Shown: in pieces, positions 1-64,000 of the stretch
Layout of the letters: every line of letters begins with the position of its first letter
How positions within the stretch are numbered: the stretch's first letter is position 1
DNA from: Methylophilaceae bacterium
GTDB lineage: Bacteria; Pseudomonadota; Gammaproteobacteria; Burkholderiales; Methylophilaceae
Assembly (NCBI GenBank): GCA_028122555.1
Contig: JAOHSH010000001.1
Location: forward strand, 28,458-92,457
Direction: 5' to 3'
Length of the DNA stretch: 64,000 nt
Program-made: the position numbers and the translations under genes
The notes under the pieces: model-generated
What the model saw: only the letters and a program-made list of their open reading frames with translations
What the model was told of the DNA's origin: nothing
Databases searched by the model: none

Positions 1-136
1 GAGAAAGTGCTTGTGGATGCATGCTATCTTCCTCTAAGACTCTCTCATATATTGCCATAGCCTCATCGTAATCTTTGTCCTTGATAAATCCAAGAGCATT
101 ATTTAGTAATTCATCTAAATTAATATTTTTTTTCAT
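1..136 (-). CDS. TPR-repeat protein, N-terminal part, truncated by the window edge
   Basis: Not in ORF track. Minus strand from ATG at 136: MKKNINLDELLNNALGFIKDKDYDEAMAIYERVLEEDSMHPQALS..., TPR-like helix pattern, open to the window edge. Confidence 0.7.
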   Translation of the reverse strand, partial: MKKNINLDELLNNALGFIKDKDYDEAMAIYERVLEEDSMHPQALS

Positions 137-198
137 ATTATAAAATCTTATCTTCTTAATTGGTATTTTATACGATTAAATAAATAACAAATAAAAAA

Positions 199-223
199 AA
201 CGGCATCCGAAGATGCCGTTTTT
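199..223 (-). terminator. Rho-independent terminator downstream of the porin gene
   Basis: Minus strand AACGGCATC-TTCG-GATGCCGTTTTTTTT: 9-bp perfect stem, UUCG tetraloop, U-tract; about 45 nt after the porin stop. Confidence 0.9.
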
Positions 224-266
224 AAATAAATCTACTACTTGTCAAACTTCTACTAAGATTTAAGTC

Positions 267-1649
267 CTAGAAGAATAAGATAGCACCTAGAGATAATGAA
301 TCATTCTCCATGTTGTTTGCTGATGTTTGACCTGAAGATTCTGTTGAATTGTACTCAGCAACTAAATTTAGATGCTTAGTTAATGGATGGTATGCACCCA
401 CAGTCCAACGTTCGTTTTCTTCAACTAATGTAGCGTTAGTTTCGCCAGATGCTGTATCAAGATTTGAAACACCATAAGCAACACCAATTTTAGTACCTGT
501 TGGTATCACATATGTAGCTTGAACATAACCACCGTCTGAATCACGCTCTAGACCAGCAGCAGTAACACCAAGGTTACCAAATAGTGTTGTACCTAGACCT
601 TCACCATCATAGTAGTAACCAACTAAACCGAAGTTACCAGCGCTAATAGAAGCACCTACATCGACTGCTGTAATATCATAAGATTGGCTTGTTGAAGCTG
701 TTAATGCTTTGATACGAGTAACATCGTAAGATGCACCAGAAACCCAAACTTTACCTGCTACATCGCCAGTCCATGAATATGAAGCTTCTGCCTCAATACC
801 GAATCGATCTTGGTTTACAGCTGAAGAAGCTGCACCAGTAACTGTATCAGTAGCAGTTGTTGTTGATGCAACAGTACCAGATGATATAACAGTTAGAGAA
901 ATCGATGCGTGAGCAACAGATGATGAAATAGAACCAGTAATATCCGCTGTTTTACCAGTGAATGTTGATGTTGTTGAATAAGTTCTAGTTGTTACATTTG
1001 TACTTGCATCAGGGATTTGATTTGGATTCATTAAACCAACTTTAGCTTGGAATCCACCCATGTTTGGAGTCGTATATGTAGCTTGACCCTTCCATGCAGC
1101 ATAAACATAACCAGTACCAATACCACCTAGTGTAGTAGCACCACCAGATCTACCAGTAGCAGCAGAACCAACACCTAATAGTGTCATGTCGTTAAGGATC
1201 GCACCAGAAGCAAAGATACCAATATCTTTACCAAGTTTGATAGAACCCCATGATTTATCACCAAATGATAAATATGACTGACGATTAAGAGGAGTTTTAT
1301 TATCACCAGCTGCAGAGTTATCTGAAGCATTTGGTTGGAATGAAATAGTAAACGACACATCAGTATTGTTTTGACGTGTTGTACCAGTAAATCCTAACCA
1401 TGATGGTAATAGACCAGTGTTGATACCTTGTGAATCAGATTCACCAAGACCATCTTGGCCGTTTGCAATGTTACCTGTAAGTGTAGAACCTTTAGCAGCG
1501 TCAGCATCATTAAAGTTCAAGAATGCGTTAACGTTACCATTTACATCTAATGTCCAGTCACCTGCTGGGATTACGATTCCAGCATTAGCTGCAGAAGCAC
1601 CTAAAGCTAGAGCTGCACCCGCAACTGCTAGATTAATTTTTTGATTCAT
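267..1649 (-). CDS. Gram-negative porin (outer-membrane beta-barrel)
   Basis: Signal peptide MNQKINLAVAGAALALGASAANA, amphipathic repeats, SWGSIKLGKD porin-like segment, C-terminal aromatic SLSLGAILFF. Confidence 0.9.
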   Translation of the reverse strand: MNQKINLAVAGAALALGASAANAGIVIPAGDWTLDVNGNVNAFLNFNDADAAKGSTLTGNIANGQDGLGESDSQGINTGLLPSWLGFTGTTRQNNTDVSFTISFQPNASDNSAAGDNKTPLNRQSYLSFGDKSWGSIKLGKDIGIFASGAILNDMTLLGVGSAATGRSGGATTLGGIGTGYVYAAWKGQATYTTPNMGGFQAKVGLMNPNQIPDASTNVTTRTYSTTSTFTGKTADITGSISSSVAHASISLTVISSGTVASTTTATDTVTGAASSAVNQDRFGIEAEASYSWTGDVAGKVWVSGASYDVTRIKALTASTSQSYDITAVDVGASISAGNFGLVGYYYDGEGLGTTLFGNLGVTAAGLERDSDGGYVQATYVIPTGTKIGVAYGVSNLDTASGETNATLVEENERWTVGAYHPLTKHLNLVAEYNSTESSGQTSANNMENDSLSLGAILFF

Positions 1650-1898
1650 ATATTTCTCCTAAAATTAAAAACTACTTTTAAAATACTAAGATTAAAAAAG
1701 TAATTCAAAAATAACTTTCTCAACAAAAAAACTTTCTTAAGATAAACTTTCTCATTAAGAAGAGTTATATCCATTATCCCCAATCTTGATAACAAATAGC
1801 AAGGTAAATGTGACTTTTTTGTAACAAATCTATATTTTTGTTGTAAATTAACAACAATATTAATAAATCCTATTATTTATGGGGCTATTAAAGGGTGA

Positions 1899-2999
1899 TT
1901 AAATATCTTTATGGATCTTAATTGCATAGCGATCTGTCATTCCAGCCAAATAATCCGCCACCACCCGAGGTAAATTTTCCTTTGATTTATTATGAAAAGC
2001 TTTTGGCATTAGAGATGGATCGTTAATAAAATAAAAGAATAAATCTTTAATTATCTTTTTTGCATTATCAGTCATTTCAATTACTCGTTCATGCTCATAA
2101 AGAAAGTGCCTTAAAAACCGTTTAAGCTCTATTTGGCTTTGAGCCATATTTTTGGATAAATTTATTAACTGAGGAAGCACTCTAATTTCATCAATCGTTT
2201 CAGGTTTTGACTTTAGTAAATTTTCAGAGCTTGTCTTACAAATATCAGAGATTAGTTTATGCATTATTCTTCTTATAGTTTCATGTACCCATCTAACTTC
2301 ATCAATACTAGAGTAATCTTTTTTAACAAGTTCGGCACATTCTTTGAATAAAGGAACATCCATTAATGACTTAAATTTTATAACGCCTGAACGATAACCA
2401 TCATCAATATCATGGTTATTATATGCTATCTCATCAGCATGATTAACTAATTGCGCCTCTAATGAGGGCTGTTGTTTCTTAATAAAGCGCTCGCCTATTA
2501 CCCCTAAATTTTGAGCATTATTTAATGAGCAATGCTTTAAGATACCCTCACGACTTTCAAATGTTAAATTTAATCCATCAAAATCAGCGTATCTTTGTTC
2601 CAATAAATCCACAACTCTTAAAGACTGAAGATTGTGCTCAAAGCCACCGAATTCTTTCATGCAAGTATTTAAAGAATCCTGCCCCGCATGGCCAAATGGA
2701 GTATGTCCCAGATCATGCGCCAAAGCAATAGACTCAGCAAGGTCTTCATGGCAATTTAAAGTTCGCGCTATTCCTCTCGAAATCTGCGAGACTTCTAATG
2801 AGTGAGTAAGGCGTGTTCGAAACATGTCGCCTTCATGATTAACAAATACCTGTGTCTTATATTCAAGTCGTCTAAATGCAGACGAATGAATTATTCGATC
2901 ACGGTCTCTTTGAAAGTCGTTCCTAAATTCTGATTTTGGTTCATTATATTGTCTACCTAAACTAAAGTTTGGGTCTGCTGCATAAGGTTTCAGTATCAT
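1899..2999 (-). CDS. dgt: dGTP triphosphohydrolase-like HD-domain protein
   Basis: HD motifs (RDRIIHSSAFRRLEYKTQV, TRLTHSLEV, ALAHDLGHTPFGHAG). Confidence 0.93.
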   Translation of the reverse strand: MILKPYAADPNFSLGRQYNEPKSEFRNDFQRDRDRIIHSSAFRRLEYKTQVFVNHEGDMFRTRLTHSLEVSQISRGIARTLNCHEDLAESIALAHDLGHTPFGHAGQDSLNTCMKEFGGFEHNLQSLRVVDLLEQRYADFDGLNLTFESREGILKHCSLNNAQNLGVIGERFIKKQQPSLEAQLVNHADEIAYNNHDIDDGYRSGVIKFKSLMDVPLFKECAELVKKDYSSIDEVRWVHETIRRIMHKLISDICKTSSENLLKSKPETIDEIRVLPQLINLSKNMAQSQIELKRFLRHFLYEHERVIEMTDNAKKIIKDLFFYFINDPSLMPKAFHNKSKENLPRVVADYLAGMTDRYAIKIHKDI

Positions 3000-4078
3000 T
3001 AAAAGTCTTTCTTTTTAAGGGTATTATGAAACTTTTTAGTATCGTAATTACTTGTGAGGATAGCCTTACCTATCCCTTGCTGTAAAACAAGATTGATTTG
3101 ATCTTCTTTTGTTTTTTTATCAAGCTGCATTAAGTCAAGGAATTCTTGAACTGAAATCTCTGGTGGGTTAATAGGTAGATTTGCACGAATAAATAAAGAT
3201 TTTATTCTTTCATTCTCTTCTTCTGTAATCCACCCCATTTGTTCTGATAAATAAGCTGCCATAACCATTCCTGTTGCAATAGCTTCTCCATGAAGCCATT
3301 TACCATAACCAGAGGCTGTTTCTATAGCATGTCCAAAAGTATGGCCTAAATTTAAAATAGCTCTTATACCAGATTCAAATTCATCAGATTCGACGATATC
3401 TGCCTTGTTCTGACAAGAGCGAACCACGGCCTCAATTAATAGTTTCGGGTCTCTTCTAATAAGCCCTTCAATATTATGCTCAAGCCATTCAAAAAAACTA
3501 GCGTCCCTAATTAATCCATATTTTATAACTTCAGCCAAACCTGCAGATAATTCTTTATCAGCTAATGTTTTCAATACATTTATATCAGCAATAACGCATT
3601 TAGGCTGATAAAAAGCGCCTATCATATTCTTTCCTAGGTGATGATTAATTCCTGTTTTTCCCCCTACAGAAGAATCAACCTGTGATAACAAAGTAGTTGG
3701 AATTTGTATGAAGTCTACCCCCCTCATAAATGTTGCTGCTGCAAAACCGGTTATGTCTCCAACGACGCCTCCACCTAAAGCTATTAATGAAATTTGACGA
3801 TCTGCTTTATTTTTTAGTAATTCATCATAGATTAAATTAAGCGTTTCATAATTTTTAAAAGCTTCTCCATCTGGAAGAACGATTGAAATAATTTCTTTTT
3901 CAGCCGATAAAATATCTAATAGTTTTTGTAAATAAAATGAGGCTACTGTTTTATTAGTGATGATAGCTACTTTTTTATTAGGTATATGGTCTTTAATTAA
4001 ATCCTGATTTTCTAAAAGGCTTTCTCCAACATATATTGGATAACTTCTTTTTTCTAAATTAATTTTAATAGTCTTCAT
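2999..4078 (-). CDS. aroB: 3-dehydroquinate synthase
   Basis: GGGVVGDITGFAAATFMRGVDFIQIPTTLLSQVDSSVGGKTGIN; adjacent to aroK. Confidence 0.97.
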   Translation of the reverse strand: MKTIKINLEKRSYPIYVGESLLENQDLIKDHIPNKKVAIITNKTVASFYLQKLLDILSAEKEIISIVLPDGEAFKNYETLNLIYDELLKNKADRQISLIALGGGVVGDITGFAAATFMRGVDFIQIPTTLLSQVDSSVGGKTGINHHLGKNMIGAFYQPKCVIADINVLKTLADKELSAGLAEVIKYGLIRDASFFEWLEHNIEGLIRRDPKLLIEAVVRSCQNKADIVESDEFESGIRAILNLGHTFGHAIETASGYGKWLHGEAIATGMVMAAYLSEQMGWITEEENERIKSLFIRANLPINPPEISVQEFLDLMQLDKKTKEDQINLVLQQGIGKAILTSNYDTKKFHNTLKKKDF

Positions 4079-4590
4079 ATTTTTTTAACGAAAGATTCAA
4101 TTTCAAAAGCAATTTCATTTGCACGTTTATTTTTAGTCTCAATTATATAATCAGAAATAGATGTGTATATAGGATCTCTAAATTCAAATAAAGTCTCCAA
4201 AGTTTCTTTTAAGTCCCCCTGTTGTAATAACGGTCTAGATTTATCACCAGTCATTCTAAATACTAAATCCTCACAATTAGATCTTAAATAAATAACATAG
4301 CCGTTATCAACGAGTAATTTACAATTACTTTTATTTAAAATAATGCCTCCTCCAGTCGCTAATACTATATTTTTATGGCATACCAAATCTTTTAATACTT
4401 TTTCTTCTCTCTTTCTAAATCCCACCTCACCCTCATATTCAAAAATTAAAGGTACTTTTACGCCGGTCTTTTCTTCAACAACGTTATCACTATCATAAAA
4501 ATCTTTATTTAAATTTTTCGATAATAGCCTACCAATTGTAGTTTTTCCAGAACCCATCAGACCGATTAAAAATATATTTTTTTGTTTCAA
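4075..4590 (-). CDS. aroK: Shikimate kinase
   Basis: P-loop GLMGSGKTTIGR; overlaps aroB start by 4 bp. Confidence 0.96.
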   Translation of the reverse strand: MKQKNIFLIGLMGSGKTTIGRLLSKNLNKDFYDSDNVVEEKTGVKVPLIFEYEGEVGFRKREEKVLKDLVCHKNIVLATGGGIILNKSNCKLLVDNGYVIYLRSNCEDLVFRMTGDKSRPLLQQGDLKETLETLFEFRDPIYTSISDYIIETKNKRANEIAFEIESFVKKI

Positions 4591-4703
4591 TTTAATTCTC
4601 TATTAAAATAAATTAAAAATTAAAGATTTAGTAGATTAAATAGCAAACTTAACCTCTATAATAAACGTTTAATATTATAGTTAAACTTTATTTAAATACT
4701 ATT

Positions 4704-6989
4704 ATGTATTCAATCATTAAAAATTATCTTATCATTGCATTTCTAGCTGGCTTATCAATTTTAGCAATGATTTTCTTCATTTCTGCTCTCATTTATCCTA
4801 CGCTACCTAATATTTCACATTTAGAAAAATATTACCCCAAACAACCACTTCAAATTTATTCTAAAGAAGGTGCTCTTATTGCAGAATTTGGAGAAGAAAG
4901 AAGAGACTTTATAGCTATATCAGATACACCTCAACAAATGATTAATGCAATTCTTTCTATCGAAGATCGTCGGTTTTTTGAACATCCAGGTATTGATATT
5001 ATTGGTATAACCAGAGCTGCTCTTAGAAATATAACTGGTAAAAGTCACGAGGGAGCAAGCACAATAACAATGCAAGTTGCAAGAAACTTTTTTCTTACTT
5101 CCGAAAAAACATTGAAAAGAAAAATTAATGAAATACTACTTGCGATTAAAATTGAAAGAACCTTATCAAAAGAGGAAATACTAGAGTTATATATTAATCA
5201 AATATATCTAGGTCAAAGATCTTTTGGTTTTGCAGCCGCAGCCAATACCTATTATGGTAAAAATCTTGATCAATTAAATTTAGGAGAAACTGCGTTGCTT
5301 GCAGGACTTCCAAAAGCCCCTAGTCGATATAATCCTTTAGTAAAGCCACAATTAGCAATCAATAGGCAACGTGATGTTCTCAATAGTATGTTGCGGCATG
5401 GCTATATCGATAAACCTACTTATATTATAGCTTTAGAGGATTCCCTCAGTCTTAAAGAAAAATTTATGAAAAGTGAACTTAAGGCAAACTATGTTGCTGA
5501 AATGGTAAGAAAAACATTATTTGAAGAATTTGGGGATAAGATTTATACAAGTGGCCTTAAAGTTTACACGACAATCAAAAAGAAAAATCAGATGATGGCT
5601 AATCGTGCAGTAAAAAATGGAATTATTAATTATATGGCTCGACATGACTTGGCACCACCTGAAGATTTTATTGAATTCAAATCACAAGAATTCAAAAACA
5701 AAAATGAAAGAGATAAATTTTTATTAAAAAAACTTAAAGTGATACCAACTTATAATGATTTTATTCCCGGTGTTATATTAGATTTACAGCCTTTAAGAGT
5801 TGATGTTCTTTTAAAAAATGGAAAAAGAATTAGTGTTTACAAAAGAGGTCTAAAATTATTAAAAAAAGATTTATTGATAGAAAATGAAGGGGAAAAATTA
5901 TTAAAGCCAGGCTCAGTTATTAGATTTGTAAAGAAACGAAATTATTGGATTGCAACTCAATTACCTCAAGTAGAAAGCTCATTAGTCTCAATGGATCCAA
6001 ATACAGGGGCAATCTTGGCTTTAGTAGGTGGTTTTGATTTTCATCGAAATAAGTACAATCATGTATCTCAAGCAAATAGACAACCAGGATCGATCTTTAA
6101 ACCTTTTATATACTCAGCAGCTCTTGAAAAAGGTATAACTGCAGCAACTTTGGTAAATGATGCTCCTATTTATATTACTGCGAAAGAACTCAATACTAAT
6201 GAAAATTGGGAGCCTCAAAATTATAATGAAAAATATGATGGTGCTATAAGGTTGAGGCAAGGATTAGCAAAGTCAAAAAATTTAGTTGCTATAAGAGTTT
6301 TAAAGCATATTGACCCAAAATATGCTTTAGATTACATAACAAGATTTGGTTTTGATAAAAAAAAACACCCCCCCTACTTATCAATGGCTCTTGGTGTAGG
6401 TCAAGTGACAGCGCTAGAAATGGTGGCTGCATATGGAGTTTTTGCTAATGGAGGATATCTCAAGCAGCCTTACTTTATTGAAAAAATTATTGATGTTAAA
6501 GGTAGAAAAATTAAACAAAGCTTTTCAGTAACAAATGAGGAAACACCCAGAATCATAGACCCAAGAAATGCATTTATAATGAGCTCATTGCTTAAAGAAG
6601 TTATTAATACTGGAACAGCAAGAAAAGCTAAAACACTCAAACGTACAGATATTGCTGGGAAAACAGGCACCACAAATGAGCTTGTTGATGCTTGGTTTGC
6701 TGGATTCAATCCAGATATTGTCACAGTTACCTGGATGGGTTATGACCAACCAAAAACTCTTGGTAAGCATGAAAGTGGTTCGAGAGCAGCACTTCCAATA
6801 TGGATTGACTACATGAAACCAATAATAAATAAATACCCAAAAAAATTATTGTCATCTCCAGATGGAATAATACCTTTAAAAATAAACTCCAAAACTGGAA
6901 TGTTAGCAAAGGAAAACGAAGATGGAATTTATGAATATTTTTATGATGAATTTCCTCCAACAAATAACGCCTATTTTTTACTTAATTAA
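4704..6989 (+). CDS. mrcA: Penicillin-binding protein 1A (glycosyltransferase/transpeptidase)
   Basis: EDRRFFEHPGIDIIGI transglycosylase motif, RQPGSIFKPFIY (SxxK), AGKTGTTNE (KTGT). Confidence 0.96.
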   Translation: MYSIIKNYLIIAFLAGLSILAMIFFISALIYPTLPNISHLEKYYPKQPLQIYSKEGALIAEFGEERRDFIAISDTPQQMINAILSIEDRRFFEHPGIDIIGITRAALRNITGKSHEGASTITMQVARNFFLTSEKTLKRKINEILLAIKIERTLSKEEILELYINQIYLGQRSFGFAAAANTYYGKNLDQLNLGETALLAGLPKAPSRYNPLVKPQLAINRQRDVLNSMLRHGYIDKPTYIIALEDSLSLKEKFMKSELKANYVAEMVRKTLFEEFGDKIYTSGLKVYTTIKKKNQMMANRAVKNGIINYMARHDLAPPEDFIEFKSQEFKNKNERDKFLLKKLKVIPTYNDFIPGVILDLQPLRVDVLLKNGKRISVYKRGLKLLKKDLLIENEGEKLLKPGSVIRFVKKRNYWIATQLPQVESSLVSMDPNTGAILALVGGFDFHRNKYNHVSQANRQPGSIFKPFIYSAALEKGITAATLVNDAPIYITAKELNTNENWEPQNYNEKYDGAIRLRQGLAKSKNLVAIRVLKHIDPKYALDYITRFGFDKKKHPPYLSMALGVGQVTALEMVAAYGVFANGGYLKQPYFIEKIIDVKGRKIKQSFSVTNEETPRIIDPRNAFIMSSLLKEVINTGTARKAKTLKRTDIAGKTGTTNELVDAWFAGFNPDIVTVTWMGYDQPKTLGKHESGSRAALPIWIDYMKPIINKYPKKLLSSPDGIIPLKINSKTGMLAKENEDGIYEYFYDEFPPTNNAYFLLN

Positions 6990-6996
6990 AACTTAG

Positions 6997-9360
<2,364 letters not shown>

Positions 9361-9368
<8 letters not shown>

Positions 9369-10389
9369 GAAGACTGGACGAGGATTTTAGTTGATTTAAT
9401 TTTTCCATTGCTTTGCCGCAGTCAATAACATCTTCTGCAATTTTAATGCCTGAATTTATATTATCTGCTAATCCAGCTATATAAATTGCAGCTCCTGCAT
9501 TTAGCAAGGTAATATCCCTAGCAACTGACAATTCTCCATTTAAAATATCAAGTATTATTTTTTTTGATTGAGAAGGATCTTCAACGATAATATCCTTCAA
9601 GCTTCCTGTCTTCACGTTATATAAAGAAGGTTCAATAGTATATTCCTTAATAATATTATCTCTTAATTCAGCAACAAAAGTCTTTCCTGTTATAGAAATC
9701 TCATCCATACCATCCTCACCATGAACCACAAGCACATGTTCACTGCCAAGATTTTGTAATACTTTTGCAAAAGTCTTAGTAAGTTCTTTACTATAAACAC
9801 CTACAACTTGTCTTTTAGCAGAAGCTGGGTTAGTTAATGGTCCAAGCAGATTAAACATAGTTCTAATTTCCAAATCTTTTCTAACTGGAGCAACATATTT
9901 CATCGCTGGGTGATAATTAGGTGCAAACATAAAACCAATACCAATATGATCAACTAACATTCCTAAATTTTTATGGTCTAAATTAACATTAACACCAAGT
10001 GCTTCTAATACGTCAGCACTTCCACATTTTGATGAAACTGATCTTCCTCCGTGTTTAGCAACTTTTGCGCCAGCAGCTGCAGATACAATTGCACTTATAG
10101 TTGAAACATTAAATGTTTGTAAACTATCACCTCCAGTTCCACAAGTATCTATAAGATATTGGGAGTCTTCAACTATTACTTTATTAGAATGTTCTCGCAT
10201 AACTAAAGCTGCTGCTGCTATCTCATCTGGAGTTGCCCCTTTGATTTGCATTGCAACAATGCAACTAGCTATTTGAGCAGAGCTTAATTCTCCAGTCATA
10301 ATACGAGTCATCAAAGACTCCATATCTGATGAAGATAAATTTTCACCTTTTAGCAAGGGATTTAAATAATTTTTAAATTGTTTAGCCAT
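9361..10389 (-). CDS. trpD: Anthranilate phosphoribosyltransferase
   Basis: [38 protein letters not shown]. Confidence 0.97.
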
Positions 10390-10951
10390 AATTTTTTAAA
10401 AAATTTAATAATAAATCATGCCCATGTTGGCTCAAAATTGATTCTGGGTGAAATTGAACACCTTCAATAGGCATCGTTTTATGTTTAATACTCATAATTT
10501 CGTCGTCGTCAGTCCATGCTGTTATATCAAAACAACTAGGGCAAGAAATTTTTTCAACTACTAATGAATGATAACGAGTAGCAATAAATGGACTTTTAAT
10601 ATCTTTAAAAACTCCCGTATTTGTATGATGAATTTCAGAAGTTTTTCCATGCATAATTGTTTTTGCATGAATAATTTTACCTCCAAATGCCTGCCCAATT
10701 GTTTGATGTCCTAAACATACTCCTAAAATCGGTATCTTTCCTTTAAAAGAATCGACTACTTGCAATGAAACACCTGCTTCTTTTGGAGTGCATGGTCCAG
10801 GTGATAATACTATGTATTGAGGATTTAACTCTTTTATTTTACCAACAGTTATTTTGTCATTTCTATGGACCACAACCTCTTGTCCAAGCTCAGAAAAATA
10901 CTGTACAAGATTGTAAGTAAAAGAATCGTAATTATCTATCATTACTATCAT
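10382..10951 (-). CDS. trpG: Anthranilate synthase glutamine amidotransferase component
   Basis: [38 protein letters not shown]. Confidence 0.97.
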
Positions 10952-10956
10952 TATTT

Positions 10957-12453
10957 TTATTCGGTTAAGCCAGATTGAACTAGCTCTGATGCCTTTAAAA
11001 TTGCTTTTGCTTTATTTTGAGTCTCAACCCATTCATTTTCAGGAATTGAATCAGCTACTATACCTGCCCCCGCCTGAACATAAAGAATATTGTCTTTTAT
11101 AACAGCTGTTCTAATTGCAATTGCTACATTCATATCTCCATCAAAACCCAGATAACCTACAGCTCCTGAATAAACCCCTCGCTTAGTAGATTCTAATTCA
11201 TTGATAATTTCCATTGCCCTTACTTTTGGAGCCCCACTTACAGTTCCAGCTGGAAAAGAAGCTTTTAAAACGTCAATTGCAGATAATTTATTCTTCATAA
11301 TACCTTCAACATTTGAAACAATGTGCATTACATGGGAATACCTCTCAATTATCATTTTATCTGTTACATTCACAGTGCCTGTTTTAGATACTCTTCCTAT
11401 ATCATTTCTTCCTAAATCCATTAATTGAACATGTTCTGCAATCTCTTTTGGGTCTGATAATAATTCTTTTTCAAACTTAATATCTTCAATTTCATCCATA
11501 CCTCTTGGTCGAGTTCCTGCAATTGGTCTTACAGTTACTTTTTCACCAACTAAAGTTACTAAAATTTCAGGAGATGCTCCAACTACATAATGATCTCCCA
11601 TATTATAAAAAAACATATAAGGAGATGGATTTAAACTTCTCAAAGTTCGATATAAAGCCAATGGATTTGATTTGAATGTCCTATTCATCCTTTGAGAAAT
11701 GACCACTTGCATGATATCGCCATCGAAAATATATTGTTTAGCTTTTGATACAGCAGACTTAAATTCATCTTCTCCAAATTCTGAAAAAACTTTGGACAAA
11801 GTTTCATTGTCCGATTTTGATTCTTCAAATGAAGCAAAAGGGGATGGTCCCGATTGTAGTTTTTTTGCTAATAATTGTAGATTTTCTATTCCTAATTCAT
11901 AAGAATTTGGAATAGAAGGATCGATGTAATTAATCATAAATAAAGTGCCGGATATATTATCAAATACCACAATCTCATCTGAAAACATCAATAAAATATC
12001 AGGTAAATTTAAATCATCTTTTAAAAATTCTTTACATAGTTTTGGCTCAATATATTTTATGGTCTCATACCCAAAATAACCTGCAAGCCCACCAGAATAT
12101 CTTGGTAAATCCAAATCAGTTGGGACTTTAAAGTCCCCCATAAATCTATCAATAAAATCTAATGGATTTTCATCAGCTATTTCTTTTTTTACTTTATCTC
12201 CCTCAATAACCAAAATTTTATTATCTGTAATTTGAATTCTTAACTTTGATGGCAAACCTATAATAGAATATCTTCCAAACTTATCACCACCTTCTACTGA
12301 TTCCAATAAATAACTATATGGCTGATTTGCCAATTTAGCATAGACTGAAAGGGGGGTATCTAAATCTGCAAAGCTTTCTAATACCAGTGGGATTCTATTA
12401 AACCCTTGATCTTTATATTTGTTAAATTGTTCTTTTGTTAGTGTAGTAAACAT
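10957..12453 (-). CDS. trpE: Anthranilate synthase component I
   Basis: [55 protein letters not shown]. Confidence 0.97.
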
Positions 12454-12457
12454 TTTC

Positions 12458-13126
12458 TTAATTGATTATTGGTACAAGATCATTCAAATTTTTTATTGCT
12501 AAATCCACTTTATCAGATTTAATTGATTGTCCATACTGATATCCATAAGGTACTGTAACAACATAAGTCCCTGCAGAAAATCCTGCTTCGATATCATTAC
12601 ATGAATCTCCAACCATTATGGCTTCCTTTGGCTTCAATGCAAGCATGTCACAACTATGTTTAATGGGCATTGGGTGTGGTTTTTTTTTGTCCACTGTGTC
12701 TCCTGAAACAACTAAATCCAAATAAGAAACTAGTCCCGATCCTTCTAGGATTAGTTGTGTAAAAATTTCTGGTTTATTTGTAACACACGCTAATATTAAT
12801 TTTTTTTTCTTAAGCTCTATTAAAGCCCTCTCTACTCCATCATAAGTCAAGCTTTGACCTGCATTTAAAATATAATACTTATTAAATAATTCCTTGGCTT
12901 CTTTAAATAAAACTTCAGGGTCTTTTTTAGATGCAGATGAAATTGATTTTCTAATTAAATTATCTGCACCTTTACCAATAAAGCTTTTAATTAGATTTCT
13001 TTCCAACTCATGTAAGCTAAGATCTTTTAACATTTGATTTGTTGCAAAAATTATTTCTGGTGCAGTATCAAACAACGTTCCATCTAAATCAAAAAAAACG
13101 CCTTTTATATTATTAAATTTTTTCAA
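12458..13126 (-). CDS. gph: Phosphoglycolate phosphatase (HAD superfamily)
   Basis: FFDLDGTLFDTAPEI, VTNKPE, KKKPHPMPI, MVGDSCNDIEAGFSAG; between rpe and trpE. Confidence 0.93.
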   Translation of the reverse strand: MKKFNNIKGVFFDLDGTLFDTAPEIIFATNQMLKDLSLHELERNLIKSFIGKGADNLIRKSISSASKKDPEVLFKEAKELFNKYYILNAGQSLTYDGVERALIELKKKKLILACVTNKPEIFTQLILEGSGLVSYLDLVVSGDTVDKKKPHPMPIKHSCDMLALKPKEAIMVGDSCNDIEAGFSAGTYVVTVPYGYQYGQSIKSDKVDLAIKNLNDLVPIIN

Positions 13127-13127
13127 A

Positions 13128-13826
13128 TTATGCTTTTGATAAAGAGGCTCTTAATGATTTAACAATAGTGTCATAATGATTCGGATCATCATCGCTTCCA
13201 GCTTTAAAAATTGCTGAGCCAGCAACAAACGTGTCTGCCCCAGCTTTAGCAATTTCAGTAATATTATCTGCATTTACACCTCCATCAACTTCAAGCCATA
13301 TTTCACGACCAGTTTTTTCAGTGTATTTATCGATTTTTTTTCTAGCTGATTTTAGTTTATTAAGAGTCTCTGGTATAAATTTTTGGCCACCAAATCCAGG
13401 GTTTACTGACATTAACAGCACCATATCAATTTTATCCATTACATGATCTAAATATTCTAAAGGCGTGGCTGGATTAAAAACTAATCCAGATTTACATCCG
13501 CTATCCCTTACTAAAGATAAACTCCTATCAATATGATCTGAACCTTCGGGATGAAAAGTTATGATGTTAGCTCCTGCTTTTGCAAAATCAGGGATAATTC
13601 TATCAACAGGTTTCACCATCAGATGAACATCTATAATTGCATCAGTTATTGGTCTTATAGCCTCGCATACTAAAGGACCAATAGTAAGGTTTGGTACATA
13701 ATGATTATCCATTACATCAAAGTGAACTATGTCAGCACCAGATGAAATTACATCATTTATTTCTTGTCCTAATTTCGAAAAATTAGCAGAGAGAATGCTA
13801 GGGGCAATTCTAAATTTTTTATCCAT
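13128..13826 (-). CDS. rpe: Ribulose-phosphate 3-epimerase
   Basis: [50 protein letters not shown]. Confidence 0.97.
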
Positions 13827-13923
13827 AGTAATTATGATCCCAAAAATTGTGTTTATTTATTGTAAAATGCGTATTTTACCCCTTTTTGATTAAATAGAGA
13901 TAACGTAAGTAAATTAAATTAAT

Positions 13924-15168
13924 ATGAATTTAAATATAATAGGATTAAATCATACGACAGCACCATTAGGTATAAGGGAGAGATTCGTCTTTCATTCAGA
14001 CCAAATAAGTCACTTTCTTCTTGATCTTAAAGAAAAAAAAGTGAGTCAAGTTGTTATTCTTTCAACATGTAATAGAACTGAAATTTATTTTAATGGGCCA
14101 AAAACACAAATCATTTACCAGTGGCTTGCAGATTATCATCATATAAAATTATCACAACTAAAAAAATATTTATATCATTTTAATAACAAAGAGGCTTTGA
14201 CCCATGCGTACCGCGTTGCTTCTGGATTAGATAGTATGCTTCTTGGAGAAACTCAAATCCTAGGCCAGATGAAACAAGCAGCAAAAATTTCTAAATATGC
14301 TGGAACTCAAGGAAAGTTCTTATCTCATTTTTTTGAAACTGTTTTTGGGGCAGCTAAAGAAATACGATCTAAAACAAATATTGGGGCAAGTAATACAACC
14401 ATAGCATCTTCAATATTTTCACTCGCAAAAAAAATATTTGGAGATATTCACCAAACCAAAATAATTTTTGTTGGGGCAGGTGAAATGACAGAATTAATTG
14501 CTAAGTATTTTAATAGTATTAAGCCAAAAGGGATTACAATTGCAAATAGATCTATCGCCCGAGGTAAAAAATTAGGAAAAAAAATAGGTGCCCAAACGTG
14601 TCTGCTTGGGGAAATAAATGATCAAATTCATGATTATGATATTGTAATTAGCTGCACTGGTAGCCAGTTACCTATTATTGGACTTGGAATGATTGAAAGA
14701 GCCATAAGGATAAGAAAGCATAAGCCAATGCTATTAATTGACCTTGCAATTCCTAGAGACATAGAATCTGAGACATCAAAATTAAATGATATTTTTTTGT
14801 ATACACTTGATGAACTTGCTCAAATTGCTCAAGAGGGTATTGATAACAGAGTTGATGCAGTTAATGAGGCGCTTATAATTATCAAAGAAAAAGTTAATGA
14901 TTTTTATCAAAAAGAGAATAAGAAAAAAGCAAGTCCTACCATCGTTTCTTTAAGGAGCCAGTTTGAAGAAAATAGATTAAAAGAAATTAATAAAGCAAAA
15001 AAACAATTTAAAAATGGAAAATCTCTTGACGAAATATTAGATTCTCTAAGCAATAATTTATCAAATAAGTTTTTACATCATCCAACAAAAGCATTAAACG
15101 ATTCTGCAGCAAATGAAACCAAGGAAATTTCAGCTTTACTAAAAAAAATATACAACCTAAAAGAATAA
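13924..15168 (+). CDS. hemA: Glutamyl-tRNA reductase
   Basis: [47 protein letters not shown]. Confidence 0.97.
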
Positions 15169-15175
15169 AATATTA

Positions 15176-16255
15176 ATGAAAATATCAATGCAAAATAAAT
15201 TAAGTGCTTTATCAGAAAGAATTGAGGAGCTTAACCGAGAACTAAGTAAAGAAGATGCTACAAAAGATATGGAAAGATTTAAAAAAATATCTAAAGAGCA
15301 TTCAGACATATTACCTGTTGTTGATATTTACAAAAACTATCTGAAATTTGATAATGATATTTCTGATGCTAGAGAAATGCTTAGTGATCCAGAGATGAAA
15401 GACTTTGCTCAAACTGAAATTGATAATGGGAAAACTGAATTAGAAAAGATTGAAAAAGAATTACAGATGTTATTGTTACCAAAAGATTTGAACGATGATA
15501 AGAATATTTTTCTTGAAATAAGAGCAGGTGCAGGAGGGGATGAGTCAGCATTATTTGTGGGTGATATTTTCAGAATGTATTCTCGTTTTGTTGAAAGAAT
15601 GCGCTGGCAATTAGAAATAATATCTAGTAATGAAGCAGAGGTTGGAGGCTATAAAGAAGTCATAGCAAAAATTAATGGTGCAGGGGCTTACTCAAAACTT
15701 AAATTTGAATCTGGAGGTCACCGCGTTCAAAGAGTTCCTGATACTGAAACACAAGGACGAATTCATACCTCGGCATGCACTGTGGCAGTTTTACCAGAAG
15801 CTGATGAAATTATTGATGTAGATATAAATCCAGCCGATATAAGAATTGATACGTATCGAGCTTCAGGTGCGGGAGGACAACATATTAATAAAACTGACTC
15901 AGCAGTAAGAATTACCCATTTACCATCTGGAATAGTTGTTGAATGTCAAGATGATAGATCTCAACACAGAAATAAAGCACAAGCAATGAGTGTTTTAGCC
16001 GCTAAAATTAAGGCTGAGCAAATACAGGAACAAGAATCTAAAATTGCCTCGGAAAGAAAAAGTTTAATTGGGAGTGGTGATAGAAGTGAAAGAATAAGAA
16101 CCTATAATTTTCCACAAGGAAGAATTACAGATCATCGAATAAATTTAACTTTATACAAAATTGATTTAATAATGGATGGGGATCTAAATGCATTAATCGA
16201 AGCCCTCAACTCAGAACACCAAGCAGACTTATTAGCTCAACTAGATGAAGGCTAA
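15176..16255 (+). CDS. prfA: Peptide chain release factor 1
   Basis: [46 protein letters not shown] (GGQ). Confidence 0.97.
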
Positions 16256-16296
16256 AAAACCTTATAATAAATTAGTTTACTACTTCTTAAAGACCT

Positions 16297-17148
16297 ATGA
16301 TTATTCAAGATCTAACTCTAAAAATTCGTAAGTTACTATCTGAAAATCTTGGGCTCACCCTTAGAGAGGCAAATATTGAATCAATATTTATTCTACGACA
16401 TGTGCTGAGAGTAGATCATGAATATCTAATTAAGAACTTTGACAAACTTATCAAAACAAAAAAACTAGATAAAATAATGAGGCTGGTATTGGAAAGAATA
16501 TCTCACAAACCTCTTGCATATATTTTTAAAGAATGGAAATTTTACGACATGGAATTTTATATAAATTCAAATGTTCTTATTCCTAGACAAGATACTGAGC
16601 TATTGATTGATTTAATTATTAGGGAATATAATTCACAAAAAAAGACCGATATTCTTGATTTAGGAACTGGGTCAGGTGTTATTGGAATTGTACTTGGAAA
16701 TAAGTTTAAAAATTCCACTATATTACTTAGTGATATTTCATTAAATGCTACATATATTGCAAAAAAGAATATTTTGCGTCACAACCTTAAAAATGTATCA
16801 GTCATACAAAGTAATTGGTTTAGCAAAATTCCAAAAAAGAAATTTGATGTGATTGTAAGTAACCCGCCTTATATTAATAAATCTGACCCTCACTTAAAAG
16901 ATAAAGGTCTTTTTTATGAGCCACGAGAAGCTTTAATTTCAGAACAAGAAGGGTATGCAGATATAATAGAAATTATAAAAATTAGCCCTAAGTTTTTAAC
17001 GCCAAGTGGTACTTTATATATTGAACACGGATATAATCAGCATAAAGAGGTTCATCAATTATTTGTAGATAATAATTTTACAAAAATTAAACATAATGAA
17101 GATTTAAATGGAATTATTAGAGTTACATCTGGAAAAATTAAAATTTAA
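16297..17148 (+). CDS. prmC: Release factor glutamine methyltransferase
   Basis: LIPRQDTELLID, LDLGTGSGVIGI, VSNPPYI (NPPY); follows prfA. Confidence 0.95.
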   Translation: MIIQDLTLKIRKLLSENLGLTLREANIESIFILRHVLRVDHEYLIKNFDKLIKTKKLDKIMRLVLERISHKPLAYIFKEWKFYDMEFYINSNVLIPRQDTELLIDLIIREYNSQKKTDILDLGTGSGVIGIVLGNKFKNSTILLSDISLNATYIAKKNILRHNLKNVSVIQSNWFSKIPKKKFDVIVSNPPYINKSDPHLKDKGLFYEPREALISEQEGYADIIEIIKISPKFLTPSGTLYIEHGYNQHKEVHQLFVDNNFTKIKHNEDLNGIIRVTSGKIKI

Positions 17149-17182
17149 TGTTTTAATCAACACTCGATAGTATAATTTATCA

Positions 17183-18307
17183 ATGACATCAAAGAAAAAT
17201 ATTGGAATTGTTAAACCAAAAATCTTTGAATCCTTAATTCCTTTAAGGCTTCAAAGCGGCAAGATATTAAAAGAATATGATTTAATATATGAAACGTATG
17301 GGACTCTTAACAAAGATAAGGGTAACGCTGTTTTAGTCTGCCATGCTCTTACTGGTAATCATCATTTGGCTGGGAGACATTCATCAAAAGATAAATACCC
17401 TGGCTGGTGGGATAACCTTATTGGGCCAAATAAACCTTTAGATACAAATAAATTTTTCGTAATTGGCATTAATAATCTAGGAGGTAGCGATGGTAGTTCA
17501 GGTCCTAAATCTACTAACAAGAAAACAAAAAAGTCATGGGGAGCCGACTTTCCAGTTGTTACAGTTGAGGATTGGGTAAATTCTCATGAGGCTTTAATCA
17601 CATCTTTAAACATACCAAAGCTAGCAGGAGTGATTGGTGGAAGTCTTGGAGGAATGCAAGTAATTCAGTGGGCTTTAAAATTTCCTAAAAAAATAAATCA
17701 TGCAATTGTAATTGCAGCAGCACCTAATCTTACTGCGCAAAATATATCTTTTAATGAGGTTGCAAGGCAATCTATTATTACAGATCCAGACTTTAATAAA
17801 GGTAATTATTACGAAAAAAATACACAGCCAAAACGGGGGCTAAGAATAGCAAGGATGCTTGGACACATAACCTACTTATCAGATGACGTAATGGAATCAA
17901 AATTTGGTAGGAAATTAAAAAATAAAAATTATAAGTATGATTTCAAAACAGAATTTGAAATTGAATCATACTTAAACTATCAAGGCGATAAATTTGCAAA
18001 AGAATTTGATGCGAATACCTATATTAGAATGACAAAAGCCCTTGACTATTATGATCCTGCGAATGGAAGCAAACGAAATCTTAGTAAAGTTTTCAAAAAA
18101 ATCAAATCCAAATTTCTAGTTATTTCTTTTACTAGTGATTGGCGATTTTCACCGGATAGATCTAAAGAAATTGTTAAGGCACTTTTAGATAATAATATTG
18201 ATGTCAAATATGCAGAAATTACAGCGACTAGCGGGCATGATGCTTTTTTAATGGAAGAGCCTAGGTATCATGCAATTTTAAAATCCTACTTCAATAAAAT
18301 GCTATGA
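17183..18307 (+). CDS. metX: Homoserine O-acetyltransferase
   Basis: YETYGTLNKDKGNAVLVCHALTGNHH, GVIGGSLGGMQ (nucleophile elbow), SGHDAFLME; paired with metW. Confidence 0.95.
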   Translation: MTSKKNIGIVKPKIFESLIPLRLQSGKILKEYDLIYETYGTLNKDKGNAVLVCHALTGNHHLAGRHSSKDKYPGWWDNLIGPNKPLDTNKFFVIGINNLGGSDGSSGPKSTNKKTKKSWGADFPVVTVEDWVNSHEALITSLNIPKLAGVIGGSLGGMQVIQWALKFPKKINHAIVIAAAPNLTAQNISFNEVARQSIITDPDFNKGNYYEKNTQPKRGLRIARMLGHITYLSDDVMESKFGRKLKNKNYKYDFKTEFEIESYLNYQGDKFAKEFDANTYIRMTKALDYYDPANGSKRNLSKVFKKIKSKFLVISFTSDWRFSPDRSKEIVKALLDNNIDVKYAEITATSGHDAFLMEEPRYHAILKSYFNKML

Positions 18308-18903
18308 AATTGAATAAAAATAATTATAGATATGACTTTCCGATTATAGCTAATTGGGTTAAAACTAACTCAAAAGTTCTTGATCTCGGTTGCGGCGATG
18401 GAGAGTTATTAAATTACCTTAAAAAAGAGAGGAATATAACAGGATATGGAATTGAAAAAGATTCTGATAAATGGTTAGAGTCACTTAAAAAAGGCATCAA
18501 TGTTCTTCAAGTAGATATAGAGGCTGGATTACCAGAATTTGAGGATAATTCATTTGATGTTGTGATACTATCCAAAACAATTCAATCTATGCATAACACA
18601 GAAGAGATTCTCAATGAGATGCTAAGAGTTGGTAAGCAAGTTATTGTCACATTTCCAAATTTTGGATATTGGAGGGATAGAATTCAATCAATCCTTGGTG
18701 TGATGCCTAAATCAAAAGAATTGCCTTATTCATGGTTTAACACCCCAAATGTCCACCTTTGTACAATTAAAGATTTTGATGATTTATGTAAATCAAATAA
18801 ATATAAAATTGTTGACAGATTAGTTCTTACTGATACTAAGTCAGTAAAGTTTTTTCCTAATTTACTTGGTGCACTTGCTCTATATAACTTGGTAAATCGT
18901 TAA
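18304..18903 (+). CDS. metW: Methionine biosynthesis protein MetW
   Basis: VLDLGCGDGELLNYL, VILSKTIQSMHNTEEILNEMLRVGK; overlaps metX stop (ATGA). Confidence 0.95.
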   Translation: MKLNKNNYRYDFPIIANWVKTNSKVLDLGCGDGELLNYLKKERNITGYGIEKDSDKWLESLKKGINVLQVDIEAGLPEFEDNSFDVVILSKTIQSMHNTEEILNEMLRVGKQVIVTFPNFGYWRDRIQSILGVMPKSKELPYSWFNTPNVHLCTIKDFDDLCKSNKYKIVDRLVLTDTKSVKFFPNLLGALALYNLVNR

Positions 18904-18910
18904 CTCATAT

Positions 18911-20152
18911 ATGTCGGATTCATCAATAATTTGGCGTGATTTACTCACAAAGAAAATGCTTATCTGTATTTTTACAGGTTTCACTTCTGGTCTGCCATTA
19001 TTCATTTTAATTAGTCTTTTACCAGCTTGGTTAAGTAGCAGCGGGATGGACCTTAAAACAATTGGTTTATTTGCACTTATCCAATTTCCCTTTACTTGGA
19101 AATTTATTTGGGCTCCTATTTTTGATAGATTCACATTTGGTATGGGTCGACGAAGAGGATGGTTAATTATCTTTCAGGTTTTACTTTTGATCACGATTTG
19201 TAGTTTTGGGTTCTTAGAACCGCAAAGTCAAGTAAGTACAGTTGCTATAATATCAATTGTTATTGCTTTTTTTAGCGCTAGTCAAGATATTGTAATAGAC
19301 GCTTATAGAAGAGAATTACTTTCTGATTCTGAATTGGGAATAGGTAACGCCATACATGTTAATGCTTATAAAATCTCTAGTCTTATTCCAGGATCCTTAG
19401 CATTAATCCTTGCTGATTCCTTTGATTGGGAATTCGTTTTTCTGATTACAGGTTTATTCATGTTGCCAGGGATTATCATGACCTTACTAATTAATGAGCC
19501 TCTTCTTAGATATGGCTCCCCCAAGACTCTAAAAGAGGCAGTCATTGAACCCTTTAAAGAATTTAAAACCCGTAAAGGTATTAAAGGGGCTTTTCTTATA
19601 CTACTTTTTATTTTCCTATACAAAATTGGGGACAGTATGGCAACAGCTCTTGCTACTCCGTTTTACCTAGATCTTGGTTTTTCAATGACTGAAATAGGAG
19701 TAATAGCTAAAAATGCTGGATTATGGCCTGGAATTATTGGAGGTTTAGCTGGAGGTATCTGGATGATAAAACTTGGTATTAACAGGGCGTTATGGATATT
19801 TGGATTTATGCAAATGTTTGCCACACTTAGCTTTGCATGGCTTGCAATATCAGGAGATAATAATTTAATTTTAGCTATTACTGTAGGTTTGGAATTTTTC
19901 GCAGCTGGTCTTGGGACTACGGCTTTTATAGCTTACATCGCAAAGACTACTCACCCAAAATATACAGCAACTCAATTTGCATTATTTACAGGCTTAGCGT
20001 CAGTTCCTAGAACTTTTACTAATGCATCAACTGGTTATCTAGTCGAATTCTTCGGGTGGTATCAATTTTTTATTTTTTGTTTTCTTATCGCCATCCCTGG
20101 AATGCTGCTACTAATTAAAATTGCTCCTTGGAATCAATCGCAGTCATCGTAA
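18911..20152 (+). CDS. ampG: AmpG-like muropeptide MFS transporter
   Basis: About 12 hydrophobic segments, FTGFTSGLPLFILISLLPAWL, FSASQDIVIDAYRRELL. Confidence 0.85.
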   Translation: MSDSSIIWRDLLTKKMLICIFTGFTSGLPLFILISLLPAWLSSSGMDLKTIGLFALIQFPFTWKFIWAPIFDRFTFGMGRRRGWLIIFQVLLLITICSFGFLEPQSQVSTVAIISIVIAFFSASQDIVIDAYRRELLSDSELGIGNAIHVNAYKISSLIPGSLALILADSFDWEFVFLITGLFMLPGIIMTLLINEPLLRYGSPKTLKEAVIEPFKEFKTRKGIKGAFLILLFIFLYKIGDSMATALATPFYLDLGFSMTEIGVIAKNAGLWPGIIGGLAGGIWMIKLGINRALWIFGFMQMFATLSFAWLAISGDNNLILAITVGLEFFAAGLGTTAFIAYIAKTTHPKYTATQFALFTGLASVPRTFTNASTGYLVEFFGWYQFFIFCFLIAIPGMLLLIKIAPWNQSQSS

Positions 20153-20913
20153 TCAATAATTAATGGTGCGTGATCACTAAATCTTATTTTTTTGAATACG
20201 GTTGCTTTCCTTGCTTTCCTTGCTAATTTGGAACTAGTAATTTGATAGTCGATCCTCCATCCAACATTCTTTGCCCAGGCCCGGCCTCTATTACTCCACC
20301 AGGTATATCCTCCTTCTCCTTTATCTGAATATAGATTTCGGAATACATCGACCCACCCCACCTTGAAAAATAAATATGAAAGCCATTCTCTCTCTTCAGG
20401 GAGGAATCCTGAGTTCCTTTTGTTTCCTTTAAAATTTTTTAAATCTATTTCATTATGAGCAATATTAAAATCTCCACAAACAACTACATCCTTACGTAAT
20501 TTTATTTTCTTTTTTAATATCACTAAAATTTTATCTAAGACTTTATATTTAAATATCTGTCTCTCTTCCCCACTTGAACCAGATGGAAAATATACTGAAA
20601 TAATAATAACTTTATCTAAATCAATCTCAATATAACGACCTTCATCATCTATCTCTGGAATACCAATTTTACTAATAATTTTATTAGGTTTTTCTTTAGA
20701 ATATATGCCGACTCCGCTATAGCCTTTCTTATTTGCATAACTAAAATTACCAAAATACCCTTTTGGTGACTTCATATGATCATCTAAATCAACTTCATGT
20801 GCCTTTAATTCTTGAAGGCAGACGAAATCTGCTTTTTGACGAGGAAGCCAGTCAAAAAAACCTTTTCTTGATGCTGAACGTATTCCATTTAAATTTAGGG
20901 TTATAATCTTCAT
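20134..20913 (-). CDS. xth: Exodeoxyribonuclease III
   Basis: MKIITLNLNGIRSASRKGFFDWL, FVCLQELK, GDFNIAHNEIDL, FSDHAPLIIDY. Confidence 0.94.
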   Translation of the reverse strand: MKIITLNLNGIRSASRKGFFDWLPRQKADFVCLQELKAHEVDLDDHMKSPKGYFGNFSYANKKGYSGVGIYSKEKPNKIISKIGIPEIDDEGRYIEIDLDKVIIISVYFPSGSSGEERQIFKYKVLDKILVILKKKIKLRKDVVVCGDFNIAHNEIDLKNFKGNKRNSGFLPEEREWLSYLFFKVGWVDVFRNLYSDKGEGGYTWWSNRGRAWAKNVGWRIDYQITSSKLARKARKATVFKKIRFSDHAPLIIDYDDCD

Positions 20914-20931
20914 AAATTATTTATTTTATAT

Positions 20932-21573
20932 ATGACGCTATCTACTTCATTATTTATTGAACTTGCTCTTAAGAAAAAAGTATTGCAATTTGGTGACTTT
21001 CATACCAAAGCAGGGCGTAATAGTCCTTATTTCTTCAATCTAGGAGCATTCAGTGATGGGGAAAGTCTCAAACACCTTGGTGAATTCTACGCTAATAAAA
21101 TCATAGCTACAAAAATAAAATTTGATATGATTTTCGGGCCGGCCTATAAAGGAATTCCTCTTGTTAGTTCAACATCCATAGCATTGGCAAATAGAGGTAA
21201 GGGTGCGCCTTACTCATTTAATAGAAAAGAAGTTAAAGACCATGGTGAAGGAGGAGAAATAATTGGCTCAGCAATAAAAGGTAATGTATTAGTTATTGAT
21301 GATGTTATTTCTGCTGGTACTTCAATTAATGAATCATACAATCTTATCCATAAGAACAAAGCAAAAATTGCAGGTGTTATTGTCGCAATTGATCGACAAG
21401 AAAAAGGTAAAACTTTATTATCTGCAACCCAAGAAATTGCAAAAAAATATTCTATACCAGTTATTTCGATTATTACTTTAGAAGACATTATTAATTACTT
21501 AGAAACATCTAATAGCTTTCCTAATGAATTAGAATTGATTAAGAAATATCAAAATACTTACGGGGTTATTTAG
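20932..21573 (+). CDS. pyrE: Orotate phosphoribosyltransferase
   Basis: LQFGDFHTKAGRNSPYFFNLG, FGPAYKGIPLV, VLVIDDVISAGTSI. Confidence 0.97.
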   Translation: MTLSTSLFIELALKKKVLQFGDFHTKAGRNSPYFFNLGAFSDGESLKHLGEFYANKIIATKIKFDMIFGPAYKGIPLVSSTSIALANRGKGAPYSFNRKEVKDHGEGGEIIGSAIKGNVLVIDDVISAGTSINESYNLIHKNKAKIAGVIVAIDRQEKGKTLLSATQEIAKKYSIPVISIITLEDIINYLETSNSFPNELELIKKYQNTYGVI

Positions 21574-22999
21574 AAATTTTTTCTTTTAAAATAGATGAAA
21601 CCTGAGCAGGATTTGCTTTTCCTTTTGAAGCTTTCATTACTTGCCCAACCAAAGCGTTAAAAGCCTTATCTTTTCCAGATTTAAACTCCTCAATCATAGC
21701 TAGATTATTCTTTAGAACTTCATCAACTATAACGTCGATTTCATTACTATCAGATATTTGTTTTAAACCAAGTTCATCAATTATTAAGTCTACTTCTTTT
21801 TTACTATTGTTCCATAAATTTTCAAATACTCTTTTTGCTGCGTTATTTGAAATTGTATTATCGTCAATTCGATTAATAAGTGTACTTAATTGTTTAGGAA
21901 GAATAGGGCTATTTAAAATATTAAGATCTTTATCTTTCAATTTAGAAAATAAATTACCAAGAATCCAATTAGCTGATAATTTAGCATTTGCCCCTAAATC
22001 TATAAGTTTTAAAAAATATTGAGTTACGTCGCGACTAGATGTAATACCCTCCGCATCATAAGTCGATAAACCTAAATCTTTTTCAAAGCGTAATTTCATT
22101 TCCCCAGGAAGCTCAGGCATTAATTTTTTAATTTCACTGATATCTTCATCAGAAATAACTAATGGTAATAAATCAGGATCTGGAAAATATCTATAATCAT
22201 TTGCCTCTTCTTTTGATCTCATTGATTTTGTCTCGCCTGATTCGGGATTAAATAAAATAGTTGCCTGTTCTATTTTTTTTCCATCTTCAAGCCTATCAAT
22301 TTGCCAGTTTACTTCGTAATCAACAGCTTGCTTGATAAATCTGAAAGAATTTAAATTTTTAATTTCCCTTCTCGTGCCTAGAATATCACTACCCTTTTTT
22401 TTCACTGATACATTTACATCGCAACGAAAACTTCCCTCCTGCATGTTTCCATCACATATCCCTATCCACTGAACCAAATCGTGAAGTTTTTTTGCATAAG
22501 TAACTGCTTCTTCAGCCGAACTCATATCTGGCTCAGTTACAATTTCAAGTAAAGGGGTCCCTGCTCGATTAAGATCAATACCAGACTTACCATCTATAAC
22601 GCCGTGAGTAGATTTACCAGCATCTTCTTCTAAGTGAGCCCTTAAAATTCTTATGTCTTTAGAGTTACCATTAATATCAATTGACAACTTTCCCTTACCA
22701 ACTATTGGTAACTCAAACTGACTAATTTGATATCCTTTAGGTAAATCTGGATAAAAATAGTTCTTTCTAGCAAATATAGATTTTGAAGCAATATCAGCAT
22801 CTATTGCTAAACCAAAACGGATTGCGCTATTAACTGATTCTTTATTTAGAACTGGAAGAACTCCTGGATAAGCCAAACTTATTAGACAAGCTTGAGAGTT
22901 TGGTTCACTTCCATACTTTATTGAAGCCCCTGAAAACTGCTTTGATTTTGTTCTTAACTGAACATGTGTTTCAATACCGATAACGATATCCCAATCCAT
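21566..22999 (-). CDS. gatB: Asp-tRNA(Asn)/Glu-tRNA(Gln) amidotransferase subunit B
   Basis: WDIVIGIETHVQLRTKSKQFSG, GIDLNRAGTPLLEIVTEPD. Start revised from the track (23032) to ATG at 22999, overlapping the gatA stop. Confidence 0.96.
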   Translation of the reverse strand: MDWDIVIGIETHVQLRTKSKQFSGASIKYGSEPNSQACLISLAYPGVLPVLNKESVNSAIRFGLAIDADIASKSIFARKNYFYPDLPKGYQISQFELPIVGKGKLSIDINGNSKDIRILRAHLEEDAGKSTHGVIDGKSGIDLNRAGTPLLEIVTEPDMSSAEEAVTYAKKLHDLVQWIGICDGNMQEGSFRCDVNVSVKKKGSDILGTRREIKNLNSFRFIKQAVDYEVNWQIDRLEDGKKIEQATILFNPESGETKSMRSKEEANDYRYFPDPDLLPLVISDEDISEIKKLMPELPGEMKLRFEKDLGLSTYDAEGITSSRDVTQYFLKLIDLGANAKLSANWILGNLFSKLKDKDLNILNSPILPKQLSTLINRIDDNTISNNAAKRVFENLWNNSKKEVDLIIDELGLKQISDSNEIDVIVDEVLKNNLAMIEEFKSGKDKAFNALVGQVMKASKGKANPAQVSSILKEKISK

Positions 23000-24453
23000 T
23001 AATCTATTCCTTTTGGGTGTTGCAAATGCCAATCTGTATTCTTTTGATAAATATGAGCTGCGTTAAGAATTTTAGCTTCTTCAAAATGATTACCTATTAA
23101 TTGAAGGCCTACAGGAAGTTCATTAACAAAACCTGCAGGAATACTCATAGCTGGCAGCCCAGCAAGATTTGTTGAAATTGTAAATACATCTTGCATGTAC
23201 ATTGCAAGAGGATCTTCTTGTTTTTCTCCGGACTTAAACGCAACAGAAGGAGCTGAAGGCCCCATAATTAAATCACATTTCTCATAAGCACTTTTAAAAT
23301 CATTTGAAATTAATCGTCTAATTTTTTGAGCCTTAAGATAATAAGCATCAAAATAACCAGCACTCAAAACATAAGTACCAATTAATATTCTTCTTTTTAC
23401 CTCATCCCCAAAGCCCTCCTGGCGAGTTTTAAAATACATATCAATTAAATCATCATATTCTTTAGCTCTATGTCCATATCGAACTCCGTCGTATCTAGAT
23501 AAATTACTTGATGCTTCTGCAGGAGCAATAACATAATAAGCAGGAATTGATAAATAGTTATTAGGTAGAGAAATGTTAACAATCTTTGCACCTAACTTTT
23601 CGTAATACTTTAATGCCTCTTCAATTACTTTTTCGACATCTGAACTCAAACCTTCTTCAAAAAATTCTTTAGGAATTCCTATTTTTAGACCATCAATTTT
23701 TTTATCGATAGAATTTGAATAATTCTCCTTTTTTCTATTAAGGCTAGTTGAATCCTGTTCATCATGTCCTGTCATAACATTTAACATCAATGCACAATCT
23801 TCAGCACTTATTGCCATAGGGCCTGCTTGATCAAGACTAGATGCAAATGCAATCATTCCATAACGAGATACAAGACCATAAGTTGGCTTGAGACCAGTGA
23901 AGCCACAAAGTGACGCTGGCTGCCTTATTGATCCACCTGTATCAGTACCAGTAGCTGCTGGGGCTAACCTGGCGGCAACTGCTACCGCACTTCCTCCTGA
24001 ACTTCCACCAGGAACGCAATCAAGAGCCCAAGGATTTTTAACAGGCCCGAAATAAGAAGTCTCATTAGATGACCCCATGGCAAATTCATCCATGTTTGTT
24101 TTACCTATATTAACTGCACCAACATCATTAAATTTATGAATTACTGTTGAATCATATGGAGATATAAAATTTTCAAGCATTTTTGAGCCACAAGTAGTTC
24201 TCCAACCTTCTGAACAAAAAATATCTTTTTGGGCTATTGGTATACCAGTTAAAATAGATTTTTTTCCTGCCTGAATTATTTGATCTGACTTTTCTGCCAT
24301 TGCTAAACTTCTAGCTTCATCGACGGTAATAAATGCATTTAACGATGGATTAAGCTTTTTTATCCTATTTAAGAAAAATTGAGTTAATTCGACGCTAGTA
24401 AACTCTTTTTTCTCTAAAGCTTGAGAAAGTTCTTTTAGTGATAAATTAAGCAT
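22999..24453 (-). CDS. gatA: Asp-tRNA(Asn)/Glu-tRNA(Gln) amidotransferase subunit A
   Basis: Amidase signature [33 protein letters not shown]. Confidence 0.97.
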
Positions 24454-24456
24454 TCT

Positions 24457-24744
24457 TTATTCTATAACTTGAGGAACAATGAAAAGGGATTGTTCTGAAT
24501 GAGGAGCTAAATCAAGGGATTTATCCCTAATATCTTTTGCAGTCACTTTATCTTCTCTCAGAGGTTGGTTAATATCAAGGGCGTGCGACATTGGCTCAAT
24601 TGAATTTGTATTTACTTTTTGCATTTTTTCAATTAAAGCTAAGATTCCAACAAGTTTTTTTTCAACTTGGTCCACCTCTGTTTGAGAAACATTTATACGG
24701 GCTAAATGTGCGATTTTTTTAATTTCTTCTTTGTTTATACTCAT
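24457..24744 (-). CDS. gatC: Asp-tRNA(Asn)/Glu-tRNA(Gln) amidotransferase subunit C
   Basis: IKKIAHLARINVSQTEVDQVEKKL, LREDKV; gatCAB order. Confidence 0.95.
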   Translation of the reverse strand: MSINKEEIKKIAHLARINVSQTEVDQVEKKLVGILALIEKMQKVNTNSIEPMSHALDINQPLREDKVTAKDIRDKSLDLAPHSEQSLFIVPQVIE

Positions 24745-24825
24745 ATTTATATAAATTCAGTTCGTTATTTTCAAATAATCAGTTATTATACATGGGTTTA
24801 GAGCCTCTTTTAATAGGCAATTTAA

Positions 24826-25911
<1,086 letters not shown>

Positions 25912-25913
25912 AA

Positions 25914-26756
25914 ATGGCGCAAAAATCAAATAAAGGTGACTTAAGACTTTTTAATCGAAATACATTTCCTATAGGAACCTTTTTTATATTATTTTTTCTA
26001 TGCTCAATATTAATGAGTTTTGACTATCGTCATCAAATTTTAAAAAAAATTAGAATAGAAATACCAATAATTATCGACCCAATTAATAATTTAATAAATT
26101 TACCAATAAATTTATTTCTTGAATCAAAAGATACCTTCATTTCAAAAGAATTACTTAAAGAAAAAATTGATAGAATGGAAGAAACTATCTACAGTTTGTC
26201 CATCCAGGTTCAAGAAAATCAGCTTCTTAGATCAGAAAATAATATACTCAGAGATATATTAAAATTAAAGAAAGATTTTAATATTATTGGGCAAACTGCA
26301 GAAATAATTCTACCTGAAGTTAAAAATGGGCATTCAATAATTACAATTAATAAAGGATTTAAAGATAATATTAAAGAAGGTTCAGCAGTCATAAATAATA
26401 AAGGGTTAGTAGGTCAAATTATAAATACCTCCCAAAGATATAGTGAGATAGCTCCCCTTACCTCAAAATCTTATGCTGTTCCAGCAATTAAAGATAATGG
26501 CAAAGAAAATGTTATTCTTTATGGAAATGGGAATGGGGAAATGGAAATTCCACTTTTTCCTGGAGATACATCCATTAAAATTGGTGATGCTTTTATTACC
26601 TCCGGAGTAGATGGCTTATATCCAAAAGGAATTCTTATTGGAAAGGTTTGGAAAATACAGCCAACTAAATCTCCAAAATTTAATTACATATTAGTGAAAC
26701 CCTTTTCTCAACCTACGACTTTTTCTCATATAACTGTTCTCAATATAAAAAAATGA
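25914..26756 (+). CDS. mreC: Rod shape-determining protein MreC
   Basis: N-terminal TM, coiled coil, GLVGQIINTSQRYSEI; follows mreB. Confidence 0.96.
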   Translation: MAQKSNKGDLRLFNRNTFPIGTFFILFFLCSILMSFDYRHQILKKIRIEIPIIIDPINNLINLPINLFLESKDTFISKELLKEKIDRMEETIYSLSIQVQENQLLRSENNILRDILKLKKDFNIIGQTAEIILPEVKNGHSIITINKGFKDNIKEGSAVINNKGLVGQIINTSQRYSEIAPLTSKSYAVPAIKDNGKENVILYGNGNGEMEIPLFPGDTSIKIGDAFITSGVDGLYPKGILIGKVWKIQPTKSPKFNYILVKPFSQPTTFSHITVLNIKK

Positions 26757-27241
26757 TTCAGCTAACAAAGATACATAAATTAAAAGAAAAAAAATTATTT
26801 CTTCTTTTATTTTTAATATCATTATTACTCTCACATATGAACATCTTTGGTATTAGTAATCCAGCCATTATGCCAAATTATTTCATAGCACTTATTTTAT
26901 CTTTTTTGTTAGCAAATAAAGCTAGCTTAAATTTATTTAACTTAGTAATTATTGGATTAGTTATTGATGTGCTTGCTGGCAATCTATTAGGCCAATATGG
27001 ATTAATTTTTATATTTATTTACACTTTAAATCTTATAACTAATAAAATTTTATTTATTAAACACCAATCGCAAATAATAGCTTTAAGTATATTCTTAATT
27101 TTTTTTAGTTTTATTACTTTATGGTTAACATCAGAAACTTTTGAAATATTTATTCCCTTTCAGACGTTATTGATACAATCTATCTTAACTTTTATAGCCT
27201 TCTTATTTTTTAGAGTAATTATCATTAAAAATATTTCATGA
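26753..27241 (+). CDS. mreD: Rod shape-determining protein MreD
   Basis: Polytopic membrane protein; DVLAGNLLGQYGLIF; between mreC and mrdA. Confidence 0.93.
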   Translation: MIQLTKIHKLKEKKLFLLLFLISLLLSHMNIFGISNPAIMPNYFIALILSFLLANKASLNLFNLVIIGLVIDVLAGNLLGQYGLIFIFIYTLNLITNKILFIKHQSQIIALSIFLIFFSFITLWLTSETFEIFIPFQTLLIQSILTFIAFLFFRVIIIKNIS

Positions 27242-27255
27242 TAATTTAATTAAAC

Positions 27256-29133
27256 ATGGATTTATATCAATTTAAATACACTTTCAGACAAAGATTAAAT
27301 TTTATCTTTGGCTTCTTTATAATTATTTTTCTGATTATAATACTTAATTTTTTTTATTTACAAGTAGTAAAATTTAATGATTATTCTTCCCTTTCCAAAA
27401 GTAATAGTATAAAAATTATCCCAATTCCACCTATTAGAGGTCAAATTTTAGATCGTAATGGTGAAATACTGGCGGCAAATAAATTAATTTATTCCCTAGA
27501 GATAGACCCAAAAAATAAACAGGATTTTGATAAGATTAAAGAACAATTAGATGGAATTGTTGAAATAACAAAATATGATATTAAAAAATATAAAAAAATC
27601 ATTAAAGAAAATTATTATTCTTCAACATTACCTATCAAAATAAACCTTAAAGATACTGAAGTGGCTAAATTTATAGCTAATAAATATAAATACCCTAAAA
27701 TTATTCTAAAACAAAAATTTTCTAGGGATTATCCAAAAGGAAAATCAGGCGCACATTTTATTGGCTTTATAAATCGTATTAATAAAAAAGATATTAAAAG
27801 GTTAAAAAGACTTGGAAATTTTGAAAACTATATGGGGACAGAGCACATAGGAAAAACAGGTATTGAATTTTTCTATGAAAATATTTTACATGGTTCTCCA
27901 GGGTATAAAAAAATAGAAGTAGATGCTAATAATAATGTAATTAGAACGATTAAAACTATTGAGCCAGAACATGGCAGAGATATAACTCTAAATATAGATT
28001 ATAAAATACAAAAAGTTGCCGAAAAAGCTTTTGGTAATCATAAGGGAGCTTTGGTAGTTCTTAATCCAAATAACGCGGAAGTATTGGCACATGTTAGCAT
28101 GCCTTCTTTTAATCCTAATCTATTTGTAAACGGTATTGATGAAGCTAATTGGAGAAGACTAAATGATTCAATTCATAAGCCTTTAATTAATAGAGCGATC
28201 TCGGGTGTCTATCCTCCAGGATCAACTCTTAAACCTTTTGTTGCTCTTGCAGCATTAGAAAATAATGTAAGACGTCCCCCTTTTTCTATTATTGATAAAG
28301 GTTTTTTTAATATGCCTAACCAATCTAAAACTTTTTTAGATTGGAAAAAGGGAGGTCATGGTGAAGTTGACATGATAAAAGCCATAGCAGTTTCATGTGA
28401 TACCTTTTTTTATGGATTAGGTATTGAGCTTGGTATACCAAAACTCAATAAAGTATTAAAAAGATTTGGCTTTGGGGAAAAAACTAATATTGATTTACCT
28501 AATGAAAAATCAGGTCTTGTCGCTTCTGCGGAATGGAAAAAGAAAATTCATAAAAAGAAATGGTACCAAGGTGAAACTGCAATCACTGCCATTGGACAAG
28601 GCTATACTCTAACTACACCAATTCAATTAGCTTTAGCAACTGCAAGATTAATTAATCCAGATTATATTCTTCACCCCTTGCTGAAAAAAGAAGATTTAGT
28701 ACCGAAACATATAAAATCAAACCCTTATGATTTAGAAAACCAACCCCAAAGGCCCTTAGAGAAAAAGACGTTCAGCTTGTTTAAATCAAAAATAAATGGA
28801 ATGCAATCTGACGATTTAAACTTAATCAAAAAAGGTATGTCCCTAGTCACAAAAGAGGGAGGGACTGCAGCATTTATTGGGAGAAACTCTAATTATAATA
28901 TTTCTGCAAAAACAGGTACTGCTCAAGTATTCGGTCTAAAAAAAGATGAAGTTTATGATGAATCTAAGCTTCCTGATAGGTTGAAAGACCATGCATTATT
29001 TATCGCTTTTGCTCCAACTGAACAACCTAAACTGGTTACGGCTATTATTGTCGAAAACGGGGGTCATGGAGGATCTACAGCCGGACCAATTGCAAAAGAA
29101 ATTTTTGATGCTTATCTAGCTGGGAAAAACTAA
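27256..29133 (+). CDS. mrdA: Penicillin-binding protein 2
   Basis: PPIRGQILDRNGEILA, GVYPPGSTLKPFVAL (SxxK), SAKTGTAQV (KTGT). Confidence 0.97.
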   Translation: MDLYQFKYTFRQRLNFIFGFFIIIFLIIILNFFYLQVVKFNDYSSLSKSNSIKIIPIPPIRGQILDRNGEILAANKLIYSLEIDPKNKQDFDKIKEQLDGIVEITKYDIKKYKKIIKENYYSSTLPIKINLKDTEVAKFIANKYKYPKIILKQKFSRDYPKGKSGAHFIGFINRINKKDIKRLKRLGNFENYMGTEHIGKTGIEFFYENILHGSPGYKKIEVDANNNVIRTIKTIEPEHGRDITLNIDYKIQKVAEKAFGNHKGALVVLNPNNAEVLAHVSMPSFNPNLFVNGIDEANWRRLNDSIHKPLINRAISGVYPPGSTLKPFVALAALENNVRRPPFSIIDKGFFNMPNQSKTFLDWKKGGHGEVDMIKAIAVSCDTFFYGLGIELGIPKLNKVLKRFGFGEKTNIDLPNEKSGLVASAEWKKKIHKKKWYQGETAITAIGQGYTLTTPIQLALATARLINPDYILHPLLKKEDLVPKHIKSNPYDLENQPQRPLEKKTFSLFKSKINGMQSDDLNLIKKGMSLVTKEGGTAAFIGRNSNYNISAKTGTAQVFGLKKDEVYDESKLPDRLKDHALFIAFAPTEQPKLVTAIIVENGGHGGSTAGPIAKEIFDAYLAGKN

Positions 29134-29135
29134 TT

Positions 29136-30227
29136 ATGAATCAAAGTTTTTATAAATTTTTCGAAAATATTGATCGAATTCTGATGGCTCTTATTTTAGT
29201 TTTAATCCTCATTGGATTGGTAACTTTAGCTAGTGCAAATCAAGAGAATATGACTTTATTTACAAATCAAATAATAAATATTTTAATTGGAATGGTTCTG
29301 CTAATATTTTTAAGTAATATAGATCCAAAAAGTTTTCTTTTTTTTGCACCACATTTATATATTTTGAGTTTGATTTTACTATTATTTGTTGTATTTTTTG
29401 GCTATGAGAGTCATGGCGCAAAACGTTGGATAAATATCTTATACTTTAATTTTCAACCTTCTGAAATTATTAAAATTACGATACCACTTATGCTTGCTTG
29501 GCTTTACCATAGATACCAAAATGAAATAGGTTATAAAATACATGCTATAGGATTTTTTATTTTAGCTATCCCTTGTTTAATGATAATAAATCAACCTGAT
29601 CTAGGAACTGCTATTTTAATTTTTCTAGCTGGTGGAATAATTATTTTTCTAGCTGGGCTTCCATTAAAATTTATTTTGGCTGGCATGTTTAGTTTTTTAA
29701 TTTCACTACCATATCTCTGGTCGAAGCTTCATCTATACCAACAAAATAGAATTCTTAGCTTATTTGATTCTGATCGAGACCCTTTAGGTACTGGTTATCA
29801 TATTACTCAATCAATCATTGCAATCGGTTCTGGGGGATTTCTTGGTAAAGGTTGGACTAATGGCACGCAAACACAACTTAATTTTCTTCCTGAAACATCG
29901 ACTGATTTTATTTTTGCAGTATTTTCAGAAGAATTTGGATTTATTGGAATTTTTGGAATTTTTATTATCTATTTTCTTATACTATATCGATGTATCGATA
30001 TGGCAAAAAAAATGCAAAACACTTTTTCTAGATTAATAACTGCTTCATTAATATTTACTCTATTTATTTCTACTTTAATAAATATTTCTATGGTCAGTGG
30101 CGTTATACCTATTGTTGGTGCTCCACTACCATTTATCAGTTATGGTGGCACATCTATGGTTGTATCTTTAATTATGATTGGTATTATTATGAGCTTACAT
30201 TCACATAAGTCTTTAATTGCTAATTAA
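29136..30227 (+). CDS. rodA: Rod shape-determining protein RodA (SEDS family)
   Basis: GAKRWINI, QPSEIIKI, INQPDLGTAILIFLAG, LPETSTDFIFAVFSEEFGF, PFISYGGTSMV. Confidence 0.97.
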   Translation: MNQSFYKFFENIDRILMALILVLILIGLVTLASANQENMTLFTNQIINILIGMVLLIFLSNIDPKSFLFFAPHLYILSLILLLFVVFFGYESHGAKRWINILYFNFQPSEIIKITIPLMLAWLYHRYQNEIGYKIHAIGFFILAIPCLMIINQPDLGTAILIFLAGGIIIFLAGLPLKFILAGMFSFLISLPYLWSKLHLYQQNRILSLFDSDRDPLGTGYHITQSIIAIGSGGFLGKGWTNGTQTQLNFLPETSTDFIFAVFSEEFGFIGIFGIFIIYFLILYRCIDMAKKMQNTFSRLITASLIFTLFISTLINISMVSGVIPIVGAPLPFISYGGTSMVVSLIMIGIIMSLHSHKSLIAN

Positions 30228-31090
30228 TGAAAAAATCTGTTATCACGTTTATAATTACTTTTTTACTCTTTGGATGCAAATCAATAGAACCAATCTATCA
30301 GGAAGAGCTTAAAAAAAATAATGTCGATAATGCTGAGGTAAAAAAAACAGGGGCATACTACTTAGACGATGGACCAGATGAAAATCCACCAAAGGATCTA
30401 GATAAAATCCCTAATGCTCAACCAAGATATGAAGCACTTTCAAAAAGGGCTAGTCGTCCTTATGTTGCATTCAATAAAAAATATGTACCTATGAAAAAAA
30501 TTATTCCCTTCAAAGAAGAGGGTTATGCTTCTTGGTATGGAAAAAGATATCATGGTAAAAAAACATCTATTGGAGAAGTTTATGACATGTACCAGATGAC
30601 TGGCGCCCATAAAACTTTACCACTTCCTTCTTATATTAGAGTAACCAATTTGATAAATGAGCGTACAGTCATTATTAGGCTTAATGATAGAGGTCCTTTT
30701 ATTGATGATAGGATTGTTGATTTATCTTATGCAGCTGCTCATCAACTTAGGATTATTGAAAAAGGAAGTGAATTAGTAAAAATCGAAATGGTAAATCCTT
30801 CTTTAGCAAAAAAAAACTTAAAAGAAAATCACAAAGTTTCTTCAAATCCGACCCCTAATGAATCTTTTTATATTCAAGCAGGGGCTTTCTCAAATGAGGA
30901 TAATGCTTTTTATTTAATTGATAGAATTTCTAAAATTAAATTTAAAAATATATTAAATATTAAGAAGTTAAATAAAAACTCGCTTCATTTAGTTACTATT
31001 GGGCCTTATTCGAGCGAAAAGATTGCAAAGGAAGCCTTAAAAAATATTTCAAAAAAAATTCAACTTAATAGCTTTATTATTTCAGAATAA
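30227..31090 (+). CDS. rlpA: RlpA-like septal ring lytic transglycosylase lipoprotein
   Basis: Lipobox LLFGC, YASWYGKRYHGKKTSIGEVYDMYQMTGAHKTLPLP, RLNDRGPF, C-terminal SPOR-like region. Confidence 0.94.
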   Translation: MKKSVITFIITFLLFGCKSIEPIYQEELKKNNVDNAEVKKTGAYYLDDGPDENPPKDLDKIPNAQPRYEALSKRASRPYVAFNKKYVPMKKIIPFKEEGYASWYGKRYHGKKTSIGEVYDMYQMTGAHKTLPLPSYIRVTNLINERTVIIRLNDRGPFIDDRIVDLSYAAAHQLRIIEKGSELVKIEMVNPSLAKKNLKENHKVSSNPTPNESFYIQAGAFSNEDNAFYLIDRISKIKFKNILNIKKLNKNSLHLVTIGPYSSEKIAKEALKNISKKIQLNSFIISE

Positions 31091-31099
31091 ACAAGGCCT

Positions 31100-31372
31100 A
31101 TGACCCAAGGTGAAAAAAATAAACTAATAAAATTTCCTTGTAACTTTGATATAAAAGTTATGGGTGAAGCAAAAGAGAATTTTTCTGAATCCATTATTGA
31201 AATTATTAAAAAAAATTATACGGATTTTGATGCTTCAAAAATTGAAATGAAGGGAAGTAGTCATGGAAAATATATAAGTTTAACTTGCAATGTCTTCGTT
31301 ACCTCACAAAAACAACTTGATAAAATATATATTGATCTATCAAAAAGTCCAATGACAAAATTTGTTTTATAA
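31100..31372 (+). CDS. DUF493 (YbeD) family protein
   Basis: IKFPCNFDIKVMGEA...SSHGKYISLTCNVFVTSQKQLDKIY; precedes lipB. Confidence 0.88.
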   Translation: MTQGEKNKLIKFPCNFDIKVMGEAKENFSESIIEIIKKNYTDFDASKIEMKGSSHGKYISLTCNVFVTSQKQLDKIYIDLSKSPMTKFVL

Positions 31373-31375
31373 AAT

Positions 31376-31993
31376 ATGTCATTAAAAATAAAATATCTTG
31401 GATTTACAGATTATTCAAATACATTAAAAGATATGAAATATTATATTGATCAATCACCAATAAATGATGAATTATGGATTACTGAACATCAACCGATTTT
31501 TACCACTGGTGTAAATAAAAAAAATTGTATAATTCCAACTTCTGATATTCCGCACTTGTTTGTTGATAGAGGTGGTAAAACTACTTATCATGGTCCAGGA
31601 CAATTAATTATTTATACACTAATTAATATTAAGAAAAATAATCTTACAATAAGAAAATTAGTATCAATTCTCGAAAATTCAGTTATTGATTTCTTAAAGA
31701 AAAATAAAATTAGTTCTCATTCTAAACTAGAAGCACCTGGGGTATTTGTAAAGGAAAAAAAAATCTGTTCTATTGGCTTAAGAATAAAAAAAAATTATAC
31801 GTATCATGGTTTAAGTTTTAATGTTGATATGGATACGAAACCGTTTACAATGATTAATCCTTGTGGCTTTGCTGGATTAAAAATGGCACAATTATCTGAC
31901 TATGATATTAAAAGAACTTTAGAAAAATCAGGAAAAGAAATTGCATTAATTATTAATAAAAAATTACGCCTTCATTATGAACAGAATAATTAA
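31376..31993 (+). CDS. lipB: Octanoyltransferase
   Basis: [58 protein letters not shown]. Confidence 0.96.
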
Positions 31994-32915
31994 TATTAAA
32001 GAAGTTGGTAAAGCAAAAACGGCAAGATTACCAATAAAATTTATTGAAAAAGATAAATTGGTGAAACCATCATGGATAAAGATGAAGTTACCTAATAGTG
32101 ATAAATTTTATGAAATAAATCGCCTACTTAAAGATAACCAACTTAACACTGTATGTGAAGAAGCAAGTTGTCCTAATATTGGGGAATGTTATAGTAAAGG
32201 TACTGCAACGTTTATGATTTTAGGTGAAATTTGTACTCGTCGTTGTCCTTTTTGTGATGTTGCAAGCGGGATACCTCTTAAGCCAGATCAAAATGAGCCT
32301 ATAAATTTAGGTCTTACAATTGCACAACTTAAATTAAATTATGTTGTGATCACAAGCGTAGATCGAGATGATCTCGAAGATGGTGGAGCTAGTCATTTCT
32401 CTGAATGTATAGACGAAATTAGAAAACATAATAAAAAGATTAAAATTGAAATTCTTGTGCCTGACTTTAGAGGCAACGGAAAAATAGAGAAAGCCTTAAA
32501 AATACTATTAAAACAACCGCCTAATGTTTTTAATCATAATCTTGAAACAATTCCTAGATTATACAAACGAGCGAGACCAGGAGCAAGATATGAACACTCT
32601 CTTTCACTTTTAAAAGAATTTAAAAACCATATGCCTTTTATTCCGACTAAATCTGGATTAATGCTTGGCTTGGGTGAAACAAATCATGAGATATTAGAAG
32701 TTATGAAAGATTTAAGATTACATAATGTAGATATGTTGACTTTAGGCCAATATTTACAACCTACACCTTACCATCTCCCTGTAGAGAGATATGTATCGCC
32801 AAGCGATTTTGATAATCTTAAAAAAGAAGCAGAAAAATTAGGCTTTACATCCGTTGCAAGCGGCCCAATGGTAAGAAGCAGTTATCATGCAGATCAACAA
32901 GCTCAAGGACTATAG
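31977..32915 (+). CDS. lipA: Lipoyl synthase
   Basis: [49 protein letters not shown]. Confidence 0.98.
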
Positions 32916-32920
32916 CGGAC

Positions 32921-34198
32921 ATGATTCCTATTTTAGAAACTAAGTTAAGTTCCGAATTATTTAATTTAGAAAATTACATAATTAATCATAGTTGTGATAT
33001 TGAACATTGGTTTAGAATGCAATGGTTAGAGCATGCTGCACCATTCTATGCCTCTGTTGACCTAAGGAATTCTGGCTTTAAATTAACTCCTGTAGATACA
33101 AACCTTTTTCCAGGCGGATTTAATAACTTAAATCCTGATTTTGCGCCACTCACAATTCAAGCAATTTCAGTTGCTATAGAGAAAATTTGTCCGGATGCAT
33201 GGCGAGTACTTATTATTCCAGAAAACCACACACGAAATAAGTTTTATTTAAGAAATATATTTGAATTGACAGAAATTTTAAAAAATTCTGGGCTTGAGGT
33301 TAGAATTGGAAGTATTGATGAAAATATTAATGAAATCCAAATAATTAAAATTGATGAAAATCATTCAATAAAAATTGAGCCTATTCATAAAGAAAATAAT
33401 AGATTATTTTTAAAAAATAATGATAATTCGACTTTTACCCCATGTGCCATTATTCTAAACAATGATCTATCTGGAGGTGTGCCAAAAAAAATCAAAGATG
33501 TTGATCAAAATATTATCCCCCCACTCTCAGCAGGATGGCCGACCAGAAGAAAATCAAATCACTTTAATTATTACAATGACATAGTTGAAGAATTTTCTAA
33601 ATTTACAAATATTGATCCTTGGCTAATTAATCCATATTTTGAAAAACTAAACGGTTTAAATTTTCTTGAAAGGGAAGGAGAAATTCAATTAGCTGATCAT
33701 ATTGATAAACTTTTATTAAAAATAAAAGAAAAATATTCGCAATACAACATAACTCATGAGCCATATGTCGTAATTAAAGCAGACGCTGGGACTTATGGAA
33801 TGGGAATAATGACAATTAAGAATAGTGAGGATGTTATAAATCTTAATCGAAAAATGAGAAAAAAAATGTCAGTTGTTAAAGAAGGCTTAAAGGTTACAGA
33901 GGTTATTATTCAAGAAGGGGTTCATACAGAGGAGACAATTGGTAAGGCAGTAGCAGAACCTGTTGTTTACATGATTGATCATTTCGTTGTTGGTGGTTTT
34001 TATCGAGTTCATACAAGCAAAGGAAAAGATGAGAATCTTAATTCACCTGGCATGCATTTTGCTCCTGTTGCTTTTGAAACGTCATGTCTTATGCCAGATC
34101 AAGGCAGACCATGTGATGATAAAGCAAATAGATTCTATGCTTATGGTGTCATAGCGAGATTAGCACTGCTTGCTGCTGCAAAAGAACTTCAAAATTAG
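32921..34198 (+). CDS. gshA: Glutamate-cysteine ligase (proteobacterial-specific type)
   Basis: SVDLRNSGFKLTPVDTNLFPGGFNNLNP, VIKADAGTYGMGIMTI; followed by gshB. Confidence 0.92.
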   Translation: MIPILETKLSSELFNLENYIINHSCDIEHWFRMQWLEHAAPFYASVDLRNSGFKLTPVDTNLFPGGFNNLNPDFAPLTIQAISVAIEKICPDAWRVLIIPENHTRNKFYLRNIFELTEILKNSGLEVRIGSIDENINEIQIIKIDENHSIKIEPIHKENNRLFLKNNDNSTFTPCAIILNNDLSGGVPKKIKDVDQNIIPPLSAGWPTRRKSNHFNYYNDIVEEFSKFTNIDPWLINPYFEKLNGLNFLEREGEIQLADHIDKLLLKIKEKYSQYNITHEPYVVIKADAGTYGMGIMTIKNSEDVINLNRKMRKKMSVVKEGLKVTEVIIQEGVHTEETIGKAVAEPVVYMIDHFVVGGFYRVHTSKGKDENLNSPGMHFAPVAFETSCLMPDQGRPCDDKANRFYAYGVIARLALLAAAKELQN

Positions 34199-34203
34199 AT
34201 AAG

Positions 34204-35142
34204 ATGAAATATTTATTCATAATTGATGAGCCAGAAACATTAAATTTTTATAAAGACACATCTATAGCCTTAATTAAAGAATGTCTTACTCAAAAAATTG
34301 AAACTCATTACACAGATATTAATTCGATATCTATTGATAAAAAACAAAATATAATTATCGACAGTCATCATATTTCTAGTATCAATTCATTAAGTATCAA
34401 TTCATTAAGTATCAAAAAAATAAAAATAAAAAATAAAATTCAATATTTTACAAAAATTTTTATAAGAAAAGATCCCCCTTTTGATACTAACTATTCCAAT
34501 CTAACTTTCATACTTGACCATGCAAAGAATTTTAATGTCGAAGTTATTAATAATCCTGTTTCAATTAGAAATCATAATGAAAAATTATCGATACTTAATT
34601 TTAAAAAACTAATCCCATCCACCATTATTTCATCAGAGGCTAAAGATATAATTAAATTTATTAAGAAAGAAAAAAAGGTGATCATAAAGCCACTTGACGG
34701 TATGGCAGGTAATGGAATTTTTATGGTTACGCCCGAAGATAAGAATATAAATGTTATTTTAGAAACAATTACAAATAATGGTAAAAAAACTGTGATGGCA
34801 CAAAAGTACTTACCAGAAATTAAAAAAGGAGATAAACGTATTATTGTAATTAAAGGTAAAGCTATTCCGTATTCTCTAGCAAGAATTCCATCTAAAGGTG
34901 AGTTTAGAGCTAATTTAGCAAAGGGAGGAAAAGGGAAAGCTCAAAAATTAACGAATGGAGATAAAAAAATAGTCATGGAAGTTAAAGACTTCCTAATTAA
35001 AGAAAAACTTAATTTTGTAGGTTTAGATATTATTGGTAATTACTTAACTGAAATAAATATTACAAGTCCTACTGGGATTGTTGAGATCGAAAAACAAACA
35101 AATTTTAAAGCTGCTGCATATATTATTAATGCGTTTAAATAG
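34204..35142 (+). CDS. gshB: Glutathione synthetase
   Basis: IRKDPPFDTNY, VIIKPLDGMAGNGIF, GLDIIGNYLTEINITSPTG. Confidence 0.96.
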   Translation: MKYLFIIDEPETLNFYKDTSIALIKECLTQKIETHYTDINSISIDKKQNIIIDSHHISSINSLSINSLSIKKIKIKNKIQYFTKIFIRKDPPFDTNYSNLTFILDHAKNFNVEVINNPVSIRNHNEKLSILNFKKLIPSTIISSEAKDIIKFIKKEKKVIIKPLDGMAGNGIFMVTPEDKNINVILETITNNGKKTVMAQKYLPEIKKGDKRIIVIKGKAIPYSLARIPSKGEFRANLAKGGKGKAQKLTNGDKKIVMEVKDFLIKEKLNFVGLDIIGNYLTEINITSPTGIVEIEKQTNFKAAAYIINAFK

Positions 35143-36172
35143 CCTATTTATATTCTTTTTAATCAGCTTTTTATTTGGCTGCAGTGAAAATAAGATTCAA
35201 CATAGTAAAGATTTTATATTTGGCACATTGATTGATATTAAAATTTATGGCGAATCTAAAGTCATTGCTGAAAATGTATCTAATGAAATTTTTAATGAAT
35301 TTCATCGTCTACATAAATTACTTCATCCTTGGGAAAAAAGCCTTATCACAGATATTAATAATGCAATCTCTAAAAAACAACCCATACCTATTAACAATGA
35401 TGAAGTCATTAATATTCTAAAAAATACTCAGTATCTCGAGAAAAAAACTAAAAATTTATTTAATCCATCTATAGGGAAACTTATTACACTATGGGGATTT
35501 CACTCAGATTTTTATGATAACGAAGTGATTCCAAATCAAGAAAAAATTTTAAAGCTAGTGTCTTCAAATCCATCGATGCGATCAATTGAAATTGTGAACG
35601 GAATTTTAAAAAGTAATAATGAAAATGTTCAAATTGATTTAGGTGGTTATGCAAAAGGATATGCATTAGATCAAGCAAAAAAAATACTTTTAAAAAATAA
35701 TGTTAAAAATGCTTTAATAAATATTGGTGGTAATATTCTAGCTTCTGGCAAACATGGTGAACGCAATTGGTTAGTAGGAATACAAAACCCTAGAAAACCA
35801 AATGCATTAGCTACAATTAGTCTTGACCCTGGTTGGACTATTGGAACATCTGGTGATTATCAAAGATATTATATAATTAACAATAAAAGATATTCTCATT
35901 TAATCAACCCTAAGACAGGGTACCCCGATAATAAAACACAGTCCGCCACCATTTTATTACCACCAAGTAAAAATTCAGGAGTTCATTCAGACGTTTTTTC
36001 AAAACCTCTCTTTCTTGCTGATAAAAAAAATAAAGCAGCTATGGCTAAAGCACTAAATATTGGATATTTTCTAATTATATTGGATGATAACTCAATCCTT
36101 ATAAGTGAATCTTTAAATAAAAAAATAAATTGGGAAGAAGAAATTGAAAAAAAAATTATTACAATCTTATAA
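35129..36172 (+). CDS. apbE: FAD:protein FMN transferase, predicted lipoprotein
   Basis: Lipobox SFLFGC, IDLGGYAKGYALDQA, NIGGNILASG, YSHLINPKTGYP. Start revised from 35078 to ATG 35129 (MRLNSLFIFFLISFLFGCSEN). Confidence 0.94.
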   Translation: MRLNSLFIFFLISFLFGCSENKIQHSKDFIFGTLIDIKIYGESKVIAENVSNEIFNEFHRLHKLLHPWEKSLITDINNAISKKQPIPINNDEVINILKNTQYLEKKTKNLFNPSIGKLITLWGFHSDFYDNEVIPNQEKILKLVSSNPSMRSIEIVNGILKSNNENVQIDLGGYAKGYALDQAKKILLKNNVKNALINIGGNILASGKHGERNWLVGIQNPRKPNALATISLDPGWTIGTSGDYQRYYIINNKRYSHLINPKTGYPDNKTQSATILLPPSKNSGVHSDVFSKPLFLADKKNKAAMAKALNIGYFLIILDDNSILISESLNKKINWEEEIEKKIITIL

Positions 36173-36533
36173 GTTAATCAAGATTGGGGACTGGTTTACT
36201 ATTATTTTATTTTGTTTACTAATTATTATTAGTACAAAATTACTTTGGAATATGCCACAAGGCGAATATCTAGAGATATATAAAAATAACGAATTATTAG
36301 CAACTTATAGTCTAAATCAAAAAATTACAAAGGAAATAAAAGGGAAAAAAGGAAAAACAAAAATTGTGATTGATAATGGAAGAGTTAGATTTTCTTCTTC
36401 TCCTTGTCCCAAAAAATACTGTATTCATCAAGGCTGGATAACTAAAGCAAATCAAACTATTATCTGTATTCCAAATGAAATATCGATCTCTATAATAGGT
36501 GCTAAAAAGGGATATGACACTATCAACTATTAA
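36144..36533 (+). CDS. NusG domain II-containing protein, single N-terminal TM
   Basis: N-terminal TM then GEYLEIYKNNELLATYSL...SPCPKKYCIHQGWI...IICIPNEISISI; overlaps apbE. Confidence 0.82.
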   Translation: MKKKLLQSYKLIKIGDWFTIILFCLLIIISTKLLWNMPQGEYLEIYKNNELLATYSLNQKITKEIKGKKGKTKIVIDNGRVRFSSSPCPKKYCIHQGWITKANQTIICIPNEISISIIGAKKGYDTINY

Positions 36534-37029
36534 GATTACTGATAGAGATCACCAAATAGCTAAGTTATCTGCTATAGCTGTTGCATTATCATTAGTTGAA
36601 TTCTTCTTTCCAAGTCCTATACCTGGAGTGAAACCAGGCATAGCAAACATCATAATTTTGTACACTATTTTTAAATTTGATATGCAAATGGGGGTATGGG
36701 TCTCACTTATCAGAGTTTTTGTAACAAGTATTATTTTAGGTTCATTTTTAAGTCCAACATTCTTTCTCAGCCTTAGTGGTGCAATATTTAGCCTTCTTTC
36801 ACTTATGGTTTTTAAGAATCTAAAACGTGAATATTTTAGTATAATTAGTTTGAGTTTAATTGCCTCATTAGCTCATATCTTTGGTCAGTTTATTATTGTA
36901 AGAATTTGGATAATTCCACATAATGGGATTTTCTATCTTTTACCAATCTTTATAGTATCAGCTTTTATCTTTGGATTAGTTACTGCACTCATTACAATTA
37001 AGCTTCTCCAATTAAACCCAAAAAAATAA
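36499..37029 (+). CDS. Gx transporter / HepS component I-like membrane protein
   Basis: Polytopic; SLVEFFFPSPIPGVKPGIANIIIL; overlaps the NusG-II gene. Start may be ATG at 36514. Confidence 0.82.
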   Translation: MLKRDMTLSTIKITDRDHQIAKLSAIAVALSLVEFFFPSPIPGVKPGIANIIILYTIFKFDMQMGVWVSLIRVFVTSIILGSFLSPTFFLSLSGAIFSLLSLMVFKNLKREYFSIISLSLIASLAHIFGQFIIVRIWIIPHNGIFYLLPIFIVSAFIFGLVTALITIKLLQLNPKK

Positions 37030-37069
37030 TTTTTATTAATGATAAAATAATAGTAACGAGGAATTAATT

Positions 37070-37222
37070 ATGAAAATCTACTATACAATTTGTTTATTAG
37101 CCATATCAATATTTATAAATAGTTGTGGAACTAAAGGACCGCTATATATTCCTGAAGAAAAATACCCACAGGCATTCCTTCAAGAAGATATTTTTTTATT
37201 TCAATATGCAATGTTAGCTTAA
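37070..37222 (+). CDS. lptM: LptM-type small lipoprotein (YifL-like)
   Basis: Missing from ORF track. MKIYYTICLLAISIFINSCGTKGPLYIPEEKYPQAFLQEDIFLFQYAMLA*: lipobox INSC followed by CGTKGPLYIP; immediately upstream of lysA. Confidence 0.88.
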   Translation: MKIYYTICLLAISIFINSCGTKGPLYIPEEKYPQAFLQEDIFLFQYAMLA

Positions 37223-37224
37223 AA

Positions 37225-38475
37225 ATGAACGAAACTATTTTAAAAAAAAATAAAGGCAAATATTCTATTGAAAATGTTCCTATTAATGACATTACTGAAA
37301 AATTTGGAACCCCATCTTATGTCTATTCTAAAAAGATTATTTTAAATAATTACCTAGATTTTAAAAATCAATTTGAAGGGATAGATCATCTCATTTGTTT
37401 TGCAGTAAAATCTAATCCTAATATAGCCATATTAAATTTACTAGCAAAGAATGGTGCGGGTTTTGATATTGTTTCTGGAGGAGAGCTTCAAAGAGTTTTA
37501 GCTGCAAAAGGCGATCCAAAGAAAGTTGTTTTTTCAGGAGTTGGTAAATCTCAAGAAGACATTGAATTAGCCATTGAGCATAATATTTTGACATTTAATG
37601 TCGAATCAGAAGCTGAGCTTTATCGTATTCAAAATTCTGCTAAAAAATTAAATAAAAAAGCTAATATATCAATTCGTGTAAATCCAGATGTAGATCCTAA
37701 AACACATCCATATATATCAACTGGTCTTAAAGATAATAAATTTGGTGTTGATGAGCAGAAAGCAATTTCAATGTATAAAATTGCAAAAACTCTTGATGCT
37801 ATTAATATTAAAGGTATTGATTGCCACATTGGATCCCAGATAACTGAATTAAAACCTTTTGAAGATTCAATCAAAAAATTACTCGAATTGATAGATCATT
37901 TAGAATCACTCAATATAAAAATAGAACATATTGATGTTGGCGGAGGTATTGGTATTCAATACTCTAAAGAAACACCGCCTTCATTCTATGAGTATTCTAA
38001 AACAGTAAAAAATATAATCGGAAACCGAAATTTAAAAGTTATTTTTGAACCTGGTCGTGTATTAATAGGTAAGGCAGGAATCTTATTAACAGAGGTAGAA
38101 TATGTAAAAAATAGTTCTGATAAAAATTTCTTAATTGTAAATGCAGCCATGAATGACTTAATGCGGCCGGCTCTTTACCAAGCTTTTCATGAAATAATAA
38201 ATATATCTCAATCCAATTCTGATAAAAAAAATTATGATGTTGTTGGTCCTGTATGCGAAACAGGTGACTTTCTTGGTAAAGATCGTTTTATGTCTGCTGA
38301 AGAAAAAAATATTTTAGCTATTCTGGATGTGGGAGCATATGGAATGTCAATGAGCTCAAATTATAACTCTCGCCCAAAAGTACCAGAAATAATAGTCGAT
38401 GATAATAAGTGCCATCTTATAAAAAACCGAGAATCTTTTTCTGATTTGATTAACAGTGAGAAATTATTACCTTAA
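37225..38475 (+). CDS. lysA: Diaminopimelate decarboxylase
   Basis: FAVKSNPNIAIL, GFDIVSGGEL, HIGSQITE, EPGRVLIGKAG, CETGDFLGKDR. Confidence 0.97.
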   Translation: MNETILKKNKGKYSIENVPINDITEKFGTPSYVYSKKIILNNYLDFKNQFEGIDHLICFAVKSNPNIAILNLLAKNGAGFDIVSGGELQRVLAAKGDPKKVVFSGVGKSQEDIELAIEHNILTFNVESEAELYRIQNSAKKLNKKANISIRVNPDVDPKTHPYISTGLKDNKFGVDEQKAISMYKIAKTLDAINIKGIDCHIGSQITELKPFEDSIKKLLELIDHLESLNIKIEHIDVGGGIGIQYSKETPPSFYEYSKTVKNIIGNRNLKVIFEPGRVLIGKAGILLTEVEYVKNSSDKNFLIVNAAMNDLMRPALYQAFHEIINISQSNSDKKNYDVVGPVCETGDFLGKDRFMSAEEKNILAILDVGAYGMSMSSNYNSRPKVPEIIVDDNKCHLIKNRESFSDLINSEKLLP

Positions 38476-38483
38476 TTTAAAAT

Positions 38484-39428
38484 ATGTCAAAAGAGACCGT
38501 TAATTTATCGTTAGCTAATCCCAGAGGTTTTTGTGCTGGTGTTGATAGAGCAATCTTAATTGTAGAGAAGGCTTTAGAAAAATATGGCGCCCCCATTTAT
38601 GTTCACCATGAAGTTGTTCACAACAAATATGTAATTAATAACCTAAAGAAGAAAGGTGCTATTTTCGTTGATAGTATAAAAGATATCCCAAAAACTAGTC
38701 ATGTAATTTTTAGTGCTCATGGTGTTTCTAAAGCAATTAAAAAAGAGGCTCAAGACTTTAATTTAATTGCAATTGATGCAACTTGTCCATTAGTAACTAA
38801 AGTTCATGGTGAAGTAAATAAATTAAGCGAGCAAGAACATACTATTATTATGATTGGGCATAAAGGCCATCCAGAGGTAGAAGGAACTATGGGGCAAATA
38901 AATAAAAATTCCTCAAATAGCCAAATTCATTTAGTAGAAAGTGTTAGAGATGTCAAAAAATTAAACCTTTTAGATTCAAATAAGCTTAGCTATGTAAGTC
39001 AAACTACTTTGTCAATGGATGATACAAAAAAGATAATTGATTCATTAAAGAATAAATACCCATTAATTTCTGGTCCAAAAAATGATGATATATGTTACGC
39101 AACTCAAAATAGACAGGAAGCTGTAAAAAAAATGTTAGGAAAACATGACCTTATTTTTGTAATCGGGTCAAAAAATAGCTCTAATTCTAATAGGCTTGCA
39201 GAAATTGCTAAAGAAAAAAAAATAGATGCTATTCTCATAGATAATATGTCAGATTTTAAAGAGAGTTGGCTAAAAAATAAAAAAAATATCGGTGTTACAG
39301 CTGGTGCTTCAGCCCCAGAACTTCTTGTTCAGGAGCTTATTACTGAGATTAAGAAAACTAAAGATATATTAATTTCTGAAATTAAAGGAATTGAAGAAAC
39401 TATTATTTTCAAACTCCCAAAAATTTGA
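38484..39428 (+). CDS. ispH: 4-hydroxy-3-methylbut-2-enyl diphosphate reductase
   Basis: LANPRGFCAGVDRAI, YVHHEVVHNKYV, FSAHGVSKAI, DATCPLVTKVH. Confidence 0.98.
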   Translation: MSKETVNLSLANPRGFCAGVDRAILIVEKALEKYGAPIYVHHEVVHNKYVINNLKKKGAIFVDSIKDIPKTSHVIFSAHGVSKAIKKEAQDFNLIAIDATCPLVTKVHGEVNKLSEQEHTIIMIGHKGHPEVEGTMGQINKNSSNSQIHLVESVRDVKKLNLLDSNKLSYVSQTTLSMDDTKKIIDSLKNKYPLISGPKNDDICYATQNRQEAVKKMLGKHDLIFVIGSKNSSNSNRLAEIAKEKKIDAILIDNMSDFKESWLKNKKNIGVTAGASAPELLVQELITEIKKTKDILISEIKGIEETIIFKLPKI

Positions 39429-39874
39429 AACATAAAAGTTACAAGACTCCAATCTCATCTCTAGTTGTTATCTACACTAAACAACTAGATATATTACTTC
39501 TTAGTCGATGTGATAAGAAAAATTTTTGGCAATCAGTTACAGGGAGTCTTGAGAAAAATGAATCTCCAATTGACACTGCAAAAAGAGAAGTGTTTGAAGA
39601 AACTGGTATTGTTTGCGATAATTACTTATTAGAGGATTGGAATTTAAATCATCAATATAAAATATTTTCTCATTGGCGACATCGTTATAGGCCTGGTGTT
39701 TTGTATAATACTGAACATATTTTTGGTTTAGAATTACCACAGAAATTACCTATTAGTCTTGCACCTGAAGAACATAATGATTTTAAGTGGGTCGGATTAG
39801 ATTCGGCAAAGAAGTTAGTTTTTTCTTGGACAAATGTTAAAGCACTAGAAAAATTATCCGAAATTAAACTATAA
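39425..39874 (+). CDS. nudB: Dihydroneopterin triphosphate diphosphatase (Nudix)
   Basis: Nudix box GSLEKNESPIDTAKREVFEETGI; TTG start overlapping ispH stop. Confidence 0.9.
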   Translation: MKHKSYKTPISSLVVIYTKQLDILLLSRCDKKNFWQSVTGSLEKNESPIDTAKREVFEETGIVCDNYLLEDWNLNHQYKIFSHWRHRYRPGVLYNTEHIFGLELPQKLPISLAPEEHNDFKWVGLDSAKKLVFSWTNVKALEKLSEIKL

Positions 39875-39893
39875 AGAAGTTAGAATACACAAT

Positions 39894-40991
39894 ATGAATA
39901 CAGCTACTATCAAGTTCGATGCTTTTGAGAATCTTAAAAATGACGATTGTCAGGATAGGATTATTAAAGCAAGGAATAGTCTTGGTGATAAAATTGCTAT
40001 CTTAGGTCACCATTATCAAAATGAAACAGTTTATAGGCACGCTGATTACTCAGGAGACTCATTAAAACTCGCACAATATGTTCAAAAACTGGACGCAAAA
40101 TATATTGTTTTTCTCGGTGTTCATTTTATGGCTGAAGTTTCTAATATTTTATCTAGAAAAGACCAAATTACTGTTTTACCAGATCTTTCAGCTGGCTGCT
40201 CTATGGCTGATATGGCAAATTTAGCAAAAGTTGAAAGGACATATCGCGAACTTTCTAAAGTTTTAGATTTTGATAAAACTATTACCCCAATTACATACAT
40301 TAATTCAGCAGCTGATCTAAAAGCTTTTTGTGGTGAGCACAATGGTATTGTTTGCACTTCAACAAATGCACCAAATATTCTTGATTGGGCATTTAAGCAA
40401 AAAGAAAAAGTATTATTTTTTCCAGATCAAAATTTAGGGAGATGGACAGGTCATAAAATGGGAATACCTTTGGAGGATATGCCAGTCTGGGATCCTGATT
40501 TGCCTCTAGGTGGTTTAACAGAGAAACAAATATCTGATTCCAAAGTTTTGTTATGGAAGGGGCACTGTGCAGTTCACCAGATGTTTAGGTTGCAGCATAT
40601 TGAGAAATTTAGAGAGCTACATCCTGAAGGATTTGTTATATCCCATCCCGAATCTCCTTTTGAGGTTTGTAAAAATTCTGATTATGTTGGATCTACTGAA
40701 TTTATTCTTAATACAATTAAGCAATCCAAAGAAAATACTAAATGGTTAGTTGGTACTGAACTAAACCTTGTTAATAGATTAGCTAATGAAATGAAGGCAG
40801 AAGGTAAATTAGTAAAATTTATGTCTCATGTAGTTTGTGAATGTTCAACTATGGCTAGGATAGACCCACAGCATCTAGCTTGGACTTTAGAGAATATTAT
40901 TAAAGATCGTCCAGTTAATATAATTGAAGTTCCAAAAAAAGAATCTAAACTAGCAAAACTAGCATTAGATCGAATGCTTGAAGTCTCTTAA
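39894..40991 (+). CDS. nadA: Quinolinate synthase
   Basis: ILGHHYQNETVYRHADYSGDSLKLA, VCTSTNAPNIL, HPESPFEV, MSHVVCECSTMARI. Confidence 0.97.
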   Translation: MNTATIKFDAFENLKNDDCQDRIIKARNSLGDKIAILGHHYQNETVYRHADYSGDSLKLAQYVQKLDAKYIVFLGVHFMAEVSNILSRKDQITVLPDLSAGCSMADMANLAKVERTYRELSKVLDFDKTITPITYINSAADLKAFCGEHNGIVCTSTNAPNILDWAFKQKEKVLFFPDQNLGRWTGHKMGIPLEDMPVWDPDLPLGGLTEKQISDSKVLLWKGHCAVHQMFRLQHIEKFRELHPEGFVISHPESPFEVCKNSDYVGSTEFILNTIKQSKENTKWLVGTELNLVNRLANEMKAEGKLVKFMSHVVCECSTMARIDPQHLAWTLENIIKDRPVNIIEVPKKESKLAKLALDRMLEVS

Positions 40992-41403
40992 ATTTAAAGG
41001 TTGTCCTCTTTGCTCGAAACAAGAGTATCCCATAATTTTTTCAAATGATTTTTTACGTATTTTATTAATTAATAATCAAAATTACCCTGGTTATTGTCGT
41101 GTAGATCTTATTGATCATATTAAAGAAATGTCAGATTTAAACAAAAAATCTCAGAATAAATTAATGAAAACTATTTTTTTAATTGAAAAAATTATTAAGG
41201 TATATATTAATCCAGATAAAATTAATTTGGCGTCCCTTGGTAACATAACTCCACATTTGCATTGGCATATTATCCCAAGACATTTTAAAGATAACCATTT
41301 TCCAAATAGTATTTGGAGTACAAAAAAAAGAAATTCAACTAAAGAATTTTCAAAAGAGGAAGAATTACAATTTATCGAACATGTAAGAGAGAAATTAAGC
41401 TAA
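40978..41403 (+). CDS. HIT-family protein
   Basis: Histidine triad HLHWHIIPRH, N-terminal CPLC. Confidence 0.9.
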   Translation: MKSLKFKGCPLCSKQEYPIIFSNDFLRILLINNQNYPGYCRVDLIDHIKEMSDLNKKSQNKLMKTIFLIEKIIKVYINPDKINLASLGNITPHLHWHIIPRHFKDNHFPNSIWSTKKRNSTKEFSKEEELQFIEHVREKLS

Positions 41404-41703
41404 TAATCTTTCCACTACCCCTCCTTTAAGAAGGTGCTTGCTAATTATCTCATCAATATCTTCTTTTTTTGAATATCTATACCATATACCTTCTGGGTAA
41501 ATAACCATCAAAGGTCCCTCATAGCATCTATCAAAACATCCACCTCTGTTTACACGAACTTTATTAGCTCCATTTAAATTTAATGATTTAATCTTTTTTT
41601 TCATATAATTAAATATGGGTTCAGCATCAAAGTCTGAACAACATTGCTCCCCATCATCTCTTTTATTGAGGCAAAAGAAGATATGATACTTATAAAAATT
41701 CAT
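41395..41703 (-). CDS. Thioredoxin-like (2Fe-2S) ferredoxin
   Basis: FCLNKRDDGEQCC...VRVNRGGCFDRCYEGPLMVIYPEGIWY. Confidence 0.88.
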   Translation of the reverse strand: MNFYKYHIFFCLNKRDDGEQCCSDFDAEPIFNYMKKKIKSLNLNGANKVRVNRGGCFDRCYEGPLMVIYPEGIWYRYSKKEDIDEIISKHLLKGGVVERLLA

Positions 41704-41706
41704 AAC

Positions 41707-43341
41707 TTAATGATTACTTGGTTTTTCAATACCAATCCCTGTTTGTGATCTGAAATATTGAGTTTTAAATAATTTTTTCTCAGCCATAGAAGCTTTCGAT
41801 TTATCTGTTAAAGAAAAAAACCATATCCCAAAAAATGTTACTGTCATAGAAAATAAAGCTGGGTACTTATAATGAAAAATTGCTTTATCATTATTAAATA
41901 TATCTACCCATACTACCGGTCCTAAAATTACTAAAAGTATCACAAGAATTAAACCGGCTGAACCTCCAATAACTGCTCCTCTTGTTGTAAGATTTTTCCA
42001 ATATATAGATAGGAATAATATCGGAAAATTTGTAGTTGCCGCAATGGCAAATGCTAAACCCACCATAAATGCAACATTTTGTTTTTCAAAAATTATTCCT
42101 AAAAATATAGCAAGGATACCTAAAGAAATTGTAGCGATCTTTGATATTTTCATTTCTTTTTTTTCGTCACTTTGACCTTTTAAAAAAACATTTGCATATA
42201 AATCATGAGATATTGCGGAGGCCCCTGCAAGTGTTAATCCTGAAACAACTGCTAAAATTGTAGCAAATGCTACTGCTGAAATAAAGCCAAGTAAAATATC
42301 CCCGCCAACAGCATGAGAAAGATGAATCGCTGCCATATTATTATTACCTATTAACATACCAGTATCATTTAAATATTCTGGATTATTAGAAACTAATACA
42401 ATGGCACCAAATCCAATTATAAAAGTTAAGATATAAAAATATCCGATAAATCCAGTAGCATAAACCACGGATTTTCTAGCCTCTACTGCATCTGGTACTG
42501 TAAAAAATCGCATCAAAATATGTGGAAGACCTGCCGTACCAAACATTAAAGCAAGGCCTAAAGATATTGCTGAAATTGGATCAGATATTAATCCTCCTGG
42601 CGCCATAATAGCCTCACCTTTGTCATGAGAACTAACAGCTGCAGAAAAAAACTGATCAATATTAAATTGAAATTGATGTAAAACAAAAAATGCAATTATT
42701 GTTGCGCCAAATAATAAAAGAACTGCTTTAATTATTTGTACCCAAGTTGTAGCTAACATACCCCCAAAGGTTACATAAGAAATCATTAAGGCACCAACTA
42801 TAGTGACAGCGGAATAATATGGCAAACCAAATAGAATTTCAATAAGCTTACCAGCTCCTACCATTTGTGCTATTAAATATAAAGTTACGGTAGATAATGA
42901 TCCACATGCAGCTAAAATTCTAATTGGTTTTTGCTTAAGTCTAAATGAAACCACATCTGCAAAACTGTATTTACCCAGATTTCTAAGTGGCTCTGCAATC
43001 AATAATAAAATAATAGGCCATCCAATCAAAAAACCAATTGAATAAATAAGCCCATCAAATCCAGACAAATAAACTAAGCCTGAAATTCCCAGAAAAGAAG
43101 CTGCAGACATAAAATCACCTGATATTGCCAACCCATTTTGAAGTCCAGTAATATTTCCACCTGCCGTATAAAAACCTGATACTGTTTGAGTTCTTTTTGA
43201 TGCCCAATATGTTATTAAAAGTGTGGCCCCAACAAACAAAACAAACATAATAATTGCCATATAATTTTGTTTTGGTTCAGAGGTTGAAGCGATTAATAGA
43301 GATGGAAATAAAATTCCTAATAAAAAAAATAATTTATACAT
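41707..43341 (-). CDS. actP: Cation/acetate-type sodium:solute symporter
   Basis: SSS family: [52 protein letters not shown]; paired with DUF485. Confidence 0.92.
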
Positions 43342-43621
43342 TTTTTTGTATCTGCTTTATTAGTGGTTCAATTTTTTTATTAGCCAGATAAACATATGTA
43401 AAAGTAATTAGGAATATTAATAAAATCAGAAAAAAACCAAGAAGAATACCAATTGAGATTTTAGTCCCTACTATTAGTGCCCCAAAAAATTTTGGGTTAA
43501 AGGCAATCACTCCAATAAAACTAAAATATGAACTTACTGTAATAAATATCAAAGGAAATAATATTTTTAATCTTGTTCGTATTAATTGCTCGTAAGTTTT
43601 TGTATAATCTTTGGCTTGCAT
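43334..43621 (-). CDS. DUF485 membrane protein (YjcH-like)
   Basis: Two TM segments, [10 protein letters not shown]; overlaps actP start. Confidence 0.85.
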
Positions 43622-43749
43622 TTAGCAACTTTATTGTAAAACCTAAAGATTACCTCATCAAATTAATATAGCCAATTAAAAATAATGGTATCTGTAAGCC
43701 AAAACTTTAAAAATTTTAACCAAAAGATATTTCAAAGTGCTAATTAGCA

Positions 43750-44466
43750 CTAACCCTTTAACACTCTATTTATTTTCATATATGCTTTTTTAGCTATAAC
43801 TTTTCTGTCATTGGCTAGTTGAATCTTGGATAAAATAGTCAATTTAACCTCAATATCATTTAATTTGATTAGATTTTTTATTGAATCTAATAACGATAAA
43901 TCATCATAATAAGCAGGGGCTGAACAAAATTTTTGATTATGAAAATATTGAATAGCAATTGGAAGTATCTCTATCTCTTTATTAATTGCAGTTTGAAACA
44001 GATTACTTTTGAATGGAAGAAGTTTAGATCCGTCTGTTGAAGTGCTCTCTGGAAAAATACAAATACTTCCTTTATTTTCTAAGTAATCCTCTATTTCTTT
44101 AGTTGTCTCTTTAATTTTACTAATTTTTTTTCGATCAATAAAAATTGTTTCAGAAGCTTTCACGAGCCAATTAAGAATTGGCCATTCTGAAATGCTTTGT
44201 TTAGCAACAAATGTAACTGGATGAGCTGTATTAATAACAAAAATATCTAGCCAAGAAATATGATTACTTACTATCAAATAATTTTTTTTAGCTAATATTT
44301 TTTTTAAATCATGATTAACAATTAAATTAATATTAAATATTTTTAATAAGTATGAAGACCATGACTTAATTAAACTTTTTCTGGATACACGATTAATAAT
44401 CGGGAAAAAAAAGATACATATAATCCCAATAATTAAATGAATTAAAATTAAAATAATTTTCTTCAA
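43750..44466 (-). CDS. plsC: 1-acyl-sn-glycerol-3-phosphate acyltransferase
   Basis: SNHISWLDIFV (NHxxxxD), FVAKQSISEWPI, ICIFPESTSTDGSKLLPFK. Confidence 0.92.
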   Translation of the reverse strand: MKKIILILIHLIIGIICIFFFPIINRVSRKSLIKSWSSYLLKIFNINLIVNHDLKKILAKKNYLIVSNHISWLDIFVINTAHPVTFVAKQSISEWPILNWLVKASETIFIDRKKISKIKETTKEIEDYLENKGSICIFPESTSTDGSKLLPFKSNLFQTAINKEIEILPIAIQYFHNQKFCSAPAYYDDLSLLDSIKNLIKLNDIEVKLTILSKIQLANDRKVIAKKAYMKINRVLKG

Positions 44467-44468
44467 AT

Positions 44469-45635
44469 TTAATCTTTACTACTAATATCCCTTGTGTAAA
44501 CTTTATCTTTAACTTTATCAAGTTCGGGATGGTAACGATTTGCTATGATGATTTCAGATTTATTTATAAAATCATTTATTTTTTTTACAACCTTTAATCC
44601 TTCTAATTCATTTTGATTAATTTGAGGCTCATAAATTATTATATCTACGTTTTTATCTTTTAACCTTTGTATGATTCCTAATATTGCTGATTCTCTATAA
44701 TTATCAGAATTACTTTTCATAATTAAACGATAAATTCCAACGATTTTTACTTTGGTATTGATTATTTCATTTACTAGAAAGTCTTTTCTAGTTTCATTAC
44801 TATCAACAATAGCTTGCATTATATTATTAGGAATATCTTTATAATTTGCTAGTAACTGTTTTGTATCTTTTGGAAGGCAATAACCACCGTAACCAAAGGA
44901 TGGATTATTATAATAATCTCCGATTCTTGGATCTAAGCTAACCCCCTCAATTATTTGTTTTGTACTTAATTCATGTTTAGATGAGAAAGTATCTAATTCA
45001 TTAAAGAAAGTAACTCTCATTGCTAAATACATATTTGAAAAAAGCTTTATAGCTTCAGCTTCAGTAGAATTTGTATATAAAATTGGCATATCTTTTTTAA
45101 TTGCCCCTTGTATAAATAATTTTGCTAAATTCTTACCTTTATCTGAATTATTGCTAATAATAATCCTCGATGGGTAAAGACAATCATATAATGCTTGCCC
45201 CTCTCTTAAAAATTCTGGAGAAAAAATAATATGCGGAATATTGAATTTTCTTTTTAAACTTTCTGTATAGCCAACAGGAACCGTGGACTTTATTAAAATA
45301 GTTGCATTTTTATTTACCTTTAGTATTTTTTCTATTGCATCATCAATTGATTTTGTATTAAAAAAGTTTGTGCTGGGATCATAATCTGTAGGAGTTGCTA
45401 TAATAATTAGCTCTGCATCCTTATAAGCAATATTTTGATCCATCGTTGCATTAAGATCTAATTTAACTGACTCCAAATATTCAGAGATATAAGGGTCTTG
45501 AATTGGCGATTTTCTTTGGTTTATCAAGTCAACTTTATCCGAAATAATATCCATTAGATTAACTTTATTATTTTGTGCAAGCAAGATAGCGTTTGCTAAA
45601 CCAACGTAGCCAATTCCTACAACTGTTATTTTCAA
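44469..45635 (-). CDS. ugd: UDP-glucose 6-dehydrogenase
   Basis: VVGIGYVGLANAILLAQ, KSTVPVGYTE, FSPEFLREGQAL, SFGYGGYCLPKDTKQL. Confidence 0.93.
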   Translation of the reverse strand: MKITVVGIGYVGLANAILLAQNNKVNLMDIISDKVDLINQRKSPIQDPYISEYLESVKLDLNATMDQNIAYKDAELIIIATPTDYDPSTNFFNTKSIDDAIEKILKVNKNATILIKSTVPVGYTESLKRKFNIPHIIFSPEFLREGQALYDCLYPSRIIISNNSDKGKNLAKLFIQGAIKKDMPILYTNSTEAEAIKLFSNMYLAMRVTFFNELDTFSSKHELSTKQIIEGVSLDPRIGDYYNNPSFGYGGYCLPKDTKQLLANYKDIPNNIMQAIVDSNETRKDFLVNEIINTKVKIVGIYRLIMKSNSDNYRESAILGIIQRLKDKNVDIIIYEPQINQNELEGLKVVKKINDFINKSEIIIANRYHPELDKVKDKVYTRDISSKD

Positions 45636-45699
45636 TAGTGCTCCTTAATTAAAAAAATAAATGATAAGTTTGAGCTTGCTAATATTATGCTTCCATACA

Positions 45700-47448
45700 T
45701 TATTCACTGAGCTGGTAGACACTTATATAATCTCCTTGCTTGTAACCCATAATTTTATTTCCACCAGCCACAACTCCAATATATTGTTTACCATCAATCG
45801 TATAACTAATTGGGGGAGCATTTACACCTGCATCTATATTTGTTTGCCAAAGTAACTCCCCATTGACTGCATTAAAAGCATTAAAAGCGCCACTCCCTTC
45901 CCCTAAGAAAACTAGGTTTCCTTTTGTAGCAAGTGAACCTCCTAAAAGGGGTTGTTGTGTTGTATGCTGCCATACAATTTTACCAGTTGATACATTTATA
46001 GCAGATAACACCCCCCATTGTGCTTCATCAGCAGGTTCAGAACTAGTATATTTTACAATTTTATCCCCAGATTTTTTCTCGTTAAGAGTGTATTTAATTG
46101 GTGCGTGAATACCAGAAACATATACTAAATGATGATCTAAATTCATACTTACTGGTGACCAATTTGATCCCCCAAGAATTCCTGGATAAATTATAGTCCC
46201 CTCAAAAGTTGCTTTAGAAAATAAATTGCTTTGAGGAACAAATGCTTCAGACTTAAGTATTAGTTCGCCGTTATTTCTGTTATGTATATAAAACCATCCA
46301 GTTTTTCCAGCCTGTCCAACTGCAGGGATTACTTTTCCATTAACAATAGTGTCAAATATTAAAGGTGGGCTTGCAACATCATATCCCCATAAATCATGTG
46401 GGACTTGTTGATAAAACCATTTTAATTTTCCTGTATCAGCATCTAAAGCGACTAAGGAAACAGTATAAAGATTATCTCCGGGTCGACTTTCTGCACTCAT
46501 TTGTGGTGAAGGATTACCAGTTCCAAAAAAAAGTGTATTTGTAACTTCATCAATAGCAGGCGAAGTCCATGCTGAACCTCCACCGAATTTAGCAGAGTCA
46601 GGATACTTATCCAATGCTTCTTTTTCAAGATAGGTATCACGATTTAATACTTCACCATCAGCGGTATAATTTGTAAAGTTACCTTCCCAACCCTTTTCAG
46701 GAATCGTATCGAATTGCCATATTTGTCTTCCTGAATGAATGTCGTAGGCTGCTAAGAATCCAGGCCTTCCAAATCTACCAGCAACCCCAACTACAGAGCC
46801 TAATCCTGGATCATTATCTTGTTCTTCAATATGAAGGCCATAGCCAACTCCTGTTATTCCAATAATTACTTTATTTTTATAAATAACAGGGGCCATAGAA
46901 ATACCCACACCCGTTCCGCCACTTATAATTTTATCTCGATTTGGATCTAGTTCATTTAGTGAGCTTAAAGATTCGGTTTCCACTAGGTTTTCTACTATAT
47001 TTATATCCCAAATTTTTTCACCAGTTTTAATGTCAAGTGAAATTAGTCTTGCATCAATAGTTCCAAAAAAAACTTTATCCTCGTGAATTGCTACTCCTCT
47101 GTTTGTTGGCCCACAACATATTTTCCAATTTGGATTTCTATCATGTTCATAACGCCACAATTCTTTACCTGTTTTCCCATCTAGAGCAATTACGTGATTG
47201 AAAGGTAAAGATACATACATAATTCCTTTATGAATAATAGGCGTAGCTTGAAATGTTGCATTGATTCCAGTTTGATATTGCCAAGCTAATTCTAAATTAT
47301 TAACATTCTTAGTATTAATTTGGTCTGATTTTGAAAATCGTTGATTGGTTAAATCTTTTCCATAAGAGCTCCAGTCTTCGTTCTGTTTCTGACACGCAGA
47401 AAGAAAAAATAAGCTTAAAAAAATGGCTAATATATTTTTCATAGACAT
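45700..47448 (-). CDS. PQQ-type beta-propeller dehydrogenase-like lipoprotein
   Basis: Lipobox FFLSAC; W-motif-like repeats (LDGKTGKELWRYE, LDIKTGEKIWDI, LDADTGKLKWFYQ); vicinal CC in WKICCGPTNRG; GKTGWFYIHNRNNGELI. Confidence 0.9.
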   Translation of the reverse strand: MSMKNILAIFLSLFFLSACQKQNEDWSSYGKDLTNQRFSKSDQINTKNVNNLELAWQYQTGINATFQATPIIHKGIMYVSLPFNHVIALDGKTGKELWRYEHDRNPNWKICCGPTNRGVAIHEDKVFFGTIDARLISLDIKTGEKIWDINIVENLVETESLSSLNELDPNRDKIISGGTGVGISMAPVIYKNKVIIGITGVGYGLHIEEQDNDPGLGSVVGVAGRFGRPGFLAAYDIHSGRQIWQFDTIPEKGWEGNFTNYTADGEVLNRDTYLEKEALDKYPDSAKFGGGSAWTSPAIDEVTNTLFFGTGNPSPQMSAESRPGDNLYTVSLVALDADTGKLKWFYQQVPHDLWGYDVASPPLIFDTIVNGKVIPAVGQAGKTGWFYIHNRNNGELILKSEAFVPQSNLFSKATFEGTIIYPGILGGSNWSPVSMNLDHHLVYVSGIHAPIKYTLNEKKSGDKIVKYTSSEPADEAQWGVLSAINVSTGKIVWQHTTQQPLLGGSLATKGNLVFLGEGSGAFNAFNAVNGELLWQTNIDAGVNAPPISYTIDGKQYIGVVAGGNKIMGYKQGDYISVYQLSE

Positions 47449-48288
47449 CTAAGGAAAAATTTGGATTGGAATACTTAGCACTTTCATTTTATCAGCAATA
47501 ATCTCCAATTCAGATTTTGTAAGTCTTGTTAACTTAGATTCATTAATTTGTTCAGATGGTCTAGCTAAACTATATAGATGAATTCCCTTAACTTTACTTC
47601 TATAAGGCATTAAAAAATTAATATAGATTTCTATCGATTCTAAACTAGGAAGCTCTTTATTTATTTTAAATAAACATGTTTGTATAAACGTTGGGCTATT
47701 ACTGATAGCTGCTTCAAGATTTCTTTTAACGCTTAATGTCGATAAATTAACTTGGTTAATTTTTTTTACGCCATCTTTATTCATTTGGTCTATTTTAAAC
47801 CAAACCTCACGATTAATAGTGTCCAATAAAGATAAAGCGTTTTGTGTTTCAATATTGGACATATAACTACCATTTGTAATTAATCTTATTATTATTTTAT
47901 TGAGATTATATTTTTTAATTTTCTTAACTAAAATTTTAATTACTTCTTTAAATTGCTCAGATGCTGTTGGCTCTCCGTTCCCAGAAAAAGATATATCTTT
48001 AAATTCTGTTTTACTTTTAGTATATTGATTCAAGAAAGATTTATTAACTATTTGATCAAGCCAATAATCAAGCTCCCTCTCTAATTCATCCAAATCTATT
48101 GGTACTGGCTTTCCTCTTACTAAATTTGGAACTTCGCAATAAATACACTGCCAGTTACAAGCATTGTTCGTATTTAAATTAATTCCTAAAGATAATCCGC
48201 CTGCTCGCCTTGACACAACAGGGTATATATATTTTCCTTTAAAGATATTTCGGTCGTGGTTTGTTATAGTTAAAATTTCGATAGGCAT
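47449..48288 (-). CDS. Radical SAM protein
   Basis: NNACNWQCIYCEVP (CxxxCxxC), FSGNGEPTAS; stop directly abuts the PQQ-propeller gene start. Confidence 0.9.
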   Translation of the reverse strand: MPIEILTITNHDRNIFKGKYIYPVVSRRAGGLSLGINLNTNNACNWQCIYCEVPNLVRGKPVPIDLDELERELDYWLDQIVNKSFLNQYTKSKTEFKDISFSGNGEPTASEQFKEVIKILVKKIKKYNLNKIIIRLITNGSYMSNIETQNALSLLDTINREVWFKIDQMNKDGVKKINQVNLSTLSVKRNLEAAISNSPTFIQTCLFKINKELPSLESIEIYINFLMPYRSKVKGIHLYSLARPSEQINESKLTRLTKSELEIIADKMKVLSIPIQIFP

Positions 48289-48328
48289 GATGGCTTATTA
48301 TTACAATTATCGTTACATAATACTAGAT

Positions 48329-48931
48329 TTACTTACTAAACCACATTCTTCTTAATGTTCCATCCTTATCTATAATTGAATGTTTTAAAGCTCCAATGAT
48401 ATGAAAAATTAAAATAGATAAAAGCAATAATCCAAAAATTTGATGGAATTCATAAAATAATTTTCTTAAACCAGAATCGTCAATACCACCAATAACCTCG
48501 ATACCAAACCATTTAATACCATATTTGCTTCCAATAGACATAATTATTCCAGATAGGGGAATTAAAACCATTAATAAATAAAGTCCATAATGCACAATAT
48601 TAGCTAATCTTTTTTCCCATGATTTCATTGAGTCAAGTAAAGCAGGTGGTCGATTATTTAAACGCCAAATTATTCTAAAAATTATTAGAGCAAATATTGT
48701 GAGACCAATAGATTTATGAAGATTAAAATAAAAAGCTCTTGGGGAGACCTCTTTAGCAAGCTCCCATGTATAAATACCTAAGTTAAATAAATCATAACTA
48801 GATGATTTATCACCTTCCTGAGGTAAAGCTTCCATAAACCAACCAAGATAAAACATGAAAAAAATACATATGGCAATTAACCAATGAAGAATAATTGCAA
48901 CTTTAGTATATTTTTTAGTCAGACTAATCAT
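48329..48931 (-). CDS. Cytochrome b561 family protein
   Basis: AIILHWLIAICIFFMFYLGWFM, NLHKSIGLTIFALIIFRIIWRL, FYEFHQIFGLLLLSILIFHIIGALKH. Confidence 0.93.
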   Translation of the reverse strand: MISLTKKYTKVAIILHWLIAICIFFMFYLGWFMEALPQEGDKSSSYDLFNLGIYTWELAKEVSPRAFYFNLHKSIGLTIFALIIFRIIWRLNNRPPALLDSMKSWEKRLANIVHYGLYLLMVLIPLSGIIMSIGSKYGIKWFGIEVIGGIDDSGLRKLFYEFHQIFGLLLLSILIFHIIGALKHSIIDKDGTLRRMWFSK

Positions 48932-48985
48932 AATTAAATTAGGGTAAAATAAAATTTATATAATCATAGCCTCACTTTCAAGAAA

Positions 48986-49918
48986 ATGAAAAAAAAATTT
49001 ATATTTTGTATGTTCTTTTTAATTTTTGCAGTACAAAAAAATGTTCTAGCAAGTTCCTCTCATGTAGACATTGTTGAAGTAGCGCCAGGAATATTTGTTC
49101 ATCAAGGGAAACATTTTGATGTTGATGAAACCTATCAAGGTGATATTGGTAATATTGGTTTCATTATTGGTAAAAATAGTGTTGCAGTTATTGATACTGG
49201 AGGAACTTTAGCGATAGGTAAATCACTTAAAGCAAGTATTCGAGAAAAGACATCCTTACCAATCAAATATGTAATTAATACACATGTTCATCTTGATCAT
49301 ATATATGGAAATGCCGCATTTAAGGATAAAAATACCAAATTCATAGGCCACAACAAACTTCCAGAAGCCATGCAATTTAGAAAAGAATTTTATGAAGAAT
49401 TAAATCTTAAATATTTAAATATCCCAGTTGAGAAAACCATCCAAATTCCACCTTCAATTTTAATCAAGGCTAATAAAAGTATGATTTTAGATTTAGGTGA
49501 AAGAGAAATAAAAATAAGTGCCTACTCCACTGCTCATACAAATAATGATATTACTATTGAGGACTTATCAACTGGAACCTTTTGGGCTGGTGATTTATTA
49601 TTTATTGAACGAACTCCGGTAGTTGACGGAGATATAAATGGCTTTATTGATATTCTGGACCAATTTATGTCACTAAATATTAAACTTGTTATCCCGGGAC
49701 ATGGAACTCCAACAAAGAACTGGAAAGCAGCTTTTAAGAAACATAAAAATTATTTTGTAACTTTGAGGGATGGAATAAGGCAAGCAATTGAAGATGATCT
49801 GGGCCTTCAAGAAGCTATAGAAACTATAGCTCAGTCCGAAGCAGAGAAGTGGGAATTATTTGATGTTCAAAATGCTAGAAATATAAATCAAATATACCCA
49901 CAACTAGAATGGGAATAA
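48986..49918 (+). CDS. MBL-fold hydrolase, quinoprotein relay system zinc metallohydrolase-like
   Basis: Signal peptide; NTHVHLDHIYGN (HxHxDH), YSTAHTNNDITI, GDLLFIERTPVVDGDINGFI, IPGHGTP. Confidence 0.88.
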   Translation: MKKKFIFCMFFLIFAVQKNVLASSSHVDIVEVAPGIFVHQGKHFDVDETYQGDIGNIGFIIGKNSVAVIDTGGTLAIGKSLKASIREKTSLPIKYVINTHVHLDHIYGNAAFKDKNTKFIGHNKLPEAMQFRKEFYEELNLKYLNIPVEKTIQIPPSILIKANKSMILDLGEREIKISAYSTAHTNNDITIEDLSTGTFWAGDLLFIERTPVVDGDINGFIDILDQFMSLNIKLVIPGHGTPTKNWKAAFKKHKNYFVTLRDGIRQAIEDDLGLQEAIETIAQSEAEKWELFDVQNARNINQIYPQLEWE

Positions 49919-49945
49919 AATAAAGCCTTTAAAATAGCTTTATTT
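49918..49945. terminator. Bidirectional terminator between convergent genes
   Basis: AAATAAAGC-CTTTAAAATA-GCTTTATTTTTT: 9-bp perfect stem with a T-tract (+) and an A-rich 5' flank (U-rich on minus); overlaps the ends of both flanking CDS. Confidence 0.75.
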
Positions 49946-50341
49946 TTTCAAATTATCAATACTATATCCAGTAGCGGGATGAACTCCCATATAAAAAAGA
50001 CCCCCTGTTATGGTCAAGTATTGAAGAGCCATTAATAGAAGATGGGGTTGACCGCTGAATGCATTCAGTAAATATACAATTGACCAAATAAATGAGTAAG
50101 CAGCTAAGATATAAGCTGTAACTTTTATTTTGTACCCAATAATTAAAGTAAACCCTGCAACTAATTGGATTAAAATACTTAATGGAGCAAAAATACCTGG
50201 TAAGCCTCTAGCTCCTAACATATCTTGATAATTACCATAGCCACTTGGGGTACTAACTATATTACTCAAAATAAATAAAACTGAGATAAAAAATATCAAT
50301 GATAATAGAACCCTCGCAATAGGATCAAAAAATTTTTTCAT
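49940..50341 (-). CDS. DoxX family membrane protein
   Basis: Four TM segments; ARVLLSLIFFISVLFILSN, GFTLIIGYKIKVTAYILA. Confidence 0.83.
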   Translation of the reverse strand: MKKFFDPIARVLLSLIFFISVLFILSNIVSTPSGYGNYQDMLGARGLPGIFAPLSILIQLVAGFTLIIGYKIKVTAYILAAYSFIWSIVYLLNAFSGQPHLLLMALQYLTITGGLFYMGVHPATGYSIDNLKK

Positions 50342-50430
50342 AATTTTATTCCTTACTGTTGAAATTTATAAATTAAATCGAATCATGCCCTTTAATTCCG
50401 ACACTCGCAACCCCTAAAATAAACAATTTA

Positions 50431-51480
50431 TTAAATTGTACGATCTTTCAATAATTTTTTTACTAATTTTTTTACCGGTGCTGGATAAGCTCCATTATCA
50501 ATTTGATCATTTTCATGCCATGAACTACCATTAAGATTGTTTTTGCCTCTTGGCTCTTTTAATTCTAAATATTGATAATTCATTTCAAGATTATAATGAG
50601 TAAAAGCTGAAGTTATAATTCCAGCACTTAAAAGACTAAAACTTTTAAAATTAAGTTCGTTATAAATCCATTTCTCAATGTCTAACTTTTCTTTAAATTC
50701 TGGGAACGACCAAAGACCTCCCCATATACCTTTTTTTGGTTTCTTAATAAATAAGATTTTTGTATTACATTGAAAAATATAAAAATAAGATTTTTGCGTT
50801 GGCTTATCTCTTTTTGGTTTCGTTGCTGGGATAATATCAGTCCATTTATATATGAAGCTTTTGCAAGTTTTACTAATAGGACATTTATAACAATGTGGTT
50901 CTTTTTTAATACATAAAGTAGCTCCCAGATCCATCAGAGCTTGATTATATTTATCAATTTTATTTTCTGGTAAATTTAATTCTGCTAAATTCCATAACTT
51001 TCTTTCTACTGACAAGATACCTGTCCAATCTTTAATGCCATAAAACCTAGCAAATACTCTCTTAACATTGCCATCCAATATTGGGGTTTTCTGATTATAT
51101 GCAAAAGAACAAATTGCACCTGCAGAAGATCTTCCTATTCCTGGTAATGATAATAGATCTATTAAACTAGATGGAAATTCTCCATTAAATTTTTTATAAA
51201 TTATTTTAGCGCTTTCATGTAAATTTCTAGCTCTGGCGTAGTAACCTAATCCACTCCACAATTTCATTACTGAGTCCTCATCAGCTAAAGCTAAAGTTTT
51301 AACATTTGGAAAAGCAATCATAAATTTTTGATAATAAGATAAAACCGTTTTAACTTGGGTCTGCTGTAACATAATTTCAGAGATCCAAATTGAATAAGGA
51401 TTTTTTGTGTTTTGCCATGGTAAATTATTTCTACCAAATTTTTTTTGCCATGGGATAAGTTGTTCAGAGACTAGGCTCAT
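50431..51480 (-). CDS. mutY: A/G-specific adenine glycosylase
   Basis: LPWQNTKNPYSIWISEIMLQQTQV, LPGIGRSSAGAI, LDGNVKRVFAR, Fe-S Cys CIKKEPHCYKCPISKTC. Confidence 0.96.
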   Translation of the reverse strand: MSLVSEQLIPWQKKFGRNNLPWQNTKNPYSIWISEIMLQQTQVKTVLSYYQKFMIAFPNVKTLALADEDSVMKLWSGLGYYARARNLHESAKIIYKKFNGEFPSSLIDLLSLPGIGRSSAGAICSFAYNQKTPILDGNVKRVFARFYGIKDWTGILSVERKLWNLAELNLPENKIDKYNQALMDLGATLCIKKEPHCYKCPISKTCKSFIYKWTDIIPATKPKRDKPTQKSYFYIFQCNTKILFIKKPKKGIWGGLWSFPEFKEKLDIEKWIYNELNFKSFSLLSAGIITSAFTHYNLEMNYQYLELKEPRGKNNLNGSSWHENDQIDNGAYPAPVKKLVKKLLKDRTI

Positions 51481-52127
51481 TGATTAAAACCTGATAGCCA
51501 ATCTGGTAAGTGCTGCATTCCTTCTGCTCCAAGGTAATATAATCCATACATGAATAAACTAAAATAAATAATTGTAAAAAATAACCAAAAGATTGCTACT
51601 AAAACAAAAAATCCATCTTTTTCAAATTGAGCGATTGTTATAAATAATATCGCAAGGCCAGGAAAAAAATTGTTAAGAGGCAACAACATGGCAAATGGTA
51701 TTGCCATCAATAAACCACCTAAAATAAAAATTCCACCCTCAAACCTTAATCCAATACCATCCGAAACAAACCAATTTAGCCTATTTTTAGTAATTTTTTT
51801 TGACCAATAAATTATAAAAATACAAACATTAGTTATCCATACCCAGCTCTTACTACTTGGGGTAATTACTAAAAGTCTTTTTGGCAAAGTTGGAAATGCT
51901 TTCTTTTTTAATAGTTGGAGCCCCAAAGCTGCAATAGTTAATCCCCCAATAACACTTAGAGGACCAACTGGAAAAGGCTGCATAAAAGGAAGTACTAGAA
52001 TTAAAGCAATGAGAGAAAATCCAAAATGATCCAATTCTGCAAGGGCTTTTTCAATAGGCATTGGTTGTTTTTTTGAAAGCTGAACAATTTTTTTAAGGAT
52101 TGGAATTAAATTTTTATAATCTTTCAT
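51477..52127 (-). CDS. ExoD-like exopolysaccharide synthesis membrane protein
   Basis: LIALILVLPFMQPFPVGPLSVIGG; polytopic. Confidence 0.8.
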   Translation of the reverse strand: MKDYKNLIPILKKIVQLSKKQPMPIEKALAELDHFGFSLIALILVLPFMQPFPVGPLSVIGGLTIAALGLQLLKKKAFPTLPKRLLVITPSSKSWVWITNVCIFIIYWSKKITKNRLNWFVSDGIGLRFEGGIFILGGLLMAIPFAMLLPLNNFFPGLAILFITIAQFEKDGFFVLVAIFWLFFTIIYFSLFMYGLYYLGAEGMQHLPDWLSGFNQ

Positions 52128-52136
52128 AAATATACT

Positions 52137-52934
52137 TTACAGAAAATAATAAATAGTGATAAGTCCAACAATAATTCTATACCAACCAAACCCAATAAAT
52201 GTATTATGAGCTACGAATTGAATAAAAATTTTAATAATCAAATATGAACTAAAAAATGCAGTTATGAAACCCACAGCAAATATTGGTAAATCATTTTTAC
52301 TTAAAATATTAATATTTGTTGCTAAATCAAAAATAGAAGCAGCAAAAATAATAGGAATAGCTAAAAAGAATGAAAATTCTGTAGCAGTCTTCCTATCCAA
52401 ACCAGCTATGAGCCCACCCATTATTGTTGAAGCTGCTCTTGATACTCCTGGAATTAGAGCAAAACATTGAGCTAGTCCAATCATAAGAGATTGTCGTTTA
52501 CTTATTTTATCAATATTAGTTTTAGATCTAATTGATAATTTCTTTTCGATAATTATCATAATTATTCCACCAATCACTAAAGCAATTCCAACTACTACAG
52601 GAGAAAATAAATAAAGCTTAATAAAGCTATGGAAAAAAAATCCTAAAATTGCTGCAGGAATAAAAGCAATTACTAGATTAGTAAAAAAATTTTGGGCAAT
52701 TTTATCTGTTCTAATACCAATGAATGTAGATAACAGCTTTTTTCTATATTCAACCATTACTGCAAAAATTGCTCCAAGTTGAATAAAAATTTCAAAAACT
52801 TTACTTGAAGGGCTTTTATAACCTAAAAGTTCAGCACCAATTATCAGGTGGCCAGTAGAGCTTACTGGAAGAAATTCTGTTACCCCCTCTACAATACCTA
52901 ATAAAAAAGCAACCCATAAAATATAAAAATCCAT
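52137..52934 (-). CDS. uppP: Undecaprenyl-diphosphatase
   Basis: GIVEGVTEFLPVSSTGHLIIG, ALIPGVSRAASTIMGGLIAGLDRKTATEFSFFLAIP. Confidence 0.97.
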   Translation of the reverse strand: MDFYILWVAFLLGIVEGVTEFLPVSSTGHLIIGAELLGYKSPSSKVFEIFIQLGAIFAVMVEYRKKLLSTFIGIRTDKIAQNFFTNLVIAFIPAAILGFFFHSFIKLYLFSPVVVGIALVIGGIIMIIIEKKLSIRSKTNIDKISKRQSLMIGLAQCFALIPGVSRAASTIMGGLIAGLDRKTATEFSFFLAIPIIFAASIFDLATNINILSKNDLPIFAVGFITAFFSSYLIIKIFIQFVAHNTFIGFGWYRIIVGLITIYYFL

Positions 52935-52941
52935 TTTCTAA

Positions 52942-54837
<1,896 letters not shown>

Positions 54838-54872
54838 TTAGAGCTCCTATTTGAACGTAAGGAGCATATTAA

Positions 54873-54962
54873 AATGCTTTCCCTACGGCGGTATTAACCA
54901 CATCAGGTTCGAAGGGTATTTCTCACTATTATTTTTTTTCTTTAATAGACCCCTAGCAGTAG
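54873..54962 (-). promoter_or_regulatory. TPP riboswitch (THI element) upstream of thiC
   Basis: Minus-strand ACTGCTAGGGGTC...TGAGAAATACCCTTCGAACCTGATGTGGTTAATACCGCCGTAGGGAAGC matches the THI-box core. Confidence 0.95.
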
Positions 54963-55145
54963 CTTTATAGATTATTCGAATATGTACAAATGTGCAAGCA
55001 TAGATGTATCTATATTAAATAAATATTAATAATTAGTTTGCCCCTCTAATATATAATTAAATTATGAAGACGAACCTTATTAATAATATTAACTCCAACA
55101 AACTTCAAAAAAAATCTTTATTAAATAAATATATATTTAATTTCA

Positions 55146-56549
55146 ATGAAAATTATTTTTAATGTAAAAATTATATTACAGCCCTTTCTTTTAGCTTTCT
55201 GTTTTATTATCGGGCTATCTAGTCCAATTCTTCATGGTCAAGAGAGAGCAGATTTACTATCGCTTTATGAAGAAGCATTAAGAAATGACTCTTTATTATC
55301 TTCTGCAAGATTTCAGAATGAAGCAACTAGAGAATTAATTAAGCAAGGAAAATCTTTATTCCTACCGAGTATTTCCATGAGTGCAAGTTTTGACAAACAG
55401 GATAAAGAAAGAAAGTTTTTAACCTCATCTCTTCCAAGTAATGATTTATTATCTGGTAAAAAAACAAATTATGATTCATATGATTATGGTGTTACTGTTA
55501 AACAGCCCTTATTTAACTATTCTGCATATGCTCAATACAAAAAAATCTTAACTCAAATAAATCTTTCAGATAAACAACTTATTAAAACTCAACAAGATTT
55601 AATTTTTCGAATTTCAAAAGCTTATTTTGAGACATTATTAGCAAAAGACCAGGTAGATCTTTTTCAATATCAAAGAGCCTCTATTAAAGAACAATTATTA
55701 AAAGCTGAAGCACAGTTTGAAGCTGGTTTAATTTCAATTACAGATATAAATGAAGCAAAAACAAAAATAGCCCTTATAAAAGCTCAACAGATAAGTGCTA
55801 TACAAAAATTAAAAATAAAAAAGAGAGAAATTCAAGTAGTCACAGGCAAACTGCCTGGTAAGCTTACTCCATTAAATCCTATTATTACGTTCACAAAAAT
55901 GGATAACTTAGCAGACGATTGGATTTTAATAGCTGAAGAAAATAATCTAGAACTTCAAATAAAAAAAGATGAAATCAAAATTGCATCTCGAGAAATTGAT
56001 GCTAGACGTTCAGATCATTACCCAACTGTAGACGCTATTGCCTCTAGATCAAGAAATTGGGATAAAGGGGGCTATCCTTATGGCGCGACTGAAAATGAAG
56101 GGGTAAGAAGTTATTCTGATGCCATTGGAATTGAAATTAGTATTCCAATTTTTTCAGGTGGAATGACAAGTTCAAGAGTTACAGAAGCAGTTTTACTTAA
56201 AAGTAAACTAGAACAGGATGTAGAATATCTCAGAAGAGGGGTTGAACTTAAAGTGAGAGACTATTATTTAAGCTTACAAACTAATTTTTCTGAAATATCA
56301 GCTTATCAACAAGCTATGAAAGCAGCAACACTTCAATTAGAATCAACAAAATTAGGCTTCCAAGAAGGCTTAAGAAATAGTGTCGAAGTCTTAGATTCTC
56401 AACAAATATTATTCAATGCCAAATTGAATATATTGGAATCACGCTATAATTACATAATGAATTATATAAATTTAAAATTATCAGTTGGAATGTTATCAAT
56501 TGAAGATTTAAACGAAATTAATCAATACTTAATGGTTAACCAAGAATGA
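55146..56549 (+). CDS. tolC: TolC-family outer-membrane efflux protein
   Basis: LLSLYEEALRNDSLLSSARF, YDYGVTVKQPLFNYSAYAQYKK, AQFEAGLISITDINEAKT, LGFQEGLRNSVEVLDSQQILF. Confidence 0.93.
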   Translation: MKIIFNVKIILQPFLLAFCFIIGLSSPILHGQERADLLSLYEEALRNDSLLSSARFQNEATRELIKQGKSLFLPSISMSASFDKQDKERKFLTSSLPSNDLLSGKKTNYDSYDYGVTVKQPLFNYSAYAQYKKILTQINLSDKQLIKTQQDLIFRISKAYFETLLAKDQVDLFQYQRASIKEQLLKAEAQFEAGLISITDINEAKTKIALIKAQQISAIQKLKIKKREIQVVTGKLPGKLTPLNPIITFTKMDNLADDWILIAEENNLELQIKKDEIKIASREIDARRSDHYPTVDAIASRSRNWDKGGYPYGATENEGVRSYSDAIGIEISIPIFSGGMTSSRVTEAVLLKSKLEQDVEYLRRGVELKVRDYYLSLQTNFSEISAYQQAMKAATLQLESTKLGFQEGLRNSVEVLDSQQILFNAKLNILESRYNYIMNYINLKLSVGMLSIEDLNEINQYLMVNQE

Positions 56550-57100
56550 TTGCACTTTCAGAAAAAAGCCAATTAGTCATAATCGATATGCAGGAAAAAT
56601 TATCAATAGTGATGCCTAAAGAAGTTATTAACAAAATTATTAAACGCTCTGAATTACTAATAACTGTAGCCAATGAATTAGGCGTTCCACAAATTTGTAC
56701 AGAACAATATCCTAAAGGATTAGGACCTACATTAAGTAAAATGATCCCCTTCTTATCTGAAGCAAAATTTGTTGAGAAAAATGTTTTTGCATGTACTGAA
56801 GAACCCATTTTTCTTAGGTACTTAATAAAAACTCGTCCTCAAATATTTTTATTGGGTATGGAGACTCATATATGTGTGTTACAAACGGCTATAGGTCTTA
56901 TTAATTCAGGTAAAGATGTTTTTATTATTGAAGATGCGGTAGTTTCAAGAAATATTCAAAATAAACAAAATGCTCTTCAAAGACTTCGTGAAGCAGGATG
57001 TTTCATCACTAATACAGAATCAGTTGTATTTGAATGGATGAAAACATCTGAACATGAGGCTTTTAAGAAAATTGCGCCATTAATCAAAGATATTGATTAA
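56546..57100 (+). CDS. Isochorismatase-family hydrolase
   Basis: SQLVIIDMQEKL (catalytic D), GMETHICVLQTAI (catalytic C). Confidence 0.9.
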   Translation: MIALSEKSQLVIIDMQEKLSIVMPKEVINKIIKRSELLITVANELGVPQICTEQYPKGLGPTLSKMIPFLSEAKFVEKNVFACTEEPIFLRYLIKTRPQIFLLGMETHICVLQTAIGLINSGKDVFIIEDAVVSRNIQNKQNALQRLREAGCFITNTESVVFEWMKTSEHEAFKKIAPLIKDID

Positions 57101-58349
57101 TTAATCTAACAACCTTCTCTGTACTTCCAGATGATTTTTTTAAATATTCTCGGGCATTACTAAGTATGTCTTGGTTAATTTTTTTCTCAACTAATAAACT
57201 TTTTATAATTTGCTCCAATTCTTCAATATCTTGAAAACTAAATATTGCTTTACTTTTTATAGCATCATTTACCAAATCTTTAAAATTATAAATGGAGGGG
57301 CCAACTGCAGTTTGTATATTTAAACTCATAGGTTCAATAGGATTTTGTCCACCATAATCTAAAATACTTCCTCCCATAACGGCTAAACTTGCTATCCCGT
57401 AGATTTCATACAAGTCACCCATTGTGTCTACCAAAATATATTTTGGAGCTTTATTTAACCTAGCTAATTTGCTCTTTTTTATAATTTTTAGATTCTGTGC
57501 CTGAAAAATTTTCTCTACTTCAATAAATCTTTCTGGATGTCTAGGAGCTATTACCAAAATTAGGTCTTTATGATTTATTTTTTTTACAAGTTCTAAAAGA
57601 ATTTTCTCTTCTCCGGGCCTTGTACTTCCTGCTACTAGAACGAATTGATTAGTTATTCTTAATTTCTTTCTTAATTGATTAATTTTCTCTCGATTACCTT
57701 TAGGAGGCCTAGATTCAAATTTAATATTACCCATTATCTGCAAATTAGCATCAGTAAGTTGCGTGAAATTATCTAAATCTTGTTTAGATCTAACAAATAT
57801 TGCGTTAAATTGTGACAATCTGTTATTTGTAAATTTTCTAAAAGGTAAATATTTGTTTAAAGATCGTTTTGATAGGCGTGCATTAATCAAATGTAATGGA
57901 ACTTGATGTAATCTGCATTGATTTATTAAATTAAACCACAGCTCTGTTTCAAGAATTAAACCTATTTTAGGTTGAAAATAAGATAAAAATCTTTTACCAG
58001 CTCCACTAGTATCATAAGGGAGGTAAGTTCTATGAATTCTTGGGCTATTAGGTAATTTAGTATTTCTTCCTGTTAATGTGCCATGACTAATAAGGAAATA
58101 TGTTTTAGGGTGCTTTTTTAATAAAATCTGAATAAGATTAAAGACAGCTTTAGTTTCACCAACAGAGACACAATGAAGCCAAACTGTTTGTCTAGATTTC
58201 CATAAAGATCTTTTATCTTTTGAATATATAGCAAAATGTTCATTGAAATATTTCAATTGATTAAAATTTAATAAGCCACGATAAAAAAGTTTTACCAAAG
58301 CAAAAGGGATTAGGCAAATAATAATAATTTCATAAATAAATGAATACAT
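57084..58349 (-). CDS. waaA: 3-deoxy-D-manno-octulosonic acid transferase
   Basis: VWLHCVSVGETKAVFNLI, LETELWFNLI, AGSTRPGEEKILL, GGSILDYGGQNPIEP. Confidence 0.95.
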   Translation of the reverse strand: MYSFIYEIIIICLIPFALVKLFYRGLLNFNQLKYFNEHFAIYSKDKRSLWKSRQTVWLHCVSVGETKAVFNLIQILLKKHPKTYFLISHGTLTGRNTKLPNSPRIHRTYLPYDTSGAGKRFLSYFQPKIGLILETELWFNLINQCRLHQVPLHLINARLSKRSLNKYLPFRKFTNNRLSQFNAIFVRSKQDLDNFTQLTDANLQIMGNIKFESRPPKGNREKINQLRKKLRITNQFVLVAGSTRPGEEKILLELVKKINHKDLILVIAPRHPERFIEVEKIFQAQNLKIIKKSKLARLNKAPKYILVDTMGDLYEIYGIASLAVMGGSILDYGGQNPIEPMSLNIQTAVGPSIYNFKDLVNDAIKSKAIFSFQDIEELEQIIKSLLVEKKINQDILSNAREYLKKSSGSTEKVVRLINQYL

Positions 58350-58478
58350 TTTGTAATTTTCTCACAATGTGAAATTTATTTATATTTTTTATTTTCACTA
58401 AATAATTGCTTTTAAAAGGCTTCTAGAAAGTTTGTACAAAATTAGTACAAAAAATTACCATATTTATCAAAATAACTC

Positions 58479-58534
58479 TTGACCAAACACCATCAGATGT
58501 TAAAATTTTTTTCATTGGCACAATATGTTGTGGT
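58479..58534 (+). promoter_or_regulatory. Putative sigma70-like promoter with NrdR-box-like sites upstream of nrdJ
   Basis: TTGACC (58479) - 17 bp - TAAAAT (58502); gcaCAATATGTTGtgg (58519..58534) resembles the NrdR box; weaker acaccatcagatgttt (58487..58502) 32 bp upstream, start to start. Confidence 0.6.
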
Positions 58535-58597
58535 TTTATTTTAAAGCTTTTTTTTGGTAAATAATGCTCAAAATAGCAATAAATATAGGGGAAATTC

Positions 58598-60760
58598 ATG
58601 CTCAAGGCAGTTCCATCAGAGTCTACTCAAGAAGAATCTGAAGAAATAAATATACCTTTTCAATCTGTCTCAGAAGATATTTGGGATAAAAAATATAGGC
58701 TAAAATCAAAAAAAGGTGACTTTGTTGACAAAGATATAAACGAGACTTATGGAAGAGTAGCTAAAGCTTTAGCAGATGTAGAAAAACCTGAAAAAAGAGA
58801 ATTGTGGCACAAAGAATTTTTATGGGCCTTACAGAATGGTGCAATTCCTGCTGGAAGAATAACTTCAAATGCAGGCGCGCTAGAACATAAACCAGCAACA
58901 AGCACAATTAATTGTACTGTATCTGGAATAATTGAAGATAGCATGACAGATATTTTAGATAAAGTTCATGAAGCAGGACTAACATTAAAGGCAGGTTGTG
59001 GAATTGGATATGAATACTCTACTTTAAGGCCAAAAGGAGCTTTTGTAGCTGGAGCAGGGGCTTATACGAGTGGCCCTCTTTCATTTATGGATATATATGA
59101 TCGTATGTGCTTCACTGTATCTAGTGCCGGGGGACGACGAGGAGCTCAAATGGCAACATTTGATATAGCACATCCTGATGTCACTGATTTTATTAAAGCA
59201 AAAAGGGAAGATGGTCGTCTTAGACAATTCAATTTATCCTGTTTAATTACAAAAGATTTCATGGAAGCAGTTAAGTCAAATTCAGACTGGCAACTTGCTT
59301 TTCCAGTAACAGAAAAAGAAGCTAAAGAAGATGAATTAGATTTAACAGATAGCAAAAAAGTGGTATGGAAAGACTGGCCTGTGAAAGGAAGATATTTAAC
59401 TCAAAAGAAAGGTCCTGATGCAGGAAAAGTTGCTTGTCGTGTTTACAAAACCATTAAAGCTCAACGTGTTTGGGATATCATCATGTCTTCTACTTATGAT
59501 TATGCCGAGCCAGGATTTATTCTTGTTGATCGTGTTAACGAAATGAATAATAATTGGTTTTGTGAAAATATAAGAGCTACAAATCCCTGCGGTGAACAGC
59601 CTTTACCTCCATATGGCGCATGTCTTTTAGGATCAATTAATTTAACTAAATTCGTGAAACATCCATTTAGTGATGAAGCATATTTTGACTGGGATAAATA
59701 TAAAAAAGTAGTAAGTACTTTTACTAGGATGCTTGATAATGTTGTAGAAGTAAATGGATTACCTCTTGGAAAACAAAGAGATGAAATTGCTAGAAAGAGA
59801 CGACATGGCATGGGATATCTAGGCTTAGGATCTTCTCTGAGTATGATGAAAATGGTTTATGGAGATAGTGATTCAATAAAATTTACAGAAGAAGTAACAA
59901 AGGTTTTAGCTCAGGTAGGTTGGGAAGTTGGAATTGAATTAGCAAAAGAAAAAGGTCCAGCTCCAATAATGGATGAAGACTTTGAAGTTAATGCCGAGAT
60001 GTTAGTAATGCGCCCTGAAATGAAAAAAGATGGGTATAAGATTGGTAGCAAAGTGAAGGGTAAAGTACTTTTAGGTAAATATAGCCGCTATATGCAACAA
60101 TTTCCAAAAAAACTTCAAGATCAGATTGCAGCCTCTGGAATTCGATTTACACATCATAGTTCAATTGCTCCAACTGGAACTATCTCTCTTTCACTTGCAA
60201 ATAATGCAAGTAATGGTATTGAGCCATCTTTTGCACACCACTATAGCCGAAACGTAATTAGGGAAGGAAAAAAAAGTAAAGAGAAAGTAGATGTGTTTTC
60301 TTTTGAGCTTTTAGCATACCGTCATCTTATAAATCAAAAAGCTATGCCATTTTCAGAGAAAGAAGGTGAAGTTTTACCAGAATATTTTATTGATTCATCT
60401 ACAATTAAAGCAAAAGCTCATGTTGATATACAAGCAGCTTCTCAAAAATGGATTGATAGCTCAATTTCCAAAACAATAAATGTACCTACTGACTACGATT
60501 ACGAAGATTTTAAAAATATATACTTGTATGCATATGAAAAGGGGCTAAAAGGCTGCACAACTTTTAGATTTAATCCTGAAGCATTCCAAGGCGTTTTAGT
60601 AACTGAAAAAGATTTAGAAGAAACAACATATCAATTTACTTTAGACGATGGTGCAACAATTGAAGCAAAAGGAAATGAAGAAATTGAATATGATGGAGAG
60701 ATGCATTCAGCAGCAAACTTGTATGATGCTTTGAAAGAAGGCTACTACGGAAAATTCTAA
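58598..60760 (+). CDS. nrdJ: Adenosylcobalamin-dependent (class II) ribonucleotide reductase, large subunit (NrdJa type)
   Basis: IPAGRITSNAGALEHKPATSTINCTVSG, LTLKAGCGIGYEYSTLRPKGA, NPCGEQPLPPYGACLLGSINL, APTGTISL. Confidence 0.93.
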   Translation: MLKAVPSESTQEESEEINIPFQSVSEDIWDKKYRLKSKKGDFVDKDINETYGRVAKALADVEKPEKRELWHKEFLWALQNGAIPAGRITSNAGALEHKPATSTINCTVSGIIEDSMTDILDKVHEAGLTLKAGCGIGYEYSTLRPKGAFVAGAGAYTSGPLSFMDIYDRMCFTVSSAGGRRGAQMATFDIAHPDVTDFIKAKREDGRLRQFNLSCLITKDFMEAVKSNSDWQLAFPVTEKEAKEDELDLTDSKKVVWKDWPVKGRYLTQKKGPDAGKVACRVYKTIKAQRVWDIIMSSTYDYAEPGFILVDRVNEMNNNWFCENIRATNPCGEQPLPPYGACLLGSINLTKFVKHPFSDEAYFDWDKYKKVVSTFTRMLDNVVEVNGLPLGKQRDEIARKRRHGMGYLGLGSSLSMMKMVYGDSDSIKFTEEVTKVLAQVGWEVGIELAKEKGPAPIMDEDFEVNAEMLVMRPEMKKDGYKIGSKVKGKVLLGKYSRYMQQFPKKLQDQIAASGIRFTHHSSIAPTGTISLSLANNASNGIEPSFAHHYSRNVIREGKKSKEKVDVFSFELLAYRHLINQKAMPFSEKEGEVLPEYFIDSSTIKAKAHVDIQAASQKWIDSSISKTINVPTDYDYEDFKNIYLYAYEKGLKGCTTFRFNPEAFQGVLVTEKDLEETTYQFTLDDGATIEAKGNEEIEYDGEMHSAANLYDALKEGYYGKF

Positions 60761-60772
60761 GGATTAATTAAA

Positions 60773-61450
60773 ATGGCATTAAAAATTGACAAAAAAATTG
60801 TAGCTTATACTGTTATTGATAAAGATTCAGAAGTAGAAGAAAAAGTAGAGCCAGCGGAAATATTCCAACTAGGGGATCCATTAAGTAGACCAGATCAAAT
60901 TACTGGGTCAACTTATAAAGTTAAAACTCCTGTAACTGAGCATGCGCTTTATATTACTATCAATGATGTTTTAATGAATGAAGGTACTGAACAAGAGCAC
61001 CGAAGACCATTTGAAATATTTGTTAATTCTAAAAATATGGAGCATTTTCAATGGATAGTTGCTCTAACAAGAGTCATGTCTGCGGTTTTTAGAAAAGGTG
61101 GGGATATAACTTTTCTAGTTGAAGAATTAGAAAGTGTATTCGACCCAAATGGTGGCTACTATAAAAAAGGTGGCAGATATGTTCCAAGTTTAGTAGCTGA
61201 ATTAGGTCAAGTTGTTGAACAACATTTAATTAATATTGGTATGTTAAAACAACAAGTACCAGATAAACACCAACAAAATTTAATTAATGAAAAAAAAGCA
61301 AACTTTATTAAAGAAAATCCAGATGAAATAGATTCAGATACTGGATTTCCTAATAGTTCACAATTATGTAAAAAGTGTAATGTTAAAGCCGCCATCATGA
61401 TGGACGGTTGTTTGACTTGCTTAAACTGCGGCGAAAGTAAATGTGGTTAG
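60773..61450 (+). CDS. TSCPD-domain protein; small part of split class II RNR (NrdJb type)
   Basis: RRPFEIFVNSKNMEHFQWIVALTRVMSAVFRKGGDITFLVEELESVFDPNGGYY; C-terminal CKKCNVKAAIMMDGCLTCLNCGESKCG; 12 bp after nrdJ. Confidence 0.88.
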   Translation: MALKIDKKIVAYTVIDKDSEVEEKVEPAEIFQLGDPLSRPDQITGSTYKVKTPVTEHALYITINDVLMNEGTEQEHRRPFEIFVNSKNMEHFQWIVALTRVMSAVFRKGGDITFLVEELESVFDPNGGYYKKGGRYVPSLVAELGQVVEQHLINIGMLKQQVPDKHQQNLINEKKANFIKENPDEIDSDTGFPNSSQLCKKCNVKAAIMMDGCLTCLNCGESKCG

Positions 61451-61517
61451 TTTAATATGAACTAAGGTGGTAATTTAGACTCTATTACTCCAATTCTAAT
61501 TAAAGCTAATAGGTCAT

Positions 61518-62507
61518 ATGAAAAAAATTTTATTTCTTCTTTTATTCTTTTCTTTAAGTTTAACTGCAACTCCTTCCCCAGAATTATTATTTCAATTAAA
61601 TAGATCGGTGGTTAAAGTCAACGTATCAAATAAAGAAGGTAATCATGGTGTTGGTTCTGGTGTCGTAGTTAAGAAAGATCATATTGTAACCAATTGTCAT
61701 GTTATTGCCGATGCTCAAGGAATCAATGTTAACAAATATGGTAAGAGTTATATTCCACATGCAATAATTGCAGATTGGAAAAATGATGTATGTATTTTAA
61801 AATTTAAATACCTAGAACTTGATCCAGTTAAACTTTCTTCAAACGAATCTTTAGAATATGAAACAAAAGTTTTTGGTAAAAGTTACGGTGGTAATACAGT
61901 TAAACCTCATACATCATTTGGTCGCGTAAAAGGCATTCATCAACTAAACGATTTTAAAGTAATTCAATCATCAGCTTGGTTTGCTATGGGAGCTAGTGGT
62001 GGAGGACTTTTTAACTATAAAGGTGAGTTATTAGCTATAACAACTTTTAAAACTGCTGGAAATACAGCTTTTTATTATAGTATGCCAGTTGAGATTGTAA
62101 AAAAAATACTAGCTGACGGTAAAGAATCTTCTGTTACAAAGCAACCAGAATTACCTTTCTGGGACGCACCAAGTAAAGAGCAGCCCTATTTTATGCAAGT
62201 TATAGGGCCTATAAAAACAAAATCATGGGGGATACTTAAAAAAATTACTTCGGAATGGATACAAGAGTTGCCTAAAGAAATTGAAGCACAATATCATCAT
62301 GCCTTAGCATTATATCAATTAGGAGAGTTAGTTTCTGCCAAGAATATATTAAAAAAAGTAATCAAAGAAAATAATAAACATGCCTTAGCTTATCTTTACT
62401 TGTATAAAATATCTATCAAAGAAAATCAAAAAGACGATGAAAGTTATTATAAGACTAGAGTATTAGAACTAGATAACTCGTTAATTGATCAAAAAAATGA
62501 AACTTAA
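61518..62507 (+). CDS. Secreted trypsin-like serine protease with C-terminal TPR-like region
   Basis: Signal peptide; catalytic His TNCHVI, Asp WKNDVCIL, Ser AMGASGGGLFN; helical TPR-like tail. Confidence 0.85.
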   Translation: MKKILFLLLFFSLSLTATPSPELLFQLNRSVVKVNVSNKEGNHGVGSGVVVKKDHIVTNCHVIADAQGINVNKYGKSYIPHAIIADWKNDVCILKFKYLELDPVKLSSNESLEYETKVFGKSYGGNTVKPHTSFGRVKGIHQLNDFKVIQSSAWFAMGASGGGLFNYKGELLAITTFKTAGNTAFYYSMPVEIVKKILADGKESSVTKQPELPFWDAPSKEQPYFMQVIGPIKTKSWGILKKITSEWIQELPKEIEAQYHHALALYQLGELVSAKNILKKVIKENNKHALAYLYLYKISIKENQKDDESYYKTRVLELDNSLIDQKNET

Positions 62508-62868
62508 ATTCTGTTTATTATTTTTAATTGGAAGCCTTTCCGCATGTTCTTTTGATAAAGTACCAAAAATTGGTAACTTATCTAAAATATTTTCCGAAGA
62601 AAGTGAAGAAAAATCTATTCGCCCTGAAAATTCTGTTGAATATAATTGTGAGAAGAAAAAAACATTTTTCTTAATATATTTAAATGAAAAAAAATCTGTT
62701 TGGATTATTTTCCCGAACCGAGAATTTAAACTAAATCAAGTAGATGAATCTATAAGTAAATATACTAATGATATTACTACCTTAGAAATATCTGCTGAAA
62801 AAACTCAAATTAAAAATGAAAAAGAAGTTTTATACAAAGAATGTGTAGAAAAAAAAGATGCTGAATAA
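62497..62868 (+). CDS. Small predicted lipoprotein of unknown function
   Basis: MKLKFCLLFLIGSLSACSF lipobox; start revised from 62485 (TTG) to ATG 62497; overlaps the protease gene. Confidence 0.72.
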   Translation: MKLKFCLLFLIGSLSACSFDKVPKIGNLSKIFSEESEEKSIRPENSVEYNCEKKKTFFLIYLNEKKSVWIIFPNREFKLNQVDESISKYTNDITTLEISAEKTQIKNEKEVLYKECVEKKDAE

Positions 62869-62933
62869 AGTTGATTCATTGATTAAGTTGGAGTAAATTT
62901 ATATTAAGCATTAACCAAACCATTAGGAGTGGT

Positions 62934-63134
62934 ATGGATAATAAATATGGATTAGGAAGCTCAAAAGTAGCAGTTGAGCTTCATAAAAAAAAAGATGCCA
63001 TAAAATGTCGGGCTTGTAAAAGTTCTGAACTTCATTTTTGCCCAACTATGCAAGATCATCAATGCGAAAAATGTGGAGAATGGCAAAATGATATCCCAAA
63101 CAATTATTCTACTGGTAGAAGCACAGATTATTAA
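62934..63134 (+). CDS. Small zinc-ribbon protein, 66 aa
   Basis: Two CxxC pairs: CRACKSSELHFCPTMQDHQCEKCGEW; purine-rich GGAG upstream of ATG. Confidence 0.7.
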   Translation: MDNKYGLGSSKVAVELHKKKDAIKCRACKSSELHFCPTMQDHQCEKCGEWQNDIPNNYSTGRSTDY

Positions 63135-63201
63135 TAAATAGACCGTTTAGATTCTAATAAATATAAAGTAGAATAAGCCTTTAAATAATTAAAGGTAAAA
63201 T

Positions 63202-63939
63202 ATGTTAATTCAATCAGAGTCCATTGATCTTGATACTCCAACAGGAAAAATGAGGACTTATATTCATAGGCCATCCAAGCCTGGAAAATTCCCAGTAATA
63301 TTGTTTTATTCAGAGATATTTCATCAAACAGGTCCTATTGAAAGAGCTGCTAAAATAGTTGCCAGCCAAGGGTATGTAGTTTTAGTTCCAGAAGTATTTC
63401 ATGAATTAAATCCTATAGGGACCGTCCTAGAATACGATGACGCCGGAAGAAAAAAAGGAAATGCTGACAAGGAATCTAAAGATGCTCAAGCTTATGATAG
63501 TGACAACCAAGCTATGATTGAATGGGTTAAAAAGCAAACTTGGGCAAATAATAAAATTGGTGCCATGGGCTTTTGTATTGGTGGACATTTAGCCTTTCGT
63601 GCAGCATTGAATTCTGAGGTTAAATCAACTGCTTGTTTCTACGCAACAGATTTGCATACTAACACTATTCCTAATAAAGCTAATCAACATAGTATGGATC
63701 GTTTATTAGATATTAAAGGTGAATTATTAATGATTTGGGGTAAACAAGATACTCATATACCAACAGATGCTAGAAATCAAATACACCAAAAACTATTGGA
63801 AACTGATATCGTATTCAGCTGGCATGAATTTAATGCACAACATGCTTTTATGAGAGATGAGGGAGATAGATATGACCCTGAGCTTGCAATGCTTTGCTAT
63901 CAGCTTTGCTTTAGAATGTTTTCAAGGACCTTAAATTAA
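63202..63939 (+). CDS. Dienelactone hydrolase family protein
   Basis: GAMGFCIGGHLAFRAAL (Cys nucleophile), WGKQDTHIPTDAR, HEFNAQHAFMRDE. Confidence 0.92.
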   Translation: MLIQSESIDLDTPTGKMRTYIHRPSKPGKFPVILFYSEIFHQTGPIERAAKIVASQGYVVLVPEVFHELNPIGTVLEYDDAGRKKGNADKESKDAQAYDSDNQAMIEWVKKQTWANNKIGAMGFCIGGHLAFRAALNSEVKSTACFYATDLHTNTIPNKANQHSMDRLLDIKGELLMIWGKQDTHIPTDARNQIHQKLLETDIVFSWHEFNAQHAFMRDEGDRYDPELAMLCYQLCFRMFSRTLN

Positions 63940-64000
63940 ACGCAATCTGAAAATGCTTCAAGAGAGCGATGAAATTTTGTATTCTTGCTTAGTTTGTTTG
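63936..64000 (-). CDS. C-terminal fragment of a protein running off the right edge
   Basis: Minus-strand open frame ...NKLSKNTKFHRSLEAFSDCV*, ending 4 bp inside the convergent dienelactone hydrolase gene; very short. Confidence 0.3.
   Translation of the reverse strand, partial: NKLSKNTKFHRSLEAFSDCV

Follow-up and report, generated by a model that had tools for sequence, protein, structure and literature searches.

The four adjacent genes considered here encode a PQQ-like lipoprotein, a radical SAM protein, a cytochrome b561 and a secreted metallohydrolase (MBL), and they are two separate units, not one conserved pathway. They form a gene neighbourhood beyond chance, in which the b561/MBL pair (unit A) is ancient and the radical SAM/PQQ-like unit (unit B) is younger. 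This two-unit reading, taken jointly with unit A as a XoxF-associated accessory module, is considered reasonably probable.

Gene layout

The genes are located in a 64,000-nucleotide stretch of contig JAOHSH010000001.1 (the window) from an OM43-type Methylophilaceae genome that is 69% complete. The host is a marine, very small methanol-oxidising bacterium. The four genes and their neighbours are as follows:

41707..43341, minus strand: sodium:acetate symporter of the ActP type, last gene of the conserved block (same gene order in relatives)
43334..43621, minus strand: DUF485-type small membrane protein, ActP partner (named from gene order and sequence)
43750..44466, minus strand: 1-acyl-glycerol-3-phosphate acyltransferase-like gene (LPAAT), variable neighbour (PF01553, 1.8e-27)
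44469..45635, minus strand: UDP-glucose 6-dehydrogenase-like gene (ugd), downstream, variable neighbour (TIGR03026, above cut-off)
45700..47448, minus strand: lipoprotein of the PQQ family, an eight-bladed propeller whose active site is remodelled (582 aa; PF01011, 5e-96)
47449..48288, minus strand: minimal radical SAM protein (279 aa; PF04055, 9e-8)
48329..48931, minus strand: prokaryotic cytochrome b561, candidate membrane haem protein (200 aa; PF01292, 9.8e-35)
48932..48985, no strand: intergenic spacer of the divergent b561/MBL pair (54 bp)
48986..49918, plus strand: secreted SoxH-like zinc metallohydrolase, MBL (310 aa; PF00753, 4e-20; TIGR04559)
49940..50341, minus strand: DoxX-family membrane protein (PF07681, 7.7e-8)

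An earlier note made from the sequence alone had given the four open reading frames these positions and strands, which were borne out. Its gene identities are right as well, down to the assignment of the MBL to the ‘quinoprotein relay’ class. The radical SAM stop directly abuts the ATG of the PQQ-like gene, as the note had it, but the gap between b561 and the radical SAM gene is 40 bp and not 41 bp. The MBL gene starts 54 bp from b561 on the opposite strand, and a promoter scan between the two found promoter-like matches to be no commoner than in shuffled sequence. An Rfam search gave no match inside the four-gene region, and no tRNAs were found within the window. The PQQ biosynthesis and cytochrome c genes that the note did not see in the window are present elsewhere in the genome: pqqB, C, D and E are located on contig C40 (PqqC identified by model; B, D and E read by eye), and contig C3 carries xoxF with a xoxJ-like gene and a one-haem cytochrome c.

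Conservation across relatives

The b561 and MBL genes are divergent neighbours in all 35 Methylophilaceae genomes holding both, across seven genera and with gaps of 54-312 bp, and the adjacency is kept at two separate places on the chromosome. Of the six non-pelagic genera, five have the pair after the xoxF/J/G genes, mostly with a SoxYZ-like carrier. Genomes G031-G035 have MBL and b561 after a string of xox, NDH-2-like, LplT-like, PhoH-like, Bcp-like and TonB-like genes (no Bcp-like gene was seen in the string of G033), and the carrier adjoins b561 in G032, G034 and G035. Many of these xox-locus genes were identified by eye. Carrier arms in the relatives read GGCGG and GGCSG, i.e. GGC(G/S)G. 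The window's genome has the same gene string at xoxF, with moeA/mobB-like genes right after TonB (loci L059 and L103 were compared); at L103, TonB is followed first by b561/MBL, the carrier gene and a receptor gene, where the window's genome has the moeA/mobB-like genes. No SoxYZ-like carrier turned up in the genome of the window itself, which is 69% complete, although its nearest relatives have one. Throughout the pelagic lineage and in G036, a DoxX gene is the constant neighbour of MBL (L096, L097, L098, L099 and L110).

The radical SAM and PQQ-like genes are adjacent in 20/20 OM43-type genomes with both on one contig, and as an adjacent unit they are found in marine OM43 only. HTCC2181 carries them 31 kb from b561/MBL and still side by side. 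Five freshwater-type genomes that are 91-99% complete (G001, G003, G006, G007 and G015) keep radical SAM, b561 and MBL with the PQQ-like gene absent, and the six remaining genera encode the PQQ-like protein elsewhere, beside none of the other three. Both results speak against the earlier proposal of a four-gene electron-transfer route: by synteny and co-occurrence the set of four does not hold together, but the b561/MBL and radical SAM/PQQ-like pairs do.

A DUF485 gene comes after the radical SAM gene or the radical SAM/PQQ-like genes in marine and freshwater-type relatives, the latter having actP-DUF485-radical SAM without the PQQ-like gene (L097, L098). ActP has been named in OM43 (PMC6794327). 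In the pelagic lineage, the DUF485-ActP block is next to the segment of b561, MBL and DoxX, which is why units A and B adjoin. The ugd gene is found at this place only in the nearest relatives, and the presence of ugd, of LPAAT and of a three-gene block varies between relatives. In G008, the radical SAM gene adjoins b561 with no PQQ-like gene there, while the two are ~3.8 kb apart in other genomes, so a link across the units is possible.

Features of the encoded proteins

The PQQ-like protein begins with the signal MSMKNILAIFLSLFFLSAC, which has an LSAC lipobox, and scores under every NCBIfam cut-off (TIGR03075, 423 versus 480; TIGR04528, 336 versus 650). Its AF2 model (pLDDT 78) is an eight-bladed quinoprotein fold with PedH (6zcv) as the nearest structure at a TM of 0.75. 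The active-site stretch is W354-G355-Y356-D357, in which Gly355 occupies the position of the catalytic Asp. This WGYD is present in 39 of the 40 aligned family members, and one paralogue outside that set reads WGMD; three reference quinoproteins and the five solved enzymes displayed have W-D at the same site. The metal ligand N312 is kept, and no conserved Glu is present at the aligned place of the metal-ligand Glu under either alignment of the insertion-bearing loop. Other pocket residues are also kept (C111-C112, R117, W294, K382 and N429), D357 and H206 are conserved, and Trp positions taken as PQQ contacts are altered. With Gly for the catalytic Asp and no metal-ligand Glu, the protein is doubtful as an ordinary dehydrogenase, which also weakens the four-gene electron route. 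Orthologues were found in 7 of 368 genomes of the class, all seven PqqC-positive against a background of 51/368 (P ~7e-7, ignoring phylogeny). The candidate explanation of an ‘empty’ quinoprotein with no tie to PQQ is weakened by this 7/7 co-occurrence.

In the radical SAM protein, the CxxxCxxC motif is C44, C48 and C51, and there is no SPASM/twitch cluster; the only conserved Cys residues are 44, 48, 51 and 205. Its fold matches (RlmN, Mmp10, viperin and lipoyl synthase) are generic to the superfamily, and its sequence profile gave no match in the PDB. A role as a PqqE substitute was ruled out, as no PqqE or SPASM model is among its NCBIfam/Pfam matches and the pqqBCDE cluster is located elsewhere in the genome. 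The protein is most likely a co-transcribed neighbour and not a PQQ-maturation enzyme.

The MBL has a Sec-type signal and an HVHLDH motif, and it scores 369.5 bits against the NCBIfam cut-off of 280 for TIGR04559 (quinoprotein relay system zinc metallohydrolase 2). Its metal ligands H100, H102, D104, H105, H184 and D203 are conserved in 37 sequences, with one exception allowed per column. The genome that encodes it also has the PQQ system described above for contigs C40 and C3, where a model identified PqqC, and pqqBDE and xoxF were read by eye. The PqqC-negative genome G060 has a close MBL relative too, near a gene read as soxB (L100), so this hydrolase is not necessarily specific to quinoproteins. 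Recombination is seen in the MBL segment.

The cytochrome b561 scores 120.4 with PF01292 (gathering threshold 30.1) and falls under the NCBIfam equivalog cut-off for the E. coli-type protein (47.9 versus 170). H16, H72, H114, H163, H177 and H184 are conserved in 24 sequences.

Proposed roles and alternatives

Unit A would assist the XoxF methanol dehydrogenase system by means of b561, the SoxH-like MBL and a SoxYZ-like thiol carrier encoded elsewhere. PQQ-dependent alcohol oxidation in the periplasm may leave an adduct on the carrier cysteine. The MBL would hydrolyse this adduct off the carrier as thioesterases of the glyoxalase II type do, and b561 would send the electrons of a coupled thiol or adduct oxidation to the quinone pool. 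As a detailed chemistry this is tentative. A narrower version is highly improbable, in which formaldehyde from XoxF would be captured on the carrier cysteine and oxidised to a thioester, with electrons passing via b561 to the quinone pool and the hydrolase freeing formate, i.e. periplasmic thiol-carrier formaldehyde oxidation. Unit B would consist of the radical SAM protein and the PQQ-like lipoprotein within the DUF485-ActP block of marine OM43. The latter appears to be a quinoprotein-fold lipoprotein with a rebuilt reaction site; PQQ binding or some role in the PQQ system has probably been retained, but alcohol oxidation via the ordinary Asp-base mechanism is not expected.

The single periplasmic electron route of the earlier note, in which the PQQ-like lipoprotein oxidises a substrate and b561 takes the electrons, draws on the contiguity and close spacing of the four genes in the window and many marine relatives, on the conserved histidines of b561 and on the confinement of PQQ-like orthologues to PqqC-positive genomes in the sample. 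It is nevertheless very unlikely, given the lost Asp and Glu, a four-gene set that is not kept beyond the marine clade and a b561/MBL pair that persists without the PQQ-like gene. The lipoprotein could instead be a functional PQQ enzyme whose site is unusual (e.g. D357 or H206 replacing the lost groups) and which has its own substrate, with ActP importing a carboxylate product. The kept pocket residues, the conserved D357 and H206, the same restriction to PqqC-positive genomes and the DUF485-ActP genes that come next in marine OM43 are compatible with such an enzyme; with Gly at the base position in no solved enzyme displayed, the altered Trp positions and freshwater-type genomes that have ActP-DUF485 without the PQQ-like gene, it is an unlikely one.

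The arrangement might also be mainly accidental, arising from gene packing as the genome became streamlined and from a location in what has been described as a flexible island. Genes for hem, thi and cytochrome b561 are reported in a tycheposon island of OM43/Methylopumilus (PMC10872708), and the variable ugd, LPAAT and three-gene block, along with the recombination in the MBL segment, fit this account. Its probability is low, however, as b561/MBL adjacency recurs at two chromosomal sites and in seven genera, and radical SAM/PQQ-like adjacency survives in HTCC2181, where the units stand apart.

Similarity alone would label the PQQ-like protein a PQQ dehydrogenase. As a family that lacks the catalytic Asp yet goes together with PQQ biosynthesis, it may put the quinoprotein fold to a use other than dehydrogenation, such as PQQ handling. 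For unit A, the b561 partner, invariant throughout Methylophilaceae, supplies a named redox component in the membrane, by which the SoxYZ-like/SoxH-like question becomes genetically testable. No description of b561 as the constant partner of the MBL was found in the literature, and no relevant paper came up for b561 in combination with XoxF or metallo-beta-lactamase. The main text of an OM43 transcriptome study mentions xoxF/J/G, whereas b561, radical SAM and lactamase do not occur in it (PMC5120137).

Comparison with known systems

The PQQ-like protein shares the eight-bladed propeller, the vicinal Cys pair and the pocket Trp, Asn and Lys with PQQ methanol/ethanol dehydrogenases (TIGR03075; PedH 6zcv, ExaA 1flg, XoxF 6dam). 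It differs from them in scoring under the family cut-off, in the change of Asp to Gly, in having no metal-ligand Glu, in being a lipoprotein and in an extra loop with a conserved GYGLH. Acido-empty-quinoprotein group A (TIGR04528) has the quinoprotein fold in common with it and is its second-best NCBIfam model at 336 bits, but this is far under the cut-off of 650, and the PQQ-like family occurs only in PqqC-positive genomes of the sample. The window's b561 resembles prokaryotic cytochrome b561 (PF01292; E. coli CybB-like) in family and conserved histidines, and differs in its genetic tie to a SoxH-like hydrolase.

SoxYZ-like and SoxH-like proteins have been tied to PQQ alcohol dehydrogenases, as in PP_2677 and PP_2678 of the Pseudomonas putida ped cluster and META1p1703-1705 of Methylobacterium extorquens (PMC12997753). 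They widely accompany lanthanide-dependent alcohol dehydrogenases, with a role given as hypotheses only in that review. Unit A resembles this quinoprotein-associated system (TIGR04557/TIGR04558/TIGR04559) in an MBL above the TIGR04559 cut-off, in the GGC-arm carrier of relatives and in the tie to xoxF/PQQ dehydrogenases. In contrast to it, Methylophilaceae add a constant divergent cytochrome b561, and in the lineage of the window the MBL is not located near xoxF or, as seen in relatives, near the carrier.

Gene identities

The window sits in contig C1 of a source genome of 857 kb (69% complete) whose named relatives are OM43-clade Methylophilaceae and Ca. Methylopumilus. All four open reading frames claimed by the earlier note are found at their coordinates, and a family scan identifies them as follows:

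45700-47448, minus strand: quinoprotein propeller, the PQQ-like gene (PF01011)
47449-48288, minus strand: minimal radical SAM protein, rSAM (PF04055)
48329-48931, minus strand: prokaryotic cytochrome b561 (PF01292)
48986-49918, plus strand: metallo-beta-lactamase fold protein, the SoxH-like hydrolase MBL (score above the TIGR04559 cut-off)

The b561 gene lies upstream of rSAM as had been described, with a measured gap of 40 bp rather than 41 bp, and 54 bp separate b561 from MBL. Further along, a TPP riboswitch (RF00059, 68.6 bits; 54862-54964, minus strand) is located upstream of thiC.

Gene order across relatives

The positions of the four genes were tabulated over 37 family genomes, whose 'marine' and 'freshwater-type' labels are inferred from identity to named records. 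The conserved arrangement is two pairs, b561/MBL and rSAM/PQQ-like, and not one four-gene set. The b561 and MBL genes are adjacent on opposite strands, 54-312 bp apart, in all 35 genomes having both (seven genera). In each of the 20 OM43-type genomes that carry PQQ-like and rSAM on a single contig, the two are direct neighbours in the same orientation, 3-139 bp apart; none of the freshwater-type or other-genus genomes among the 37 has this arrangement. The PQQ-like gene is absent from five freshwater-type genomes (91-99% complete), which keep the other three genes, and is located 639 kb away in another genome (G008). The spacing between the pairs varies: in many pelagic genomes rSAM directly neighbours b561, in others a three-gene block of ~3.8 kb intervenes, and in HTCC2181 (presumably G014) the two genes lie at a distance of 31 kb. 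This block contains GH13-like, glycosyltransferase-like and HAD-like genes (stretches L098, 6311-9975, and L110, 7850-11560), which as read there are perhaps of glucosylglycerate type. The earlier interpretation is partly supported: the two pairs hold up, and a single four-gene electron-transfer route is not supported.

The PQQ-like lipoprotein and rSAM

The PQQ-like family was aligned against XoxF from the window's genome and a further two quinoproteins, with residue roles assigned as in methanol dehydrogenase. The family keeps C111-C112, R117, W294, N312, K382 and N429, and Trp positions near the C-terminus are changed relative to the aligned quinoproteins. The catalytic Asp position is Gly355, with WGYD present in 39 of the 40 aligned members and Asp at that position in all five solved enzymes displayed. 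The metal-ligand position has no Glu, in an insertion-bearing loop that is a less certain part of the alignment. An AF2 model has the quinoprotein fold, with PedH as closest match. Judging from these residues, the family is unlikely to use the ordinary quinoprotein mechanism, and recognition of a W-G-Y-D quinoprotein family is a useful result. Two more W-G paralogues (WGYD, WGMD) lie close together in genome G059 (L065, C21:24000-43000).

Orthologues (E<1e-100) occur in 7 of 368 other class genomes, all seven PqqC-positive against a background of 51/368 (hypergeometric P ~7e-7, counting genomes as independent of phylogeny); the family is therefore linked to PQQ. The rSAM protein, present in several PqqC-negative genomes, is for that reason ruled out as a PQQ enzyme. 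Its conserved cysteines are those of the SAM cluster and C205 only. In two other genera (genomes G036 and G034; L104, L108), the rSAM orthologue is flanked by genes interpreted as cbb3 oxidase on one side and FNR/HemN on the other.

The b561/MBL pair and its neighbourhood

A useful result is that the b561/SoxH-like pair belongs to the XoxF neighbourhood. In five genomes (G031-G035; stretches L093, L094, L095, L103 and L133) it comes after a series of xoxF, xoxJ-like, cytochrome c, NDH-2-like, LplT-like, PhoH-like, Bcp-like and TonB-like genes; L103 and L133 start at cytochrome c genes, so for these two the series is seen from cytochrome c onward, and L133, unlike the others, has no Bcp-like gene. 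Around xoxF in the window's genome this series recurs, with the TonB-like gene followed directly by moeA/mobB-like genes (L059); in L103 the pair, a SoxYZ-like carrier and a TonB-dependent-receptor-like gene lie between these. Elsewhere, in the pelagic lineage and G036, the neighbours of the pair are instead hemE and/or DoxX, mutY, uppP and thiC (L096-L099, L110). The pelagic block runs actP-DUF485-(PQQ-like)-rSAM, the PQQ-like gene lying within it only in marine genomes. By gene content, this region fits an OM43/Methylopumilus island described as carrying hem, thi and cytochrome b561 genes (PMC10872708).

Around MBL (window 49000-50000), the DNA is ~85-96% identical to that of two relatives (L036 and L038) over ~1 kb, with flanks mostly at 71-86%; L037 has no such peak against this interval. 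The peak suggests between-species recombination.

The SoxYZ-like carrier (TIGR04557) scores above cut-off in most family genomes, adjoins b561 in G032, G034 and G035, lies ~13 kb off in G031 and was not found in the window's own incomplete (69%) genome. The carrier arm reads GGCGG in sequences from three sediment-type genera; three pelagic genomes have GGCSG. Family alignments conserve the MBL metal ligands and b561 histidines; MBL would hydrolyse a carrier adduct and electrons would pass through b561. In the PqqC-negative genome G060, a relative of MBL with 44% identity is encoded close to a gene interpreted as soxB (L100, C8:195000-210000); the hydrolase may therefore have a general activity on SoxYZ-type conjugates. 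A review that makes no mention of b561 reports that SoxYZ-like and SoxH-like proteins co-occur with PQQ alcohol dehydrogenases having adjacent cysteines, and proposes maturation, redox control or protection of PQQ from sulfur nucleophiles as their possible role (PMC12997753).
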